A stretch of 64,000 bases of DNA, from NCBI GenBank assembly GCA_016234495.1, contig JACRBI010000007.1, forward strand, positions 1 to 64,000. Direction: 5' to 3'. Below are positions 1 to 64,000 of this stretch, piece after piece (position 1 is the stretch's first letter; the number at the start of each line of letters is the position of its first letter). This DNA comes from Chloroflexota bacterium. GTDB taxonomy: Bacteria > Chloroflexota > Anaerolineae > Anaerolineales > Villigracilaceae. The translations under genes and the position numbers were made by a program. The notes under the pieces are model-generated. The model was not told the DNA's origin, did no database searches, and worked only from the letters and a program-made list of their open reading frames with translations.

Positions 1-119
1 CACAAATTCGCTGAATCCAAGTACGATAGGTTTTGTTGATCGGCATCGGGACCTCCGGGTGAAATCGTTTGTGGCAAAACAACTTTACCCGATTTCTTTT
101 GCCGATCAATATTCTTTTG

Positions 120-293
120 TTAAACTGTCAGGTCGCTAGTTTCCATTTTTTCTTTTAACTTTGAAATGGAAATTTCGTTTTGCAATTGTTTATCAAGAAT
201 TTTTAGTTGTGTCCTGTGAGTAAATAACCAGCCAAAAATTGTTGCCAGAAAAGTAATTATTATCGAGAAAAGGTTAATTTGTTCGATAGCCAT
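120..293 (-). CDS. Small single-pass membrane protein, unknown function
   Basis: I read a 57-residue frame with an ATG at 293 and a TAA at 120-122. A good ribosome binding site (AGAGG, about 7 bases before the ATG) supports the start. Residues 8-24 are strongly hydrophobic (a run through IIITFLATIFGWLF), followed by a short charged helical tail rich in Lys, Gln and Glu. This is the shape of a one-pass inner-membrane protein with a short cytoplasmic coiled tail. I do not recognise a family. It lies just downstream of the NBR1-Ig lipoprotein on the same strand (14-base gap), so the two may be co-transcribed. Confidence 0.55.
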   Translation of the reverse strand: MAIEQINLFSIIITFLATIFGWLFTHRTQLKILDKQLQNEISISKLKEKMETSDLTV

Positions 294-307
294 AATATTT
301 CCTCTAT

Positions 308-850
308 CTACTCAACAATGATCGTGATAAACACCGGCTCGCCAAACGCGTTTCCATCCGGACCGTAAGCCTGCCACGCGCTCTGATAGGTTCCTTCAAC
401 TGCGGGGGCGGTGAACAGAATCCGCAGTGTGGCTTGAGTGCCTGCGCGGGCGGGGAAGAGCGCCTGCTCGCCTGCCGCGCCAAACATTTCGCCGCCGGTC
501 CATTTCAGGCGGTAGGACGAATCCCAGTTGCAAGTTCCGCTGTTGGATACGAGCCATTGTTTGTCCATGACTGCGCCGGGGGCGACGATGGTGTTGTCGT
601 CAATTGTGAGATCGTCAAGGAAGGTCAGGTTGTTCGTGCAGGGGACGATTTCTGTCGGTGTGGCGGTTGCGGTTGGCACAAATGTGTTTGTTGGGACAGG
701 CGTTGTCGTTGGGAGAATCTGCGTCGGCGGGATTTGTGTCGGCGGGCGGAATGGCGTGGGTGTAGTTTGAGGCGCACATGCCTGGGCGAAGATCAAGCTT
801 GTGAGCAGAAGCAAGATTCGGCTAAGAGTGAGGCGCATGTTTGTCATCAT
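308..850 (-). CDS. Lipoprotein with C-terminal NBR1-type Ig-like domain
   Basis: The 180-residue product starts with a lipoprotein signal (hydrophobic LLLLTSLIF then AQAC, Cys at about residue 25), so it is probably anchored outside the membrane. A Thr/Pro-rich linker (residues 27-68) follows. Residues 75-180 match the NBR1-type Ig-like domain often seen in Chloroflexota secreted proteins: ...PG..MDKQWLVSNSGTCNW..., then a W..GG motif and a final beta-rich segment. Its likely role is binding or spacing at the cell surface; no catalytic residues are visible. Three ATGs (residues 1, 2 and 5) are possible starts, none with a clear ribosome binding site. The gene follows the recA terminator directly. 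Confidence 0.75.
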   Translation of the reverse strand: MMTNMRLTLSRILLLLTSLIFAQACAPQTTPTPFRPPTQIPPTQILPTTTPVPTNTFVPTATATPTEIVPCTNNLTFLDDLTIDDNTIVAPGAVMDKQWLVSNSGTCNWDSSYRLKWTGGEMFGAAGEQALFPARAGTQATLRILFTAPAVEGTYQSAWQAYGPDGNAFGEPVFITIIVE

Positions 851-878
851 AAAAAAAGGACACAGCGGCGCTGTGTCC
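851..878 (-). terminator. Rho-independent terminator of recA
   Basis: An 8-bp stem (GGACACAG / CTGTGTCC, 858-865 and 871-878) with a 5-base loop is followed on the minus strand by seven Ts (851-857). It sits 12 bases after the recA stop codon and immediately before the lipoprotein gene, so that gene either uses read-through or has its own promoter. Confidence 0.8.
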
Positions 879-889
879 CTACGGACATC

Positions 890-2017
<1,128 letters not shown>

Positions 2018-2121
2018 GGTTTTGTTCTCCAATATAAGTGTAAGTGTAGGGGCGACCCGCTAATTATTGCAGGACATCTTGAAAATGTTTGAAGTCGCCC
2101 TTGCTGATTGAGTGTTGCGAG

Positions 2122-2149
2122 AGTATAGCACATATGTTCTGTGCGTCAA
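2122..2149 (-). promoter_or_regulatory. recA promoter with an SOS-box-like site in the spacer
   Basis: On the minus strand TTGACG (2144-2149) and TATACT (2122-2127) are 16 bases apart, a good sigma-70 promoter. The spacer contains GAAC-ATAT-GTGC (2128-2139), one mismatch from GAAC-N4-GTTC, the LexA box of Gram-positive bacteria. A repressor bound there would cover the promoter. The -35 element overlaps the stop codon of the upstream M23 gene. The leader to the recA ATG is about 100 bases and contains a GGGCGAC/GTCGCCC pairing. Confidence 0.65.
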
Positions 2150-3216
2150 GGGATTGGCGTGGATGTGAGGGGTAAAAATTCCAGCGTGGGTGCGGGCGGG
2201 CGCTGAACTTCAAAGCCGTCTTCACCCGCAAAGGTGAAGTAGCTCACCTGCCCGGGGAATATCTCCACCCAGGTTTGCTGCTCCTTCTCATTATATAGAA
2301 GCGTGATTTTATACAACCCCGCAGGCAGGTCGCTCAGTACCAGATTCTCTTGATAATACGGGTCGGGATTTACCGCGCCGGCGCCGTACGTCCGCACAGT
2401 GCGGACCGGTAATTCATAAGGCATCGGCCGCACTTCCACTTTGACTTGATTCAGCAGTTTGTCTTTTTCGTCGGTCAAACGCCCAACGAGCACCCCCCAC
2501 CCTTGCGGCGGAGCAGTCCACAGTTCAGGGTTGAACGTGCTGTAAAAAGTATTCCTGCCGAGGCGGATCTCGAAATGCAGGTGCGGGCCAGTCGTCGCAC
2601 CTGTATCTCCGACCAGTCCCAACACATCACCCGTCTCCACATGCTGACCGGCCATGGCAATGATCTTGCTCATGTGTGCATAGATCGTGTAAAGATCCTG
2701 ATCGTTATAACCAAAATCATGTTTTACAACCACAGCCTGCCCGTAGGGGTCGGCCTGGTTGCCGGGCGCTTCGGTATATAAGCCCCAATCAGCCGAGATC
2801 ACCGTGCCAGGCCCTGCTGCTAAAATGGCCGCGCCGGTTTCCGCGTCAATATCCACGCCGGTGTGGACAATGTTCGGCGCGAAGAAAACGCCGCCGTAGC
2901 GATATTCTGCAAGCGGCCAGTTGACGTTATCCGCCGCGATGGGGCGCGCAAAATAAAAATGATCATAAGCTGACATTGCCCACGGAATCGGATAAAGCGG
3001 AGGACGCCAACCCGAGATCGGTTCTGCGCCCGGAGTTGGGAGCGTAAATTGAAATGGCGCCGGCGAAGGAGTCTGCGGCGCCTCAAACGCGACCTGAGGC
3101 TGGTTCACCGCTTCGGCCACTACCGGCGTTGGAGTGAATCCACCCACCTCGCCTGCCTTTGCGCAAGAAGCAAGCAGGAAAAAAAACAGGCTAACAAGTA
3201 TGGTCTTGATTCTCAT
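2146..3216 (-). CDS. M23-family metallopeptidase lipoprotein
   Basis: A 356-residue secreted lipoprotein: the signal FFFLLASC puts the acylated Cys near residue 18. The middle carries an M23 (LytM/lysostaphin-type) zinc peptidase domain, with HTGVDID, the GTV..A strand, YAHM and the GPHLHFE motif that supplies zinc and catalytic histidines (about residues 115-220). Enzymes of this type cut peptidoglycan cross-bridges, though in a cell without ordinary murein the substrate is uncertain. The last ~120 residues form a beta-rich domain of unknown function. The start abuts the stop of the propeller lipoprotein upstream (shared base 3216), so the two are very likely translationally coupled. Confidence 0.88.
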   Translation of the reverse strand: MRIKTILVSLFFFLLASCAKAGEVGGFTPTPVVAEAVNQPQVAFEAPQTPSPAPFQFTLPTPGAEPISGWRPPLYPIPWAMSAYDHFYFARPIAADNVNWPLAEYRYGGVFFAPNIVHTGVDIDAETGAAILAAGPGTVISADWGLYTEAPGNQADPYGQAVVVKHDFGYNDQDLYTIYAHMSKIIAMAGQHVETGDVLGLVGDTGATTGPHLHFEIRLGRNTFYSTFNPELWTAPPQGWGVLVGRLTDEKDKLLNQVKVEVRPMPYELPVRTVRTYGAGAVNPDPYYQENLVLSDLPAGLYKITLLYNEKEQQTWVEIFPGQVSYFTFAGEDGFEVQRPPAPTLEFLPLTSTPIP

Positions 3217-5171
3217 TACGGAATAACTGTCGGCGGAGTTGGAGAAAGTGTGGGAGTACTGGTCGGTGTGGGAGATAAAGTCACCGTCGGCGACAGGCGC
3301 GGCGTGGGACTCTTGTATGGCGTGCGCGTCGGGCGCGGAGTTGGCGTGAGCGTGAATGTAGGCGTCGGCGTCAGCGTGGGAGGCAGAACCCGCGTCGGCG
3401 TGATGAGCGCCTCAAGCGGATACAACTCACGCATGGCCGTGTACCAATCCATTCCATTGGTCAATGCCAGTTCAGTGAAGCGCGCGCCCGCATAATACGT
3501 GCGCCAATTGGACAGCGCCGGCAGGCGTTCCCAGCCATAAGCCGCAGACAACGCGGTCACATCCACCCAATAGCCGGCTGGCACAGGCGCATAACTTCCG
3601 CCCTGCTCATACAAGCGCGGATCCAATTCATAGCGCGCGCTTAAATTCCACGGCGCGTTGTGGATCGGCTCCCCGAGCGAGCCATCCTGCATACTGGCGC
3701 GGATGTAAACGCGCCAATAGGTTTGCGCGCCGACATCCTCCCGCAGAGCCATCAGCCAGCCCGCATTGGACATCAGCGAATTGATCGCGAAGGCGCGCCC
3801 CGTGTACAGCCAATCTTCCTCCAAGCCGGGGTCAAGGCTCGTCGTAAGCGGAATGAATGCATTCTCAAGGCTGGCAAGCGCGTCCCAGCCTGTTTCAAGG
3901 ATGACGCGGTTACGCAAGGCGACAAAGGATTCATCCACCAGGTCATGCAACTGTGGATACGGCGCCTGCACGTCCGTGATTGGAACGACATACCAGCGTT
4001 GATTTGGCACTTCGGGGCCGGGCGTGATGGCCGGTGACCATAATATGGAAGGAGTGACCGCCACAGCCTGTGTAAATGAACTCGGAAATGGATTCGGTAA
4101 ATTGGCAAAGCCCCAGGTCAATCCGCGCACGCGCCCACTTAATAAAGTTGGCGAAAGCAGCAGATTACCTTTGACATCGTATGAAGAAAGATATTCCTGG
4201 TTGGCTGTGCCGGTCACTGCGACGATCTGTTCGGCGGTTTCATTCCACGCACCCCAACTTCCGTCGCCGATCCAGAGCGCGGCGCGGGTGGGTTCGTTCG
4301 CTTTCCAAATGTAAAGCCCGCCGAAGCCGACAGTTTGTGAACTGGAAGCCCATAATAATTGTGACCCGTCAAAATTCCAGACGGGATGATTCTCAGCGGC
4401 AAAAGGTGTGTTACTTAAGTTCTGGTAACGATCCTCACCCGCGAGGTCGAGGTCAGCCAGCCAAACGTCACTGTCACCGCCGCGCGTGGAGATGAACGCC
4501 ACATGCCTGCCATCCGGCGCCCAGACCGGCGAATGATCTGACGCGGGGTCTTGCGTAACAGAAATTTTTGCCTGTGCGCGGTCAGTGACTGACACGACCG
4601 CCACTTCGAGATTCTCGTTGACATAAGTTTCAAAGACAAGCCACTGTCCATCCGGCGACCACGACGGCGCAGAATCATATTCGCGCGAGTCGGTGATCTG
4701 TTTTACATCACCGCTTTGCAGCTCCATCACATAAAGATCCCAATATCCATTTCGGTCTGAGGCGAAGGCAAGCTGTTTGCGGTCCGGGCTAAGCGCGGGA
4801 GCAACATCATTCCACTCACCTGTGGTAATACGCATGAGCGGCAACTCCTGCGGCGGGTTGCTTTGCACAAAAAGATGGGCGTATCCATTCTCTTCGATGG
4901 ACAGAAAAACGAGATTGCCTTCGCCGCTGTATTTAATAATGGCAGGTGTGGATGTGAAAACCGCTTCAGGCGTAACGGTTGAGTTGGCTGCTGCTTCGGA
5001 CAGTTGGCCAGCCCCGCAGCCTGAGAGCAGGAGGCTGAGGATGATTAATATTAATATGCCGCTGTGAGATTTCGTAGGGCGGGTTTGCAACCCGCCAAAT
5101 CCCGCCTTATTAAATACTTCGCTCCGCTCTGAATGACGCGGCGCAGGAGGGGAAGAAAAATGCGAAGGCAT
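3216..5171 (-). CDS. WD40-like (TolB/PD40) beta-propeller lipoprotein
   Basis: The 651-residue product has a lipobox (LLLSGC, Cys 52) followed by several PD40/TolB-type blades with S.DG..L.F.S...G.WDLY repeats (about residues 90-350). A second globular region (400-590) contains SCP-like or structural motifs I cannot assign. The tail of about 60 residues is built of TPTP-type repeats, typical of cell-surface spacers. It is probably a surface scaffold or binding protein rather than an enzyme. The first ~36 residues precede the hydrophobic core and are encoded by dispersed repeat DNA (5085-5150). No later ATG, GTG or TTG lies before the signal core, so either this odd extension is translated or the start is non-standard. 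Confidence 0.8.
   Translation of the reverse strand: MPSHFSSPPAPRHSERSEVFNKAGFGGLQTRPTKSHSGILILIILSLLLSGCGAGQLSEAAANSTVTPEAVFTSTPAIIKYSGEGNLVFLSIEENGYAHLFVQSNPPQELPLMRITTGEWNDVAPALSPDRKQLAFASDRNGYWDLYVMELQSGDVKQITDSREYDSAPSWSPDGQWLVFETYVNENLEVAVVSVTDRAQAKISVTQDPASDHSPVWAPDGRHVAFISTRGGDSDVWLADLDLAGEDRYQNLSNTPFAAENHPVWNFDGSQLLWASSSQTVGFGGLYIWKANEPTRAALWIGDGSWGAWNETAEQIVAVTGTANQEYLSSYDVKGNLLLSPTLLSGRVRGLTWGFANLPNPFPSSFTQAVAVTPSILWSPAITPGPEVPNQRWYVVPITDVQAPYPQLHDLVDESFVALRNRVILETGWDALASLENAFIPLTTSLDPGLEEDWLYTGRAFAINSLMSNAGWLMALREDVGAQTYWRVYIRASMQDGSLGEPIHNAPWNLSARYELDPRLYEQGGSYAPVPAGYWVDVTALSAAYGWERLPALSNWRTYYAGARFTELALTNGMDWYTAMRELYPLEALITPTRVLPPTLTPTPTFTLTPTPRPTRTPYKSPTPRLSPTVTLSPTPTSTPTLSPTPPTVIP
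5085..5150. repeat. Dispersed repeat inside the N-terminal codons of the propeller gene
   Basis: Two repeat types sit side by side. One is a GGCGGGTT-TGC-AACCCGCC hairpin (5088-5104). The other is a TTCGCTCCGCTCTGAATGAC-type sequence that translates as RHSERSE. Both are common mobile-looking intergenic repeats in environmental bacteria. They supply residues about 12-34 of the predicted lipoprotein, ahead of its real signal core. Confidence 0.55.
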
Positions 5172-5183
5172 GGATAATGTCTA

Positions 5184-5555
5184 TTAATCGGAATCAGCTT
5201 GCAGGTCAGCGGGAGGCGGTTCCACATCAAAAGAATAAATGAGCGGCTCCTGAGATGTCCCGTCGGGATAATATAGCCGCGCATTGAGCGTGTACGGATT
5301 GTTGAGCTCGCCACGGATGTGCATGGTGAACTCAAGTTTCCAACTCATCGGCTCAACAATGCTGGTGGATGCAACTTCGCCGCCGTTTGAATCGTTCAGG
5401 GTCACTTCGATATAAGGGCGTTTTTGAAACGGCGTGATCTCCATGTTGACGCGCAAACGCCGTCCATCGGGGTATGGCTGGGCGGAAAGCAAATTGATTC
5501 TTGTCTCTTCGGGGACGGCGCGGGTGAGGTTGTCTTCGGGGAAGAAAAATTCCAT
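5184..5555 (-). CDS. Conserved hypothetical protein, beta-rich
   Basis: I start this gene at the ATG at 5555 (123 residues), not at the end of the longer open frame, because the extra N-terminal part is repeat-derived and has no domain character. The product begins MEFFFPEDN and contains alternating hydrophobic beta strands (LRVNMEITPF, YIEVTLND, FTMHIRGEL) and an acidic proline-rich end. There is no signal peptide. A TATAAT (5562-5567) lies only 6 bases upstream of the ATG, which suggests a leaderless mRNA if this start is right. It ends 12 bases before the propeller lipoprotein gene and probably heads that operon. Function unknown. Confidence 0.6.
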   Translation of the reverse strand: MEFFFPEDNLTRAVPEETRINLLSAQPYPDGRRLRVNMEITPFQKRPYIEVTLNDSNGGEVASTSIVEPMSWKLEFTMHIRGELNNPYTLNARLYYPDGTSQEPLIYSFDVEPPPADLQADSD

Positions 5556-5724
5556 TTCGGTATTATACCTATAAAAGAAGTTGACCACCTTTGAAGCAGA
5601 TGAGCGTTGAATTGCAATTTCATTGGCTTGTTTTTTTGAGACAGGCTTATAATTTGCCCAGCACCGTGGCTTCTCCCATATCCTTATGGCTGTAGCAAAG
5701 TCGCTTGACAAAAATCTTTTTAGT

Positions 5725-5812
5725 ACACGGATTGCACAGACACCACGGAAAGTGCGAAAAAAAATGAAAATCCGTCCGTTCCGTGAGTTCCGTGTACAAA
5801 GAATACAATCTT
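5725..5812. repeat. Dispersed CACGGA/CCGTG-type repeat
   Basis: Imperfect inverted repeat of the accacggaaagtgcg ... ccgtgagttccgtgtac type. A close relative is at 63245-63345 and a sister type (CACAGAG/CTCTGTG) at 37628-37712 and 56585-56690. It is non-coding. It separates the minus-strand operon ending at 5184 from the plus-strand gene at 5889. Confidence 0.5.
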
Positions 5813-5888
5813 CCTGACTTTGCAATCGCCATGCCCATATCCTTTTACAACCTTTACAAAGTTTTTTATCGGTCAAAGAGGCGCAGAT

Positions 5889-6257
5889 ATGAACTGGCAA
5901 TTTTCACACGACGAAGAAAATAAAACCCTTATTCTAAAAACGGAAGGCGTTCTGGATATTGAATCCGCCAACGCCATGCGGCGGGAGGGATGGGAACTGA
6001 TTCAACAACATGGGCACTTGCGCTGCCTGCTCGATCACAGCGACGCAGAAGGAGTCACACTCAGCACGCTCGACATTTACAACCTGCCAAAAAGATATGC
6101 CGAGTTGAACATCCCGCATAATTTTCGAATGGCAGTCGTTGTTTCCAGCGGTCTGCTCAACGATATGAAGTTCTTCGAAACAGTCTGCCTGAATAACGGG
6201 TATTTTGTATCCGTATTTTTTGACAAAGAATCGGCGCTGGCCTGGTTAAAGAATTGA
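5889..6257 (+). CDS. STAS/SpoIIAA-like domain protein
   Basis: A 122-residue cytoplasmic protein with no signal or membrane segment. The order of beta strands and helices (ILKTEGVLDIESANAMRREGWELIQQ ... CLLDHSDAEGV) and the C-terminal FFDKESALAWLK match the SpoIIAA-like/STAS fold family often annotated in environmental genomes. Such proteins bind partners or small hydrophobic ligands. The phosphorylatable Ser of classical anti-sigma antagonists is not evident, so a regulatory role is only inferred. The ATG at 5889 has AGAGG upstream. The pentapeptide protein follows 55 bases later on the same strand. Confidence 0.6.
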   Translation: MNWQFSHDEENKTLILKTEGVLDIESANAMRREGWELIQQHGHLRCLLDHSDAEGVTLSTLDIYNLPKRYAELNIPHNFRMAVVVSSGLLNDMKFFETVCLNNGYFVSVFFDKESALAWLKN

Positions 6258-6312
6258 TTGTGCAAATACAAGCCAGTATTTAGACAACGAGCAGGACATA
6301 AAAGGAGTCACC

Positions 6313-6672
6313 ATGCCCGATCTAACTCGGAAGGAAGTTATTCAAATCCTGGCGATCACGAATCAAGCCAGGCTGGCCGGTGTGGATTTATCCGGTCTGG
6401 ATCTGAGCGGTTTGAATTTCGCGGGCGCAGATATGATCCGTGCGAATCTTTCTGGAACCAACCTGACAAGCGCCTACATGCGGCACGCCCAATTGGAGGA
6501 AGCCAACCTTGAAGGCGCGATTCTAGTCAACGCAAACCTCAAGGAGGCGAACCTGAAAGAGTGCAGGCTCAGAGGCGCAGATTTAAATGGAACCAATATG
6601 ACCGACGCCAATCTCTTTGGGGTGGAGCTTGACCTGAAGCAAAAGAGTCAAGCCAAAGGGTTGTTGAGGTAA
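6313..6672 (+). CDS. Pentapeptide-repeat protein
   Basis: The 119-residue product contains about 13 tandem A(D/N)LXX-type pentapeptides between residues 25 and 105 (for example LSGLD, FAGAD, LSGTN, LEGAI, LKEAN, LRGAD, MTDAN). These form a right-handed quadrilateral beta-helix. Some relatives mimic DNA and protect gyrase, but most have unknown roles and nothing here decides between them. It has a strong ribosome binding site (AAAAGGAG). The first ~20 residues, before the repeats, resemble a short helical cap. It is soluble, with no signal peptide. Confidence 0.85.
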   Translation: MPDLTRKEVIQILAITNQARLAGVDLSGLDLSGLNFAGADMIRANLSGTNLTSAYMRHAQLEEANLEGAILVNANLKEANLKECRLRGADLNGTNMTDANLFGVELDLKQKSQAKGLLR

Positions 6673-6730
6673 CTCGCGTAAGCGGAAAACCTGCACCTCC
6701 ATAGCCGGGATGGCAATGGAATAACCCAAG

Positions 6731-7345
6731 ATGGACGCGATATTAATTCACGGTATGGGACGCACCCCGGCGGCCATGTCTATTTTGGCGGTGCGGCTGC
6801 GGGCAGGTAATATTCGGCCGCATCTTTTCGGCTATTCGGTCACGTTTGAAAAATGGGAGGAATGTGTACAGCGCTATAAAAAATTCATCGAGCGCCGCGC
6901 TAAAACAAAAGACTATATTATCGTGGGACATTCCCTTGGAACAGTTTTGACGCGCGCAGTTTTGCCGCGATTGACCCACAAACCGAAGGCTTGTTTCTTT
7001 CTGGCCCCCCCAACCCAGGTCTGCAAGGCGGCTCGTAAGTTCGCTCACCGCCGTTTGATCCGCCTCTTCATGGGTGAAATTGGGCAAGTCCTGACCAGCA
7101 AACAATTCATGGAGTCTCTGCCCGTGCCCGATGTGCCCACCAAAATTTACGCCGGGGTTGCCGGTCCGCGCGGACGGTACTCGCCTTTTGGCGATGAGTC
7201 CAACGATGGCTTGTTGACCGTTGAGGAAACGCTTCTGCCGAGCGCTGTCATTCAAACCGTCCCTGCGCTGCATACTTTTATTATGAATTCAAAAATCGTT
7301 ACTCAGGATATTGTGAGAGTTACAAAAGCGTACTCTCACACATGA
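6731..7345 (+). CDS. Alpha/beta hydrolase
   Basis: The 204-residue protein has the alpha/beta-hydrolase start (ILIHGMGRTPAAM, oxyanion region) and the nucleophile elbow GHSLG near residue 76. A late His (PALHTFIM) is a candidate for the catalytic histidine, and the Asp of SNDGLLTVEE a candidate acid. It resembles small lipase/esterase-like proteins; the substrate is unknown. It has no signal peptide. It lies 58 bases after the pentapeptide gene on the same strand and ends at a bidirectional terminator facing serC. Confidence 0.75.
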   Translation: MDAILIHGMGRTPAAMSILAVRLRAGNIRPHLFGYSVTFEKWEECVQRYKKFIERRAKTKDYIIVGHSLGTVLTRAVLPRLTHKPKACFFLAPPTQVCKAARKFAHRRLIRLFMGEIGQVLTSKQFMESLPVPDVPTKIYAGVAGPRGRYSPFGDESNDGLLTVEETLLPSAVIQTVPALHTFIMNSKIVTQDIVRVTKAYSHT

Positions 7346-7352
7346 TTAAAAC

Positions 7353-7386
7353 AAGGTCTCCGAATCCTTTGGGATTCGGAGACCTT
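7353..7386. terminator. Bidirectional terminator between the hydrolase gene and serC
   Basis: A perfect 15-bp stem (7353-7367 with 7372-7386) closes on a 4-base loop. It lies between two convergent genes, 8 bases after the hydrolase stop and 35 bases from the serC stop. Confidence 0.75.
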
Positions 7387-7420
7387 CTAATTACCAATTA
7401 CTATTCACTACTCTCTGAAC

Positions 7421-8512
7421 CTACCCGTTCTTCTTCTGGAACTCCTGCATAAAGTTGACCAATGCTTGGGCGCCGTCAACAGTCATGGCGTTGTAGAGCG
7501 AAGCGCGCATCCCGCCGACAGAGCGATGTCCCTTGAGGCCGATCAGGTTATTCTTCTTGGCTTCCTTCGCGAAGGTATCTTCCAATTCTTCGGACGGCAA
7601 ACGGAAGGGAATGTTCATCAGCGAGCGGGCTTCGGGCTTGGCATGTCCGCGATAAAAGCCGCCGCTTTGATCAATGGCATTGTAGACCAAACCCGCTTTC
7701 GTGCGGTTTGTTTTTTCAATGGCGGCGAGTCCGCCCTGCTTCTTTGCCCACTGCAGCACAAGCCCCACAATATAAATCGCCCAACTCGGCGGAGTATTGT
7801 GCAATGACCCGCTGGATGCCATCACCTTGTAATCGAGCATCACGGGCAAATTCGCGGGCGTACGCTCGACCATATCGTCGCGGGCTATGACAACGGTCAC
7901 GCCAGAAGGACCCGCATTCTTTTGCGCGCCGGCGTAGATCAGCGCATATTTTGAAACATCGATCGGGCGGCTGATGAAGTCAGACGAAGCATCGCAAACC
8001 AGAGGCACGCCATCGGGCGGAGTCGGCTCGCTGAAATATTCCACGCCGTGAATGGTCTCGTTGGATGTGTAATGCAGGTAGGCGGCCTGCGGGTCGAGGT
8101 CAAGTTTTTCGGGGAAACCTTTGAAGCCATCGGCTTCGGTGTTTGCCGCGGCGCGGGTTGCTCCAAGTTTTTGCGCCTCTTTGATGGCGGTCTTGCTCCA
8201 CGTGCCTGTCACGATATAGTCGGCAGAAGCGCCGGCCGCGCGCAAATTCATCGGGATCATTGAAAATTGCAAATGCGCGCCGCCCTGCAAAAACATCACT
8301 TTATAATTGGCGGGAATGCCCAACAGTTCGCGCAGATCCGCTTCGGCGGTTTGGATGACCGCTTCAAACTCCTTCGAGCGGTGGCTGATTTCCATCACAG
8401 ACATGCCCGTGCCCTTGAAATCGAGCATCTCGGCTTGCGCCTGCTGTAAAACTTCGAGGGGCAATGCGCCGGGACCGGGATTGAAATTGTACGCGCGTTT
8501 GAGATCAGACAT
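7421..8512 (-). CDS. serC: Phosphoserine aminotransferase
   Basis: SerC converts 3-phosphohydroxypyruvate and glutamate to phosphoserine, the second step of serine synthesis, using PLP. The 363-residue product begins YNFNPGPGALP, the hallmark start of the family. It has the phosphate/cofactor loop QGGAHLQFSMIPMNL and the PLP-lysine region YAGAQKNAGPSG (Lys near residue 195). The end, KGHRSVGGMRASLYNAM, is also typical. Length is normal. AGGAGA sits just upstream of the ATG. The gene is divergent from serA, with a shared regulatory region of about 270 bases. Confidence 0.96.
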   Translation of the reverse strand: MSDLKRAYNFNPGPGALPLEVLQQAQAEMLDFKGTGMSVMEISHRSKEFEAVIQTAEADLRELLGIPANYKVMFLQGGAHLQFSMIPMNLRAAGASADYIVTGTWSKTAIKEAQKLGATRAAANTEADGFKGFPEKLDLDPQAAYLHYTSNETIHGVEYFSEPTPPDGVPLVCDASSDFISRPIDVSKYALIYAGAQKNAGPSGVTVVIARDDMVERTPANLPVMLDYKVMASSGSLHNTPPSWAIYIVGLVLQWAKKQGGLAAIEKTNRTKAGLVYNAIDQSGGFYRGHAKPEARSLMNIPFRLPSEELEDTFAKEAKKNNLIGLKGHRSVGGMRASLYNAMTVDGAQALVNFMQEFQKKNG

Positions 8513-8595
8513 TGGTTGGATTCTCCTATAAAAAAAAGGTTTACGGTTCTTTCGTGACCGTTGAGCTGATGCTGTTTCGATTTGACTTTTCCGTC

Positions 8596-8625
8596 ATTAT
8601 AGCTGGTTGTCTGACAAATTATCAA
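8596..8625 (-). promoter_or_regulatory. Promoter of serC
   Basis: On the minus strand, TTGATA (8620-8625) and a perfect TATAAT (8596-8601) are 18 bases apart. Transcription would start near 8589, about 75 bases before serC. A weak ACGGT/ACCGT pairing followed by eight Ts lies in that leader, just upstream of the ribosome binding site. Confidence 0.65.
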
Positions 8626-8660
8626 GAACAATAGGCACGATTCTGCCCTGACGGTTGTCG

Positions 8661-8689
8661 TTGACAAAGGAAATTCTCATTGTTAGAAT
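8661..8689 (+). promoter_or_regulatory. Promoter of serA
   Basis: A consensus TTGACA (8661-8666), a 17-base spacer and TAGAAT (8684-8689) form a strong sigma-70 promoter facing serA. It leaves a leader of roughly 90 bases that contains the hairpin at 8715-8755. Confidence 0.75.
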
Positions 8690-8714
8690 GACTTCGTGAT
8701 CAACTTTCCCCTTC

Positions 8715-8755
8715 AAACAGGAATCAATCCGTCTGCCGGTTTGATTCCTGTTTTT
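8715..8755 (+). promoter_or_regulatory. Attenuator-like hairpin in the serA leader
   Basis: A perfect 13-bp stem (8715-8727 with 8741-8753) with a 13-base loop ends in a T-rich run (8751-8755). It has the form of an intrinsic terminator but lies between the serA promoter and the serA start codon (8785). That placement suggests control by premature termination. I see no T-box motif or leader peptide, so the signal is unknown. Confidence 0.6.
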
Positions 8756-8784
8756 AATTTCCACACTACCACAGGAGAATTTCA

Positions 8785-9684
8785 ATGAAAGTCCTAATTT
8801 GCGACAAGACCGAACAGGAATATATCGACCAGATGCGCGCCGCCGGCCTGACAGTGGATGTGCGCGACGACATCACCCCCGAAGAACTCCCGAATGTTTT
8901 GCCAAACTACGAAGGCATGGTCGTCCGCTCGCGCACAAAAGTCCGCCAACCGCTGATCGATGTCTGCCCCAACCTGAAAGTCATCGTGCGCGGCGGCGTC
9001 GGTCTCGATACCATTGACCACGAATACGCCAAATCCAAGGGCATTGCGGTCATGAACACGCCGATGGCAAGTTCCGCTTCGGTGGCAGAATTGGCGATCG
9101 GTTACATGTTCGCGCTCGCCCGCTCAACCTACAAAGCGACCGCTTCGATGAAAGCCGAAAAATGGGACAAGAAAAGCTTCGAGGGCGACGAGATCGGCGG
9201 CAAGACTCTCGGCCTCGTTGGCGTGGGCAATATCGGCCGGGAAACTGCCAAACGCGCCAACGCGCTCGGCATGTCTGTGCTGGCTTACGATCCCTATGTA
9301 AAAGAAGCGGACGGAATCAAGATGGTCACGCTCGAAGAGTTATTGAGCCAGTCCGATTACATCAGCCTGCATCTGCCGAAAACAAAAGAATCCGCTGGCA
9401 TGATCGGCACAGAACAGTTCGCCAAAATGAAAAATGGCGTGCGGATTGTCAACTGCGCGCGCGGTGGTATTATTGACGAAAATGCATTATTCGATGCATT
9501 GGTCAGCGGGAAAGTCGCAGGTGCGGCATTGGATGTCTTCGCCGAAGAGCCGCCCACTGACTGGAAACTGCTCAAGCTGGATAACGTGATCGGCTCTCCA
9601 CACATTGGCGCTGCTACAAAGGAAGCGCAAGCCCGTGTCGGCGCGGAAGTTGCAGAGAAGTTGATCTCATTTTCAAAGAAATAA
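8785..9684 (+). CDS. serA: D-3-phosphoglycerate dehydrogenase (short form)
   Basis: SerA oxidises 3-phosphoglycerate to 3-phosphohydroxypyruvate with NAD, the first committed step of serine synthesis. The 299-residue product is the short type, with substrate- and NAD-binding domains but no C-terminal ACT domain, so classical serine feedback through ACT is absent. Visible motifs are GVGNIGRETAKRA (Rossmann loop), YDPY, CARGGIIDE (catalytic Arg), EEPP (Glu) and SPHIGAAT (His). GGAG lies 9 bases before the ATG. DUF1015 follows 49 bases downstream on the same strand. Confidence 0.93.
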   Translation: MKVLICDKTEQEYIDQMRAAGLTVDVRDDITPEELPNVLPNYEGMVVRSRTKVRQPLIDVCPNLKVIVRGGVGLDTIDHEYAKSKGIAVMNTPMASSASVAELAIGYMFALARSTYKATASMKAEKWDKKSFEGDEIGGKTLGLVGVGNIGRETAKRANALGMSVLAYDPYVKEADGIKMVTLEELLSQSDYISLHLPKTKESAGMIGTEQFAKMKNGVRIVNCARGGIIDENALFDALVSGKVAGAALDVFAEEPPTDWKLLKLDNVIGSPHIGAATKEAQARVGAEVAEKLISFSKK

Positions 9685-9733
9685 ATCAAGTCAGTAAGGG
9701 CCCGGCAATGCCGTGCCCCAACGAGGACAATCC

Positions 9734-11053
9734 ATGAAAATCATCAGCGATATAGGCATTCAAATTCCGCAGGTATATTTGCCCAGAGGCGGCACCGATT
9801 TAACGAAATGGGCTGTGATCGCCTGTGATCAATTTACCTCCGAGCCGGAGTACTGGAATGAGGTGGAAAGAATCGTTGGTGATGCCCCATCCACTTTGAA
9901 TTTGGTTTTCCCTGAAGTGCATCTTGAAAAACCGGGCGATGAAGAACGGATAAAAAATATCCAGGCCACAATGCGCAAGTATATGGAAAAGGGCATTCTT
10001 CAAGTGCAGGAAGGCTTGATCTATGTTGAGCGCACAGTCAACGGGAAGACCCGCAAAGGTCTGATCCTATGCCTCGACCTTGAGCGGTACGATTATAAAA
10101 AAGGCTCGTCGAGCCTTGTCCGCGCCACCGAGGGAACCATCGTTGACCGCCTGCCTCCGCGCATAAAAATTCGGCAGGGCGCAACGATGGAATTACCGCA
10201 CATCCTTGTATTGATCGATGACCCCAAACGCACGGTCATTGAGCCGTTGAGCGCAGCCAAGCCGAAACTGGACAAGATATACGATTTCGATCTTATGCTG
10301 GACAGCGGTCACCTTGCGGCGTATGAAGTTGACGATGATTATGAAAGTCAGGTCATTGACGCGCTGCGCGCATTAGCCGCGCCGGAGACCTTTGCCGCAA
10401 AGTATGGCGTCGGCGAGGATCAGCCTGTGCTGCTGTTTGCGATGGGCGACGGCAATCACTCGCTGGCAACCGCCAAAGCCATTTGGGAAAAGATGAAGCC
10501 GCAGGTCGGCATCGCCCACCCATCCCGTTATGCCCTGGTTGAGGTTGAAAACGTCCATGACGAGGCGTTGGAGTTTGAACCAATTCACCGCGTCTTGTTC
10601 AACATCAAAATGGATCTATTCGCATCTCTTGAGTCAACATTTGGCGCGAAATTCAGCTACACCCCCGTGGCGAATGGAAGCGAAATGATGCAGCGGGTGG
10701 ACTCTGCCCAGGGTCAGGCGAAGCAGGCTATCGGTCTGGTTGGAGGCGGGAAGCAGTTTGGCGTGATCGAGATCGCGCAGCCATCATCCAATCTGGCGGT
10801 TGGCACCATACAATCCTTCCTCGATGATTTTATCGAGCATGGCGGCGCCGAAAAAATTGATTACGTTCACGGCGAGGACGTGGTTGAGCGGCTGGCGTTA
10901 CAGCCCGGCAACGCGGGCTTTTATCTGCCGGGTATGCACAAATCTGATTTGTTCAAGACCGTGATTTTGGATGGCGCGCTCCCGAGAAAAACCTTTTCCA
11001 TGGGCGAGGCGCGCGAGAAAAGATTTTATATGGAAGCAAGAAAGATCGGTTAA
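9734..11053 (+). CDS. DUF1015 family protein
   Basis: This 439-residue protein belongs to DUF1015 (COG4198). It shows the family signatures KWAVIACDQFTSEPEYW near residue 25 and AMGDGNHSLATAKA near residue 235. I start it at the ATG at 9734, which has GAGGA upstream, rather than at the GTG 21 bases earlier. DUF1015 genes are often beside serine-biosynthesis genes, as here (49 bases after serA). The DGNHS motif recalls the DGHHR motif of ParB-like kinases such as archaeal SerK, but that link is my inference. Function is not established; no serB-type phosphatase is in this window. Confidence 0.85.
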   Translation: MKIISDIGIQIPQVYLPRGGTDLTKWAVIACDQFTSEPEYWNEVERIVGDAPSTLNLVFPEVHLEKPGDEERIKNIQATMRKYMEKGILQVQEGLIYVERTVNGKTRKGLILCLDLERYDYKKGSSSLVRATEGTIVDRLPPRIKIRQGATMELPHILVLIDDPKRTVIEPLSAAKPKLDKIYDFDLMLDSGHLAAYEVDDDYESQVIDALRALAAPETFAAKYGVGEDQPVLLFAMGDGNHSLATAKAIWEKMKPQVGIAHPSRYALVEVENVHDEALEFEPIHRVLFNIKMDLFASLESTFGAKFSYTPVANGSEMMQRVDSAQGQAKQAIGLVGGGKQFGVIEIAQPSSNLAVGTIQSFLDDFIEHGGAEKIDYVHGEDVVERLALQPGNAGFYLPGMHKSDLFKTVILDGALPRKTFSMGEAREKRFYMEARKIG

Positions 11054-11061
11054 CAAGTTGC

Positions 11062-11105
11062 AGGTTGACAGGTTTGAATGTTCGAATGTTTAAACCTGTC
11101 AACCT
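11062..11105. terminator. Bidirectional hairpin between DUF1015 and the pseudouridine synthase gene
   Basis: A perfect 14-bp stem (AGGTTGACAGGTTT, 11062-11075, with 11092-11105) and a 16-base loop sit directly against the stop codon of the convergent gene at 11106. The GTTGACAGG/CCTGTCAAC core recurs at 13810-13849. Confidence 0.65.
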
Positions 11106-11798
11106 TTAAAGATGCAAACGCTCCAATGCTTTTTTGAAATCAGCAGGGTATGATGCGGTAAAAGAAACCCGTTCATTTGAAACTGGATGATTGATAGTCA
11201 ACGAATAAGCGTGCAGGGCGGGGCGCGTAATGATGTCTGTTTCGGGGGCGCTGTATAACGTATCACCCAAAAGCGGATAACCCAACGCATACGCATGGAC
11301 TCTGATCTGATGCGTGCGTCCCGTCATTGGGCGCGCTTCGACCAGAGCCATTCCTTTAATGTCATCGGTCAAAGACAATTCATCGGTGATGTTATTATTC
11401 CAATTAAGGACTCTAAACTTCGTCTCGGCGCGGACACCCTTTTTGTTGTCCACCATCGTGCGGTGTTTGTGTCCCACATTGACGCGCAATGGAAATTTTG
11501 TGATACGTTCCTTCCACGGCGGAGCGCCGACCGTGATGGCGCGGTAAACTTTTTCAACTTCATGTTTTTCAAATTGAATGTTCAGGGCGCGGTGAGATTC
11601 CGCGTTCAATGCAAAGACCAGCACGCCGCTGGTGAATTTGTCGAGTCGGTGTACGACCCAGATTTTTGAAAACTGCTCTTCGAGCATTTTTACAAGATAC
11701 GGCGCTTCGGGTTCCCAGCCTTCGGGCAGGACGGAAAGCCCGGCGGGTTTGTTGATGACGAGTATGTGTTCGTCCTGGTGGATGATGTTATTTTTCAT
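11106..11798 (-). CDS. RluA-family pseudouridine synthase
   Basis: The enzyme isomerises uridines in rRNA or tRNA to pseudouridine. From the ATG at 11798 it has 230 residues; a second ATG nine bases upstream is equally possible, and neither is well separated from the GAGG at the site. Catalytic motif HRLDKFTSG (Asp near residue 50), the early DKPAG-like NKPAG and the late RPMTGRTHQIRVH and YPLLGD motifs are all present. There is no S4 domain, so it is the short RluA type. The RNA target cannot be predicted from sequence. It is divergent from the iron transporter gene. Confidence 0.9.
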   Translation of the reverse strand: MKNNIIHQDEHILVINKPAGLSVLPEGWEPEAPYLVKMLEEQFSKIWVVHRLDKFTSGVLVFALNAESHRALNIQFEKHEVEKVYRAITVGAPPWKERITKFPLRVNVGHKHRTMVDNKKGVRAETKFRVLNWNNNITDELSLTDDIKGMALVEARPMTGRTHQIRVHAYALGYPLLGDTLYSAPETDIITRPALHAYSLTINHPVSNERVSFTASYPADFKKALERLHL

Positions 11799-11837
11799 GT
11801 GCCTCATTGTACCAATATAATCTTTTATATTTTCATT

Positions 11838-11865
11838 TTTGCCCAAATAAAAAATGGCGTACAAT
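11838..11865 (+). promoter_or_regulatory. Candidate promoter of the ferritin-like/VIT1 gene
   Basis: TTTGCC (11838-11843), a 16-base spacer and TACAAT (11860-11865) lie 28 bases before the ATG at 11893. The region is AT-rich. The -35 match is only moderate. Confidence 0.4.
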
Positions 11866-11892
11866 TCAGGCATCAAAAACAAGGAGTTCGAC

Positions 11893-12765
11893 ATGCAGAT
11901 CAGTGAAAAGGTTCGCCAGCAAGTGATCCTCTTTCAACAAACAGAGATCACTGAATATCAAATCTACAAAAGATTAGCCAAACGGATCAAGTCTGAAGAA
12001 AACGCAAAGATCCTCGATCAGATCGCAGAGGATGAACTGCGTCACTACAAGGGCTGGAAGGAATACACACAGGAAGAAGTTCAGCCGCGCTGGTTCTTCG
12101 TCTGGTTCTATTACATCGTCAGCATCGTTTTTGGTTTTACCTTTGGCGTCAAATTAATGGAAATGGGCGAGGAAGCCGCGCAAGGCAATTACGCGGCTGT
12201 TGCAAGTGAAATTCCAGAAGCCGCAAAATATCAGTCAGAGGAAAACGCCCACGAAGAACAGTTGATCGGGATGCTGGACGAGGAGCGCCTGCAATACGCC
12301 GGGTCAGTGGTGCTGGGACTCAACGATGCGCTCGTGGAATTGACAGGCGCTCTGGCCGGGCTGACGCTTGCCCTGCAAAACACGAAGTTGATCGCCCTTT
12401 CAGGACTCATCACCGGCATTGCCGCATCGCTTTCAATGGCTGCCAGCGAGTATCTTTCCACCCGTTCTGAAAAGACCAGCAAGCATCCTGTGCGCGCCGC
12501 AGTTTATACCGGCATTGCTTACATCATCACGGTAACTCTGCTGATCCTGCCTTACCTGCTTTTTGAAAATTATTACATGGACCTTGTCATCTCTCTGACT
12601 ACAGCCGTTATTATCATCGCTGTCTTCAATTACTATATCTCCGTGGCCAAAGGCGAATCCTTCCGTGAGCGGTTTGTGGAAATGGCAGGCTTAAGCCTGA
12701 GCGTTGCAGCCTTTTCATTCGTAATCGGCTATTTCATCCGTCAATGGCTGGGGGTTGAAATCTAA
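11893..12765 (+). CDS. Membrane ferritin-like/VIT1 (CCC1) iron or manganese transporter
   Basis: The product (290 residues from the ATG at 11893, with AAGGAG upstream) joins a ferritin-like di-iron domain to a VIT1/CCC1 transporter domain, as in bacterial MbfA. The first part (1-140) carries E..E..H type motifs: TEITEYQIY, AEDELRHY and EENAHEEQLIG. The second part has VVLGLNDALVELTGALAGLT and ASEYLSTRSEK, the conserved VIT1 motifs, with about five membrane helices. MbfA-type proteins export iron under oxidative or iron stress. Function here is inferred from the family. Confidence 0.85.
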   Translation: MQISEKVRQQVILFQQTEITEYQIYKRLAKRIKSEENAKILDQIAEDELRHYKGWKEYTQEEVQPRWFFVWFYYIVSIVFGFTFGVKLMEMGEEAAQGNYAAVASEIPEAAKYQSEENAHEEQLIGMLDEERLQYAGSVVLGLNDALVELTGALAGLTLALQNTKLIALSGLITGIAASLSMAASEYLSTRSEKTSKHPVRAAVYTGIAYIITVTLLILPYLLFENYYMDLVISLTTAVIIIAVFNYYISVAKGESFRERFVEMAGLSLSVAAFSFVIGYFIRQWLGVEI

Positions 12766-12799
12766 TGCGGTTTTATGAAAGTGAAAGTAAAGTGGAGCG

Positions 12800-12838
12800 A
12801 AAGTGGCAGTCACCTTGCAGGTGACTGCCACTTTTTCC
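12800..12838 (+). terminator. Terminator after the VIT1 gene, repeat-like
   Basis: A 16-bp stem (AAAGTGGCAGTCACCT, 12800-12815, with 12819-12834), a 3-base loop and five Ts. It lies 34 bases after the stop. Its core GTGRCAGTCACC also forms the terminator after the tRNA at 43837. Confidence 0.8.
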
Positions 12839-12860
12839 CAGTTCGATCTTTGTGAATGGT

Positions 12861-13760
12861 TTACGGATTGACCCGCCGGATAATCCGGTTATTCAAAGCA
12901 TCTTTCCTGTCCGCGCATGGGTCGTCTCCAACCACCTGGGGGTGCATCCCTATCACCTTGTCATTGCGGACGATCAAGCTGATTTCATAAGTGGCTTCTG
13001 CGTTGCCTTCACAGGCTCCTTCACCGGTCAGAAAGGAAAATTTTCCATTTTCATATTTGGCTGTACCTGTGCCCATTTGCATCCATGGGTCTGCGCGAGT
13101 CCAATGGAGGGTAAACGCGATATCGGCATTGCCTGTTTTTACGTCAATCCGCCCAAGGTGATAATCCAACAACAAGCCGGTCTCTGAGTACCACAACCCA
13201 AATACCTCACCGCCTGTTTTTGGAGGTCTTTCAATGCCTGCAGGGAGCGCAGCCAATCCGGAATAATGGTAGACAAAACCATTCGCATCCAATCTGTCCG
13301 CGCAGGCATCTGATCCGTCCAGTTGTTGACGCATACCCGTGATAAAGCCATCTTCTTTGATGATATAAATTTCGTAGGCGGCTTCCGCGGAATTTATGCA
13401 GTGATAATCATCAGTCAGGTAGGTAAATTTTCCATCCTCGAACTTCGCGGTGCCTTGACTCACCAGGTAAAAACCTGCCATTTCATACACCGAATATGTC
13501 AGGCTCGAAGATTCGCTGCCGCCATTGATGCTCATGGTCAGGCCGCCATGCGAGGGGTTAAACCAGAGTCCTTGTACCAGGCGCACGGAATCCGCCAGAG
13601 TCTCTGTAATGACTGGAGTCGGCACGGGAGTTGGGGCAGAAGTGGATACAGGGGTCGGCAATGGGTGAGGAATTGCAGTGGGCGGTTCTGTGGGAGTGAT
13701 GGCAGGCTGGCAGGCCGCCAGCAAAACAATCATGATGACTGAGAGGGTTTGTTTTTTCAT
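12861..13760 (-). CDS. Lipoprotein with two copies of a ~105-residue domain
   Basis: Starting at the ATG at 13760 (GGAG upstream), the product has 299 residues with a clear lipobox (VLLAACQ, Cys about 17) and a Thr/Pro linker. The rest is an internal duplication. Copy 1 (about 75-180) and copy 2 (185-295) share GLWF/GLWY, GTAKFEDGKFTYLT / GTAKYENGKFSFLT, an EAAYEIYII / EATYEISLI strand, G(M) and a DACADR / DPCADR motif. Two Cys per copy may form disulphides. Function unknown; it is an extracellular beta-rich protein, possibly a binding domain. Confidence 0.75.
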   Translation of the reverse strand: MKKQTLSVIMIVLLAACQPAITPTEPPTAIPHPLPTPVSTSAPTPVPTPVITETLADSVRLVQGLWFNPSHGGLTMSINGGSESSSLTYSVYEMAGFYLVSQGTAKFEDGKFTYLTDDYHCINSAEAAYEIYIIKEDGFITGMRQQLDGSDACADRLDANGFVYHYSGLAALPAGIERPPKTGGEVFGLWYSETGLLLDYHLGRIDVKTGNADIAFTLHWTRADPWMQMGTGTAKYENGKFSFLTGEGACEGNAEATYEISLIVRNDKVIGMHPQVVGDDPCADRKDALNNRIIRRVNP

Positions 13761-13809
13761 TTTCTTCTCCTTTTTAGAAATCGCCCCGGCTTGCAGGGTT
13801 TCGCAAGGA

Positions 13810-13849
13810 GTAAGCAGTTGACAGGTCAAACAGCCTGTCAACTGCTTAC
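13810..13849. repeat. Long inverted repeat near the 3' end of the 1729-aa gene
   Basis: A perfect 16-bp stem (13810-13825 with 13834-13849) and an 8-base loop. It is 12 bases beyond the stop of the giant gene, without a strong T-run. It may act as a transcript-end or mRNA-stabilising hairpin. The core GTTGACAGG is shared with 11062-11105. Confidence 0.6.
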
Positions 13850-13861
13850 TTTCTTAATCAT

Positions 13862-16800
13862 CTATCTTTTCGGAAACACAATGATCAACCTCGACGCGCT
13901 GGCCGTGCCGCCATCCTTGTCCTTGACGGTAATGGTGACGAGATAGATACCGGCCCTGGCGTAAACGTGCGAACCGCTGACCGTGTATCCGCTCACTATG
14001 CCGTTGCTGGTCGTGCCGTCGCCCCACTTCCAGATTGCGGTGAATGTGTCGTTGAGGCCGGGGTCTGCAAACGCGGCAAAGGTGTTCAACCTCACGCCGA
14101 CACGTACAGAACTGTTGAAGGTCAGCGATGTGATGACAGGCGGCACATTCTTCACGGTGACGGTTGAGCCGTCCACACTGCTCAGGCCGCCGGCATCAGT
14201 CACGCGCACGCGCACGATGTAAATGCCGTTATCAACAGCCTTGAACTTCGGCCTCTTGCCAACCGCATCATCAAACAGGCCGTCGTTGTCGAAGTCCCAT
14301 TCGTAAAACACGATGTTATTGTCCGGGTCGGTGGAACGGGACGCATTAAGGGTGATGTTCGATCCTTCAAAGCCGAAGTATGGACCGTCGGCTTCGGCGA
14401 CAGGCGGGCGGTTCAACGTGACCGTGACCTGGGCCTGGTCGCAGCCCGAAGCGCCTTCATCGTCGCTGACGCAGACCTGGATCGTAAACGTTCCGCCGAC
14501 AGCATAAGCATGACTGAACGCGAAGGTCATATCCGGGTTGAGCGCGAGGGGTTGCATGCCTGAGCCGTCACCGTAATCAACAGCCGCCGCCCACACATCC
14601 GCGCCGGGGTCGGTGAAGAAACCATCGCCGGAGACAAGCCCCCCGCTGACGGTGACTTGCTGAATATCCACAAACGGTGAAATATTATTAACTGTAACCT
14701 GGAGCGTATCCGTGTCAGACGCGCCGAACGAGTCGGTGACTCTCACACTGATGAAGTATGCGCCGTCATCGGGGAAGGTTCTGTTGACGGTGACTCCAGT
14801 GGCATCGTCGTACACGCCGTCGTTGTTGAAGTCCCATTCATAGGTCAGCGGGTCGCCGTCGGGGTCGGAGGACGCGGAGGCATCCAGCATCAGGGTTGAG
14901 CCTTCGTCGGTGACAAGATCAGCCCCGAGGTCGGCATGAGGCGGCTCGTTCAACATCCATTGATAGACTGTGCCGTCTCCGTCCACATCGCTTTGATAAA
15001 TACCGCCGTTCGTTCCATGTTGAATGTCGATGAGGATGGATTCCCAGTTCAGTTCACCGGGCACGGCGAAGTTCACCGACCAGCTTCCATCGGGGTTGAC
15101 ATCTTTTCTGCGCGCGCCGCAGCCGTTTTCGTCGCAGGCCCACAAGATCACGTACGCCACATCCGGGTCAGAGGCGCCGATGATGCTGTCGGTCAGCGGG
15201 TCGATTTGGGTGATGGCGCGGCTGGCGGCAATGACCTGTTTGGTTGTGATGGTGTCAGACAGGGTGACGAGCTCGCCGGGCAGCAAGTCATAAATTCCGT
15301 TGAGGTCAAGTTTGAACCACGGCAGGTTGTGATCCGGGTCGGGCGGGTTGAGGGTTGTGGTGGTGGTGTAATCCGGTTGGGCGGGGTCGCCGATTTTTAT
15401 GGTGACAATCGAGTCAAGCGGCCATTCATTGCCTTCGATGACGTTTTCATCAGGGTGAACAGCGAAGTTGGGATTGGGCACCTGCCAGTCGTACCAGGTG
15501 CGGTCTGCGTCAGCTTCGTATTCGGCAGCCCAGCCATTGCTGCCTGCCTGAACATCGAATGTGTCGGGGTCGTCATTGCCGGTACCGGGGTCGTGATAGT
15601 TGGCAGTCCAATTACCAAACGCGTCCGCTGTGACCCAGCGCGTGATACAGCGATTCTCGATATTCGCACAGACTTGAAGTTGAACTCCGGGCGTGGCGAC
15701 GCCTGAAACTGTATCTGCAACAACGTCAAATTCTGTGGCTGTGAGTTGCGAGAGTGTGAGAACCTTGGTAATGCCATTGGCGCTGGCGGTGAGCACGTCG
15801 CCAACTTGAAGGCGATAGCCGCGCAGGTCGAAGTCGGCAACGATGTCATTCGGGTCGGTGGGATTCCATGGAGCTTGTCCCATCGTGGCGGTGTAAGTTT
15901 CGCCCGAGCCGCTGATGGTGAGTGTGACGAGTGTGCCGATCGGCCATTCGCGGGCATGGACCCAATTGCTGTTGGCGCTGGCTTCAATGAATGGGTTGGG
16001 CACGCTCTGGCCGAACATGGTCTGGTCGCCGTCATCCTCCCTTTGAGCCGAGTCAATCCACGTGCCGAGGACGATGTCCATCGTGCCTTGCTCGTCGTTT
16101 TCAAGGCCGGGGTGGGCAAAGTCGGCAGACCAAACTCCGCCGCCATCGGCTGTTACGTGGCGGTTGATACAAAAGTTGATTCCGCAAGACCAAACATCGA
16201 CGCGAGAACCCGCCTCTGCAATGCCGGTCACGAGGTCGAGGTCAATGTCAATGTCGGTGAATGCGAGCGATGTCATAAGCAAAGACTTGGTGATGCCGCC
16301 CGAGGAAGCGGTCACCACAAAGCCGGGCTGAATGTCAAACTGGCCGAACAGGTTGAGGTCAAAGCGATGCTCGCCCGGATTCCAGGGCGCATCATACACT
16401 TCGGCAGTTCTCGTGATATCCGGCGAGGCCGGCGTAGACGGGTCGTCAACGGTCACGGTGACTGTCGCGCCAAGCGGCCATTCCCAGCCTTCGATTTGCT
16501 CTCTGTTGGCGCGCGCTCCCACAGCGGGATTGGGCACGTGCCAATCGTCGCCGGTGCTGTCTCCGTCCGAGTCAAATTCCTCTACGCGGCCATTATCTCC
16601 CAACTGCAAATCATACAGACCGGTGAAGTCAGCCGACCAGATGCCGCCTGCGTTGCTGTCCACCTGCATGTTCGCTCCAGACTGATTGTGAACGTTGACC
16701 TGCAAATGGACATTGGGGTCAGCCGTGCCGGAGATCACGTTGTTGGGTTCGTCTATGCCGGTCACAACCAGGTTGGTGACCACGTGCTCTTTTATGATCT

Positions 16801-19051
16801 GCCCGTCGGTGACGGTCACCACAAACCCGGGCTTGATGTCGTAGATATTGCGCAAGTCAAGGCTGAAATAATAATCGTCCGGGTTCCAGTCTGAAGCGCC
16901 GACTACTGCGCTGCCTGTTTTATCAGGGTTTTGCGGCGTGGCCGGGTCGTCAATGGAAATATTCACCGTGGCGCCGGGCGTCCAGTCATAGCCTTCCATC
17001 CAATCGTCATCTGGGTGGACGCTAAACCTCGGGTTGGGCACTTCAAAACTAATCCAGGTTGTGCCGCCATCCTCTGTATCCACCTGAACGTACCCTCTCG
17101 ATCCAGGTTTGATATCAGTGCCTACAAGACTTAAATCGGCAATCCAGTAACCATTCTCATCGACTGGTATATCTCCACTATCAATATTTACTCCCGCGTG
17201 TACTCTGGCACCTGAGCCTGCCGCGATATACCCAGAAACGGTATCAGCATCAACATCGATGGATATCCCCCAAATATCTGCGACCGTCATGGTCTTGCTT
17301 TGTCCATCCCCGGCCACTGTGATAACATGCCCGGGAAGAATATCAAACTCATCCTGTAACTGGAACAAAGCTATAAACTGATTGGGATCCCAGGGTAATG
17401 GTTCGATTACTCCGTTAGTTGAATAATCTTCTCCCAGACCATTTGAAGGATTATCGATACTGAGCGTGACTGGCGTGCCATTTGCCAATCCCCAAACTTG
17501 AATTTCATCAATGTCAAAATTAGCTTTAACTTGAAGATACTCATTAATTGAGATTGTGACCGTATCCTGATTCGAGTGAACTGGATCTGCGCCGAAGAAG
17601 GCGTGAGCCTGAGCAGTGTTGGTCAGCGAACCGTTGTCCACATCGGCTTGAGTGATTGTGTAACCCGCATTGCAAGTGATCGATTCCCCGGGTCCTAGCG
17701 CCGATACGCCGAAGTTCGTCTGCGAATTGCTGGTGATGCGCAGGTCATCCACGTAGCCGATGCCGGGGTATCCCCAATACGGCACATAGGCATAGAAGGT
17801 GGAATTCAAGGCCGGGTATAAATTATCCGGCGAGTAGGCATCCACCACCCCGTTGACATACAAACTCGTTCCGTCTTCGCCCCAGACATATGCCACATGC
17901 GTCCACTGGTTGAGCGGGATGGTGGTGCTGCCGGTCGGAAGTTGAGTCAACACCGGGCCACTGATGGCGCTCCATGAGCCACCGGAAAGTTTGCCTTGCG
18001 GGGTAATGGTCAGATGCAAAATATGACCTGCGGGGGGAGGCGTGTTGGTGCTGCTCCAATTGAAGTTCACCAGACCGACGCCGTATTGCTTTGGATATAC
18101 CCACAGGTCAACCGAACCTGCCTTGCCGATTGGGTCATAAGTGCTGGGCCATTGATACCAGCCCGGCACGTTATAGCGCATCCATGCGCCGGAGCTCAAA
18201 TCAACGGCCTGACCATACCCGGCGAGGCCGCCAACATAAGACGGCATTCCGCTGACATATTGGGCGAGGCTTGCACCCTCAAAATGGTCGAACAGTACGG
18301 TGCCGTCCAAATTTCCTGACGGGCATGCGACTGTCGTCTTGTCATCTGTCACCGTGAACGGGCCGCTGAGTATCTCGTCGCCGGTATTCGTCAGCTGGTA
18401 AGTGTAGTTGATCACGTCACCAGCTTGCAGGTAGGTCAGAGGCGCGGCGCTTTTTTCCAGGGTCAATTCAGGCTGGTTGGGAATCTCTGTGTACAAATAT
18501 TGCTTCGGGACGATTTCATTCGTTCCGCCGGGCAGTGTCCACCACAAGCTGAGGTCGTTGCTGCCCCATCTGTTCTTGAAATGCATGGCGATCGGGTAGA
18601 ACTGCCCCTCTGTCAGGTCGGTCTCGATGTGATAGATATCGCCGCCGTAACTGTCGGATATATCGGTCACACCATTGATGGTGATCTCGAGGTAGTCATC
18701 TATCCAGGACTGGAAAATATAATGGCCTGTCATTGGAGCTTCGATGTAGCCGGTCAGAGTCTCTTCAAAGAGACTCCAGCTATTCAGCGTCCCCGCCCAC
18801 AAGCCGCATTGATTCTGATACATGTTTGTATCGGGGCAGGCGCCGTTCCAGCCGTGGTTGATTGGTCCTTCGCTCGGCACAGTGAACATGACCACAGCCC
18901 CGCCCAGGTCTCTGTACTCGGCGTACAGCCCGTCCCCCAGCGCAAGCGGAGGGCCGGCCGCCGCGCGGGTGTTTGGCATCCACACTGTTCCCATTACAAA
19001 TACAAAGATGAAGATCACGCGAAACATCTTGTCTGCAAATCTTGTGTTCAT
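13862..19051 (-). CDS. Giant secreted protein: PA14-like, LamG, five-repeat array, PKD domains
   Basis: The 1729-residue product has a signal peptide (1-30) and then a PA14-like sugar-binding region (about 35-190: GLYAEYRDL, GYIEAPMTGHYIFQSWIDDYLEITING). A DUF11-like beta domain starts near 195 and seems to be interrupted by a LamG-type lectin domain (about 247-438), then resumes (GESITCNAGYTITQADVDNG). Five copies of a ~170-residue repeat cover about 503-1365; three PKD domains fill the rest. There is no LPXTG, transmembrane or PEP-type anchor at the end. Likely a surface or extracellular adhesin or glycan-binding protein. GGAGG precedes the ATG, and the leader contains the structured RNA at 19091-19172. 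Confidence 0.8.
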   Translation of the reverse strand: MNTRFADKMFRVIFIFVFVMGTVWMPNTRAAAGPPLALGDGLYAEYRDLGGAVVMFTVPSEGPINHGWNGACPDTNMYQNQCGLWAGTLNSWSLFEETLTGYIEAPMTGHYIFQSWIDDYLEITINGVTDISDSYGGDIYHIETDLTEGQFYPIAMHFKNRWGSNDLSLWWTLPGGTNEIVPKQYLYTEIPNQPELTLEKSAAPLTYLQAGDVINYTYQLTNTGDEILSGPFTVTDDKTTVACPSGNLDGTVLFDHFEGASLAQYVSGMPSYVGGLAGYGQAVDLSSGAWMRYNVPGWYQWPSTYDPIGKAGSVDLWVYPKQYGVGLVNFNWSSTNTPPPAGHILHLTITPQGKLSGGSWSAISGPVLTQLPTGSTTIPLNQWTHVAYVWGEDGTSLYVNGVVDAYSPDNLYPALNSTFYAYVPYWGYPGIGYVDDLRITSNSQTNFGVSALGPGESITCNAGYTITQADVDNGSLTNTAQAHAFFGADPVHSNQDTVTISINEYLQVKANFDIDEIQVWGLANGTPVTLSIDNPSNGLGEDYSTNGVIEPLPWDPNQFIALFQLQDEFDILPGHVITVAGDGQSKTMTVADIWGISIDVDADTVSGYIAAGSGARVHAGVNIDSGDIPVDENGYWIADLSLVGTDIKPGSRGYVQVDTEDGGTTWISFEVPNPRFSVHPDDDWMEGYDWTPGATVNISIDDPATPQNPDKTGSAVVGASDWNPDDYYFSLDLRNIYDIKPGFVVTVTDGQIIKEHVVTNLVVTGIDEPNNVISGTADPNVHLQVNVHNQSGANMQVDSNAGGIWSADFTGLYDLQLGDNGRVEEFDSDGDSTGDDWHVPNPAVGARANREQIEGWEWPLGATVTVTVDDPSTPASPDITRTAEVYDAPWNPGEHRFDLNLFGQFDIQPGFVVTASSGGITKSLLMTSLAFTDIDIDLDLVTGIAEAGSRVDVWSCGINFCINRHVTADGGGVWSADFAHPGLENDEQGTMDIVLGTWIDSAQREDDGDQTMFGQSVPNPFIEASANSNWVHAREWPIGTLVTLTISGSGETYTATMGQAPWNPTDPNDIVADFDLRGYRLQVGDVLTASANGITKVLTLSQLTATEFDVVADTVSGVATPGVQLQVCANIENRCITRWVTADAFGNWTANYHDPGTGNDDPDTFDVQAGSNGWAAEYEADADRTWYDWQVPNPNFAVHPDENVIEGNEWPLDSIVTIKIGDPAQPDYTTTTTLNPPDPDHNLPWFKLDLNGIYDLLPGELVTLSDTITTKQVIAASRAITQIDPLTDSIIGASDPDVAYVILWACDENGCGARRKDVNPDGSWSVNFAVPGELNWESILIDIQHGTNGGIYQSDVDGDGTVYQWMLNEPPHADLGADLVTDEGSTLMLDASASSDPDGDPLTYEWDFNNDGVYDDATGVTVNRTFPDDGAYFISVRVTDSFGASDTDTLQVTVNNISPFVDIQQVTVSGGLVSGDGFFTDPGADVWAAAVDYGDGSGMQPLALNPDMTFAFSHAYAVGGTFTIQVCVSDDEGASGCDQAQVTVTLNRPPVAEADGPYFGFEGSNITLNASRSTDPDNNIVFYEWDFDNDGLFDDAVGKRPKFKAVDNGIYIVRVRVTDAGGLSSVDGSTVTVKNVPPVITSLTFNSSVRVGVRLNTFAAFADPGLNDTFTAIWKWGDGTTSNGIVSGYTVSGSHVYARAGIYLVTITVKDKDGGTASASRLIIVFPKR

Positions 19052-19090
19052 GGTGTTCCCTCCCGGAACATAAATTGGACTTAAACAAAT

Positions 19091-19172
19091 AACCGGCCAG
19101 AAAGGCCGGTTTCGCTATTGACTCCCTGACAACCCATGAGCGTCCAAGTTAGGCTGTCAGATCATTGCCGCC
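19091..19172 (-). ncRNA. Structured leader RNA, copy 1 (class unassigned)
   Basis: On the minus strand the element opens with GGCGGC and an 8-bp helix P1 (19153-19160 with 19126-19133). The P1 loop contains GGACGCTCATGG. A single-stranded GGGAGTCAATAGCGAAA follows, then an 8-bp hairpin P2 (19104-19111 with 19091-19098, loop of five). CGCU in the P1 loop can pair with AGCG after P1, forming a pseudoknot. The copy at 26761-26842 is almost identical, with a compensatory change in P1. It ends 39 bases before the giant gene. I could not match it to a riboswitch class from memory. Confidence 0.65.
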
Positions 19173-19283
19173 TGAATTTCATACGGATAAAAATACTATC
19201 TCCTCGCACCTCCACAATGAAATTTCATGCCATACTTCTCCATAAATGACATGTCAAAAACTGAAAGAGAGTTTTGTGAGGCT

Positions 19284-19311
19284 GCCTGACAGGTTGTATG
19301 ACCTGTCAGGC
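19284..19311. repeat. Hairpin downstream of the 2452-aa gene
   Basis: An 11-bp perfect stem (GCCTGACAGGT, 19284-19294, with 19301-19311) with a 6-base loop. It is followed on the plus strand by four Ts, but its likely role is as the transcript end of the minus-strand giant gene that stops at 19368. It resembles the other GACAGG/CCTGTC hairpins in the window. The rest of 19173-19367 holds no gene that I can see. Confidence 0.5.
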
Positions 19312-19367
19312 TTTTATGGTTCTTCACTTTTATTTAGCGATGTTCCCATCCTCTTTCATTTTATGAA

Positions 19368-22300
19368 TTATTTGAGTTTGAAGTAAGCCACCAACGACGA
19401 ACCATCAATGGTGGTCATGGTCACCCGGTAGCACTTTCCGGCGGTCTTGGGCGTCTTCCAGTTGTAGATGAATTGGCCGGTCGTCGTGTCATAGCGCAGG
19501 CTGGTACTACCTGTTGCAATTGTCTCAATTTCATCCGTTATTGCTGTCGCATCGCAGGATGTTTGAGCATAGGTCAGGCTCTTGATGTAGGCGGTGTCGG
19601 TCAATTCGGTATTCCCTGCGAAGATCTCAAACTTGAGAGGTACGGTACTGCCGTTCTTGACAATGTTGTAGACACCGTTCATATCCACGGGCTGGTAGAA
19701 GCCTCTTAGAGTCCAGAATAAAACCTCTACTATGGCTGTATCTGTGTTGATTAAGCCGCCTTCATCTGTCACACGTAATCCGATAATATGCCCCCCAAAT
19801 TGGCTAAAGGATGTAGTGACAGTTACGCCACTGGCATCATCATATTGACCATCTTCATCAAGGTCCCATTCATAAGAAATTATATTGTTCTCGGGGTCTG
19901 TAGAACCTGATCCATCCAGCGTGAATATTTCACCCCAATCAACAATGTACGGCCCGCCGGCTTCTGCAACGGGGGGTTGATTGAAAGGAACGCTCCAATC
20001 CACTGCCGTGGAATTGCCAGCCTCATCAAGGATCTGAGAGCGGCCACCAGTTCCAGCCACCAGATCGTGCAGGCCGGTGAGGTTGGCCAGCCAGGTACCA
20101 TCAACGCCAGTTGTTGCCTGTACTGTAGCGAACTGATCATATCCGTGCGGCCACACAATTACAACTGAGCCGGGGTTGGCTTGACCAGTAATGGTATCGG
20201 TTGTCTCATTTGCCGCTGTAACTGACAAGTTTAGTACAACGTGTGTGCGCACTATCGTTCCATCGGTAACAGTCACAATGTCGCCCACTTTCAAGTTGTA
20301 CTCTTCGGCAAAGTCAAAGCGAATGTAAGTTCGTGGATCTCCCCATGTGGTTACAGCCATGACACCTTCCCGAGTCAAGTCGGGCGATTGCGACGTTGCC
20401 GGGTCGTCTATTGACAGGTACACCGTCATCCCGTCCGGCCATTCCCAAGCCTCTACGGCTTCATTCTCGGGGAAGGTAATGAGGAATGGGTTTTTAACAT
20501 ACCAATCCACTGCGGTGGCGTTCCCAGCTTGATCGAGAATCTGCGAGCGGCCGCCGGCTCCGGCTACAAGATCGAACCGTCCGGTGAAATCCACCTGCCA
20601 GATACCATCTGCCTCGGTTGTGGTTTCTGTAGTGGCCTCGCCAAACTCATGCGGCCACACAATCACAACTGAGCCGGGGCTGGCTTGGCCAGTAATGGTT
20701 TCGGTTGTCTCATTTGCCGTCGTCACGGATAGGTTTAGTACAACGTGTGTGCGCGATGTTGTTCCATCGGTGACAGTCACAATGTCGCCCACTTCCAGGT
20801 TGTACTCTTCCGCAAAGTCAAAGCGAATGTAGGTTCGTGGGTCTCCCCATGTGGTTACAGCCATGACACCTTCCCGAGTCAAGTCGGGTGATTGCGGTGT
20901 CGCCGGATCATCTATGGTTAGATGCACCGTTGTCCCGTCCGGCCATTCCCAAGCCTCGACAGCTTCATTCTCGGGGAAGGCGGTAAGAGTTGGATTAGGA
21001 ACATTAATTCCATACATGGTGCTGTTCCCATCGGCATCACTTTCACTCGAATCGATCCAGGTACCGCCTCTGATGTCAACGGTCGTTTGCTCATCTGGCC
21101 GTGTACCCGGGTTGCCAAAGTCCACTTCCCAATTCCCGAGTGAGTCTGCTTTGGTATGACGGTTGTAATTGCAGTCTGAGTTATTGCATACCCATATATT
21201 CACATCTGCGTTCGGGTTGGCAACTCCGGTGACGATATCAGTATCCAACCCCACGTTTGTGAAAGTCAGTGGAGACACTGTCATTGTTTTGATTGTGATT
21301 CCCTCTGTAATTGTCACCACGTCGCCGGGTTGGATGTCAAATCTATCGGGGTCTTGAGTAAAGTTGTATTCGAAATATGGATCGCTGTTGGAATCCCATG
21401 GCGCATGTGGGCTTACAACTGCGCTGCGAGTTATGGATTCTCCCGCACGGCTGACCTCAATCGTGACCGTGGCGCCGGCAGCCCACTGCCAGCCTTCCAC
21501 TCTATCGTCATTTGCGCGGACATTAATTATGGGATTGAAAATGTACCCATTAACCTGAATCACATCTCCATCCGCGTCAGAGGTGCGCACGTTGCCCGAT
21601 GAGCCCGGTTGCAGGTCAAAGTCATGAGCGGCAAAGTCTGCTTCCCAGGTTCCATCTGACTCTGAGAACAAGTCAAACTGAATATTCTCTTGCTGGTTAT
21701 TGAAATCAACACTGAGCCGCGTATCTGCCGGGGCCGAACCGCCAGCCACATCATTTACAGGGTCGAGGTAATCAATGGTCAGATTAGGCAGGGACAGGGT
21801 TTTGACGACGCCGCTATAGTTATCCGTGACCGTAATATAGCTGCCGGGTTGGATGTCAATTCCTTCATTGCCGAGGTTGGCGTTGAAGTTACCGTAATTA
21901 TCCGTGCCCCAGGTGAATGTGTCGCCAATGGATGCGCCGCCTTCCGCTTCATAAATGCGGATGCTGACATTGTTATTGGGTGTCCAGTTGTTTCCATTGA
22001 TCCAGTCTCCATCCAGCGATGCGGTGAAGACCGGAGGTTGTGGAACTTGCGCAACGGTGGCATCTAATTCCAGATCATAGATCATGGCGCGCAAGTCCCA
22101 ATCGGAATTTAGACTGACCCCATAGGATGAGAAATCGGCAAACCATTCTCCGAATTCATCTGTGTCGACCGTCAATTCGAATTTATCAAAGAGATGGTTC
22201 GCCCGTATGACCACACGCGAGAAGGGCTCTGCCCTGCCCCAGGCGAGGTTGGTATCATAATCAACCCCGTCGAAGGTCAGATGCGCGAGGGTCAACTCGG

Positions 22301-25300
22301 CATATTTACCGGTCTCGAGGTCTTCAGCCAGAATATACATGCCGGCCTGCAAGTCCACGCCATGTTGCCAGTAGTTAATATTTAGTTGAGTATTTCCCCA
22401 GGCATTGATGCTTACATCTGCCAACAGGCTGCCGCCCTCGGATGAGTAAATTCTGACTCTTACCTGGCGGTCGGGACTGAAGTTGAAACCGCTGATCCAA
22501 TCATCGGCAAGAGAGGCTTCAATGCCGGGCAATCCTGTGGTGTGATCATGAGACCGATTGCCCCGCTCATCAACAGCCCAACCGTTGGCCCACATTTGAT
22601 CGGTGATATTGTAATTTTCCGCGCCGTAATCATGGAACCATTGGCCGCTTTGGTCGGTCAATGCGTTCTGACCCCAATTGGAGAACAGACTCTCGACATG
22701 CAAGTCCACCCATTCGCCAGCTGCAGCAGTGCCAGCCACCGTATCGTCAGCCGCATTCAATTCCATGAAATCGAAAGGTTCAACCTCAAGGGATTTGGTG
22801 AAGTTCAAAGTATGGTCATAGGCAACGATGTAATTGCCCGGTACAAGATCAATGCCATAATCCCAAAGGTTGACCCAGGTATTTCCACTGCCTTCCGTTC
22901 GCTGGATGACCGGCCCGTAGAGAATTGTCCCCCCGGGCGCATCATATAGTGTGAGGGTCACATCGGCATTTTTGCTGAAGTTGGTAACGCCAAAACTGTC
23001 GGTGCTGACCTGGGAGTCGATCCAGGCAGACTGTGCGATGATGCTGTCTCCCTCGGCATCGTAGAGATTCGCGTTGGCATACCTGTAGCTGTCAATTGGA
23101 TGACCTGCGGCGGCCAGGTCCACCTCCCAATACCCAGAACTACTCACTTCGGCGGTAAGGTTGAATCCCTGATTTTGGGTCTCGCTAATGTGAAGCTCTA
23201 TCGTGGTATTGGGTTCAGCGGTGCCATAGGCTCGGTCATCATCCACGCCAATGTAATCCAGATTGACATCGCGAATCAGAATCGACACCTCTTCACTGGT
23301 TGCTTCATTGACAGCGGTAATATAGTTCCCCGGTATCAAATCGGTGTGGTGCAGGTTGTGGGATATCCAGCCGTCTCCGTGCGAATCCACCGGCCCGGTC
23401 ACTGGTCCGAAGAGGGCGTGCCCGCCCTGATGATCGTAGATCGTGTAAGTGACCTCACCTCCCCGAGTGAAATCCCTGATCTGAATCCAATCGTGCTCGT
23501 AACTGACCTCCACACGCGGGTTGGGGAAATTCTGCCCGAACATGGTGCTGTCGCCATCCTCATCCCCCTGGGATGAGTCAACCCATGTTCCCGGAACAAT
23601 GTCGAAGGTATTTTGCTCATCACCCTCGTCACCAAAGTGAGCGAAGTCTGCCGTCCAATGCCCGCCATCATCCGCATTCACATGACGATTGATGCAATTG
23701 GAATTATCGCAGGTCCAAACGTCCACCCGTGAGTTCGGCTCAGCATCCCCGGTGACAAGGTCAAGATTAATATCCATACCTGTAAAGGCAAGCGGTGAGA
23801 CGACAAGCGTCTTGGTGACATCCCCTTGCACGGCTCTCACCACAAAGCCCGGCTGAATGTCTATCACGCCAGACAGATTTAGATCAAAACGATATTCTCC
23901 CGGATTCCATGACGCTTCATAAACCTGCACGGCTCTGGTGACATCCGGTTCGGCCAGTGTATTGGGGTCATCCACTGTTACGGTAACGATTGAGTCTACT
24001 GTCCATTGCCAGCCTTCCACTTTATCGTCATTTGCGCGCACGCCAATGGAAGGGTTGGGGAGGCTCAGACCAAACATCGTGCCATCGCCATCATTATCAT
24101 TTTGTATCGAATCCACCCATGTGCCGGGTACGATATCAAAGGTGTTTTCCTCTCCGGGGTAAGGTCCCCAAACACCCCAGTTTGCGATCCATGTACCATC
24201 GGGGTCACTCGCAACCACGTGGCGGTTGGTGCAGTTCCCCTGGTTGTCGCAGGCCCAAATATCCACATTTGCATTCGCAGGCGCGAAGCCAGTGACGGTA
24301 TCCGTATCTGCATCCATTACGTCGAAGGCCAGTGTTGTGACAATGGTCTCCTTCCTCAGGGTTCCATCGGCATTGGTCACAGTGACCAGGGATCCGGGTT
24401 GAATATCAAACTTGTTATAAAGGTCAAAGCTCACATAGTTCCTGGGGTCTCCCCACGGGGCTGGTCCGGTGACTGTTGCGGGGTCCGACGTATAATCTGC
24501 CGTGGGGGTCTCTGTACCTGAAACGTAGACTCTCACCGTCAGTTCACTGTTCAACGGCCAGTCCCAGGCTTCGACCTGGTCATAATTGGCGCGTACCTGG
24601 AAGTTAGGACTGTTAACCGGCACAGAGGATGATACACGCGTGAACATCGGCAATGCCGGCAAGTCATCGGACGATTCATATTGCCAATTGAGGGCATTCT
24701 CTTTAAACTCCACCGACGAACCCGCCACTTTGGCGGATTTGGCATCATCCAAATAGCCATCCAATATCGTATTGGAGTATCCGCCAAGGTTTTGTAGATC
24801 ACCGCTGTGGTGGATGCTGAGCAGCGTATCATCATCATATATAATCCACGCAAATTCAGCGATATCGAAATCACCGGAATAAAGCGGGCTGAGGGCAGGA
24901 TCACCGCTAAAGAAATCAACCCCGGTATAGGTGGTCACATTGACATTGATACCAATATCCGCCATTTGAGATTTGAACATATTGGCAGAGGTAACACGCT
25001 TGACAATGCTGGTAGTGACGAAATCAAGCGTGAGTTCCTCGTTCATTGCGTTTTCCCGGATGCCATCTGCATCAAGATCGGTCCAACCTGCGGCAGTCAG
25101 GAGATCCCGGGCTGCGGGTGGATTGAAATCATAAACCGTCAGCAGCGGGTCAACCACAGATGCCTCGTACCACATTCCGGGTAAAACCAAGTTGTTCACG
25201 ACTTCGCCTGTATCACCATTTGCGATAAAAGCATCTTTGAGGATGGCTTCACGTTCAGTGCCATACGCGATCGCTTTTCGAATCGCCACATCACTTAATA

Positions 25301-26726
25301 AGCGGCCGGCATTAACATTAAAGGTCAGGTGCTCGACTGCGGTACCTCCGCCTGAAAGCCTCAGGTCAACATCGGCGCGCATGGGACTGATGCTTGTCAG
25401 CGTAATGTTTTCCGCCCAGCTTATTTCGCTCACATCGTTATAGTATCGCAGCGCATACCCATCAACGTCCGGGTCTTCATCACTGGCAACCACCACCAAA
25501 GGTTCATCGAGCGGTAGGTCAACCAGGGAATACGTGCCATCCAGCGAATGGGATTGTGTTCTGCCCGCCTCGCTCCCATCTGATACTTTCACAGCCCGCA
25601 CTTGAATTGCGTTGTGTATGGGATCTCCGGCAGAATCTTTGAGCGTTCCATAAATCGCTGTTCGGCAGGGTTCGTTAATGTTGATGCTCCCATTGATAAT
25701 GTCCGCTTTTACGCCATCTACATAGTCTTTCACTCCCAATGAAATATCATCATCGGTCTCATGGTACGGAGCCAGCCCCACGCCGCCATCAGTCAGGTGG
25801 TAGGTGACTGTTCCAGATGAAAAACCACCGTTGATGTAATCTTCGATGGTTTGATAAACCCCATTATCAAGATTCTTCATGGCGCTGGTGAGCAGTTTAT
25901 CCGATCCATCCACTGTGCCATTCCCGAATACAGAAAGATATTGATCCGTGTCAATCCCAATGCTCCATACCTCATGTTGTGAACTGTATAAAATGGCGCC
26001 ATTACCGGTTGGACCTGCCACCCCAAAAATGACATCGGCGCCGTCTTGCATCATATCTTCAGCAACCGCGGCTCCAAGCTCAGGGTCAATGAAGGTACCA
26101 GTGAAATTCATCAATACATTAACGTTTGCGTTCGCACATTGAGCGCCATTGCGGTATCCATCCATGAAAGCGGTCACAGGAGGAATATCCATTCCGCCAA
26201 TGGTGCCGATCACATTGCTCGTGGTCATCTTTCCTGCCAGAGCGCCCGCCAGATACCCGACCTGCTTTTCATCGAATTTGATTCCGCGAACATTGGGAAC
26301 TTCAGTAAATGAACCGCAGTCGACGCCTTCCACCGCACCTTCCCAACAATCGGGATAGGTGTAGTCAACAATTCCCCACTTCGTATCGGGGTTAGCCCTG
26401 GCAATACCCGCCAGACTGGCGCCGAAGAAATAGCCGACAGCGATGCACAATTCATTCCCATCATCCACGCACTGTTGCAGGAGCGCGGCATGGTTGCTGC
26501 CACTGACCTGATAAAGGGTGCCATCAACGCCGAGGTTTGACTCGGCTTGCAGCAGACCCTGATAGGCCAGCCAATTGAACCCCATATCGTCAATGCCTGA
26601 TTCATCTGTGATCAAGCCGACTTTATGCGGCAGCGGCTCCTGCGCAAAAACCGGCGCGGGGCTTCCCGTCAATGAAACTGCAAATATCAAAGCCATCACA
26701 AGGTTGAAAAGTTTATGAATGTTCAT
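19368..26726 (-). CDS. Giant secreted fusion: BMP-type and SBP5-type binding modules plus nine-repeat array, PKD, PxKF
   Basis: The 2452-residue product has a signal peptide (1-29). Residues 34-352 resemble the basic membrane protein (BMP/PnrA) binding fold: KVGLITDESGIDDMGFNW, GIKFDEKQVGYLAGALAG and GVAGPTGNGA. A carboxypeptidase-regulatory-like beta domain follows (about 352-460). Residues 462-700 resemble the C-terminal lobe of family 5 peptide-binding proteins (LLSDVAIRKAIAYGTERE, AARDLLTAAGW, QMADIGINVNV). Nine copies of a ~170-residue repeat span 705-2245, then a PKD domain (2247-2335) and a PxKF-type end (NGSTVPLKFEIF). No transporter genes are adjacent. Probably an extracellular ligand-binding or adhesive protein. 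The leader carries structured RNA copy 2. Confidence 0.8.
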   Translation of the reverse strand: MNIHKLFNLVMALIFAVSLTGSPAPVFAQEPLPHKVGLITDESGIDDMGFNWLAYQGLLQAESNLGVDGTLYQVSGSNHAALLQQCVDDGNELCIAVGYFFGASLAGIARANPDTKWGIVDYTYPDCWEGAVEGVDCGSFTEVPNVRGIKFDEKQVGYLAGALAGKMTTSNVIGTIGGMDIPPVTAFMDGYRNGAQCANANVNVLMNFTGTFIDPELGAAVAEDMMQDGADVIFGVAGPTGNGAILYSSQHEVWSIGIDTDQYLSVFGNGTVDGSDKLLTSAMKNLDNGVYQTIEDYINGGFSSGTVTYHLTDGGVGLAPYHETDDDISLGVKDYVDGVKADIINGSININEPCRTAIYGTLKDSAGDPIHNAIQVRAVKVSDGSEAGRTQSHSLDGTYSLVDLPLDEPLVVVASDEDPDVDGYALRYYNDVSEISWAENITLTSISPMRADVDLRLSGGGTAVEHLTFNVNAGRLLSDVAIRKAIAYGTEREAILKDAFIANGDTGEVVNNLVLPGMWYEASVVDPLLTVYDFNPPAARDLLTAAGWTDLDADGIRENAMNEELTLDFVTTSIVKRVTSANMFKSQMADIGINVNVTTYTGVDFFSGDPALSPLYSGDFDIAEFAWIIYDDDTLLSIHHSGDLQNLGGYSNTILDGYLDDAKSAKVAGSSVEFKENALNWQYESSDDLPALPMFTRVSSSVPVNSPNFQVRANYDQVEAWDWPLNSELTVRVYVSGTETPTADYTSDPATVTGPAPWGDPRNYVSFDLYNKFDIQPGSLVTVTNADGTLRKETIVTTLAFDVMDADTDTVTGFAPANANVDIWACDNQGNCTNRHVVASDPDGTWIANWGVWGPYPGEENTFDIVPGTWVDSIQNDNDGDGTMFGLSLPNPSIGVRANDDKVEGWQWTVDSIVTVTVDDPNTLAEPDVTRAVQVYEASWNPGEYRFDLNLSGVIDIQPGFVVRAVQGDVTKTLVVSPLAFTGMDINLDLVTGDAEPNSRVDVWTCDNSNCINRHVNADDGGHWTADFAHFGDEGDEQNTFDIVPGTWVDSSQGDEDGDSTMFGQNFPNPRVEVSYEHDWIQIRDFTRGGEVTYTIYDHQGGHALFGPVTGPVDSHGDGWISHNLHHTDLIPGNYITAVNEATSEEVSILIRDVNLDYIGVDDDRAYGTAEPNTTIELHISETQNQGFNLTAEVSSSGYWEVDLAAAGHPIDSYRYANANLYDAEGDSIIAQSAWIDSQVSTDSFGVTNFSKNADVTLTLYDAPGGTILYGPVIQRTEGSGNTWVNLWDYGIDLVPGNYIVAYDHTLNFTKSLEVEPFDFMELNAADDTVAGTAAAGEWVDLHVESLFSNWGQNALTDQSGQWFHDYGAENYNITDQMWANGWAVDERGNRSHDHTTGLPGIEASLADDWISGFNFSPDRQVRVRIYSSEGGSLLADVSINAWGNTQLNINYWQHGVDLQAGMYILAEDLETGKYAELTLAHLTFDGVDYDTNLAWGRAEPFSRVVIRANHLFDKFELTVDTDEFGEWFADFSSYGVSLNSDWDLRAMIYDLELDATVAQVPQPPVFTASLDGDWINGNNWTPNNNVSIRIYEAEGGASIGDTFTWGTDNYGNFNANLGNEGIDIQPGSYITVTDNYSGVVKTLSLPNLTIDYLDPVNDVAGGSAPADTRLSVDFNNQQENIQFDLFSESDGTWEADFAAHDFDLQPGSSGNVRTSDADGDVIQVNGYIFNPIINVRANDDRVEGWQWAAGATVTIEVSRAGESITRSAVVSPHAPWDSNSDPYFEYNFTQDPDRFDIQPGDVVTITEGITIKTMTVSPLTFTNVGLDTDIVTGVANPNADVNIWVCNNSDCNYNRHTKADSLGNWEVDFGNPGTRPDEQTTVDIRGGTWIDSSESDADGNSTMYGINVPNPTLTAFPENEAVEAWEWPDGTTVHLTIDDPATPQSPDLTREGVMAVTTWGDPRTYIRFDFAEEYNLEVGDIVTVTDGTTSRTHVVLNLSVTTANETTETITGQASPGSVVIVWPHEFGEATTETTTEADGIWQVDFTGRFDLVAGAGGRSQILDQAGNATAVDWYVKNPFLITFPENEAVEAWEWPDGMTVYLSIDDPATSQSPDLTREGVMAVTTWGDPRTYIRFDFAEEYNLKVGDIVTVTDGTIVRTHVVLNLSVTAANETTDTITGQANPGSVVIVWPHGYDQFATVQATTGVDGTWLANLTGLHDLVAGTGGRSQILDEAGNSTAVDWSVPFNQPPVAEAGGPYIVDWGEIFTLDGSGSTDPENNIISYEWDLDEDGQYDDASGVTVTTSFSQFGGHIIGLRVTDEGGLINTDTAIVEVLFWTLRGFYQPVDMNGVYNIVKNGSTVPLKFEIFAGNTELTDTAYIKSLTYAQTSCDATAITDEIETIATGSTSLRYDTTTGQFIYNWKTPKTAGKCYRVTMTTIDGSSLVAYFKLK
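20150..20994. repeat. Recent tandem duplication inside the 2452-aa gene (repeats 8 and 9)
   Basis: Bases about 20150-20490 and 20654-20994 are nearly identical, offset by 504 bases (168 codons). They encode the two last repeats (both contain FPENEAVEAWEWPDG and REGVMAVTTWGDPRTYIRFDF). Similarity at DNA level is far above that among the other repeats, so this unit was duplicated recently. Confidence 0.8.
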
Positions 26727-26760
26727 ATCGTCCCTCCCGAGGACTTCACCTTAAACAGAT

Positions 26761-26842
26761 AACCGGCCAGAAAGGCCGGTTTCGCTATTGACTCCCTGAT
26801 AACCCATGAGCGTCCAAGTTAAGTTATCAGATCACAGCCGCC
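26761..26842 (-). ncRNA. Structured leader RNA, copy 2 (class unassigned)
   Basis: Same architecture as copy 1: P1 (26823-26830 with 26796-26803, perfect 8 bp), pseudoknot partners 26809-26812 and 26783-26786, and P2 hairpin (26774-26781 with 26761-26768). Relative to copy 1, one P1 pair changes from C-G to U-A on both sides and one G-U becomes A-U; the loop and linker are unchanged. It ends 34 bases before the 2452-aa gene, which has GGGAGGGA as ribosome binding site. Confidence 0.65.
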
Positions 26843-26988
26843 AATCGCCATATGCAACAATGAGGCATCATGCAAGAGACTGTCACCGTGAATTTGACGC
26901 ACCGTTAAATCTGTCTACCAATAAATCCCCGCACCAATATCTTAGCAAGAATGGGCGGCAATTACAATAGGGATGTGCTTTTTCTCAC

Positions 26989-27017
26989 TTGACCTTCCCC
27001 CCGTCCCGTCCTACAAT
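26989..27017 (+). promoter_or_regulatory. Promoter of the SHMT-GcvT gene
   Basis: TTGACC (26989-26994), 17 bases, TACAAT (27012-27017), about 50 bases before the ATG. It lies in the divergent region shared with the 2452-aa gene. Bases 26843-26988 contain no gene that I can see. A weaker minus-strand promoter (TTGTAA, 17 bases, TAAGAT) may be there. Confidence 0.6.
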
Positions 27018-27068
27018 TCATCTGTCTGACAAATAGACTAATTGACTATTCGACTAGGAGACTAACTC

Positions 27069-30000
27069 ATGTCCGATTTTTTATTTCGCGGCGATCTTGC
27101 CAAGCTTGACCCTGACGTTTTCGATCTGACCCAACTGGAAGCTGAGAGGCAGGCGAGGAAGTTGATCCTGATCCCAAGCGAATCCACAGCGCCGATGGCC
27201 ACCCGTGAAGCGTTGGCTTCGGCGTTCCAGAATATTTATGCAGAAGGCTACCCTGACGAAGAGTCGCGTTGGATGACCGAAGAAGAAATTCTCGATTATC
27301 CCGCGCGACTTGCTGATTATCGCCGCAACGGTGACCCGCGCTATTACAAAGGCGTGGAATACGCGGATGCTGTCGAAGCCCTCGCCCGCAGACGCGCGGC
27401 AGAAGCCTTTGCAGCCAACGGCATCACAGCCGACCAGATCTTTGTCAACGTGCAGGCGCTTTCGGGCGCTCCCGCCAACAACGCGGTCTATCAAGCCCTG
27501 CTGAATCTCGGCGATACCGTCATGGGACTCAACCTCCTGCATGGCGGACATCTCTCACACGGCTCGTCGGTCAATCGCTCGGGGAAATGGTTCAAGGCTG
27601 TGCATTACACCATTGATGCGAATGAGAAACTTGACTATGACGCGATCCGCGCTTTGGCGTTGGAGAACAAACCCAAGCTGTTGATCGCAGGATATTCATC
27701 CTATTCATGGGTTCCCGATTGGAAGAAGTTCCGTGAGATCGCGGATGAAGTCGGCGCATATTTCCTCGCGGACATTTCCCACATCGGTGGACTCGTGGCG
27801 GCGGGAGTTGTGCCTTCGCCGCTTGGTCATGCGCATGTGATCATGTCTACGACTCACAAGTCACTTGACGGCCCGCGCGGCGCAGTCTTGCTGACAACAG
27901 ATGCGGCAATTGCCAAGAAGATCGACAAGGCTGTCTTCCCCGGTGAACAGGGCGGACCGCACGTGAACGTATTTGCTGGTTTGGCGTTGACCTTCAAACT
28001 CGCGCAGACAAAACAATTTAAACAGTTGCAAGCGCAGACCATCAAGAACGCGGCGGCAATGGTTGATCAATTCACCAAGCGCGGACTGCGTGTGCCGTTC
28101 GGCGGAACCAATACCCACATGCTGAATGTGGACTGCACCACTGTGGTCGGTGAGGATGGCACAAAATTAAGCGGCGATCAGGCCGCGCGCATTTTGGACA
28201 TCGTCGGCGTGGTGGTCAATCGCAACACCATCCCCGGTGACAAGAATTCGGCTGACCCAAGCGGCATCCGTCTCGGCACGCCGTGGATCACTCAGCGCGG
28301 ATTTAACGAAAAGCAATCCCGTCAACTGGCCGATGTCATTGCCGATGTGCTTCTGGCGTGCGCGCCTCACAGCGTGGACACGGTCAAGAAAGGCAAACAA
28401 CGCCGCGCCAAACTGGATTTCAATGTAATGAATACTGCCAAGTTGAAGGTTAGAAAGTTAGCAGAGTCTGCGGGCATTGATTTCAAATTCAAGAAGAGCG
28501 GGTATCCGCATTTCTATTATGTGGATGAAAAAGCCAAGACAGGCGTGTACGAATTAAGCGGACAGCGCATTCGTCAGGTTTTGGATTTCGCGGTGTCTTC
28601 TGATTTTTCGGCATTGAAGAAGGGCAAGACCCAAGTCACATCCATTGCTACACCAAAGGGTATTGTGAAGGGCTTGTTGAAGAACGTGGACAACAACACC
28701 TATCAACTGCAAGTGCCTGTCAAGAATGCTTCGGCAGTGGCTACCTGGCTGCGCGATCTTTCGGATGGATACACATCCTTCAACGTGGATGGGACAAAAG
28801 ATTTCAGCGCGAAGCGTATGGCGGGGCCGTTTGTGGTGAATGAAATCAAAACCAAATTAACGGCGACCGTTCCCCCACTCAAAGGTGGAGTCAAGCCCTG
28901 GTTCATCGGAGTCAGTTCTCAGGTCAAGGAAGATGCGCTTCCTTCGTTCGAGTGGAATGAATCCGAGGGCGAACTCAAGAAAACAGCGTTGAATCAAACC
29001 CATCGAGACTTGGGCGGCAGAATGGTACCCTTCGCTGGTTGGGAAATGCCTGTGCAATACACGGGAATTTTCGAGGAGCACCTTGCCACGCGCAATGCGG
29101 CGGGGCTGTTCGATGTTTCGCACATGGGCGTGTACGATGTGCGCGGCGCGGATGCGGCTTCGTTCCTTGATACGGTCTGCGGCAATGACTGCGGCGGACT
29201 GCTGCCCGGCGAGTCTTTGTATTCACACTTCCTGACCCCCGATGCGGATGTGATCGATGATACGCTCATCTATCGCCGCGGCTGGGACAATTATCTCGTG
29301 GTCGTGAACGCTTCGAACGATGACAAGGATCGCACATGGCTCGAAAGCGTGCGCGATGGCAAAGTGAAAATTGACAACGCCCGACCGTGGGCGCGGACGT
29401 ATGGCTACAATGCTGAAATCCGCAACCTGCGTGACCCGAAATCTGGTTCTGAAATGCGGGTGGATATTGCCCTGCAGGGACCAAAGAGCCGCGACACGCT
29501 GCTGGCAATGGGCGTGGACGATGCGACCCGCGCGCGCATTATGAAGTTGAAGAGAACTGAATTGTGCGATGCGGTGGTTGGCGGCTTTGACTTAATTGTT
29601 TCTCGCACGGGTTACACAGGCGAGAAGATGGCTTTTGAATTATTCGTCCACCCCGAACGCGCTGTGGACTTCTGGCTGGCGGTGATGAAAGCTGGTGAGC
29701 CATTCGGCGTGAAGCCCATCGGTTTGGGCGCGCGTGACTCACTCCGCACCGAAGCAGGCTTGCCATTGTACGGTCACGAAATGGGACTTGGCTCTGGCAA
29801 ATTTGAAGGCCGCGATCTCGGCGTGGCAGAAGGCGGATTCGGTTCCTACGTCAAACCGTACAAGCCGTGGTTCATTGGTCGCGATGCCTACGTGGCTCGC
29901 GAGAAAGAACGCAAGGGAGCGGTCATCCGCTTCACCTTCGATGACCAACGCGTGCGCATGGCGCACAACGGCGACCCCGTGGTGAATGCGAACGGCGAGC

Positions 30001-30176
30001 GCATTGGCTTTGTCACCTCCTGTGCCATTGATGGTCAGCGCTTTATCACAGGTCAGGCCTATTTGAATTTTGAGTACACCAAGGAAGGCACGCCGATTTT
30101 GATTCACCAGGGCGGCGTGATGGATCGTCCCGCCACGGCGGCTAAGGTGGTATCGAGGTTTGCAAAACTTAAGTAA
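27069..30176 (+). CDS. Fused serine hydroxymethyltransferase - aminomethyltransferase (GlyA-GcvT)
   Basis: The 1035-residue protein joins two one-carbon enzymes. Residues 1-450 are SHMT (serine + THF to glycine + methylene-THF), with ILIPSES, SGAPANNAVYQAL, the STTHKSLDGPRG PLP-lysine motif (Lys near 263) and GTNTHM. Residues about 450-635 are a linker or extra domain I cannot assign. Residues 635-1035 are GcvT (T protein), which takes the aminomethyl group from GcvH to THF: GGRMVPFAGWEMPVQY, LFDVSHMG, SRTGYTGE, LGARDSLRTEAGLPLYGHE. Both halves look intact. Fusion would pass folate one-carbon units between serine and glycine chemistry. No gcvH or gcvP is in the window. Confidence 0.93.
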   Translation: MSDFLFRGDLAKLDPDVFDLTQLEAERQARKLILIPSESTAPMATREALASAFQNIYAEGYPDEESRWMTEEEILDYPARLADYRRNGDPRYYKGVEYADAVEALARRRAAEAFAANGITADQIFVNVQALSGAPANNAVYQALLNLGDTVMGLNLLHGGHLSHGSSVNRSGKWFKAVHYTIDANEKLDYDAIRALALENKPKLLIAGYSSYSWVPDWKKFREIADEVGAYFLADISHIGGLVAAGVVPSPLGHAHVIMSTTHKSLDGPRGAVLLTTDAAIAKKIDKAVFPGEQGGPHVNVFAGLALTFKLAQTKQFKQLQAQTIKNAAAMVDQFTKRGLRVPFGGTNTHMLNVDCTTVVGEDGTKLSGDQAARILDIVGVVVNRNTIPGDKNSADPSGIRLGTPWITQRGFNEKQSRQLADVIADVLLACAPHSVDTVKKGKQRRAKLDFNVMNTAKLKVRKLAESAGIDFKFKKSGYPHFYYVDEKAKTGVYELSGQRIRQVLDFAVSSDFSALKKGKTQVTSIATPKGIVKGLLKNVDNNTYQLQVPVKNASAVATWLRDLSDGYTSFNVDGTKDFSAKRMAGPFVVNEIKTKLTATVPPLKGGVKPWFIGVSSQVKEDALPSFEWNESEGELKKTALNQTHRDLGGRMVPFAGWEMPVQYTGIFEEHLATRNAAGLFDVSHMGVYDVRGADAASFLDTVCGNDCGGLLPGESLYSHFLTPDADVIDDTLIYRRGWDNYLVVVNASNDDKDRTWLESVRDGKVKIDNARPWARTYGYNAEIRNLRDPKSGSEMRVDIALQGPKSRDTLLAMGVDDATRARIMKLKRTELCDAVVGGFDLIVSRTGYTGEKMAFELFVHPERAVDFWLAVMKAGEPFGVKPIGLGARDSLRTEAGLPLYGHEMGLGSGKFEGRDLGVAEGGFGSYVKPYKPWFIGRDAYVAREKERKGAVIRFTFDDQRVRMAHNGDPVVNANGERIGFVTSCAIDGQRFITGQAYLNFEYTKEGTPILIHQGGVMDRPATAAKVVSRFAKLK

Positions 30177-30198
30177 TTGGTAATTAGGGATTAGGAAA

Positions 30199-30238
30199 TG
30201 GGACGGCCTGAGGGTGGGCAGGCCGTCCCATCTTTTTT
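30199..30238 (+). terminator. Terminator of the SHMT-GcvT gene
   Basis: An 11-bp GC-rich stem (30199-30209 with 30220-30230) and 10-base loop are followed by TCTTTTTT. It lies 23 bases after the stop codon. Confidence 0.85.
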
Positions 30239-30264
30239 GCAAATGAGCTAAATTCATGTATACT
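30237..30264 (+). promoter_or_regulatory. Promoter of the PIN-GNAT gene pair
   Basis: TTGCAA (30237-30242), 16 bases, and a consensus-like TATACT (30259-30264), 54 bases before the ATG at 30318. Base composition turns AT-rich here. Confidence 0.55.
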
Positions 30265-30317
30265 ATTATCAATGTGTTCGTTTTGATTTTCTTAATCACC
30301 CAAAAGGGGTTTATGAA

Positions 30318-31841
30318 ATGAGAATACTTCTTGACACTAACATAATAATTCACAGAGAAGCCAGTAAAGTAGTGCAGAAAGAAATAGGCACGCTCTTTTA
30401 TTGGTTTGACCGATTGCACTATGAAAAATGTGTTCATCCGCTTTCGTTGGATGAAATTAAAAAATATCGTGATGCTTCTGTTGTAGAAACAATGGAAGCC
30501 AAAATAAAAAACTACGTCTTGTTGAAGACACAAGCGCCTGACACACTGCCAATCAAAAAACTTCGAGAAAAATACGATAAAGACGAAAACGATTCCATAG
30601 ATACATCATTACTAAATGAGGTCTTTTCTGGCCGTATAGATTTATTGATAACAGAAGACAGAAAAATACACAGAAAAGCTGCCGAATTAGGCATTTCCGT
30701 ACGTGTATTCACAATTGATGTTTTTCTTGAAAAAGTTGTTGCTGAGAATCCTGAATTAGTAGAATATAAAGTATTAGCTGTTAGAAAAGAGCATTTTGGG
30801 AAAATCGATATTAACGATCCTTTTTTTGAGTCATTCAAAAACGATTATGCAGGATTTGATAAGTGGTTCAACAAGAAAGCCGACGAGATTGCATATGTTT
30901 GCAACGCAGATGATGGCCATACTTTAGCGTTTCTATTTGTAAAGGTTGAAGATCAAAGCGAGAATTACTCAGATATTACACCTCCCTTTATTCCTAAACA
31001 AAGGCTGAAAATTGGTACATTCAAAGTTGTTTCAAACGGGTATAAACTTGGCGAACGTTTTTTGAAAATCGTCTTTGATAATGCACTATTGTTCAATGTC
31101 GAAGAAATATATGTGACCATATTCAATAAAACAGAAGATCAGGAAAGATTAATACATTTACTTTTAGATTGGGGTTTTCACTTTCATGGACACAAAAATT
31201 CTGCTTCTGGCGAAGAGCTAGTTTTTGTCCGAGATTTCACTCCAACAGCTAATATAAACAACCCTTGCTTAACCTATCCTTACTTCTCAAACCAACGGAG
31301 AAAATTCATTGTTCCGATATATCCAGAATATCATACCGAATTGTTTCCCGATTCAATCTTGCGTACCGAATCTCCAAAAGATTATATAGAGAATCGGCCA
31401 AATCGTAATGCTATAAGTAAAATCTATATTTCTCGTTCTATTGAACGAAACTTATCTGCGGGCGATATTGTTGTGTTTTATCGCACTCAATTTAATGGTC
31501 CAGCATTTTATACTTCTGTTGCCACAACCATTGGAGTTGTGCAGAGCATAAAAACTAACATCGGTAGCTTGGAAGAGTTCGTCCAGCTGTGCAGAAAACG
31601 GAGCGTATTTACTGATGATGAATTAGCTTCACATTGGAATTACAATGCTAGGAATCACCCTTTTGTCGTCAATTTTCTATACGTATATTCATTTCCTCGA
31701 AGGCTGAACTTAAAAAGTTTGACAGAATTAGGTATTATTGGGCAAGCCCCTCGTGGCTTCGAACCATTGACTGATATTGCATTTCAAAAATTACTGGAGA
31801 ACTCCAATGCAGACAAACGTCTTGTTATCCATCAAACCTGA
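30318..31841 (+). CDS. PIN - GNAT - EVE/ASCH-like fusion protein
   Basis: The 507-residue product has three parts. Residues 1-135 form a PIN-type RNase domain: MRILLDTNIIIHRE (first acidic residue), then a DENDSIDTSLL acidic site and LLITEDRKIHRKA near 110. Residues about 165-310 look like a GNAT acetyltransferase: GYKLGERFLKIVFDNALLF as the acetyl-CoA loop and LLLDWGFHFHG near the end. Residues about 370-490 resemble a PUA-like EVE/ASCH RNA-binding domain (GDIVVFYRT). No signal peptide. The gene is visibly AT-rich compared with neighbours and overlaps the next gene by 35 bases, so the pair is one unit, probably acquired by transfer. Confidence 0.75.
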   Translation: MRILLDTNIIIHREASKVVQKEIGTLFYWFDRLHYEKCVHPLSLDEIKKYRDASVVETMEAKIKNYVLLKTQAPDTLPIKKLREKYDKDENDSIDTSLLNEVFSGRIDLLITEDRKIHRKAAELGISVRVFTIDVFLEKVVAENPELVEYKVLAVRKEHFGKIDINDPFFESFKNDYAGFDKWFNKKADEIAYVCNADDGHTLAFLFVKVEDQSENYSDITPPFIPKQRLKIGTFKVVSNGYKLGERFLKIVFDNALLFNVEEIYVTIFNKTEDQERLIHLLLDWGFHFHGHKNSASGEELVFVRDFTPTANINNPCLTYPYFSNQRRKFIVPIYPEYHTELFPDSILRTESPKDYIENRPNRNAISKIYISRSIERNLSAGDIVVFYRTQFNGPAFYTSVATTIGVVQSIKTNIGSLEEFVQLCRKRSVFTDDELASHWNYNARNHPFVVNFLYVYSFPRRLNLKSLTELGIIGQAPRGFEPLTDIAFQKLLENSNADKRLVIHQT

Positions 31842-32184
31842 GTTTGCCGAAAAAATATTTCTAGGCATAAAAAAATACGAGTTTCGAAAGGCATTATTCA
31901 AAAATCGCAACGTGAAGAAAGTTGTAGTCTATGCTTCTGCGCCTATAAGTAAGGTAATCGGGGAGTTTGAGATAGAGCATATACTAGAACTTGAAACAGA
32001 ACTTTTGTGGAAACAAACCAAGAAACATTCTGGTATTCCAAAAGATTATTTTGATGAATACTTCAATGGGCGAAATATTGGCTACGCAATAAAAATACGA
32101 AGCTCTAAACTATATAGAACCCCTCTTGATCTCTATCAGCATTTCAATGTGAAATATCCACCTCAATCATTTATGTATTTATAA
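31807..32184 (+). CDS. ASCH-domain protein
   Basis: A 125-residue protein from the ATG at 31807 (GGAG 7 bases upstream, inside the previous gene). It begins VLLSIKPEFAEKIFLGIKKYEFRK, the standard ASCH opening with the conserved K..E.R surface. VVVYASAPISKVIGEFEI follows, the core strands of the PUA-like fold. ASCH proteins bind RNA; some are ribonucleases, and YqfB hydrolyses N4-acetylcytidine. Pairing with a GNAT domain upstream suggests a modify/undo or toxin/antidote pair, but this is inference. AT-rich like its partner. Confidence 0.8.
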   Translation: MQTNVLLSIKPEFAEKIFLGIKKYEFRKALFKNRNVKKVVVYASAPISKVIGEFEIEHILELETELLWKQTKKHSGIPKDYFDEYFNGRNIGYAIKIRSSKLYRTPLDLYQHFNVKYPPQSFMYL

Positions 32185-32447
32185 AATAGAATATCCTAAA
32201 TTACGAGTTGAAACTCGCCCCGATCAAGATAATTTTTGAGATGGGTGATTGACCTCTCCCTGACTAGCGTCACAATCGGCATGTTGACTTGTCCCTTTGC
32301 GAAGCACCCTGTGGGCTCCTAAAGGAGAGGGCATTTTGTTTCTGTCCGCGGGGCGGAGAGAATATGTACCGAGTGTGCCTTTATGTTCAAAGTCAACGGC
32401 GGAGGATAAGAACAGGGTTGGGGTAAAATACAGGCAGGAGTAAGAAA
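32185..32447. other. Gene-free spacer
   Basis: No plausible open reading frame. A CTCTCC / GGAGAG pairing across about 32252-32328 is possible but weak. The composition moves from the AT-rich island back to the window average, so this may be the island border. Confidence 0.4.
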
Positions 32448-32678
32448 ATGAAAAATCTAAAACGCATTACCTTTGATCCAAATGTAATGGGCGGCAAACC
32501 GACCATTCGAGGCCTACGCGTGACGGTAGGCATGATTATCGGTCTCATTGCCGCAGGGCATGACAACAAGGAAATTCTCAAAGCTTACCCATATCTTGAA
32601 GCAGAAGATATTCGCGAAGCCTTGACCTATGCCGCATGGCGCGTGGAAGAGATTGAGTTGCCATTGGCGAATGCATGA
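32448..32678 (+). CDS. DUF433 family antitoxin-type protein
   Basis: The 76-residue protein is a typical DUF433 domain: RITFDPNVMGGKPTIRGLRVTV, then a helix and AEDIREALTYAAWR. DUF433 proteins have a small winged helix-like fold and usually sit just before PIN-like DUF5615 genes, acting as antitoxins. That is the arrangement here, with an ATGA overlap to the next gene. AGGAG lies 7 bases before the ATG. Expected role: DNA binding and neutralising the partner. Confidence 0.88.
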   Translation: MKNLKRITFDPNVMGGKPTIRGLRVTVGMIIGLIAAGHDNKEILKAYPYLEAEDIREALTYAAWRVEEIELPLANA

Positions 32679-33040
32679 AAATTGTAATTGACATGAATCT
32701 TTCGCCTGATTGGGTGAAAGTATTGGAGGATGCAGGCTGGGAAGCAATTCACTGGTCAACGGTGGGAGATATCCGCGCCGCTGATGATGTCATCATGTCA
32801 TGGGCGCGTGAGAATGATTTTATTGTTTTTACGCATGATCTGGATTTTGGCGTTTTACTGGCGTTGACACAAGCGGAAAGCCCAAGTGTGATTCAAGTCC
32901 GCACACAGGATGTGTTTCCAGAAGTACTTGGCGCCCAATTGATTAAAGTTTTAAAAGAACATCAGTCCGCCTTGGAAAAGGGTGCGTTGTTGACTGTGGA
33001 TGAAGAGAAATCAAGAGTAAGGATATTGCCCTTTAGATAA
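32675..33040 (+). CDS. DUF5615 PIN-like toxin-type protein
   Basis: A 121-residue protein beginning MKIVIDMNLSPDWVKVLEDAGW, the DUF5615 start with the first catalytic Asp. It continues with WSTVGDIRAADDVIMSWARENDFIVFTHDLDFG, which holds the other acidic residues of a PIN-like nuclease. It overlaps the DUF433 gene by 4 bases. Expected to be an RNase toxin held in check by its neighbour. No frameshift, and all acidic positions look intact. Confidence 0.88.
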   Translation: MKIVIDMNLSPDWVKVLEDAGWEAIHWSTVGDIRAADDVIMSWARENDFIVFTHDLDFGVLLALTQAESPSVIQVRTQDVFPEVLGAQLIKVLKEHQSALEKGALLTVDEEKSRVRILPFR

Positions 33041-33048
33041 AACAAGCC

Positions 33049-33330
33049 ATGAACAAAAAACACATCGGAAGCAACTTTGATGATTTCCTAAAGGAAGAAA
33101 AAATTTACGAACAGGTTCAAGCTGTCGCCATCAAACGTGTCATTGCCTATCAAATTGCGGAAGAAATGAAGAAAAAGAATCTGACCAAAACTGAAATGGC
33201 TAACCGCATGAAGACCAGCCGCGCCGCGCTGGAACGTCTGCTTGACCCTGAAAATGCTTCGATCACTTTAATTACATTGGAGCGCGCCGCGTCTGCCTTG
33301 GGAAAGAAGCTAACAGTGCAGTTGGCATAA
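33049..33330 (+). CDS. XRE-type HTH protein, antitoxin-like
   Basis: The 93-residue protein has a helix-turn-helix (about 50-75: LTKTEMANRMKTSRAALERLLDPENASITLITLERAASALG) and is of the kind found as the antitoxin of RelE/HigB-type toxins. No matching toxin gene is adjacent; the nearest upstream gene is the DUF5615 protein, 8 bases away. It may therefore be an orphan or an added regulator of the DUF433/DUF5615 pair. Confidence 0.8.
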   Translation: MNKKHIGSNFDDFLKEEKIYEQVQAVAIKRVIAYQIAEEMKKKNLTKTEMANRMKTSRAALERLLDPENASITLITLERAASALGKKLTVQLA

Positions 33331-33368
33331 TATCGAAAAAAGCAATAACTGAGTTCGCCTCCCTCCAT

Positions 33369-33397
33369 TTGCCCCGCGCAGAAAAAAAGCGTATACT
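33369..33397 (+). promoter_or_regulatory. Promoter of the gene at 33422
   Basis: TTGCCC (33369-33374), 17 bases, TATACT (33392-33397). The gene's ATG is 25 bases beyond the -10 box, with AAGGAGG between. Confidence 0.6.
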
Positions 33398-33421
33398 GAA
33401 ATTGGCAAAAAAGGAGGATCA

Positions 33422-33841
33422 ATGAACAAACTGATCGGCCTTTGGATCGACCATAAAAAGGCAGTGCTTCTGAGTATGAGCGAAGCGGAGGAAAATATCC
33501 AAACCATCGAATCGGAGGTGGGAAGGCATGTCCCTTATCGGGGAGCATCGCATCCGAAATCTCCCTACAGCGCCCAGTATCAACAGGGAGATAATCAACT
33601 GGATAATAAATTCAATGAACAACTCAACAAATTCTATGAAAAGGTGATTGACCAACTGCGTGGAGCAGAAGCGGTCTTGATCTTTGGCCCCGGCGAAGCC
33701 AAGGGTGAACTTGAAAAACGCATCGCCCACGAAAAGGTCAACGTGCAGATCATCGGTATCGAAACCGCAGACAAACTGACCGACCGTCAGATCGCGGCCA
33801 AAGTGCGGATCGCCTTCAAAGAAGCCCGCATGATTTCCTGA
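33422..33841 (+). CDS. Conserved protein, possible eRF1-domain-3-like (baeRF) fold
   Basis: A 139-residue soluble protein. It begins GLWIDHKKAVLLSMSEAEE and later has AEAVLIFGPGEAKGELEKRI and ADKLTDRQIAAKVR. I recall these patterns in bacterial proteins of the release-factor-like (baeRF) type that resemble eRF1/pelota C-terminal domains. The GPGEAKGEL motif is the strongest sign. A central Gln/Asn-rich, probably disordered segment lies at about 45-65. Strong ribosome binding site AAGGAGG. Function unknown; a role in ribosome handling is only a guess. Confidence 0.5.
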   Translation: MNKLIGLWIDHKKAVLLSMSEAEENIQTIESEVGRHVPYRGASHPKSPYSAQYQQGDNQLDNKFNEQLNKFYEKVIDQLRGAEAVLIFGPGEAKGELEKRIAHEKVNVQIIGIETADKLTDRQIAAKVRIAFKEARMIS

Positions 33842-33884
33842 AATCGGTTGCGGTGCGCGGGGAAAAACGGTAAGATAGGCGCTT

Positions 33885-34700
33885 ATGTTTGATCTCTCCA
33901 ACGCGCGTTTCGCTTTTCTGGATATCGAGACCACCGGGCTTTCACCCTGGTTTGGAGATCGGATCTGCCAGATGGCAGTTGTCGTAACCGAAGGCAGGCG
34001 CGTCAAATCGACCGTTGACCTGCTCCTCAACCCCGGGCGGAGTCTTTCACCTGCGGCATTTCACGTCAACGGCCTGCACGAGTCAAAACTGTCAGCGGCG
34101 CCGCTGTTCGAGGATGTCGCCGGCCAGCTTGAGGCGTTGTTAAATGACGCGGTCATCGTCTGTCATAATGCCAAGTTCGATCTGCAATTCCTCGACAATG
34201 AATATCGCAAATTGAATCGGACAGTCGAATATCCAAATTTGATAGACACGCTTTTGCTGGCGCGCGATAACTTCGATTTGGAATCATACAGCCTGCAATT
34301 TCTGGCGGATGCGTTCCATGTTCCAAGCAGTTTGCAGGAGTCGCGCGCGCTGGCCGATGCATTGACCGTGAAGAATCTTTTCTTTGCGATGATGGATGCG
34401 CTCAAACCCAATGGCCGCCCGCTCGACGATTACATCGGCATTTACAACTCACCCGCCTGGCCCGAGGAGGGCGTGTACCTGCCAACCGAACTCAGCGAAG
34501 CCATCAACAGCGGGCGGCGGCTGTTCATCAAATACATGGACAAGGACGGCGGAATTTCAGAACGCTGGATCTCCCCCACCGAAGTGATGGGACTTTCAGA
34601 TTACATCTACCTGAAAGCCTTCTGCCACACCCGCAACGCCGAACGCACGTTTAGGCTGGACAGGATCATCGAAGTGGCGGTGGAAGTGAAGAAGGAATGA
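33885..34700 (+). CDS. DnaQ-like exonuclease fused to a WYL-like domain
   Basis: The 271-residue product starts with a DEDD-type 3'-5' exonuclease domain (1-165): FLDIETTGLSP (Asp and Glu), CHNAKFDLQFL (Asp) and SRALADALTVK (final Asp). In the usual DEDDh order the last motif begins with His (HRALADA), but here Ser stands in that place (about residue 146). Residues 200-271 resemble a WYL domain, with LFIKYMDKDGG, RWISPTEV, LKAFCHTRNAERTFRLDRI. WYL domains bind nucleic-acid ligands and regulate partners. Activity is uncertain because of the His to Ser change. Confidence 0.75.
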   Translation: MFDLSNARFAFLDIETTGLSPWFGDRICQMAVVVTEGRRVKSTVDLLLNPGRSLSPAAFHVNGLHESKLSAAPLFEDVAGQLEALLNDAVIVCHNAKFDLQFLDNEYRKLNRTVEYPNLIDTLLLARDNFDLESYSLQFLADAFHVPSSLQESRALADALTVKNLFFAMMDALKPNGRPLDDYIGIYNSPAWPEEGVYLPTELSEAINSGRRLFIKYMDKDGGISERWISPTEVMGLSDYIYLKAFCHTRNAERTFRLDRIIEVAVEVKKE

Positions 34701-34727
34701 CATGGTAAAAGGATTTGGAAGGTCAAG

Positions 34728-35069
34728 ATGGAAACGAAATTAAAATCCATTCCTAAAGAAAACGTGCCTGGCACATGGAAGACCGCTTTTTTGAAGGGTG
34801 AGTGTCCTGCATGCGGCAAGGTGAGTAAATTTCAAAATGTGGATTTTGGTCTTATCAAAGCTCCCCTGCTAACTTTTGTAACGATGGTAACCAAGCCAAG
34901 AACCTGGGTTCAGAAATTATTGAGCAGCCCTTTACTGGCGATTGAGTGTCAAAACTGCAAACACACGATGGCTTATTGTGAAAATTGTAAACTGGGTTAT
35001 AGCGTTGACCCATACGCTCCACTCAGCCAATGCCCAAGCTGTCACAAAGAATATTGCGGCTGGGGATGA
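34728..35069 (+). CDS. Zinc-ribbon protein
   Basis: The 113-residue protein has four CxxC pairs: CPAC (about 27), CQNC, CENC and CPSC near the end, enough for two zinc ribbons. The middle is hydrophobic (LLTFVTMV) but too short and mixed to be a clear membrane segment. GGAAGG lies upstream of the ATG. I do not recognise a named family. It follows the DnaQ-WYL gene by 27 bases and ends at a strong bidirectional terminator. Confidence 0.7.
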   Translation: METKLKSIPKENVPGTWKTAFLKGECPACGKVSKFQNVDFGLIKAPLLTFVTMVTKPRTWVQKLLSSPLLAIECQNCKHTMAYCENCKLGYSVDPYAPLSQCPSCHKEYCGWG

Positions 35070-35123
35070 CATATGCCCGCCACGCAGAGCTGAAAGAATC
35101 ATTGAGGTGGCTCTGGGAATGGG

Positions 35124-35160
35124 AAGTAGCGGCGGAGCAATGCTCCGCCGCTACTTTATT
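35124..35160. terminator. Bidirectional terminator, zinc-ribbon gene versus FrnE-like gene
   Basis: A perfect 15-bp GC-rich stem (35124-35138 with 35142-35156) with a 3-base loop, followed by TTTATTTTT on the plus strand. It overlaps the last codons and stop of the minus-strand FrnE-like gene (stop at 35151-35153). Confidence 0.85.
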
Positions 35161-35756
35161 TTTGCAATCTGCGCCAGCGCATTCTTGAAGGCTTCATAAG
35201 GCTGGGCGCCGACGATCGCATAACGGTCATTGATCACGTAGGTCGGGACGCCTGTTACGCCGATCTGCTGTGCCCACCTCACCTGCTCTGCGACCTGCGC
35301 GGTGTACCTGCCGCCATCCACAACGGCCTGCATGTCCTCGCCATCCAAGCCGACTTCTTCGGCAGCAGAGCGGAGCACAGCCCAATTGCCGGGGTCTTGT
35401 CCATCGGCGTACACTTTGCGGAAAACCACGCGATGGAATTCATGGCCCCTCTCCCGTTCGCGGGCATATTCCGTGGCTTCGTGCGCGGTGCGCGTGTTGT
35501 AAATCCGCTCGGTGGATTTGAACTTCAAACCATGCAAATCTGCCAGACTTTGCAGGCGTTCCTCCGAGCCGTTGGCACGCGCGCGGAGAATGTAATCGGG
35601 CAAGTCCATGCCTTCGGGCGGAGTATCGGGGCGCAAATAATACGGACGCCAGTCCACATCCACTTTGTATTCTGCTTTCAACAAGTCAACCACACCCTGG
35701 CCGACATAGCACCACGGTCAGATGTAATCAGAGAAGATGGTCAGTTTGAAGTCCAT
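35151..35756 (-). CDS. FrnE/DsbA-family oxidoreductase with in-frame UGA at the first active-site Cys (candidate selenoprotein)
   Basis: The ATG at 35756 (AAAGGA 7 bases upstream) opens a 201-residue frame that runs to a stop at 35151, except for a TGA at codon 13 (35718-35720). The start reads MDFKLTIFSDYI-TGA-PWCYVG, where FrnE relatives have DYICPWCYVG. UGA thus replaces the first Cys of the CPWC redox motif. Downstream the family features are intact: WRPYYLRPDTP, a helical insert and cis-Pro GVPTYVINDRYAIVGAQ. Length matches the family. A hairpin suited to a bacterial SECIS lies just after UGA. Alternatives are a nonsense mutation or a sequence error. A GTG at 35693 would give a protein without the active site. 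Confidence 0.7.
35685..35705 (-). promoter_or_regulatory. SECIS-like hairpin after the UGA codon
   Basis: In the mRNA, GUCGGCC (35699-35705) pairs with GGUUGAC (35685-35691): 7 bp with two G-U pairs. The loop is AGGGUGU (35692-35698). The stem starts 12 bases after UGA, and the loop lies 20-26 bases after it. This fits the spacing of bacterial SECIS elements, with a G near the loop start. It is short, so chance pairing cannot be excluded. Confidence 0.5.
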
Positions 35757-35793
35757 TGGCAATCCTTTAGCTGTTAGCTAAGACTGCCAATGG
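35753..35793 (-). promoter_or_regulatory. Hairpin covering the ribosome binding site and start codon of the FrnE-like gene
   Basis: CCATTGGCA (mRNA side 35785-35793) pairs with 35753-35761, which holds the start ATG (35754-35756). After one mismatch, a further ~8 bp pair around the AAAGGA ribosome binding site (35763-35768), with a 2-base bulge and a 3-base loop. About 17 bp in total would hide both signals. Confidence 0.6.
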
Positions 35794-35817
35794 GCATGGG
35801 TTCTTACATTCAATTTT

Positions 35818-35990
35818 ATGTCATTGCGAGGGCAGTGTTCTTCCGCCCGATACTTGCGCCGCGCACCACATTGTCCCCGAAGCAGAGCGAGTGGGAGTTC
35901 GGTGAGCAATCTCCTGATAAGTCGGGGTTGCTCACTGGCACTGCGCGCCCGCGCAAGTGTCGTCGCTCCGCTCCTCGCAACGACATGAGT
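35818..35990. repeat. Dispersed intergenic repeat (TTGCGAGG...CGCAACGACATGA type)
   Basis: The stretch begins TCATTGCGAGGGCAGTG and ends CCTCGCAACGACATGAG, with CTCCGCTC and GAGCAATCTCC motifs between. Related sequence is at 58080-58180. These fill most of the gap between the FrnE-like gene and the DUF4173 gene; no gene is present. Confidence 0.6.
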
Positions 35991-37588
35991 TAATCGTAAT
36001 AATACGACGAGCAGGAGAACTCTTCACCTGAGGGAGTGGTGACGATATTCGAATAATCATCATTCTTATCGATCACATAGCCCGTGAGGTCCTTCTTAAT
36101 CGAAGCCAGAGCCTTGTCTGCATTGGAGCGGGAGAACTGAAAGGATTGCCACGAATATTTACGGTCATCAATTGTGCGCGCGTATTGGATACATGCCAGA
36201 GACGCGCCGACTTTCTCTCGGACGGGAGCAGGCAGGGACGGAGTCTGATACGCTTTCACCAGCGCGGGAACTGCGTCATCGGAGAGATTCAAAAAATAAT
36301 ATGCATCGAGGTCCACGCTGTCATTGGCTTGCGCGCGGATCTCGCGCTGAACATTTTGGTTCACGATAAACGCATCCACATTCAGGATGGGCAGGGTCAT
36401 TGCGAATCCAAGCCCTGCAACCAGCATCGCAAATGTGAACATGCGTTCCTTGCGCAGGATTTCAAGCGCGATGGTGACAACAAGCAGCAGGCCGAGCCAA
36501 ATTAAGAAGACGTGCGTGTACGTGCGCAGGCGCGAGAAACCGTACGCCGCTTCATACAGACCGAGGCGTTGGTACGCCGAAAAGAGCATGACCAGCAGGA
36601 GGGCGACCAGCGTCACGCCCAGCCCGGAGAAAATTTTGCGCTGTGTTTCCGTCTCGCGTTTGGTGATGGCGCTGAAGGTCAGCAGCATGAGCAAAGCGAA
36701 GAATGCGACCGCAACGAGTTCGCCAAAACCGCGCCGCGCATATTCGGCGTAGGTAAATCCGTCAATGTGGATGTTGGTTGTGCCGCCAAAGAAATATTGG
36801 AATTGAATGACCACAAACGCAAGGAAAAGCGCGACCACGCTGCCCAGGACAATGGTCGATTCGATGTGACCGAGGAAGGGCTGGATGAAGGGGCTGCCTT
36901 CCCCGGCGAGTTTTTCATCCTTTGATTCTGTCGAAGCATGTAACACCACCCCCGCAAGACCATAACCAATGACCACGATGTACACCAGGCGGAAGATCAA
37001 CTCCGGCAGGTTGTCTATGTTGAGCCAGTCAATGGCATCCGTCAGTCGCTGACTGAAGACCGCATCTGCCGAAGCCAGCAGCGACGCGAAGATGGCGATG
37101 ATGGGGAGCGCGATGATAATTCCGCGCACCACAGGCCAGACGTTCCGCTTGGCAGGTTGAATGCCCGCCTCTGCCTGCGCCTTGCGGGTGTCGCTCGTAA
37201 AGCCGATCGGGCGAGTCAGCACGCTCCCGAACAATTGCAAAGCCCTGCCCAGATAATCGGCGAAGGTGTAACGAACCCAGCGCCCGCCGAGGTAACTGAC
37301 AGCCAGCAGGCTCATCGTCAGCAGCGTGAATATGTACGCGAGAAAACTGGTCATCGGCTCAGCGCGGATCAATGTCACAGCGGCAAAGAAGCTGAAGAAC
37401 GGGAGCAGGCTCAGGCTGGCGTGATTCGGGCGCAGCCCATCGCTCAACAAAAGATAGAAGGCTGCCGTCAGACAGGCTGTCGCAAAAATGGCAAAGTTGA
37501 CGCCCGGGGCCTGCTTCCAGAACAGGTAGTCGAAGAGCCAGCCGAGGGCAAAGACGATGATCCAAAGTTTGGTGGGGTTGGTTTTCAT
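35990..37588 (-). CDS. DUF4173 multi-pass membrane protein
   Basis: The 532-residue product has about ten to twelve membrane helices across residues 8-425, then a soluble C-terminal domain of ~110 residues with HEAT-like helices (LSDDAVPALVKAYQ) and a final CSSYYYD. The pattern PIGFTSDTRKAQAE followed by a long hydrophobic block is that of DUF4173 (formerly DUF4153-like) proteins. These occur widely in Bacteria without known function and sometimes near sensor genes. GGAG precedes the ATG by 6 bases. Function unknown; a scaffold or transport role is possible. Confidence 0.8.
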   Translation of the reverse strand: MKTNPTKLWIIVFALGWLFDYLFWKQAPGVNFAIFATACLTAAFYLLLSDGLRPNHASLSLLPFFSFFAAVTLIRAEPMTSFLAYIFTLLTMSLLAVSYLGGRWVRYTFADYLGRALQLFGSVLTRPIGFTSDTRKAQAEAGIQPAKRNVWPVVRGIIIALPIIAIFASLLASADAVFSQRLTDAIDWLNIDNLPELIFRLVYIVVIGYGLAGVVLHASTESKDEKLAGEGSPFIQPFLGHIESTIVLGSVVALFLAFVVIQFQYFFGGTTNIHIDGFTYAEYARRGFGELVAVAFFALLMLLTFSAITKRETETQRKIFSGLGVTLVALLLVMLFSAYQRLGLYEAAYGFSRLRTYTHVFLIWLGLLLVVTIALEILRKERMFTFAMLVAGLGFAMTLPILNVDAFIVNQNVQREIRAQANDSVDLDAYYFLNLSDDAVPALVKAYQTPSLPAPVREKVGASLACIQYARTIDDRKYSWQSFQFSRSNADKALASIKKDLTGYVIDKNDDYSNIVTTPSGEEFSCSSYYYD

Positions 37589-37831
37589 AAATCACTCCTG
37601 ATTGAGTTTCAGAGTCTACTTTATTTTTGCCACAGAGCGCACAGAGTTCGCTGAGATTCTTTGAGGGTTTTGTGTTTCCCTCCTTTTTCTCTGCGGTCTC
37701 TGTGGCTACGGGTTTTTCAGCAAACTCATTTCAGCAAGGATAGCCCTGCGAGGCTTGCGGAGACTCTCAAAAGGTATCACAAACCTTCAAACTTATGATA
37801 TTACAGTTTTGTGAGAATTCAAATTGCCCCA
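37589..37831. repeat. Gene-free region with CACAGAG/CTCTGTG repeat
   Basis: Bases 37628-37712 form an imperfect inverted repeat (CCACAGAGCGCACAGAG ... GGTCTCTGTGGC). A similar unit is at 56585-56690. The remaining sequence to 37831 shows no gene. Confidence 0.5.
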
Positions 37832-37860
37832 TTGACATCCAATTTATTCTGTGACATACT
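37832..37860 (+). promoter_or_regulatory. Strong promoter for a short transcript
   Basis: A consensus TTGACA (37832-37837), 17-base spacer and CATACT (37855-37860). No long gene follows on this strand, only the mini-ORF and hairpins to about 38010. Confidence 0.65.
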
Positions 37861-37916
37861 CCCATCATCGAACGGGGCAAACAAGTGAACCGCAATCCTA
37901 TAGAAAGGAGGAGGTG

Positions 37917-37976
37917 ATGTCGCTTATGGATAGTAGTAATAACCAAAGCGCTGTGGCATCCCTCCTCAAGATTTAG
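37917..37976 (+). CDS. Possible 19-residue peptide gene in a structured short transcript
   Basis: An exceptionally strong ribosome binding site (AAAGGAGGAGGTG) directly precedes ATG at 37917. The frame reads MSLMDSSNNQSAVASLLKI and stops at 37976. It starts about 50 bases after the predicted transcription start. A 10-bp helix (GCGCTGTGGC, 37949-37958, with GCCACAGCGC, 37984-37993) encloses its last codons, and CCTCC in that loop could pair with the ribosome binding site. A second hairpin (GCCATCC/GGGTGGC) follows near 38003-38020. I do not recognise it; it may be a leader-peptide gene or a small RNA. Confidence 0.4.
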   Translation: MSLMDSSNNQSAVASLLKI

Positions 37977-38027
37977 AAGGAAGCCACAGCGCCCCACGAT
38001 TGCCATCCGCAAGGGTGGCAGTCTGGT

Positions 38028-38372
38028 TTAATAGAACCCAACCGAAGAATCTACTTTTCGCGCGTACTCATCAATTCCCCCGCGGACGTTGACCACATTT
38101 TTATATCCCTGCTGGGCCAGCCACATGGTCACCTGCACGCTGCGGCTGCCATGATGACACACGACATAGACCGGGATTTCCTGCGCCCGAACAGACTCGG
38201 ACAAGGCGGCAGTTCCTTCGCTGGCAAGCCGGCTCAATGGCGTGACCTGAAGCCTGCTGTCTGTTATTTTGGCATGATCCAACTCTGGCAGTTCGCGCAC
38301 ATCCAGCAGGATGAATTTTTCATCTGATTTTAGTTTTTCGCCGAGTTCGGTAACGGTAATTTCGGGGAACAT
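38028..38372 (-). CDS. Rhodanese-like domain protein
   Basis: Rhodanese domains carry sulfane sulfur on a cysteine for sulfur transfer. The ATG at 38372 gives 114 residues; an upstream TTG is less likely. The domain is complete: FILLDVRELPELDHAKI, then the active-site loop CHHGSRS (Cys near 77) and a VVNVRGGIDEYARKVD end. Normal single-domain length, cytoplasmic. It is near the glycogen phosphorylase gene on the same strand but separated by a repeat hairpin. Confidence 0.9.
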   Translation of the reverse strand: MFPEITVTELGEKLKSDEKFILLDVRELPELDHAKITDSRLQVTPLSRLASEGTAALSESVRAQEIPVYVVCHHGSRSVQVTMWLAQQGYKNVVNVRGGIDEYARKVDSSVGFY

Positions 38373-38388
38373 AATTTTTTCCAATCAT

Positions 38389-38416
38389 GTAGGGGCGGGG
38401 TAACCCCGCCCCTACA
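38389..38416. repeat. Palindromic GTAGGGGCGGGGT element, intergenic copy
   Basis: GTAGGGGCGGGGT and ACCCCGCCCCTAC form a near-perfect hairpin. The same element is inside coaX at 46264-46292, and related half-sites occur at 2048 and 55673. It sits between rhodanese and glycogen phosphorylase and may terminate transcription. Confidence 0.7.
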
Positions 38417-38422
38417 ATAAAA

Positions 38423-40555
38423 TTATCTCTTCAACGCCGGGGCGTAGAATTTTTCCACGTATTCCTTCACCATGCGGCGGGTGGAAAATTGCGGGATGCA
38501 GGTCTTCATGGTGTCTTTCATGCGGGCAACCCACTCGTGTGATATTTCCTTCGGGTCGCGGTTGTAATACAGCGGAATGATCTCATGCTCGAGTGTGTGA
38601 TACAGGTCTTCGGCATCGGCTGAATCCTGAATTTCATTTGATTCGTATTCCCTGTCCTCGCCAATGGCCCAGCCGTTATGGCCGTTATAGGCTTCACGCC
38701 ACCAGCCGTCCAGCACCGAGAAGTTGAGCACGCCATTGATGGCGGCCTTCATGCCGGATGTGCCGCTGGCTTCCAATGGGCGTCGCGGAGTGTTCATCCA
38801 CACATCAACTCCTTGAACAAGATAACGCGCGAGATTCATGTCGTAATCTTCGAGGAAGACCAGCCGTCCGCCTGTTTCTGCCTTCTTGGCCGTGCGGTAG
38901 ACCTTTTGAATTAATTCCTTGCCGGGTTCATCGGCCGGGTGCGCCTTGCCCGCAAAGATGATCTGCACCGGCATGTTCGGGCGGTTGATGATATCGAGCA
39001 GGCGATCCAGATTGGAGAGGATCAGGTTGGCGCGTTTGTATGTGGCAAAGCGGCGCGCAAAGCCAATCGTCAACGCGTAGGGGTTGATTAGCACGCCGGA
39101 GGAAACCACCTGCACGGGATGGAATCCACCGTGTGCCCAACGGTCACGGACGCGCTCGCGCATGTAAAAAGCAAGCTTGCGTTTGAGGTGCAAGCGGACT
39201 GCCCACAATTCCGAGTCTGGGACGGTATCGAGTTTCGACCAGAAGGCAGGTTCATCCAAATGCTCGTACCAGTCTCCGCCCAAATGATTTTCAAACAACA
39301 CATTCAAACGGCGCGCCATCCAATTTGCGGTGTGGACTCCATTGGTGACGTGCTTGATCGGCACATCATTTGTCTCTTTGTCCGGCCAGAGGAATTTCCA
39401 CATGTCACGCGAGACCTGTCCATGCAGTTCTGAAACGCCATTGCTCCCGCCAGAAAGATTCAAGGCCAGGATGGGCATGGAGAATGTCTCGCCGTGCGGC
39501 TGATGATGCTTGGCGATGTTCACAAATTCTTCGCGGGTCAGGCCGAGTTCGGGCCAGAGTTTGGCGAGATATTTATCCAGCAGCCAGAGCGGAAATTCGT
39601 CATTGCCGGCCGGGACAGGCGTGTGGGTGGTGAATACATTTTGTCCGAGGGTCTTTTGGGAGGCTTCTGCAAAAGTGGAACCGGATGCCACCAGTTCACG
39701 CGCCCGCTCAAGGGTCAGGAAAGATGCGTGTCCTTCGTTCATGTGCCAGACTGCGGGCGAATATCCCAAAGCCCGCAAGGCGCGCACGCCGCCGACTCCG
39801 AGTAAAACTTCCTGCATGACGCGGCGGTCGAGATCAGACCAGTACAGGCGCGCGGTCAACAGGCGGTCATAGTCATCGTTGCCTTCAACATTTGAATCGA
39901 GCAGATACAAAGGAACGCGCCCAACGCGCACTTCCCAAATTTGCGCCGTGAGGTTTCTGTCTGGGAATTCGATTTGAACAGTGACAGGCTTGTTATTTTT
40001 TGTAACGAGAGTAACGGGAAGATGCTCAACGGTCAGCGGATTGTTGATGGCTTCCTGCCAGCCGTCTTCGCTGATGCGCTGGGAGAAATATCCCTGACCA
40101 TACATGAAGCCGACAGCAACCAGCGGCAGACCGAGATCGGAGGATTCTTTTAAGTGATCGCCGGCCAGCACGCCAAGGCCGCCCGAATAAATGGGAAGCG
40201 TTTCATGCAGACCAAATTCCATCGAAAAATATGCGACGGGATTTTTTAATTTAGGGTGGCTTTTTTGCGCCCATGAATCGCTGGTGAAGTAGGCGTCGAA
40301 TTCACCGAAGAGCGCATCGTACAGGGCAAGGTAATCCTTTTCCTTCGCGGCCTGGGTCAATCGTCCGTGACCGATCTCTTGCAGCAAGCGGATCGGGTTA
40401 TGCCCGAGGCGTTCCCACAGGTCATAGTCAAGTTTTCCAAAGAGTCGCGCGGCTTCAGGATGCCACGTCCACCACAAGTTGTAGGCTAATTCGCCAAGAC
40501 GCGCAATGCGTTTGGGCAGGTCAAATTTTTGAGGGGGTTTGGTTAGGTAGTTCAT
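38423..40555 (-). CDS. glgP: Alpha-glucan (glycogen) phosphorylase
   Basis: The enzyme releases glucose 1-phosphate from glycogen using PLP. I start at the ATG at 40555 (710 residues, MNYLTKPPQKF); the longer open frame upstream is repeat-derived. An N-terminal DUF3417-type region (LGELAYNLWWTWHPEA) leads into the GT35 catalytic domain, with ESSDLGLPLVAVGFMYGQG, WHMNEGHASFLTLER and HVTNGVHTANW. The PLP-lysine motif EASGTSGMKAAING is near the end. This is the AP/Thermotoga-type phosphorylase, somewhat shorter than E. coli GlgP. No clear ribosome binding site at the ATG. Confidence 0.93.
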   Translation of the reverse strand: MNYLTKPPQKFDLPKRIARLGELAYNLWWTWHPEAARLFGKLDYDLWERLGHNPIRLLQEIGHGRLTQAAKEKDYLALYDALFGEFDAYFTSDSWAQKSHPKLKNPVAYFSMEFGLHETLPIYSGGLGVLAGDHLKESSDLGLPLVAVGFMYGQGYFSQRISEDGWQEAINNPLTVEHLPVTLVTKNNKPVTVQIEFPDRNLTAQIWEVRVGRVPLYLLDSNVEGNDDYDRLLTARLYWSDLDRRVMQEVLLGVGGVRALRALGYSPAVWHMNEGHASFLTLERARELVASGSTFAEASQKTLGQNVFTTHTPVPAGNDEFPLWLLDKYLAKLWPELGLTREEFVNIAKHHQPHGETFSMPILALNLSGGSNGVSELHGQVSRDMWKFLWPDKETNDVPIKHVTNGVHTANWMARRLNVLFENHLGGDWYEHLDEPAFWSKLDTVPDSELWAVRLHLKRKLAFYMRERVRDRWAHGGFHPVQVVSSGVLINPYALTIGFARRFATYKRANLILSNLDRLLDIINRPNMPVQIIFAGKAHPADEPGKELIQKVYRTAKKAETGGRLVFLEDYDMNLARYLVQGVDVWMNTPRRPLEASGTSGMKAAINGVLNFSVLDGWWREAYNGHNGWAIGEDREYESNEIQDSADAEDLYHTLEHEIIPLYYNRDPKEISHEWVARMKDTMKTCIPQFSTRRMVKEYVEKFYAPALKR

Positions 40556-40848
40556 AGCGGCAAATGATACCGTAAAATGCGGAAATCGGGATTGGAGGAA
40601 AAAGGCAAAATGCCGTGGTTTTTCCAAGGTCGCTTGACGAGTCTTAATTGCTATGGCGTAATTGAAACGCGAATTTCTCGAATGAACGAATTTTGCGAAT
40701 TTTAAAAGGTTTTTTCGTGTAATTCGCCTTTTCGCGTAACACCGCACTGGCGCGCGGCGCAAGTGTTCGCGTTAAGATTTTCTTGACCTTGGAACAGCCA
40801 TGGGCAAAATACGGAATGTGGATTGGGGAATGGATGTAAAATGGATGC
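40556..40848. repeat. Gene-free region with an AACGCGAATT-type repeat
   Basis: Bases about 40640-40790 contain GCGAATTTCTCGAATG and then GTAACACCGCACTGGCGCG, GCGCAAGTGTTCGCGTTAAG. A related unit lies at 52150-52290. It fills the space between glgP and lutA. I see no gene. Confidence 0.5.
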
Positions 40849-41574
40849 ATGACTCAAGTCCAGTTGTTCGTCACCTGCCTCGTCGATTCTTTCTTCCCGA
40901 AAACTGGCCAGGCCATCGTGGACATTTTCTCCCACCTCGGCATTTCCGTGGACTTCGCCCGCGAGCAAACCTGCTGCGGTCAGCCGCAATTCAACGCCGG
41001 TCTCCGCAAAGACGCGCGCGCCATCGCGGAGCACACAATCAAAGTTTTTGAGAACACAACGGGGGATATTGTCACGCCATCGGGTTCGTGCGCGCACATG
41101 TTCAGGCACAATTATTTGGAATTGTTCGAAGGGGATTCGCTCTGGCATCCGCGTGCAAAATCGCTCGCCGCGCGGACTTTTGAATTCACCGAATATCTGG
41201 TGGACAAACTCGGCGTCACCGACCTCGGCGCAACATGGGACGGCGTGCTGACCTATCATCCGTCATGTCACACCCTGCGCGGAATCAACGTGGACCGACA
41301 GCCGCGCGCGTTGCTGGCAAATGTCCGCGGCGCGACGCTGGTTGACCTGCCTCACGCCGAAGAATGTTGCGGCTTCGGCGGAATCATGTCTGTCGAGCAT
41401 CCCGAACTTTCAGCGGAGTGGCTGAAGCGAAAGATCAGCAACTTGGAAGCAAGCCAGTCCCCCACTTTGGTCGTGACCGATGCGGGTTGTCTCATGCACA
41501 TTGCGGGTGGGTTGAATCGGCAGAAGAAACAACAGAGAGTCATTCACATTGCCGAGGTGTTAAGAAACGTTTGA
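40849..41574 (+). CDS. lutA: Lactate utilization protein LutA-like (Fe-S, CCG domains)
   Basis: LutA is the small iron-sulfur subunit of the LutABC L-lactate oxidation complex. The 241-residue protein has two CCG cysteine-rich domains. The first has LFVTCLVDSFFP and EQTCCGQPQFNAG. The second has TYHPSCHTLRGI and AEECCGFGG, with a final DAGCLMHIAGG. Such motifs bind Fe-S clusters or heterodisulfide-like sites. LutB-LutC follows after 37 bases. Substrate assignment (lactate) is from family and context. Confidence 0.88.
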   Translation: MTQVQLFVTCLVDSFFPKTGQAIVDIFSHLGISVDFAREQTCCGQPQFNAGLRKDARAIAEHTIKVFENTTGDIVTPSGSCAHMFRHNYLELFEGDSLWHPRAKSLAARTFEFTEYLVDKLGVTDLGATWDGVLTYHPSCHTLRGINVDRQPRALLANVRGATLVDLPHAEECCGFGGIMSVEHPELSAEWLKRKISNLEASQSPTLVVTDAGCLMHIAGGLNRQKKQQRVIHIAEVLRNV

Positions 41575-41611
41575 ACGTTCGAAGGTTTGAACGTTTTCAA
41601 GGATTAATCCC

Positions 41612-43663
41612 ATGACCAACAACCTCCGCACACGCATCCGCCAATCCATCGAAGACCAAACCCTGCAAACCGCATTGGACAACAACGCCGAGCGCCGCCT
41701 GAACGGGCGCGCCGCCGCATTCCAGTCTATCCCCGACTGGCGCGAGAGACGCCAGCGCGCGCACGCCATCCGCGCGGATGTGATCGAACATCTCGACGAA
41801 TATTTGGCGCAGTTCATCGCAAAAAACGAAGGGAACGGCGTCATCGTCCATCGCGCAAAGGATTCGGCGGAAGCGATAAATATTATTTTAGATATTTCAA
41901 AATCTTTACCACTAAGGACACTAAGTACACAAAGGGGAAAAGACAAAACCTTAGTGCCCCTAAGCCCCGTTTTTCGGGGTCGTGACCTTCGTGGTGAAAA
42001 AGTTTTAATTGCCAAATCAAAATCCATGGTCTCGGAAGAGATCGAACTAAACCACGCGCTTGAAAAAGAAGGTATCCGCGTCGTCGAAACCGACCTCGGC
42101 GAATATATTGTGCAGATGCGCCACGAAAGACCAAGTCACATCATCACGCCGGCCGCGCATTTGAAAAAGGAACAGGTCGCGGAACTCTTCCATGAAAAGC
42201 TCGGCATTCCCTACACCACCGACATCCCCACACTCACCGCCACCGCCCGCAAAGTACTGCGCGAAGTTTTCCTGACCGCCGACATCGGCTTCAGCGGAGT
42301 CAACTTTGGTGTGGCAGAAAGCGGCACCACCTGCATCGTCACCAACGAAGGTAACGGAAGAATGGTCACAACCATTCCGCCCGTCCACATTGCGCTGATG
42401 GGCATGGAGCGGCTCGTGCCTAACCTTGAAGATCTTTCGCTCATGCTCTCGCTTCTGCCCCGCTCCGCAACCGGGCAAAAGTTAACGGTCTACACTCAAC
42501 TGCTCAACAAGCCCTTGCCCGATCAAACGCGCCATCTCATCATCCTCGATAACGGCCGTACGCGATTGAAAAACTCCCCACTCAAAGAATCGCTCTATTG
42601 CATTCGCTGCGGCGCATGTCTCAACGCCTGCCCGGTCTTCCGCGAACTGAGCGGTCACGCCTACATCGGCAAAGACAAATCCATCGCGCCATACCCCGGC
42701 CCCATCGGCTCGGTCATTTCACCGGGGCTGCTCGGCGAAAACTTTGTCCACCTCGCACAAGCTTCATCGCTGTGCGGGGCGTGCAAAGATGTCTGTCCCG
42801 TGGATATTGATCTGCCGAAGTTATTGACCCGCGTCCGCGCAGGAGAAAGCCCGGCAGTGGACGATAGACAATTGACAACGGACGGCGCAGGATTGACCTG
42901 GACAACGAGATTCGGTTTGCAGATGTACACCCGCATCGCCACTCACCCGAAGCTGTTTGCGGCCTCACAAAAATTCGCGGCGCTGACAATGACCCTCTTC
43001 TCCCCGCGCTCGCAGTGGATTCGCCTGCCCGCATTCACTGGCTGGGGATACAGCAAAGACTTCCCGCGCTTTGCCGGTAAAACATTTAGGCAGAGAATGG
43101 AGAATGGGGAATTGGGCGTTGGGAATCGGGGAATCGAGAATCGAGACTCGGAAACCTTTCAATCTTCAAACTCGCCGACCTCCAAACCTTCGCATCTGGA
43201 ACAATTCAGCCAGGAACTCACCGCGCTGGGCGGACATGTCACCTTAACTAAAAATCCAACCCAATCAATCATCGAATTCCTGAACATGCGCGGAATCAAA
43301 AAGATCATGCTCGAGCCAAACACACTGGACGAGTCGCTTTTGCGCGAGGCAAACATCGAATTTACAAACACTCCCGACGATCAAACCCCTGTCGGCGCAA
43401 CAAATGCCATTTGCGGGCTGGCAGATACCGGGTCGGTTTTGGAAGCGGACGGCGCATTGCACGCGTCACTCCTGCCCGAAATCCACATCGCAGTCTTGAA
43501 ATCATCCGATATTCTTCCGTCCCTGCCTGATGCGATGAAGTTCGTAAAGGATAAAAACGCGGCGGTGTTCATCACTGGCCCGTCGCGCACCGCGGATATT
43601 GAAATGACGCTCACCATTGGCGTGCATGGCCCGAAGGAAATTCATGTCTTCGTTGTTGAATGA
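41612..43663 (+). CDS. lutB: LutB-LutC fusion, iron-sulfur lactate utilization protein
   Basis: The 683-residue protein merges LutB with a LutC-type LUD domain. Residues 1-330 are a LUD domain (FLTADIGFSGVNFGVAESGT, TNEGNGRMVTT). Residues 330-410 carry ferredoxin-type clusters, CIRCGACLNACPVF and LCGACKDVCPVDI. A low-complexity linker (about 490-525) leads to a second LUD domain (530-683: LGGHVTL, ADTGSVLEADG, ITGPSRTADIEMTLTIGVHGP). Residues about 97-130 (LPLRTLSTQRGKDKTL...) are encoded by dispersed repeat DNA that entered in frame. Whether this loop disturbs the fold is unclear. Confidence 0.87.
   Translation: MTNNLRTRIRQSIEDQTLQTALDNNAERRLNGRAAAFQSIPDWRERRQRAHAIRADVIEHLDEYLAQFIAKNEGNGVIVHRAKDSAEAINIILDISKSLPLRTLSTQRGKDKTLVPLSPVFRGRDLRGEKVLIAKSKSMVSEEIELNHALEKEGIRVVETDLGEYIVQMRHERPSHIITPAAHLKKEQVAELFHEKLGIPYTTDIPTLTATARKVLREVFLTADIGFSGVNFGVAESGTTCIVTNEGNGRMVTTIPPVHIALMGMERLVPNLEDLSLMLSLLPRSATGQKLTVYTQLLNKPLPDQTRHLIILDNGRTRLKNSPLKESLYCIRCGACLNACPVFRELSGHAYIGKDKSIAPYPGPIGSVISPGLLGENFVHLAQASSLCGACKDVCPVDIDLPKLLTRVRAGESPAVDDRQLTTDGAGLTWTTRFGLQMYTRIATHPKLFAASQKFAALTMTLFSPRSQWIRLPAFTGWGYSKDFPRFAGKTFRQRMENGELGVGNRGIENRDSETFQSSNSPTSKPSHLEQFSQELTALGGHVTLTKNPTQSIIEFLNMRGIKKIMLEPNTLDESLLREANIEFTNTPDDQTPVGATNAICGLADTGSVLEADGALHASLLPEIHIAVLKSSDILPSLPDAMKFVKDKNAAVFITGPSRTADIEMTLTIGVHGPKEIHVFVVE
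41903..42002. repeat. In-frame dispersed repeat inside lutB
   Basis: The segment has the CCACTAAGGACACTAAG ... CCTTCGTGGTGAAAAAG form of the common 'ACCACGAAGGACACGAAGG' repeat. The family motif translates on the other strand as FHHEGHDPEKRG. It adds about 33 residues that other LutB proteins should not have. Confidence 0.65.
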
Positions 43664-43702
43664 TGTAGCGCGACATCGCACAGCGTGTCGCGGCACATTT
43701 GT

Positions 43703-43731
43703 TTGACGATTCAAATTTGGAATGATAGAAT
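43703..43731 (+). promoter_or_regulatory. Promoter of tRNA-Glu
   Basis: TTGACG (43703-43708), 17 bases, TAGAAT (43726-43731). The tRNA starts 23 bases later. Confidence 0.75.
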
Positions 43732-43754
43732 ACAGCCCGCTTGACCAAATGAAC

Positions 43755-43827
43755 GCCCCCATCGTCTAGTGGCCCAGGACGAGGCCCTCTCAAGGCCTAA
43801 ACCGGGATTCGAATTCCCGTGGGGGCA
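43755..43827 (+). tRNA. tRNA-Glu (anticodon CUC)
   Basis: A 73-base cloverleaf. The acceptor stem GCCCCCA pairs with TGGGGGC (43820-43826), with discriminator A. The anticodon stem AGGCC/GGCCT holds loop CTCTCAA, anticodon CTC. The T arm has GGGATTCGAATTCCC. No CCA is encoded. It has its own promoter and terminator. Confidence 0.95.
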
Positions 43828-43836
43828 CACGAAATT

Positions 43837-43879
43837 AAGTGACAGTCACCTTCGGGATGCGGGTGACTGTCACTTTTTT
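43837..43879 (+). terminator. Terminator of tRNA-Glu, repeat-like
   Basis: A 14-bp stem (AAGTGACAGTCACC, 43837-43850, with 43862-43875), 11-base loop and six Ts. Its core matches the terminator after the VIT1 gene (12800). Confidence 0.85.
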
Positions 43880-43893
43880 GAACTTGGAGAATT

Positions 43894-44817
43894 ATGAACC
43901 AATCCTCCCAATCCTCGCGCGGATTTTTGATCGCGCTCACCGCGACCGTGATCTGGTCAACGACCGGCATCTTCATCAGTTATTTGAGCAAAACATATTC
44001 CCTGCCGTCTCTGGTGCTGGCGTTCTGGCGTGACTTGTTCGTTTCATTTGGGATGGTGGCTGGATTGCTCCTTTTCAGCCGCGCACGGTTTCAACTTGAG
44101 CGGGCACATTGGGGCTTCATGACCTTGTACGGGCTGACGCTGGCGGTCTTCAATTCCATGTGGACGTTCTCGGTGCAATATAACGGCGCGGCGGTTGCAA
44201 CCGTGATGGCCTTCAGTTCCCCGGCCATGACTGCGATTCTGAGCCGCATTGTTTTCAAGGAACGATTCGGGCGAATCAAAATAATCTCGATCCTGCTCAG
44301 CCTCGCGGGGATCGTGCTGGTCTCGGGCGCGTACGACCCATCCGCGTGGAATCTCAACCCGCTGGGGATCATCTTCGGGCTGGTCTCCGGCTTGATGTTC
44401 GCAATCTACAACCTCGAAGGCAAGCACGCCTCGGATGTAAAGATCGATTCATGGACGGCGCTGCTTTACAGTTTCGCAGGCGCGACTTTCTTTTTGCTAT
44501 TCTTCAACCTCGGCAATGACCTGCTCATTACCGGCAAGGCTCCATTTGCAGACATGCTCTGGCTTGGGAATTCAGCCTCTGGCTGGGGAATTTTGTTCTT
44601 TCTGGGCGTTGCCCCCACCCTCGGCGGATTTGGGCTTTACACATTAAGCATCCGCTACCTTTCCCCCACCACATCAAATTTGATCGCGACCCTCGAACCG
44701 GCCTTCACAGCGATCTGGGCTTATTTCCTGCTGAACGAAGTTTTGAACGGCACACAACTCATCGGCGGGTTGCTGGTTTTGACAGGCGTCATCCTGTTGA
44801 GGTTCGCCAGCCGCTAA
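43894..44817 (+). CDS. EamA/DMT-family transporter
   Basis: The 307-residue protein has ten predicted membrane helices in two EamA halves. The first has LIALTATVIWSTTGIFISYL and AFSSPAMTAILSRIVFKERF. The second has LGIIFGLVSGLMFAIYNLEGKHA and TSNLIATLEPAFTAIWAYFLLNE. These drug/metabolite transporters move amino acids, nucleosides or other small metabolites; the substrate cannot be told. GGAG precedes the ATG. It overlaps the end of the convergent polysaccharide deacetylase gene by 4 bases. Confidence 0.92.
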   Translation: MNQSSQSSRGFLIALTATVIWSTTGIFISYLSKTYSLPSLVLAFWRDLFVSFGMVAGLLLFSRARFQLERAHWGFMTLYGLTLAVFNSMWTFSVQYNGAAVATVMAFSSPAMTAILSRIVFKERFGRIKIISILLSLAGIVLVSGAYDPSAWNLNPLGIIFGLVSGLMFAIYNLEGKHASDVKIDSWTALLYSFAGATFFLLFFNLGNDLLITGKAPFADMLWLGNSASGWGILFFLGVAPTLGGFGLYTLSIRYLSPTTSNLIATLEPAFTAIWAYFLLNEVLNGTQLIGGLLVLTGVILLRFASR

Positions 44818-45754
44818 TGAGATGGCACTTGCGTGCTGTCAGGCACGGGAGTATTCGTCGGCAGGTAAAGCGGGTCACCCTGCCACGGCAGCAGGGCTGC
44901 AAACCGATTTAGATCATCCCCCCCTTTGACAGATAAACGGTGCAGGTTGAACAAGTCAGTTTTGCATTGATCCGCTGATGACCCGAGACTCATCGCGGCA
45001 ATGTAACCAGCCGTGTACACCTTGTCATTGACACCGCAGGTGCTGATTCCAAATGGGTATGCAAATGTCAGGATGGGCAGCCCGAGCTTGTCTTCCAAAA
45101 AAGTGCGCGATTTAAATATTTCGTAATTTTGAGTCTGTGAATTAAGAGCCGCCAGGTCGGGGTGGGTCATGCCGTGGCTGCCAACTTCCCAGCCGCCACG
45201 CGCCATTTCATTGATCTGTTCCGCATCCATGTAGCCCGGCGCGCCGATGTAATTCCCAACCACGTACAAGACTCCGCCAAGGTTGTATCTGCGCATGATG
45301 GGAAAGGCTTCGGTGAAGTTATTCAAATTCCCATCATCGAAAGTGATCAAAATGGGATGCGGCGGCAGGTCGGCGCCTTCATTGATGGCCTGCACAAGCG
45401 TCTCGGTCGTGACCGTTTCATATCCCCAGTTGCGCAGTAGTTTCATTTGCGATTCAAAATTTTGCGGGGAGACGTAATACTGGCTGTGGGACGGAGACTC
45501 GTCGATGTGGTGATAGAGCAGGATTGGCAGAATGACCGCACCCGGCCCCTGACGCACCCGGGCATTTGTCGCCGTGGACGATGGCGCGGGTGACGGAGTG
45601 GCGGTCACTGCCGGGGCTGCGGCAACTGTCTGTGTTGCTGAGGCAGTTATCGGCGGAGTCGGATGCGTTTGTCGAGGCTTGTCATCATTCATCCCCCTGC
45701 ATGAGTTGATCAGAAAAATGCCAGTCCAAAAATCCCCAGCAGAATTTTTTTCAT
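44814..45754 (-). CDS. Polysaccharide deacetylase with frameshift in the lipoprotein signal
   Basis: The intact frame (45692 to 44814, 292 residues) has the NodB domain: ILPILLYHHI, LITFDDGNL (catalytic Asp and metal Asp), VGSHGMTHPDL (metal His residues) and FAYPFG. These enzymes remove acetyl groups from extracellular glycans. That frame lacks an export signal. But a signal, MKKILLGIFGLAFF, begins at 45754, overlapping the coaX stop (TAAAATG), and meets a stop. If the five Ts there were six, it would continue as FLINSC (a lipobox) into the deacetylase frame. So the gene probably starts at 45754 and is frameshifted, by mutation, phase variation or sequence error. Confidence 0.75.
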
Positions 45755-45755
45755 T

Positions 45756-46535
45756 TTAGTGATTGAGTTCCCAGATGATACGAAGGCCATCGAGCGTCAG
45801 CCACGGTGCGATGATATTGATGACTTTGGTTTCTTTGGCGACGACTTCGGCCAGCCCGCCGGTTGCGATGACTTTCATATCGCTTCCAAGTTCTGACCTG
45901 AATCTTGCCACCATGCCCTCGACCATGCTCACGTACCCAAACAGTAAACCCGACTGCATCGCGTGGACGGTGTTGCGGCCAATGACGGAGGGCGGCACCT
46001 GCAAATCAATGCGCGGCAATTTCGCGGCGCGCGTGTACAGGGCTTCAGCAGCAAGGTTGATACCGGCCGTGATCGCGCCTCCAAGATATTCGCCGTCTTT
46101 GGTGATGGCGTTGAAGGTGGTGGCTGTGCCGAAATCCACTACGCAGGCGGGGCCGCCGTACAACTTCATCACCGCCACCGCATCGCAGACACGGTCTGCG
46201 CCGACGGCTTTGGGGTCTTCGTAGCGGATTCTGATTCCAGTTTTGATGCCGGCATCCACGACCAGTAGGGGCGGGGTCACCCCGCCCCTACTCAGATATT
46301 CGCGGCAGGCTTGCACCACGCGCATGGTCAGTTGCGGGACGACCGACGCGAGAGAGATGCCATGCAAATCTGTGACGGTCTTTCCCGCGTTTTGCAGCAA
46401 GCCTAAAAATTGCAGGCCGTATTCATCGGGCATACGGTTGTGGTCGGTGGCAAGCCGCCAATGTGCGCCAAGTTGACCGCCTTCATACAGGCCGAGAGTC
46501 AAGTTCGTGTTGCCGATGTCAATGGTGAGGAGCAT
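45756..46535 (-). CDS. coaX: Type III pantothenate kinase
   Basis: CoaX phosphorylates pantothenate, the first step of coenzyme A synthesis. The 259-residue protein has the start LLTIDIGNTNLTLGLYE (phosphate loop), GADRVCDAVAV and VVDFGTATTFNAI, and ATGGLAEVVA near the end, all typical of type III. Residues about 82-90 (SRGGVTPPL) are encoded by a GTAGGGGCGGGGT palindrome inserted in frame, next to VVDAGI. The catalytic Asp regions look intact. It is coupled to the deacetylase gene downstream (overlap at 45754-45756). Confidence 0.92.
   Translation of the reverse strand: MLLTIDIGNTNLTLGLYEGGQLGAHWRLATDHNRMPDEYGLQFLGLLQNAGKTVTDLHGISLASVVPQLTMRVVQACREYLSRGGVTPPLLVVDAGIKTGIRIRYEDPKAVGADRVCDAVAVMKLYGGPACVVDFGTATTFNAITKDGEYLGGAITAGINLAAEALYTRAAKLPRIDLQVPPSVIGRNTVHAMQSGLLFGYVSMVEGMVARFRSELGSDMKVIATGGLAEVVAKETKVINIIAPWLTLDGLRIIWELNH
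46264..46292. repeat. Palindromic GTAGGGGCGGGGT element inside coaX
   Basis: AGTAGGGGCGGGGT and ACCCCGCCCCTACT form an almost perfect hairpin, nearly identical to 38389-38416. It is in frame and adds roughly nine residues to CoaX. Confidence 0.75.
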
Positions 46536-46600
46536 GGGGTTTCGCTTTCAGACCGTGGACGATGGACGGTTTTCACGGTCAATGGTCTGTTGTCCATCAT

Positions 46601-48445
46601 CTATTTTACCGCTTCTATGATTTCCGCGACCATGTCATAGCGGTGGAATTGCGGCATGATGTAAATTCCGCCGGCCCATGATTTGATATTTTGAATTAAT
46701 TCGACAGCCAGTTCCACGCCGATTTTTGCGCCGCCATCTCCGGCAGATTCGATTCTGGCGCGCGCTTCGTCAGGGATGAAGATGCCCGGCACTTCATGAT
46801 GCAAAAAGCTGGCGTGTCTCGCGCTGACCAACGGCAGAATCCCCGCGAGGATTGGCTTGTTCATTTTGCCGTGTTTCGCTTCGTAGGCTGCGATCAACTT
46901 CGGACCGTCACCCGCATAATAGATCGGCTGAGTGAGGAAGAAGTCCGCGCCTGCCTTGATCTTGCGATGCAGGTTCTTCACTTCGTTATCCACATCCTGC
47001 GGACAAAGATTCAGCGCCGCGCCAACGAAGAAATTTGTCGGCTGACCGATGCTTGTGCCGGAGTGATCCACGCCCATGTTGAATCCCTGCTTGATGAGTT
47101 TGATCAAGCCCGAGGGCACAAGATCGTAGTTATCCGTCGCTTCAGGGTAATCGCCAATCGAGGTCGGGTCACCCATCACGACAAAGACATTCCGCAAGCC
47201 GATCGCGTGCGCCGCAAGCAGGTCACCCTGCACGCGCAGAAGGTTGCGTCCGCGGGTGGGAAAATGCAAAGTTGTCTCCACGCCGATCTTGCGCTGAACC
47301 AGATCACACACCGCCCAGGCAGACATCCGCATCCGCGCCATCGGGGAGTCAGCTACATTGATGACGTCTGCCCCTGCGTCGGCTAGGAGCGAAGCGCCCG
47401 CCAGCAATTTATGAGTCGAGAGTCCGCGCGGTGGATCCATTTCAACGCAGATGGAGAATTTTCCCGCAGATAGTTTTTGTGCAAGTTCGGTGGGCTGCTC
47501 CACATCTGAAACTTCCACCTCTGAAATTTCCGAAGTTTCCAAAATCTCAGAGATTTGGATTGGAGCAGACTCAAAGGCTTTCTTCATGGCAGTGATGTGC
47601 TGCGGGGTTGTGCCGCAGCATCCGCCGACGACGCCCGCGCCAGCCTCGCGAAACGCAAGCGCGTAATCGCCGAAATATTCCGCATCGGCCGGGTACATGA
47701 TCCGCCCGCCGACCTGCTCCGGCCAGCCCGCATTCGGCTTGACCCAAAACTTGGCATCGGGGGCGGCCTGTTTCATTTGCTTTAAAATTCGCAGCAATTG
47801 CGAAGGCCCGCCTGAACAATTTACGCCGATCACATCTGCGCCGGCCTCCCGCACCTTGCGCGCCACCTTCATCGGGTCGTCGCCCAGCAGGGTGCGGTCA
47901 TCGCGCGTGAACGTCACCGATGCAACGATGGGCAGCGTGGAAATTTGTTTCGTAGCTTTGATGGCTTCTTGAATCTCGTATAGGTCGCTCATGGTTTCGA
48001 TGACGATCAGGTCGGCGCCGGCCTCAGCCAAAGCCCTGACCTGCTCCGCAAAAGCGGATCGCGCTTCCTCGGGTTTGACTCTGCCATAGGGAGCGATTCT
48101 CACCCCCAGCGGACCGATGTCGCCGGCCACGAGCACCTCCTTGAACGATGCAGCCACCGCCCGCCGCGCAAGTTCCACGCCGGCGCGGTTGATTCTCTGT
48201 ACGTCGTTTTCAAGTCCGTGCTTGCTTAATTTAAAGCGGTTCGCGCCGAATGTGTTGGTGATGATCAACTGCGCGCCGGCCTCGATATATTCGCGGTGAA
48301 TATCGGCCACTGCCGCAGGGTTGGTCAAGTTGAGTTCATCGAAGCATTTATCGAAGCCCACCCCGCGCGCGTGCAGCATCGTGCCCATTGCGCCGTCGGC
48401 AAGGATGGTGGAAATTTCAAGCAGTTCTAAAAATTTTTGAGACAT
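46601..48445 (-). CDS. Homocysteine S-methyltransferase - methylenetetrahydrofolate reductase fusion
   Basis: The 614-residue protein resembles YitJ-type enzymes. The first half (1-300) is a homocysteine methyltransferase barrel: LADGAMGTMLHARG, NTFGANRFKL, GVNCSGGP and GGCCGTTPQH (Cys residues for zinc). After a short Glu/Ser linker (300-325), the second half (325-614) is the MTHFR barrel: VEMDPPRG, LLRVQGDLLAAH..., GDPTSIGDYP and DFFLTQPIYY. It would make 5-methyl-THF and use it or another methyl donor for methionine. Both halves look intact. The gap to coaX holds a GACCGTGGACGATGGACGG-type repeat. Confidence 0.92.
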   Translation of the reverse strand: MSQKFLELLEISTILADGAMGTMLHARGVGFDKCFDELNLTNPAAVADIHREYIEAGAQLIITNTFGANRFKLSKHGLENDVQRINRAGVELARRAVAASFKEVLVAGDIGPLGVRIAPYGRVKPEEARSAFAEQVRALAEAGADLIVIETMSDLYEIQEAIKATKQISTLPIVASVTFTRDDRTLLGDDPMKVARKVREAGADVIGVNCSGGPSQLLRILKQMKQAAPDAKFWVKPNAGWPEQVGGRIMYPADAEYFGDYALAFREAGAGVVGGCCGTTPQHITAMKKAFESAPIQISEILETSEISEVEVSDVEQPTELAQKLSAGKFSICVEMDPPRGLSTHKLLAGASLLADAGADVINVADSPMARMRMSAWAVCDLVQRKIGVETTLHFPTRGRNLLRVQGDLLAAHAIGLRNVFVVMGDPTSIGDYPEATDNYDLVPSGLIKLIKQGFNMGVDHSGTSIGQPTNFFVGAALNLCPQDVDNEVKNLHRKIKAGADFFLTQPIYYAGDGPKLIAAYEAKHGKMNKPILAGILPLVSARHASFLHHEVPGIFIPDEARARIESAGDGGAKIGVELAVELIQNIKSWAGGIYIMPQFHRYDMVAEIIEAVK

Positions 48446-48535
48446 TTCTTTTCCTGTTCTTATTTTGTTTTTTCAAGGCATCAAGGTGGCAAGGGTTGGT
48501 GCATTTTTTTTGGTTCAATAAAAAAAATCCACAGA

Positions 48536-49048
48536 TTATGCAGATTGCGCAGATTTTTCTTCTTCAAATAAATGCGGCGCGTATTGTTTGATTTGTTGTC
48601 CGATTTCGGAATCACACCAGTTTTCTGAAAAACCAGATAAAGGAATTAGTGTTTTTCTAGAAAAGAATTCAAAAGGCATTGGTAAGTTTCTGCTTAAGAA
48701 GAAAGTCCACTTTTTCATACGAATTTGGGAATTATCAATCAAAAGGCATTCGTGTCGAAAGCCGTAACGCCAATTGACAGATATCCTTTCAATGCTTTTC
48801 CAGTCCGTTTCAAAAACAACTCCTGGTGCGTAATATTCAATTCCTTTTTCTGAAATGACGATATGCTCGTTTCGTAAAGTTTGAATTATGTTGTAGATGC
48901 CAAATAGCCCAAGCCCTACAAGGTAGACTCGAAGACAAAGAATATTTGGGAAAATGTAAAAGAACAACCCAATCATAGCAATAAGCATCAGTAGCGAAAC
49001 CGAAAAATAAATATATTTGGAACGACTTGTTAGATAATAACTGCTCAT
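48536..49048 (-). CDS. Two-helix membrane protein with PH-like domain
   Basis: From the ATG at 49048 (AAGG upstream) the product is 170 residues; the longer frame upstream is not protein-like. Two membrane helices (about 14-55: YIYFSVSLLMLIAMIGLFFYIF and VYLVGLGLFGIYNII) precede a soluble part with IVISEKGIEYYAPGVVFETDWKSIERI, a bacterial PH-like pattern. The end FEEEKSAQSA is encoded by a CAGATT-type repeat, so the native C-terminus may have been replaced. It is AT-rich. Function unknown. Confidence 0.55.
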   Translation of the reverse strand: MSSYYLTSRSKYIYFSVSLLMLIAMIGLFFYIFPNILCLRVYLVGLGLFGIYNIIQTLRNEHIVISEKGIEYYAPGVVFETDWKSIERISVNWRYGFRHECLLIDNSQIRMKKWTFFLSRNLPMPFEFFSRKTLIPLSGFSENWCDSEIGQQIKQYAPHLFEEEKSAQSA

Positions 49049-49115
49049 AAGTTTATACCTTGCACATCTTCCAGCGCGGGATTCAGCGGGCGGGGACAAT
49101 TGCACCACGTGCCCA

Positions 49116-49538
49116 TCATATCGTAATCCCATCTGCCTCTTCAAGCACCGACCTCGCCCATGCAGACACATCCGCGCAATAGATTTCCGCATTCTCTTTG
49201 CGGACATCGAGAATTGTTTTCGTCCACGTGGATTTATTGATAACAGGCTCGCCACCTTTCGATTTGAATTTGAAGGTGCGTTTTCCACTATCAACTGAAT
49301 CCTTCACCTGCTGACGGATCAACGAAGGTGATTTCTTTTCCACAATGAACTCCCTCAGGAGGTCGCGTTCATACAACCAGCCTTCAAGGGATAGTTTACT
49401 GGAATGCTGGAGCATGTATGCGGCGACGGTCAGATTGTGGACAGCGCCGTAACCCATGTCAGAAAATTCCAGCGCAAGAAATTCATCGAAGCGAGATTGG
49501 CATAAATTTTCAGGCGCACCGCATTCAGGACAGTTCAT
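49116..49538 (-). CDS. DUF5946-family protein
   Basis: The ATG at 49538 gives 140 residues, with GGAG 9 bases upstream and an ATGA overlap with the DinB gene. It begins MNCPECGAPENLCQSRFDEFLALEFSD and has GAVHNLTVAAYMLQHSSKLS. The Cys-rich start and the VH..TV.AY..QHP pattern are those of DUF5946. Function unknown. A zinc site from the two Cys pairs is likely. Confidence 0.75.
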   Translation of the reverse strand: MNCPECGAPENLCQSRFDEFLALEFSDMGYGAVHNLTVAAYMLQHSSKLSLEGWLYERDLLREFIVEKKSPSLIRQQVKDSVDSGKRTFKFKSKGGEPVINKSTWTKTILDVRKENAEIYCADVSAWARSVLEEADGITI

Positions 49539-50008
49539 TTCCTGCTCCAAAGCCAGATAATATAATCCTGGTCAAAGGTTGGCGCGCCTAACTCTGTGAG
49601 CTTTTGCAAAACAGTTGAGCGATGGTCAGTGCCGTGATTGACCAGGTGCAAAAGCACTGCCCAACGCGGATGGGTAAATTCAGGCGGCTTCTGATTCAAT
49701 TCTTCTTCTGTCGCCTCGTTGATGTAATTGAAAAAATCCTTTGCCACTGCATCGAATAAGTCACGTGCGGCAATGCGCGTCGGATAATCTTCAAATTTCA
49801 GATGCCCAACATCGGGTCCGTTTTTCAGACCTGAAAGCCAGCGGCGGTCAGTGCTGGCAAGATGCACCATCAGATTGCGGATCGAGCCACGTGAGTAAAC
49901 GTCGTCCGCGAGAAACTGCTCATCAGTAATACGGTCAATCAATTCCCATACGCGGCGGGTCATGTCAAGGTGATATTCAATGAAAGTTTTTATCATTTGC
50001 AGTGACAC
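49535..50008 (-). CDS. DinB-family protein
   Basis: A 157-residue four-helix protein of the DinB/YfiT type. Motifs include RNLMVHLASTDRRWLSGL (first metal His, about 48) and LLHLVNHGTDHRSTVLQKL (two more His, about 122-128), the usual three-His metal site. Relatives include thiol-dependent transferases. The GTG at 50008 is the probable start (AGGAG about 10 bases upstream). An ATG 12 bases inside is possible. It is the middle gene of a YdeI-DinB-DUF5946 run. Confidence 0.85.
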   Translation of the reverse strand: MSLQMIKTFIEYHLDMTRRVWELIDRITDEQFLADDVYSRGSIRNLMVHLASTDRRWLSGLKNGPDVGHLKFEDYPTRIAARDLFDAVAKDFFNYINEATEEELNQKPPEFTHPRWAVLLHLVNHGTDHRSTVLQKLTELGAPTFDQDYIIWLWSRK

Positions 50009-50034
50009 AATCGGTTATCTCCTGCGTTCAAGTT

Positions 50035-50373
50035 TTACACATCTTTCGGCAATGTCGCCCGACCCGCTTCGGTCATTTTGCCTTCTTCGCGCATTCTGCG
50101 CGCTCGCTCGATATTTGTCTCCGTCCAATTGGATTTGGGTCTGCGGCGCGTGAAGCGTGTGGCATAGCGGTCACCGTCCATGCCTTTTTCGAAGCCGTCG
50201 ATCCAGCCGAAGCAGATGGCTTCCTCCACCGCATCGGCGTAGGGAATGGACGGTTTCTTCGTCACCTTCTTATATTGAATCAGCCAGATCTCTTTTTTAA
50301 ATTTGTGATTCTGCTCCAGCCATTCGCGGAACTCTTCACGCGTTGTTACATAAACTGTCTCGCCGATTTCCAT
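50035..50373 (-). CDS. YdeI/OmpD-associated family protein
   Basis: The 112-residue protein contains YVTTREEFREWLEQN, EIWLIQYKK, YADAVEEAICFGWIDG and YATRFTRRRPKSNWTE, the hallmarks of the YdeI family. That family's name comes from a stress- and bacteriocin-resistance context; its biochemistry is unclear. The domain is complete apart from a short C-terminal tail. GGAGG lies 6 bases before the ATG. DinB follows 26 bases downstream on the same strand. Confidence 0.88.
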   Translation of the reverse strand: MEIGETVYVTTREEFREWLEQNHKFKKEIWLIQYKKVTKKPSIPYADAVEEAICFGWIDGFEKGMDGDRYATRFTRRRPKSNWTETNIERARRMREEGKMTEAGRATLPKDV

Positions 50374-50460
50374 TGCTGCCTCCGCAACATTCCATGAATC
50401 AATTGCACAAGTTTTATATCACGAGCAGAGGGTCAGGTCAAATAAAACTGACTCATCCGT

Positions 50461-51255
50461 CTATTCGCTGTCCCACCATAACAAGGCACGCTGTAAAAAG
50501 GAAAAGACAACAAGCGCAGGGACGGTCATCACCACCGAGGCAGACATCAACAGCGGCCAGTTGGTTTTGTCCATTTCTTGAAGTTGGAGCAGACCAACGG
50601 GCAGGGTGTAAAGTGTCTGCGAGCGCAAGTAAAGCAGCGGCGTGATGAAGTCGTTCCAGTAAAAGAGGAAGGACAACATTCCCACTGCCATCAACGCGGG
50701 ACGGGCAAGCGGCAAAGCGATTCGCAGCCAGACCTGAAACAAGTTCGCGCCGTCGAGTTCCGCAGTTTCGAACACGGAACGATCCACGCGGCGGAAGGTC
50801 CAGTAGAACAGCAAAACAAACAGCGGACTTGTTCCCATCAACGCGGGGGCGAGCAAAGGCAGGCGCGAGTTTGTGATTCCCAGCCACGCGAAAAGCAGGA
50901 AGCGCGTCAGCCACACGGCGGTGACGGGAATCATTTGCAGGATGCCGGAAAGAATCAGCAAACGAAAACGCGCGCGCTTTCCCAGCAGCGACATGCCAAA
51001 CCCAGCCAGTGATGCAGTCAGCAGGGTGAGCAGGACTCCGGCAATGCTGATGAACAACGAATTGAAAAGATAACGCCCGAATGGAAGAATCTCGAAGATG
51101 CGGGCATAGTTGGCGAAGGTCGGTGCTTCGGGTAGAAACTCCAGCCCTCGAGACGGAATCAAGCCCGGGCTTCGGAGTGACGCGCTGAACATCCACAAGA
51201 GAGGCAGCAGGAAGAGTCCCGTCAGCAAAATGGAAAGCAGTCCCTTAATCTTCAT
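50461..51255 (-). CDS. Sugar ABC transporter permease (MalG type)
   Basis: The ATG at 51255 (inside the upstream gene's last codons) gives 264 residues. Six membrane helices and the EAA-type loop ELDGANLFQVWLRIALPLARPALM mark a MalG/CUT1 inner-membrane permease. The longer frame upstream is not used. It works with the permease and binding protein upstream; no ATPase gene is in the cluster, so a shared MsmK-like ATPase elsewhere is expected. Confidence 0.9.
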   Translation of the reverse strand: MKIKGLLSILLTGLFLLPLLWMFSASLRSPGLIPSRGLEFLPEAPTFANYARIFEILPFGRYLFNSLFISIAGVLLTLLTASLAGFGMSLLGKRARFRLLILSGILQMIPVTAVWLTRFLLFAWLGITNSRLPLLAPALMGTSPLFVLLFYWTFRRVDRSVFETAELDGANLFQVWLRIALPLARPALMAVGMLSFLFYWNDFITPLLYLRSQTLYTLPVGLLQLQEMDKTNWPLLMSASVVMTVPALVVFSFLQRALLWWDSE

Positions 51256-52129
51256 CGAAGCCCTGCCCTTCAAAGATGAAGTACACCAGCCCGACAAGAA
51301 TCAGCGTGACGAGAAAGACCATCAGCATCGCGGCCGCGGCCTGGCCAAATCGCAGCCCGTCGAACGCGGATTCATAAATAAAAAGCGGCGTGAAAAAAGT
51401 GGAGTAATACGGGCCGCCGCGCGTCATGATGAAAGCCGGGGTAAATGTGTTTTGAAACGAAAGCGCCACATCACGAACGCTGAGCAAAACCAGCCACGGG
51501 CTGAGCAGCGGCATGGTGATGGATGAAAAAATCTGCCAGCGGTTCGCGCCGTCCACGCGCACGGCATCGTTGACCTCGGCCGGGATGTGTCGCAGACCTG
51601 CCAGCAGAATCACGAATCCTTCGCCGATTTGAAAAAGCGAGATGAGGACGAGTGCTGGCAGTGACCAGGCGGAATCAGCCAGCCAGGATGGAGCCGGCAA
51701 ACCAAGCAGCCGCAGCGCATCATTCATCGGACCGTAAAGTGGATTCAGAATCCAGAGCCAGGTCAGCGCGTAGGCCGTGTCCGGGATGACAGTCGGCAGG
51801 TATGCGGCAGCGCGGAAGAATCCAACCGCGCGGCGCGGATGGTTGTACAGCAGGGCGAGTCCGAGCGCGCCCAAAACTCGCAGCGGAATCGCCAGCGCGA
51901 TGAACAAAAGCGAGTTGGTGATCGCCGCCCAAAAAAGCGGGTCGCGCCGCAGCAGTTGAAAATTTTGCCAGCCGATGAAGAGCGGCCGGTCAATGCCGTT
52001 GAAGCGCGTAAAGGAAATAAAAAACGAAATGCCTGCCGGGAGGGCGATCAGAAGGAAAGCTCCCAGCAGATAAGGTGCAAGCAAGGCAAAAATTTGCGAA
52101 CGGGAACGGGTCAAATTATTTTGGCTCAT
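51245..52129 (-). CDS. Sugar ABC transporter permease (MalF type)
   Basis: A 294-residue permease with six membrane helices and the EAA motif (RVDGANRWQIFSSITMPLLSPWLV). Typical MalF/UgpA start (YLLGAFLLIALPAGISFFISF) and NPLYGPMNDALRLLGLP segment. It overlaps the following permease by 11 bases. A 205-base repeat-containing gap separates it from the binding-protein gene upstream. Confidence 0.92.
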   Translation of the reverse strand: MSQNNLTRSRSQIFALLAPYLLGAFLLIALPAGISFFISFTRFNGIDRPLFIGWQNFQLLRRDPLFWAAITNSLLFIALAIPLRVLGALGLALLYNHPRRAVGFFRAAAYLPTVIPDTAYALTWLWILNPLYGPMNDALRLLGLPAPSWLADSAWSLPALVLISLFQIGEGFVILLAGLRHIPAEVNDAVRVDGANRWQIFSSITMPLLSPWLVLLSVRDVALSFQNTFTPAFIMTRGGPYYSTFFTPLFIYESAFDGLRFGQAAAAMLMVFLVTLILVGLVYFIFEGQGFDED

Positions 52130-52149
52130 GTGTAGATGTAGACTCTGTG

Positions 52150-52290
52150 TAATAAGTCAAACCCTTTTAACGCGAATTACGCAAATTGGGCGAATGGCGC
52201 GAATTTTTAGCGTTACACCGCATGATTTGCAAAGCAAAACACGCGCGGCGCAAGTGTTCGGGAAATTCGCGTTAAGGTTTTGCTCTTTGA
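52150..52290. repeat. AACGCGAATT-type dispersed repeat in the ABC operon
   Basis: Contains AACGCGAATTACGCAAATT, GCGTTACACCGCATG, CGCGCGGCGCAAGTGTTCG and GCGTTAAGG. A related copy is at 40640-40790. It lies between the binding-protein and permease genes. Confidence 0.55.
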
Positions 52291-52334
52291 ACGCGACAAG
52301 TTTTGTTGTCCGAACACTCTTAACACATGAGGCA

Positions 52335-53600
52335 TTATTTCTCGAAAAAAATTTCCTGTGAAAGCTGCACGGCCCTCAACATCGCGTCATTGACACTGGC
52401 TTCGCCATAGAAGGCGCGCATGATTTCCTCAGATGCTGTTTCCTCGACCTCTGCCCAATTTGGGTGGATGGGCAGGGCGCGAATAAATGGAATCGTATCG
52501 AGGAAGACGCGGCTGTTGGCAGGCTTTGCGTTCGGGTCGAGGAATGCAGGCGAGTTGGCAACGGAGATAAGCGAAGGCACTGTGCGCCCGGTGCCGGCAA
52601 TGATGGTCTGGCCTTCGACAGAGTTGGCGTATTCGATGAAAGTCCACGCGGCGGGTTTATTCTTCGATGCGCTCGGCAGGCAATAAGCGTCGGCATGAAG
52701 GATGCTCGCCGGCACGTCCTTTTGCGGCAGGGCGGCCACGTCCCAATCAAAGTCAGCGGATTCGCGATAGGTCGGCACGCCGCGGCGGCTGTTGAAGAAC
52801 ATCGCCAATCGCCCGTTGATGAAACGACTCTCACTGTCTTCAGAAGACTCTTCCTCGGCGTTCGGCACAACCCGATGAATGGTCTGCAAACTGACGAAGA
52901 ACTCGGCCGCTTGAAGATCTTCCGACAGGTCGAGCGTGAGCGTGGTCGGGTTGGCGTCATCGTCCACGACGACGCCGTTCACCTGCCAGATGAACGGCGC
53001 AAGGCGGATGAGCGACGGTTCGATCCCCGCCCCGAACTGGTCGGTCACCCCATCACGATCCACATCTTTGGTGAGTGCTTGCGCCGCAGAAAGAAAATCA
53101 TCCCAAGTCCAGCCGTCGGCAGGGTAAGGCACTCCCGCACTGTCGAACAAATCCTTGTTGAAATAAACCACGAGGCTGGAAATATTTTGCGGAATGCAGG
53201 TCAACTCGCCGTGCCATTTGAAGGCGTTGATCGCCTCGGGATAAAAGTCCGCCTCTTTGATGAGATTGGATTTTTCAAGATACGCACCCAGCGGTTCAAG
53301 CGCGCCGATGTTGGCGAAGCCCGCAAATCGCCGGTAGTTGATCAACAGCACATCGGCGGGGTCACCCGCTGTCAGGTCGGCTGCGAGGCGTTTGCGGTAA
53401 TCCGCTTGCCCGGGAATCTGAATTATCTCCACTTGAATTTCAGGGTGCGCCTGTGAAAAAGAATCCACCAGATTTTGATAAGCGGCAAGTTCAGCCGGGT
53501 CGCCAAAAACCATGAAGGAAATTTTTCCGTTGGCAGGCCGGCAGGCAGAAAGAATAATGGCTGTCATCACAAAAAGAAAAAAAATGGATTTGGTTTTCAT
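52335..53600 (-). CDS. Extracellular sugar-binding lipoprotein (SBP family 1)
   Basis: The 421-residue protein has a lipoprotein signal (TAIILSACRP, Cys about 20) and the family 1 fold: FSQAHPEIQVEIIQIPGQADYRKRLAADLTAGDPADVLLI, later DGWTWDDFLSAAQALT and NSVEGQTIIA. It captures oligosaccharides outside the cell for the two permeases downstream. Substrate unknown. It is divergent from the tungstate regulator gene. Confidence 0.92.
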   Translation of the reverse strand: MKTKSIFFLFVMTAIILSACRPANGKISFMVFGDPAELAAYQNLVDSFSQAHPEIQVEIIQIPGQADYRKRLAADLTAGDPADVLLINYRRFAGFANIGALEPLGAYLEKSNLIKEADFYPEAINAFKWHGELTCIPQNISSLVVYFNKDLFDSAGVPYPADGWTWDDFLSAAQALTKDVDRDGVTDQFGAGIEPSLIRLAPFIWQVNGVVVDDDANPTTLTLDLSEDLQAAEFFVSLQTIHRVVPNAEEESSEDSESRFINGRLAMFFNSRRGVPTYRESADFDWDVAALPQKDVPASILHADAYCLPSASKNKPAAWTFIEYANSVEGQTIIAGTGRTVPSLISVANSPAFLDPNAKPANSRVFLDTIPFIRALPIHPNWAEVEETASEEIMRAFYGEASVNDAMLRAVQLSQEIFFEK

Positions 53601-53650
53601 GAAATCCTTTGAGCGTGACCAATATGGTCTGGGATTTTATCACGGAGAAG

Positions 53651-53704
53651 TTGACGAATACTTTATGGCCGTGATAAACTTTCGATTAAGTTTCCCCTTA
53701 ATTG
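53651..53704 (+). promoter_or_regulatory. Promoter and operator of the tungstate regulator gene
   Basis: TTGACG (53651-53656), 18 bases, TAAACT (53675-53680). Immediately after the -10 box lies CGATTAAG-TTTCCC-CTTAATTG (53683-53704), an inverted repeat with one mismatch. It matches the operator before tupA, so the regulator probably controls its own gene. Confidence 0.65.
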
Positions 53705-53714
53705 CAAATCAAAA

Positions 53715-54689
53715 ATGAAAACCGTAAAACCCGTCCATTCTTTTGACAAGATCAAACTGCTGGCAGATTCCCGCCGCATGGAGATTTTGCGCCTGCTGAT
53801 GGACTCACCCGCCACACTCACGCATCTCGCGCGGACCTTGAAGCAGTCTCCCGCGTGGATACGGCATCACATCCTCGCGCTTGAATCCGGCGACCTGATC
53901 GAGATCAGCGAAGTCCGCAAGACCGGCAAGGTGCTGGAAAAGTTCTATCGCGCAAAAGGCGGCGCTTTTCTTTTACAGGAGATCGTCCTGCCAAAGAGTA
54001 AAAAGCCCCCGGTCATTTTTTCCGGAAGTCATGATCTGGCGCTCGAAGAAATTGCCGAACATCTCAGCAAACATGTGACCATGTTAAGCCAGCCCGTCGG
54101 CTCGCTGGACGGGCTGGTCTACCTGCGGCAGGGATTGTGCCAAATCTCAGGCGCGCACATTTTGGATGAGACCGGCGAGTACAACACGCCCACGGTTCGG
54201 CATCTCTTCCCAGACCGCAGCGTGGAACTGGTGACACTCGCCCACCGCACACAAGGGCTGATCCTCGCGGCGGGAAATCCCAAAGGCATAAAAAAAATTT
54301 CAGACATCGCGCGCGGCAACGTAAAATTCATCAACCGCAATCCAGGTTCCGGCACACGCTTGTGGATCGACGCCGAACTCAAAAAACAAAGAATCGATTC
54401 GACATTTATCAATGGCTATGACAGAGCGGTCAAAACACACAGCGAAGCCGCTGAATTGATCTCGCAGAAAAAAGCAGATGTATCCATCGGCTTGCAGGCT
54501 GCCGCGCACCAGCACGGGCTGGATTTCATCCCGCTTTTTGAGGAACGCTACGACCTCGTCCTGCCGCGCGAGCATGAAAAGACCCTCTCACCGCTGCTCG
54601 ACTACCTGCAAACATCAACCTTCCGCAGCGGCCTCAATTCATTGACCGGGTACAACGCATCTCACAGCGGAGAACAGATTGTTCCGTAA
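53715..54689 (+). CDS. Winged-helix regulator with periplasmic-binding-like ligand domain (probable tungstate/molybdate regulator)
   Basis: The 324-residue product has an ArsR-like winged helix (10-80: MEILRLLMDSPATLTHLARTLKQSPAWIRHHILAL). It is followed by a PBP-like domain (PF12727-type, 110-310: ISGAHILDETGEYN, VKFINRNPGSGTRLWID, AAHQHGLDFIPLFEERYDLVLP). This domain occurs in oxyanion regulators and MoeA fusions. Placed before tupA and sharing its palindrome, it likely senses tungstate or molybdate and controls the transporter. No export signal. Confidence 0.85.
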   Translation: MKTVKPVHSFDKIKLLADSRRMEILRLLMDSPATLTHLARTLKQSPAWIRHHILALESGDLIEISEVRKTGKVLEKFYRAKGGAFLLQEIVLPKSKKPPVIFSGSHDLALEEIAEHLSKHVTMLSQPVGSLDGLVYLRQGLCQISGAHILDETGEYNTPTVRHLFPDRSVELVTLAHRTQGLILAAGNPKGIKKISDIARGNVKFINRNPGSGTRLWIDAELKKQRIDSTFINGYDRAVKTHSEAAELISQKKADVSIGLQAAAHQHGLDFIPLFEERYDLVLPREHEKTLSPLLDYLQTSTFRSGLNSLTGYNASHSGEQIVP

Positions 54690-54710
54690 AGTTTTTTTAT
54701 TTTCATATTT

Positions 54711-54732
54711 CGATTAAGTATTTTCTTAATCG
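54711..54732 (+). promoter_or_regulatory. Palindromic operator upstream of tupA
   Basis: A perfect inverted repeat CGATTAAG-TATTTT-CTTAATCG, 29 bases before the tupA ATG. Half-site length and spacing match the element at 53683-53704. It overlaps the region where a -10 box and start site are expected. Confidence 0.75.
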
Positions 54733-54760
54733 AGTTGGCAAAATTCAACGCAAAAAGGAA

Positions 54761-55654
54761 ATGAATATGAAACTCACCACACGCAACTTTTTATTGACCT
54801 TTGGACTGATTCTGGCGATCGCCCTGACCGCGTGCGGATCAGCCGCGCCGACAGTTGCTCTCGTTACCGAATCATCAGCCAACCCGAATCTGATTCTTGC
54901 CACCACCACCTCCACACAGGATTCTGGTCTGCTCGATGTGCTCGTCCCCATGTTCGAAGCGCAGACAGGCTATGTCGTGCAAACCATCGCCGTCGGCACG
55001 GGTGAAGCGCTCAAGATGGGCGAAGAAGGTAACGCCGATGTGCTGCTCGTCCACGCGCCCTCTTCCGAAGTCACATTCATGGACGGCGGTTTCGGCAAGG
55101 ATCGTATGCTCGTCATGCACAATGATTTCATCATCGTCGGCCCGGCGGATGATCCCGCAGGAATCAAAGACCTCGGCCCCAAGGATGCCTTCCTCGCCAT
55201 TTACAACGCAGGCGCAAATTTCGTCTCACGCGGCGATGACTCTGGCACACACAAAAAGGAAGTAAGTTTCTGGAAGAAAGCCGAGAAAGACCCCGCCACC
55301 GAAAAGCCCGAATGGTTCATTGAAACTGGTCAAGGCATGGGCGCATCGCTGACCGTCGCCTCTGAAAAGCAGGCGTACATCCTGACCGACCGCGCCACCT
55401 TCCTCGCCAACAAAGCCAATCTTCAACTCGAAGTTTTGCTCGAAGGCAACAACGCCCTGTTGAATGTCTATCATGTCATCACCGTCAACCCCGACAAATG
55501 GCTAGCAGTCAACTACGAGGGTGCGATGGCTTTCGCCAAATTCATCACCGACCCCGCCACGCAGGCGATCATCGCAGAGTTTGGCGTGGAGAAATTCGGC
55601 CAGCCGCTCTTCTACCCGGATGCCGATAAAACAGACGCAGACCTCGGCCTGTAA
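54761..55654 (+). CDS. tupA: Tungstate-binding lipoprotein TupA, copy 1
   Basis: TupA binds tungstate outside the membrane for import. The 297-residue lipoprotein (ALTACGS, Cys about 26) has the diagnostic ATTTSTQDSGLLDVLVPMFE motif. Also present are VGTGEALKMGEEGNADVLLVHAP, SRGDDSGTHKKE, WFIETGQGMGASL and YPDADKTDADLGL. Both oxyanion loops are complete. A second copy follows 63 bases later across a hairpin. Confidence 0.95.
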   Translation: MNMKLTTRNFLLTFGLILAIALTACGSAAPTVALVTESSANPNLILATTTSTQDSGLLDVLVPMFEAQTGYVVQTIAVGTGEALKMGEEGNADVLLVHAPSSEVTFMDGGFGKDRMLVMHNDFIIVGPADDPAGIKDLGPKDAFLAIYNAGANFVSRGDDSGTHKKEVSFWKKAEKDPATEKPEWFIETGQGMGASLTVASEKQAYILTDRATFLANKANLQLEVLLEGNNALLNVYHVITVNPDKWLAVNYEGAMAFAKFITDPATQAIIAEFGVEKFGQPLFYPDADKTDADLGL

Positions 55655-55672
55655 TATAATCAACCTGGTAAT

Positions 55673-55706
55673 AGGGGCGGCTCGCAAGCGAAGTCGCCCC
55701 TTTATT
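55673..55706 (+). terminator. Hairpin between the two tupA genes
   Basis: AGGGGCG (55673-55679) pairs with CGCCCCT (55695-55701), followed by TTATTATC. Part of the TAGGGGCG dispersed repeat group. It may lower expression of downstream genes relative to the first tupA. Confidence 0.55.
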
Positions 55707-55717
55707 ATCGGAGTTGA

Positions 55718-56548
55718 ATGAATAAACTATTTTTTATTGTTTTACTTTTCCTCACATCCTGCGCAACATCCGCCTCTGCCAAAAATATTCTGCTTGTTTC
55801 CACAACATCCACACAGGATTCCGGCCTGCTTGACGCGCTGCTCCCGGCCTTTGAAGAAACGAGCGGGTATTCCGTTCAATTAATTTCAACCGGCTCCGGG
55901 CAGGCGCTCAAGATCGCAGAAGAAGGCAATGCCGATGTGATCCTGCTGCATTCGCCGTCTGCCGAAAAGGAGTTCATGGAACAAGGCTTCGGCATCGACC
56001 GCCGCCTCGTGATGCACAATGACTTTGTGATCGTTGGCCCTGCAAGTGACCCGGCCGGTACAAAGGGTCTGAGCCCCGTCAGCGCGTTTAAAAAAATCCA
56101 CGAGACGCAAGTCCCGTTCATCTCGCGCAGCGATGAGTCCGGTACGCACATCAAGGAGCTTGCACTGTGGAAAGCGGCCGCGCTCAACCCGGCGGGTCAA
56201 CCCTGGTATATCGAAACAGGCCAGGGTCAGGGCGCGACCTTGTCCATTGCAAATGAAAAGGATGGTTACGCCATCACGGATCGCGGCACATTTCTTGCAT
56301 ATCAAGCCAATATCGAATTGAAAATACTTGTTCAAAATGACAAAGATCTGCTGAACGTGTATCATGTGATCACAGTCAACCCTGAACAATGGCCGCAAGT
56401 CAATGTAGATGGCGCACGGGCTTTTGCCGATTTCATCACCTCCGCTCAAGGGCAGGAGATCATCCGCGAGTTTGGCGTGGATAAATACGGCCAGCCATTG
56501 TTTTACCCGGATGCCGATAAAACAGATTTGGAATTAGGGCTGCCTTGA
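55718..56548 (+). CDS. tupA: Tungstate-binding lipoprotein TupA, copy 2
   Basis: The 276-residue lipoprotein (FLTSCATS) has the same STTSTQDSGLLDALLPAFEE motif, GSGQALKIAEEGNADVILLHSPSAE, SRSDESGTHIKE and YIETGQGQGATLS. It is a paralogue of copy 1, clearly diverged, with a shorter N-terminus. The two may differ in affinity or in preference for tungstate versus molybdate (inference). Permease and ATPase genes follow after a 170-base repeat-containing gap. Confidence 0.93.
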   Translation: MNKLFFIVLLFLTSCATSASAKNILLVSTTSTQDSGLLDALLPAFEETSGYSVQLISTGSGQALKIAEEGNADVILLHSPSAEKEFMEQGFGIDRRLVMHNDFVIVGPASDPAGTKGLSPVSAFKKIHETQVPFISRSDESGTHIKELALWKAAALNPAGQPWYIETGQGQGATLSIANEKDGYAITDRGTFLAYQANIELKILVQNDKDLLNVYHVITVNPEQWPQVNVDGARAFADFITSAQGQEIIREFGVDKYGQPLFYPDADKTDLELGLP

Positions 56549-56584
56549 TTAAGTGAGAAATAGCTAAATGAATGAGCTAAGAAA

Positions 56585-56690
56585 ACCTTTCACCACTGAG
56601 ATCACAAAGTCCACAGAGTTTTTGCACAGCCCCCTGCAGAAGAGGTTTTCTCGGTGACCTCTGTGCGCTCTGTGGTTAAATCTTTTGGCA
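56585..56690. repeat. CACAGAG/CTCTGTG dispersed repeat
   Basis: Imperfect inverted repeat (ACCACTGAGATCACAAAG ... CTCTGTGCGCTCTGTGG), a relative of 37628-37712. It separates tupA copy 2 from tupB and has no gene. Confidence 0.5.
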
Positions 56691-56717
56691 AGTGCATAAG
56701 ATTAAAAGAGTTGAACC

Positions 56718-57371
56718 ATGCTTATTGATAACGAAATCTTTCAAATCACATTGCTCTCCCTGCAAGTCTCGGCGCTCGCGACTTTAATCAGCCTGCTGAT
56801 CGGCCTGCCGTTCGGCACCTGGCTGGCGCTGGGAAATTTTCGCGGAAGGTCGTTCATGCTGAGCATTGTCAATACCGGCATGGCGCTGCCGCCCGTGGTG
56901 GTGGGACTCGTCGTTGCCATCAGTCTGTGGCGCAGCGGTCCGCTGGGAGGGCTGAGATTAATTTACACGCCGGTGGCAATCATAATTGCGCAGACGATCA
57001 TCTCTGCGCCGGTGGTGATGGGGTTGACAGCCGCCGCGCTTGAGTCGCTTGACCCGCGCTTGCAGCAGCAACTTTTGGGATTGGGCGCATCGCGCCTGCA
57101 AATGATCTGGATGCTGTGGCGTGAGGCGCGTCTGCCGCTGTTGGCTGCGCTCATGGCAGGATTCGGCTCGGTCATTTCCGAGGTCGGCGCTTCGATGATG
57201 GTCGGCGGGAATATCCGCGGGCAAACGCGCGTGCTGACCACCGCCATTGTGCTTGAAACCAGCAAAGGCGAATTCGACAAGGCGCTGGCTCTCTCCGCCC
57301 TGCTGCTGACTCTCACCTACCTCATCAACCTCGCGCTGACCTTGATCCAGCAAAGGGGGCAGAAAAAATGA
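56718..57371 (+). CDS. tupB: Tungstate ABC transporter permease TupB
   Basis: The 217-residue integral membrane protein has five to six helices: LLSLQVSALATLISLLIGLP, then VVVGLVVAISLW. The permease loop GLGASRLQMIWMLWREARLPLLAALMAGFGSVISEVGASMMVGGN is typical of Tup/Wtp-type importers. It overlaps tupC by 4 bases (ATGA type). Together with TupA and TupC it imports tungstate for tungsten enzymes. Confidence 0.94.
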   Translation: MLIDNEIFQITLLSLQVSALATLISLLIGLPFGTWLALGNFRGRSFMLSIVNTGMALPPVVVGLVVAISLWRSGPLGGLRLIYTPVAIIIAQTIISAPVVMGLTAAALESLDPRLQQQLLGLGASRLQMIWMLWREARLPLLAALMAGFGSVISEVGASMMVGGNIRGQTRVLTTAIVLETSKGEFDKALALSALLLTLTYLINLALTLIQQRGQKK

Positions 57372-58087
57372 ACGAGTTAATTTCCATTCGCAATCTGCTC
57401 ATTCAACGCAACGAGCGCGACGCATTGAAGATCGCGTCGCTCGACATCCAGCGCGGCGAGACTCTCGCCATCGTCGGTCCGAACGGCGCGGGGAAAAGCA
57501 CATTTCTTCTTGCGCTGGCGCATCTCATCAAGCCCAAGCATGGCGAGATTCTTTTCAATGGAAAGCCCATCTCGCACATGAACGAACTCGAATACCGCCG
57601 CAAAATTTCCTTTGTCTTTCAAGACCCGCTGTTAATGGACATGACCGTCGGTCACAACATTGCGCTGGGGTTGAAGTTTCGCGGAACAGATAGGGATGAA
57701 ATGCGCGCGAGGGTTATTAGGTGGAGCAAAGCCATGGGCGTGGATTCCCTGCTCAGACGGCGGGCAGGTCAGTTGTCAGGCGGTGAAGCGCAGCGAGTCA
57801 GTTTGGCGCGGGCTTTTGTCCTCGATCCCGAATTGCTTTTGATGGATGAACCGTTCTCGGCTGTCGATCCCCCAACCCGCGCACAGCTGCTAAAAGATTT
57901 GTCTAATCTCCTGTCGCACGATCATCGCACGACCATCATCGTGACGCATAATCTAACCGAAGCTGCGCAGATCGGAAATCGAATCGCAGTCATCGTCCAT
58001 GGCGAGTTGAAACAGGTTGGAACGCCAAAGGAAATTAAGGCAAAACCCGCTGATCAAAGCGTGAAGGATTTTTTGAGGGAATTGTGA
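57368..58087 (+). CDS. tupC: Tungstate ABC transporter ATPase TupC
   Basis: The 239-residue ATPase has Walker A VGPNGAGKST, Q-loop VFQDPLL, signature LSGGEAQRVSLARAF, Walker B LLLMDEPF and the H-loop VTHNLTEA. No C-terminal molybdate-binding TOBE domain is present, as usual for TupC. It ends the tungstate operon. A dispersed repeat begins almost directly after the stop. Confidence 0.95.
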   Translation: MNELISIRNLLIQRNERDALKIASLDIQRGETLAIVGPNGAGKSTFLLALAHLIKPKHGEILFNGKPISHMNELEYRRKISFVFQDPLLMDMTVGHNIALGLKFRGTDRDEMRARVIRWSKAMGVDSLLRRRAGQLSGGEAQRVSLARAFVLDPELLLMDEPFSAVDPPTRAQLLKDLSNLLSHDHRTTIIVTHNLTEAAQIGNRIAVIVHGELKQVGTPKEIKAKPADQSVKDFLREL

Positions 58088-58089
58088 TG

Positions 58090-58180
58090 TCGTTGCGAGA
58101 CGGTGCTCTTCCGCCGAAGCAACCTCATTGTTGGGAGATTGCCTCGGCACAAGAACAAGAACGTGCCTCGCAATGACGCC
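58090..58180. repeat. Dispersed repeat after tupC
   Basis: TCGTTGCGAGACGGTGCTC ... GGAGATTGCCTCGGCAC ... CCTCGCAATGACGCC, a relative of 35818-35990. It lies between convergent genes; the remaining sequence to 58278 shows no gene. Confidence 0.55.
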
Positions 58181-58278
58181 TGCCTTTTAACGGCATACGC
58201 CGCGTTCTCACGCGGCGCAGCCAAAAGACCAACTCAGAGGGAGGAGAGAGTTTGGAAGAGCAACTTTTGGTCGCTCAA

Positions 58279-58497
58279 TTACACAGGGTCAAGGTCAGGG
58301 TTCGTTCCGCACAGGGCGCAGGCTGCTTTATCCAGCATGTTGCATTCGATGGCGTTCGAGCAGCGGTGCGCGATAATTCTAGGCGGCTGGTCTGGCAGGT
58401 TTTCAGCAGGGTACACGACCTCGTTCTCAATCGCGATTTCGTGGCCGACATGCTCGCAGTACTTGATCTTTTCAACTTTCCAAATCTTTTCTGCCAT
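58279..58497 (-). CDS. Small Cys-rich, probably zinc-binding protein
   Basis: The ATG at 58497, with AGGAGG 5 bases upstream, gives a 72-residue protein starting MAEKIWKVEKIKYCEHVGHEIAIENEV. Four Cys and several His (YCEHVGH, HRCSNAIEC, KAACALCG) suggest a zinc ribbon-like fold. No signal or membrane segment. It stands alone between the tungstate operon and the sugar dehydrogenase gene. Function unknown. Confidence 0.7.
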   Translation of the reverse strand: MAEKIWKVEKIKYCEHVGHEIAIENEVVYPAENLPDQPPRIIAHRCSNAIECNMLDKAACALCGTNPDLDPV

Positions 58498-58615
58498 CAC
58501 TGCCTCCTGACTAACAATAATGCTCGAAGTTTATAGCCAAAACAGGATTCAGACTAGTGACAGGCGTCACAAACTGGCCTGACAAACTGCATATTTAGGA
58601 TGTGATATATCCTTA

Positions 58616-59854
58616 TTATTTTGTAAGGTGATAGACGCTGCCATCGTCACTCGCGAAATAGATTTCGCCGGAGTCATCTTGACCGAAGGTCGTGATTGTC
58701 GATCCCGTTTCAAACATAACCTGGGACTGCCACTGACCATTGGAGTGAATCAGCCCCCAAATTTTTCCCGAGCAATAGTCGCCGTACAGATAGATTCCGT
58801 TCCACTCGGGCATTGCGCCGCGATAAACATATCCGCCGGTGACGGAGCAGCCGCCTTCGCTGTGACTGTATTCTGCCACAGGCAGGAACATGCCGGGCTG
58901 CAAATTACCATCGTAATTGTGATTGCCTTCCATGACAGACCAGCCGAAGTTTGCGCCGCCTTGTGAACCGGCAGGCAGGAAATCTATCTCCTCCCACTCG
59001 CCCTGCCCCACATCGCCGATGTACAAGTCGCCGGTGAGATGGTCAAAGGAAATGCGCCAGGGGTTGCGAAGTCCGTAAGCCCAGACTTCACTGCCAAATG
59101 GATTGTCCGGCGGAATTCGGTACACATTCGGGTCATTGAAATCATTGACATCCAGCCGCAGGATCTTCCCCAAAAGTGAGTTGACATTTTGTCCGTTTCC
59201 GTGCGGGTCGCCGGCAAAACCGCCATCGCCGAGGCCGGCATAAAGATATCCATCAGGGCCGAAGGCCAACGCCCCGCCATTATGATTCGGATACGGCTGT
59301 TGAATGTTTAACAGCACGGTCTCGCTCATTGGGTTGGCGAAGTTGTCCCACAAAAAGCGCGAGATCACCGTGTTTCCGTTTTTATCGGTGTAGTTGACGA
59401 ATAACATGCCCGCTTCGGGCTGAGGATAAAACGCAAGGCCGAGCAGTCCCTGTTCGTTGCCACCGCTTCCCACGCGGTCTGTGATGTCGAGGAAGGGCTG
59501 GTCGAGCAGTTGTCCGTTTTCGATGATGCGGATGACCCCGTACTTTTCAATAACGAACAACCTGCCAGTGCCGTCGTGGGCGGGCTGAATATCTACCGGG
59601 CGATTAAGTCCGCTGGCGATCAATGTCCATTGGTAGTTGTTTGGGTCGGGGAATGTACTTGGGACAGGAGTTGCTGTTTTAGAAGGAATTGGCGGGACGG
59701 GGGCGGTATCCGGCGCGGGCGGCGACGCTTCGCGTGTTTGGGTCGCAGAGACAACTGTCGGCGGAGGGAGAGGCGTGATGGTTGGAGAAACAGACTCTGC
59801 CAATCCTCCACAGGCAAGAATTGGCAGAGTCAATAAAATCAGAAGTCGTTTCAT
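58616..59854 (-). CDS. PQQ-dependent sugar dehydrogenase-like lipoprotein
   Basis: The 412-residue lipoprotein (LPILACGG, Cys about 15) has a Ser/Thr/Pro linker (20-70) and a six-bladed glucose/sorbosone dehydrogenase domain (75-410): GLNRPVDIQPAHDGTGRLFVIEKYGVI, GNEQGLLGLAFYP, YPNHNGGALAFGPDGYLYAGLGDGG, YGLRNPWRISFD and GANFGWSVMEG. Such enzymes oxidise aldose sugars with PQQ. Catalytic His of NHNGG is present. It overlaps the YkvA gene upstream (TAATG). Confidence 0.9.
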   Translation of the reverse strand: MKRLLILLTLPILACGGLAESVSPTITPLPPPTVVSATQTREASPPAPDTAPVPPIPSKTATPVPSTFPDPNNYQWTLIASGLNRPVDIQPAHDGTGRLFVIEKYGVIRIIENGQLLDQPFLDITDRVGSGGNEQGLLGLAFYPQPEAGMLFVNYTDKNGNTVISRFLWDNFANPMSETVLLNIQQPYPNHNGGALAFGPDGYLYAGLGDGGFAGDPHGNGQNVNSLLGKILRLDVNDFNDPNVYRIPPDNPFGSEVWAYGLRNPWRISFDHLTGDLYIGDVGQGEWEEIDFLPAGSQGGANFGWSVMEGNHNYDGNLQPGMFLPVAEYSHSEGGCSVTGGYVYRGAMPEWNGIYLYGDYCSGKIWGLIHSNGQWQSQVMFETGSTITTFGQDDSGEIYFASDDGSVYHLTK

Positions 59855-60228
59855 TATGATTGTTTATCGCTCACATCAGTAGCTTCCACATCCACAACTT
59901 CATCCTGCGCATTCACGTTCATGTTGCCGGCGATTTCTTTCAGGTGTTCCTGAACCACCGCAGGCGGACATAACTCAGTGAAGACATACGAACCGAGCCA
60001 GAGGATTGCGGCATCATCGAGCGCGCCGATGACGGGCAGCGCAACACCGGGCAGAATATCCACTGGCGAAAAAAGATAGATCATCGCGCCGATGGGAATC
60101 AACTTGGCAAAAATATTCACGCGCGAATCACCCATAAGACGAAATATTAGTTTGAGATGGTTAATTGTTTCATGCACCACTCCGCTTTTCTGGCCTATGG
60201 TAAGAGTAGTTGGTTTCTTTTCATCCAT
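59852..60228 (-). CDS. YkvA/DUF1232 family membrane protein
   Basis: From the ATG at 60228 (GGAG 6 bases upstream) the product has about 124 residues. The conserved core is AKLIPIGAMIYLFSPVDILPGVALPVIGALDDAAILWLG, the DUF1232 signature (SP.D..P......G..DD), with two membrane-associated helices. The C-terminal tail is acidic. Function unknown. The stop overlaps the ATG of the sugar dehydrogenase gene, so the two are translationally coupled. Confidence 0.85.
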
Positions 60229-60328
60229 TTGAATCTCCTTATGAATATTTGTATTATATGCGATTTGCTCGTATCTACGCATTCCGACAGCAGAGCGTCG
60301 CGTATGCCTGTTGGTGTAAAATCACGCC

Positions 60329-60796
60329 ATGCCTTATTTGATCGATGGACATAACCTGATTCCAAAAGTTGGATTGCGGCTCGACGCGCCCGACGATGAA
60401 TTGCAGTTGGTAAAATTCTTGCAGGAATTCGCGCGTCTTAAACGCCAGCAGGTGGAAGTGTATTTTGACGGCGCGCCGATCGGTCAGGCTGGGACCCGAA
60501 AGCTGGGCACCGTCCGAGCGCATTTTATTCGGCTGGGGCAAAGCGCCGACAGCGCCATCCGCGCGCGACTGATCCGCATGGAGCAGGACGCAAAAAAATG
60601 GATTGTCGTTTCATCTGACCATGAAGTTCAAAACGCGGCGCGTGCCGTCGGCGCTCAGTTTATGACTTCGGAAGAGTTCGTAAAATTTTTGCGCGAGGCA
60701 TTGACCTCTGCACCCAAAGAACCCCGGGGCGACAAGAAACTTTCACCCGCCGAAGTGGACGAGTGGCTGAAAGTCTTTCGTGAAAAACGGCGCTAA
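60329..60796 (+). CDS. NYN-domain RNase-like protein (YacP family)
   Basis: A 155-residue protein beginning MPYLIDGHNLIPKVGL, the NYN/YacP start with its catalytic Asp. Further motifs are VYFDGAP, HFIRLGQSADSAIRARL and VVSSDHEVQNAARAVG, which supply the remaining acidic residues of a PIN-like nuclease. Relatives cut structured RNA (Rae1 in Bacillus is a ribosome-associated member). The end is basic and may bind RNA. The gene stands alone. Confidence 0.88.
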   Translation: MPYLIDGHNLIPKVGLRLDAPDDELQLVKFLQEFARLKRQQVEVYFDGAPIGQAGTRKLGTVRAHFIRLGQSADSAIRARLIRMEQDAKKWIVVSSDHEVQNAARAVGAQFMTSEEFVKFLREALTSAPKEPRGDKKLSPAEVDEWLKVFREKRR

Positions 60797-60850
60797 TTAC
60801 GATAAATTCACTCCAAATTCTAATCCTATTTTAATGTTATTCGGACTATT

Positions 60851-61007
60851 CAGGTGTATATTCTAGCCATCGACACCTGCCCTCCCCTTTATTGGTATCT
60901 AGGTGTCAACCCGCCGCTTGATTAGCATGCCCCCCCCATGCTGACAAGCGGCGGAACCTTTCCCCTCCTGCCTCCCCCAAATCCCACGAACATGGATTTG
61001 GGGGAGG
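60851..61007 (+). ncRNA. Cluster of three hairpins, possible small RNA or leader
   Basis: Hairpin 1: CAGGTGT/ACACCTG (60851-60857 with 60873-60879). Hairpin 2: CCGCCGCTTG/CAAGCGGCGG (60911-60920 with 60945-60954) with an inner AGCATG/CATGCT stem and C-rich loop. Hairpin 3: a perfect 14-bp stem (60971-60984 with 60994-61007). They fill the space between the NYN gene and the deacetylase gene. Hairpin 3 lacks a T-run on the plus strand. No match to a known family that I recall. Confidence 0.4.
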
Positions 61008-61032
61008 TTGCTTTCAGGGCTATAATTTAAAC

Positions 61033-62040
61033 ATGAGCACTGCATTTGCCTTTGTCCCATCTCGGACGCACAAATTTCCAGATCACCCCGAAAGGTCGGG
61101 GCGGTTGGATGCGCTCGAGCCCATGCTCGCTTCCTTTGACGCTGAAAAAATCGAAGCGGTGCAAGCAACCTTTGAAGAGGTTGCTCGCGCGCATCATCCA
61201 AAAATGATTCGCGCAATTGAGGAAGTCTGCCAAGACGGACCTGGCATCATTGACCACGCCCCCACTTTCATTACTAAAACATCCTACGAAGATGCGCTGC
61301 TCGCGGCGGGCGGTGTGATTGCTTGCACGCGCGCGGTGCTTCACGGTGATGCGCAGAACGCCTTCTCCATTGTCCGCCCGCCGGGGCATCACGCCGAACC
61401 CGATCGTGCAATGGGATTTTGCATCTTCAACAACATCGCCATCGGTGCGCGTAACGCACTGGAACATGGAATGCAGCGCGTGATGGTCATTGATTACGAC
61501 GCGCATCACGGCAACGGAACTCAAGCCGCATTCCTTCACGAAGATAGAGTCGGATTTATCTCGAGTCATCAATGGGGAATTTATCCCGGCACAGGTTGGA
61601 TCACAGATGCGCCTCATGCAAAGGGACGGCTGGTCAATGTACCCTTGCATGAGTTTGCAGGCGATGGAACTTTCGCGCGCATTGCCGATGAAATCTTTCA
61701 GCCGCTGGTTGAGTCATTCCGTCCACAGATGCTGTTAATTTCGGCGGGCTTCGACGCGCATTGGAATGACCCGCTCACATCGCTGGGGTTGTCCACGCGC
61801 GGATATTATGAGATGTCGAAAAAACTGGTTGGGATCGCGGATGAATACTGCGGCGGAAAAATTGTCTTTGTGCTTGAAGGCGGCTACGACCCGCACAACG
61901 TCGCCAACGGGGCGGGAGCTGTCTTCGACGCATTGACCCACTCACAGTTAAGTCACGACCCGAACGACCCGTCGCCGTATACCGATGTGGATCACGAATC
62001 CCGCATCGCTGAAATTTTAAAATGGCAGGGCATCCCGTAG
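61033..62040 (+). CDS. Histone deacetylase-family (AcuC/acetylpolyamine amidohydrolase-like) protein
   Basis: The 335-residue enzyme has the class II HDAC core: HPERSGRLDAL, IVRPPGHHAEPDRAMGFCIFNNIAIGA (catalytic His pair), VIDYDAHHGNGTQ (zinc Asp and His), SSHQWGIYPGTG, LISAGFDAHWNDPL (zinc Asp) and LEGGYD. It removes acetyl groups from lysine or polyamines by a zinc mechanism; the substrate in this cell is unknown. Full length, no signal. Confidence 0.94.
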   Translation: MSTAFAFVPSRTHKFPDHPERSGRLDALEPMLASFDAEKIEAVQATFEEVARAHHPKMIRAIEEVCQDGPGIIDHAPTFITKTSYEDALLAAGGVIACTRAVLHGDAQNAFSIVRPPGHHAEPDRAMGFCIFNNIAIGARNALEHGMQRVMVIDYDAHHGNGTQAAFLHEDRVGFISSHQWGIYPGTGWITDAPHAKGRLVNVPLHEFAGDGTFARIADEIFQPLVESFRPQMLLISAGFDAHWNDPLTSLGLSTRGYYEMSKKLVGIADEYCGGKIVFVLEGGYDPHNVANGAGAVFDALTHSQLSHDPNDPSPYTDVDHESRIAEILKWQGIP

Positions 62041-62081
62041 TAAAATCCGAGGGATGACACTCAGAATCAAAGGAGCGCGAG

Positions 62082-63155
62082 ATGAATAGAAAAGAGAGCA
62101 AGGGTTTTGTTCAACTTGAATGGATCTGCCCGAGTTGCGATGGGCGCAACCCCGGGCCGGTGAAGACCTGTTCGCAATGCGGCGCACCGCAGCCGGACAA
62201 TGTGCAATTCCATCGCGCGGCCGATGAAAAGTTAGTGACTGATGAAAAGTCAGTTGCGGCGGCGAAGGCTGGCGCAGACATCCACTGCGGATTTTGCGGG
62301 ACGCGCAACCCGGGCAATGCGGCGACCTGCTCGCAATGCGGCGCGGATTTGAAGGAAGGCAAGGCGCGCGCGGCGGGACAGGTTTTGCAGGCGGCTCCCT
62401 CTGCGCCGAAAGTTGTGACCTGCACGAATTGCGGGGCTGAAAACCCGGGCACAGAGCGCATGTGCGCAAAGTGCGGTTCGCCATTACCAAAAGCAGCCGC
62501 GCCTGTTCAAGCGGCGGCTCCGCGGCCGGTGCAAACTCAACAAGCCCCGGCAGCATCTGCGAATGCACCAACGAAAAAAGTTAACTGGCTGATGTTCGGC
62601 GGCATTGCCGCGTTATTGTTAGTCTGCTGTGTCGCGGCCATATTCATCTTTGCTGTTCCATCAAAATCTGTGACCGGGACCGTGACCGACGTGCAATGGC
62701 AGACATCCGTGCCGGTGCAGGAGATTCAGGCGGTCAACCATACGAACGAAAGCGGCAACCCGCCTTCGGATGCTTACAACGTGTCCTGCCACGATGAATC
62801 AAAGGAAGTATGCGAAGAGAAGACCATCGACAAAGGCAACGGCTTCGCGGAAGTGGTACAGGAATGTCACACAGAGACCACTCAATATTGCGATTACACC
62901 GTGGATGAATGGAACACGATCCAGACCTACACGTTGAGCGGCAATGACCTCTTCCCTGTTTATGAAAGCCCGAACCTTTCAAGCGACCAGCGCACAGGCA
63001 CATCCTCGGAGACTTTCCACGTCTTCTTCAGCACTGACGATGGGCAGGTGACCTACGAGCCGGGTTCAGTATCTGACTTTCAGCAGTTTGAAATTGGAAG
63101 CCAGTGGACGATCAAGTTAAATGCGGTGGGCGGGGTGGTGAGTGTGGAAAGGTAA
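62082..63155 (+). CDS. Zinc-ribbon membrane protein
   Basis: The 357-residue protein has three zinc-ribbon-like modules at the start: CPSCDGRNPGPVKTCSQCG, CGFCGTRNPGNAATCSQCG and CTNCGAENPGTERMCAKCG, about residues 15-130. An Ala/Pro linker (130-165), one membrane helix (167-190) and an external C-terminal domain with four Cys (CHDESKEVCEE, CHTETTQYCDY) follow. Ribbons would be inside and the C-terminal domain outside. Role unknown; a stress- or envelope-related adaptor is possible. Confidence 0.8.
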   Translation: MNRKESKGFVQLEWICPSCDGRNPGPVKTCSQCGAPQPDNVQFHRAADEKLVTDEKSVAAAKAGADIHCGFCGTRNPGNAATCSQCGADLKEGKARAAGQVLQAAPSAPKVVTCTNCGAENPGTERMCAKCGSPLPKAAAPVQAAAPRPVQTQQAPAASANAPTKKVNWLMFGGIAALLLVCCVAAIFIFAVPSKSVTGTVTDVQWQTSVPVQEIQAVNHTNESGNPPSDAYNVSCHDESKEVCEEKTIDKGNGFAEVVQECHTETTQYCDYTVDEWNTIQTYTLSGNDLFPVYESPNLSSDQRTGTSSETFHVFFSTDDGQVTYEPGSVSDFQQFEIGSQWTIKLNAVGGVVSVER

Positions 63156-63186
63156 CAAGTTGAAAGTTTGAAGGTTTGAAGGTTGA

Positions 63187-63216
63187 AAACTCCTGAGCAA
63201 TCGGGAGTTTTTTATT
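63187..63216 (+). terminator. Terminator after the zinc-ribbon gene
   Basis: A 10-bp stem (AAACTCCTGA, 63187-63196, with 63201-63210), GCAA loop and a T-rich tail, about 30 bases after the stop. Confidence 0.8.
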
Positions 63217-63234
63217 TGGTTCTCTGGGAATTGC

Positions 63235-63345
63235 TGTGACGCTTCGCGTTGTACACGGACGCTTCGCGCACGGACGACACGGAAAAACCTTTAAAATCTG
63301 CTTTTTTTCTCCGTGCTTTCCGTGAATTCCGTGTACCCAGAAGGG
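63235..63345. repeat. CACGGA/CCGTG dispersed repeat
   Basis: Contains GTACACGGACGCTTCGCG and the matching CCGTGAATTCCGTGTAC. Relative of 5725-5812. Fills the gap before the flavoprotein gene. Confidence 0.55.
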
Positions 63346-63418
63346 TTAATCACGGCAATTCCTAATGATCCTTTTATTTACGGAGTCGAAAGTCTCCACA
63401 TCCATTTATAATCAATTT

Positions 63419-64000
63419 ATGAATCATTCAATTGCAATTATCGGCGGTGGACCTGCGGGGTTGATGGCGGCGGAGGTGTTGAGCCTGCGCGGCGTGAGGG
63501 TGGGCGTGTACGATTCCATGCCTTCACTTGGGCGGAAGTTTTTACTGGCGGGCAAGAGCGGGTTGAACTTGACTCACTCTGAGCCATTTGAGAAGTTTAT
63601 CTCGCGATATGGGAATCGAAAAGCAGAAGTTGAAACGTGGCTGAAAGATTTCACACCTGACAACCTGCGCGAGTGGGCGCGCGGACTTGGCGTGGAAACC
63701 TTTGTTGGGACGTCCGGGCGGGTGTTTCCAATGGAGATGAAAGCCAGTCCGCTGTTGAGGGAGTGGTTGAAGAGATTGGCTGAGTCAGGAGTCAATTTTC
63801 AGTTGCGGCATAAATGGAACGGATCTATCGCTACCGAGGGCGGGAGATTGAGCATGGAACTTGAAACGCCGGAAGGAATCAAAACCATCAACGCGGATGC
63901 TGTGGTTTTGGCGCTCGGCGGCGGCAGTTGGGCAAGACTCGGCTCGGACGGCGCATGGGTCTATTGGCTGAATCAGGCCGGGGTTAAGGTCGAGCCGTTG
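63419..64000 (+). CDS. HI0933-family (TIGR03862-like) flavoprotein, truncated by the window end
   Basis: The frame opens at the ATG at 63419 and runs off the end after 194 codons without a stop. It starts SIAIIGGGPAGLMAAEVLSLRG, the dinucleotide-binding loop of FAD enzymes. LGRKFLLAGKSGLNLTHSEP is the signature of the HI0933/YhiN family, and VVLALGGGSWARLGSDG a second FAD motif. Family members bind FAD; their reactions are mostly unknown. Only about half of the protein is seen. Confidence 0.85.
   Translation, partial: MNHSIAIIGGGPAGLMAAEVLSLRGVRVGVYDSMPSLGRKFLLAGKSGLNLTHSEPFEKFISRYGNRKAEVETWLKDFTPDNLREWARGLGVETFVGTSGRVFPMEMKASPLLREWLKRLAESGVNFQLRHKWNGSIATEGGRLSMELETPEGIKTINADAVVLALGGGSWARLGSDGAWVYWLNQAGVKVEPL

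Follow-up and report, generated by a model that had tools for sequence, protein, structure and literature searches.

A predicted FrnE-type selenoprotein of the DsbA family and its relatives in Anaerolineales

DsbA-like selenoproteins and the FrnE group

Selenium-carrying enzymes of the FrnE/DsbA kind have been predicted before, under COG2761, which we take to be the FrnE group, and the Anaerolineales gene described here joins this known group. DsbA-like selenoproteins with a UxxC motif were reported from the Sargasso Sea in 2005 as an entry for COG2761 (PMC1088965), the GOS set includes three DsbA groups (PMC2398784), and a 2026 review lists a "DsbA-like protein form 1" (PMC13188914). The name FrnE does not occur in the main text of these three papers or in that of PMC9312934. 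As described in these sources, the COG2761/PF01323 proteins share with the present gene the Pfam family, the UxxC motif, and a SECIS element just after the UGA. Compared by description only, the Sargasso entry consists of 9 sequences in a table, whereas the material here is a lineage within Anaerolineales with a tree, switches between selenocysteine (Sec) and Cys, and a candidate promoter.

FrnE of Deinococcus radiodurans (5cnw) has the same fold and a motif of the CPWC/UPWC type. It carries Cys where the Anaerolineales enzyme is predicted to carry Sec, and it has a C-terminal CxxxxC motif that is absent from the 201-residue FrnE-like protein studied here. According to PMC8945050, this second motif is present in many FrnE proteins but not in all, and hence does not define them; FrnE of D. 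maricopensis and FrnE of S. roseofulvus also lack it. Another set of DsbA-like proteins, with CPWC or CPFC, includes Rv2466c of Mycobacterium tuberculosis and NCgl2478 and NCgl2339 of Corynebacterium glutamicum (PMC8280269). By that account these are Cys enzymes tied to mycothiol, unlike the Sec enzyme proposed here, and Rv2466c (4nxi) is more distant in fold (Z 14.5). Under oxidative stress, NCgl2478 requires the ECF sigma factor SigH (PMC8280269), in parallel with the ECF-like candidate promoter of the Anaerolineales gene.

Has this lineage been noticed before? In the open-access literature searched, no description was found of a conserved Anaerolineales lineage of Sec-FrnE or of an ECF-like promoter common to Sec-FrnE and a DUF1684 gene, and nothing on a selenoprotein UGA in Chloroflexota MAGs. 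The same literature held no selenoprotein paper on bacterial FrnE by title and none linking DUF1684 to a sigma factor.

A DsbA-family gene with an in-frame UGA

The gene occupies positions 35154..35756 on the minus strand of the window, by which we mean the whole 64,000-nucleotide stretch of DNA analysed. It has 201 codons, running from an ATG at 35754-35756 to a TAG stop at 35151-35153, and the frame is open except for a single inner TGA at codon 13 (35718..35720). The translation is MDFKLTIFSDYI-U-PWCYVGQGVVDLL, with U at codon 13. An initial annotation had claimed that this TGA stands where the first Cys of a CPWC motif is expected, within an intact frame of 201 codons. Both claims hold: relatives have Cys at this codon, and the start and stop codons are in place, with a Shine-Dalgarno-like AAAGGA, seen by inspection, at 35763..35768 (minus strand), 6 nt upstream of the ATG. 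The putative resolving Cys, which is invariant in a 26-row alignment, is encoded by TGC at codon 16 (35709..35711, minus strand). Residue 13 aside, it is the sole Cys of the protein, which ends at residue 201.

With the UGA read through, the protein matches Pfam DSBA (PF01323) at E 8.4e-42, scoring 143.5 bits against a cut-off of 25.6, and its best sequence match among solved structures is FrnE of D. radiodurans (E 1.1e-25). For an AlphaFold model based on an alignment of 26 sequences, the mean pLDDT is 95.9. The top five Foldseek matches to this model are all D. radiodurans FrnE entries (E 3.3e-15 to 2.8e-14), and the same set makes up the top five in VIA-align, with Z of 25.3-25.9 over 199-201 residues; for 5cnw, Z is 25.9 at 30% identity over 199 residues. 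The residues that are invariant in the 26-row alignment are D10, Y11, residues 13-16, L41, A91, P171, and G183. P171 is the cis-Pro, assigned by position, and the protein thus has both the CxxC-type site and the cis-Pro expected of a DSBA thioredoxin domain. None of the five matches in an NCBIfam scan of the protein scored above its own cut-off; that to NF041057 (Rcas_1661 family thioredoxin-like (seleno)lipoprotein) reached 46.1 bits, below the cut-off of 190.

Codon 13 in relatives

How widely is the TGA shared? Among 400 genomes searched from the order, 83 yielded matches at E <= 1e-20, 86 in all; an inner TGA is present in 69 of these matches and absent from 17. Loci were taken for 79 of the 86; those left out were one with TGA (a second G041 copy) and six without, all six at 49% identity or less. 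A further 52 loci, many on contigs already in the set, were added from named genome contigs. Altogether 140 loci were examined, four of which (L049, L050, L051, and L104) had no usable match over codon 13. Removal of identical copies left 112 distinct ones, with TGA at codon 13 in 73, TGC in 31, and TGT in 8, such that all 39 non-TGA copies have Cys at this position. To the question of whether TGA or TGC/TGT aligns there in close relatives, the 75 distinct copies with at least 50% identity give a clear answer, with TGA in 63 and TGC/TGT in 12; the 37 copies below 50% comprise 10 with TGA and 27 with Cys. The TGA recurs, in genomes assembled independently of one another, in close homologues with protein identities as low as 57%. 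One TGA copy, L115, has an additional inner TAA. A tblastn search of plasmids returned 799 records, all below 60% identity.

A maximum-likelihood tree was built from 79 rows, consisting of five distant copies and the 75 close ones minus L115, which was omitted for its second stop. It needs 6 Sec/Cys changes, and 6 are forced by well-supported branches. Cys copies lie inside the Sec clade, namely, L108, L067, L099, and the pair L040/L041. The pattern reads as repeated replacement of the predicted Sec by Cys, the direction not being fixed by the tree alone.

Two observations concern more distant proteins. Six loci (L044, L045, L046, L047, L157, and L162) form a second, distant DsbA-like group, at 26-35% identity; they share the position of the TGA, and most have a different hairpin, GAGTCC-GGTCT-GGACTC. 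L161, at 32% identity, has UPFC in place of UPWC and a perfect 7-bp hairpin. As to the G041 pair, contig 1 of that genome carries equal-scoring copies at 968-1552 and 4397940-4398524, near both ends of the 4.40-Mb contig, and they may stem from overlap in the assembly rather than from genuine duplication.

The hairpin after the UGA

A hairpin starting 12 bases after the UGA, in the right place for a bacterial SECIS, had also been claimed, and it bears scrutiny. It lies at 35685..35705 on the minus strand, where 12 nt after the UGA are followed by GUCGGCCA-GGGUG-UGGUUGAC. The stem has 8 bp (35685-35692/35698-35705) and encloses the loop GGGUG (35693-35697); alternatively, it can be drawn with 7 bp and the loop AGGGUGU. 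The first base of the loop GGGUG, a G, stands 20 nt after the UGA. Folded alone, the hairpin has an energy of -9.8 kcal/mol, and the centroid fold of the 66-nt stretch is this same hairpin. The bacterial SECIS model, as given in PMC13188914, allows a loop of 3-9 nt, a stem of 4-16 bp, a G in the first two loop positions, a distance of 16-37 nt from the UGA, and an MFE at or under -7.5; with GGGUG, 8 bp, 20 nt, and -9.8 kcal/mol, the hairpin falls within each of these limits.

By folding energy, the 66-nt stretch does not stand out from chance (z 0.55, with 139 of 200 shuffles equal or better), and the five Rfam matches at the locus with E of 10 or less include no SECIS family. RF00031 had no matches in the genome, but it also had none in any of 14 control genomes and is therefore uninformative. 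What places the hairpin beyond chance is not its energy but its retention across the TGA homologues. Seven of seven stem pairs are kept in 54 of the 63 TGA copies and six in the other 9, while among the 12 Cys copies three pairs are kept in 3, four in 5, five in 3, and six in 1 (L099); the copies are related, and such counts are not independent. Codons 19 (GGC) and 22 (GTG) are identical in 63/63 TGA copies and codon 18 (GTC) in 61/63, and all three codons vary among the 12 Cys copies. Across codons 18-23, pS is 0.085 in 60 TGA copies (the three below 60% identity being left out) versus 0.69 in the 12 Cys copies; elsewhere in the same 60 TGA copies, it is 0.61-0.68 (codons 1-12, 14-17, and 25-50). 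The 45 nt after codon 13 fold to a mean of -12.3 kcal/mol in TGA copies versus -8.7 in Cys copies (p 3.5e-4, ignoring relatedness). Of five independent tree pairs, which are too few to reach significance, four show the expected direction for stem versus Sec, one shows no difference, and none is opposite (p 0.125); for codon 19, four or five of the five go in the expected direction and none is opposite. These patterns show selection on the hairpin, as on a SECIS element, in the TGA copies.

The ten distant TGA copies mostly have other hairpins near the same place, with G at the loop start, such as CGAGUCCG-GUC-UGGACUCG in 4/10 and UUGCAGC-GGUC-GCUGCAA in 1/10; two or three of these ten copies have only a short or doubtful stem. 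Because the lineage contains close Sec and Cys relatives that differ in having the SECIS, it offers a clean natural comparison, both for the benefit of Sec to a FrnE-type enzyme and for the decay of a SECIS. The Cys relative L056/L108, for example, has about 83% identity.

Selenocysteine machinery

Sec decoding of the gene would call for selA, selB, selC, and selD elsewhere in the genome, and a search for them found all four. In the genome, which comprises 4.1 Mb in 57 contigs and is 98% complete, a tRNA-Sec with the anticodon TCA (UCA) scores 66.3 bits, above the Rfam cut-off; it lies on the window's own contig about 35 kb past the window end. SelB scores 360.8 bits over positions 2-580 of 581, SelA 552.7 bits, and SelD 341.7 bits; the selD gene itself contains an inner TGA, which falls in the motif AGUASK. 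SelD, encoded by the complement of 1501-2433 of L021, therefore seems to be a selenoprotein too. Among 41 genomes compared, 24 have the TGA form, with a match at E 3.5e-20 or better; weaker matches with an inner TGA, such as that in G038 (E 7.0e-8), are excluded from the 24. A selA match is present in 24/24, in 23 of them above the curated cut-off. In the 24th genome, G026, the selA match is confined to a short piece that lies 11 bases from the start of a contig. Two Cys-form genomes, G012 and G023, retain selA, so that the change to Cys there was not accompanied by loss of SelA.

How is the UGA read?

The Sec machinery, the SECIS, the TGA/Cys alignment, and the absence of decay all support Sec decoding, as the initial annotation had proposed. 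From these sequence data, we hold with high confidence that the gene encodes a FrnE-type DsbA-family thiol-disulfide oxidoreductase, probably cytosolic, with Sec as the nucleophilic active-site residue (U13-P-W-C16).

Could the UGA be decoded as Trp or Cys instead, through reassignment or read-through? This reading is very improbable. UGA terminates another gene nearby, at 34728-35069, and the selA and selB genes of the genome have no inner TGA, both of which make general reassignment unlikely. Where codon 13 is not TGA, the residue is always Cys, a tRNA-Sec is present, and the synonymous freeze is confined to the hairpin, as SECIS-directed Sec, unlike reassignment, would lead one to expect.

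There is next to no likelihood that the UGA is a true stop and the product a 180-residue protein from the GTG at 35691-35693, which is where a mechanical ORF list, starting the gene after the UGA, places the start. Such a product would be without strand 1 and the whole active site, where most invariant columns sit, and it is the ATG that the Shine-Dalgarno-like sequence precedes. Codons 1-12, moreover, evolve as coding sequence under purifying selection (pN/pS 0.127), which indicates that they are translated together with the downstream part. Since an ORF caller that starts after the UGA loses the active site, the enzyme is likely misannotated across the group. A nonsense mutation, a decayed gene, or a sequencing or assembly error, as might be suspected from the early stop codon in the frame and from the further TAA of L115, can be dismissed as extremely unlikely: the same TGA recurs in most of the close homologues, in genomes assembled separately, which speaks strongly against sequencing error, and purifying selection acts both before and after it, with no sign of decay.

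The upstream region

Upstream of the gene, at 35781..35807 on the minus strand, lies an element, GTAAGAA-N16-GTCT, that recurs upstream of homologues. In upstream regions of 150 nt (28 nt for L038), GTAAGA-N16..18-GTC is found for 42/75 homologues, compared with 0.125 expected from mononucleotide shuffles. A GTC in the -10 block and a spacer of about 16 nt are typical of ECF sigma factors. Tt-RpoE1, for one, is described with a GTC core in its -10 element (PMC3397946). The element is therefore a candidate ECF-type promoter.

Which other genes carry it? In the 57 genomes of the genus, TGTAAGAA-N16-GTCTA has 24 matches, in 22 genomes, against 10 for a reversed control pattern. By downstream frame, 12 of the 24 precede the selenoprotein gene, and these are not independent, because the pattern was derived from that gene. 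Nine precede a gene starting much like MTELDAFRAEKD, two lie within 300 nt of an FtsH-like frame (a weak assignment, as L184 has another short frame nearer), and one stands before cytochrome b561. With 10 control matches, some of the 12 that do not precede the selenoprotein gene could be due to chance, but nine before one gene family hardly so. The family is taken to be DUF1684: Pfam gives E 1.1e-41 for the L199 protein, and the nine genes in relatives were identified by eye from their N termini. In the window's genome, GTAAGAA-N16-GTCT has two matches, before the selenoprotein gene and before the DUF1684 gene with this Pfam value, and one control match. That the two genes share a promoter-like element is an initial clue to the conditions under which the enzyme is used, and it ties in DUF1684, a protein of unknown function.

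The leader also contains a strong inverted repeat, at 35753-35793 (minus strand), CCATTGGCA...TGCCAATGG, whose 3' arm includes the start codon. As an RNA, the repeat folds with a z of -5.06. A role as an RNA hairpin masking the ribosome-binding site was considered and dropped: the 5' arm overlaps the promoter spacer and the GTC block, and an RNA started at the promoter-like element would therefore be without the full hairpin. A pattern for the 5' part of the repeat is found in 12/57 genomes of the genus, once each. Over 41 leaders, arm pairing averages 6.56/10, versus a re-dealt mean of 5.89 (highest of 500, 6.27); the excess is modest and may be due to relatedness. In 19/41 leaders, three of them from Cys copies (L067, L099, and L108), pairing is possible at 8 or more of the 10 arm positions.

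Proposed mechanism and use

In the proposed mechanism, SelB carrying the Sec-tRNA(UCA) would bind the predicted hairpin just 3' of the UGA and insert Sec. The U13 selenolate would then attack a substrate disulfide or mixed disulfide, C16 would resolve the intermediate as a selenenylsulfide, and a thiol donor would re-reduce the enzyme. The frame, the UGA, the SECIS-level selection, the genes of the Sec machinery, and the predicted fold are established by the present analysis, whereas we infer the actual insertion of Sec, the reductase direction, the cytosolic location, and the thiol donor.

When might such an enzyme be needed? Deletion mutants of frnE in Deinococcus are more susceptible to oxidants (PMC8945050). 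From these phenotypes, by analogy, together with the promoter-like element and the SigH dependence of NCgl2478, we infer a stress-induced cytosolic disulfide reductase or isomerase, whose induction by redox stress would proceed through an ECF-type sigma factor. A bolder proposal, put forward only tentatively and on balance doubtful, is a dedicated ECF-type stress regulon with Sec-FrnE and DUF1684 as core targets, which would make the disulfide-stress response of this Anaerolineales lineage selenium dependent. If so, the Sec-to-Cys switches in single species, with their SECIS decay, would mark escapes from selenium dependence.

Other features of the window

Including the selenoprotein gene, 29 frames in the window bridge a single TGA. 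A Pfam scan of ten of those frames gave one match, Hist_deacetyl (60835-62037), which starts after its TGA, and no match for the other nine, so that these ten frames give no indication of a second selenoprotein gene. A 1,035-residue frame at 27069-30176 (plus strand) combines, by Pfam, an SHMT domain with an aminomethyltransferase (GCV_T) domain after it and is a fusion of two glycine one-carbon enzymes. Finally, a GC-rich palindrome at 35124-35156, with 15-bp arms and the loop AAT, lies between convergent genes and overlaps the stop codon of the selenoprotein gene; from its sequence, it looks like a two-way terminator.
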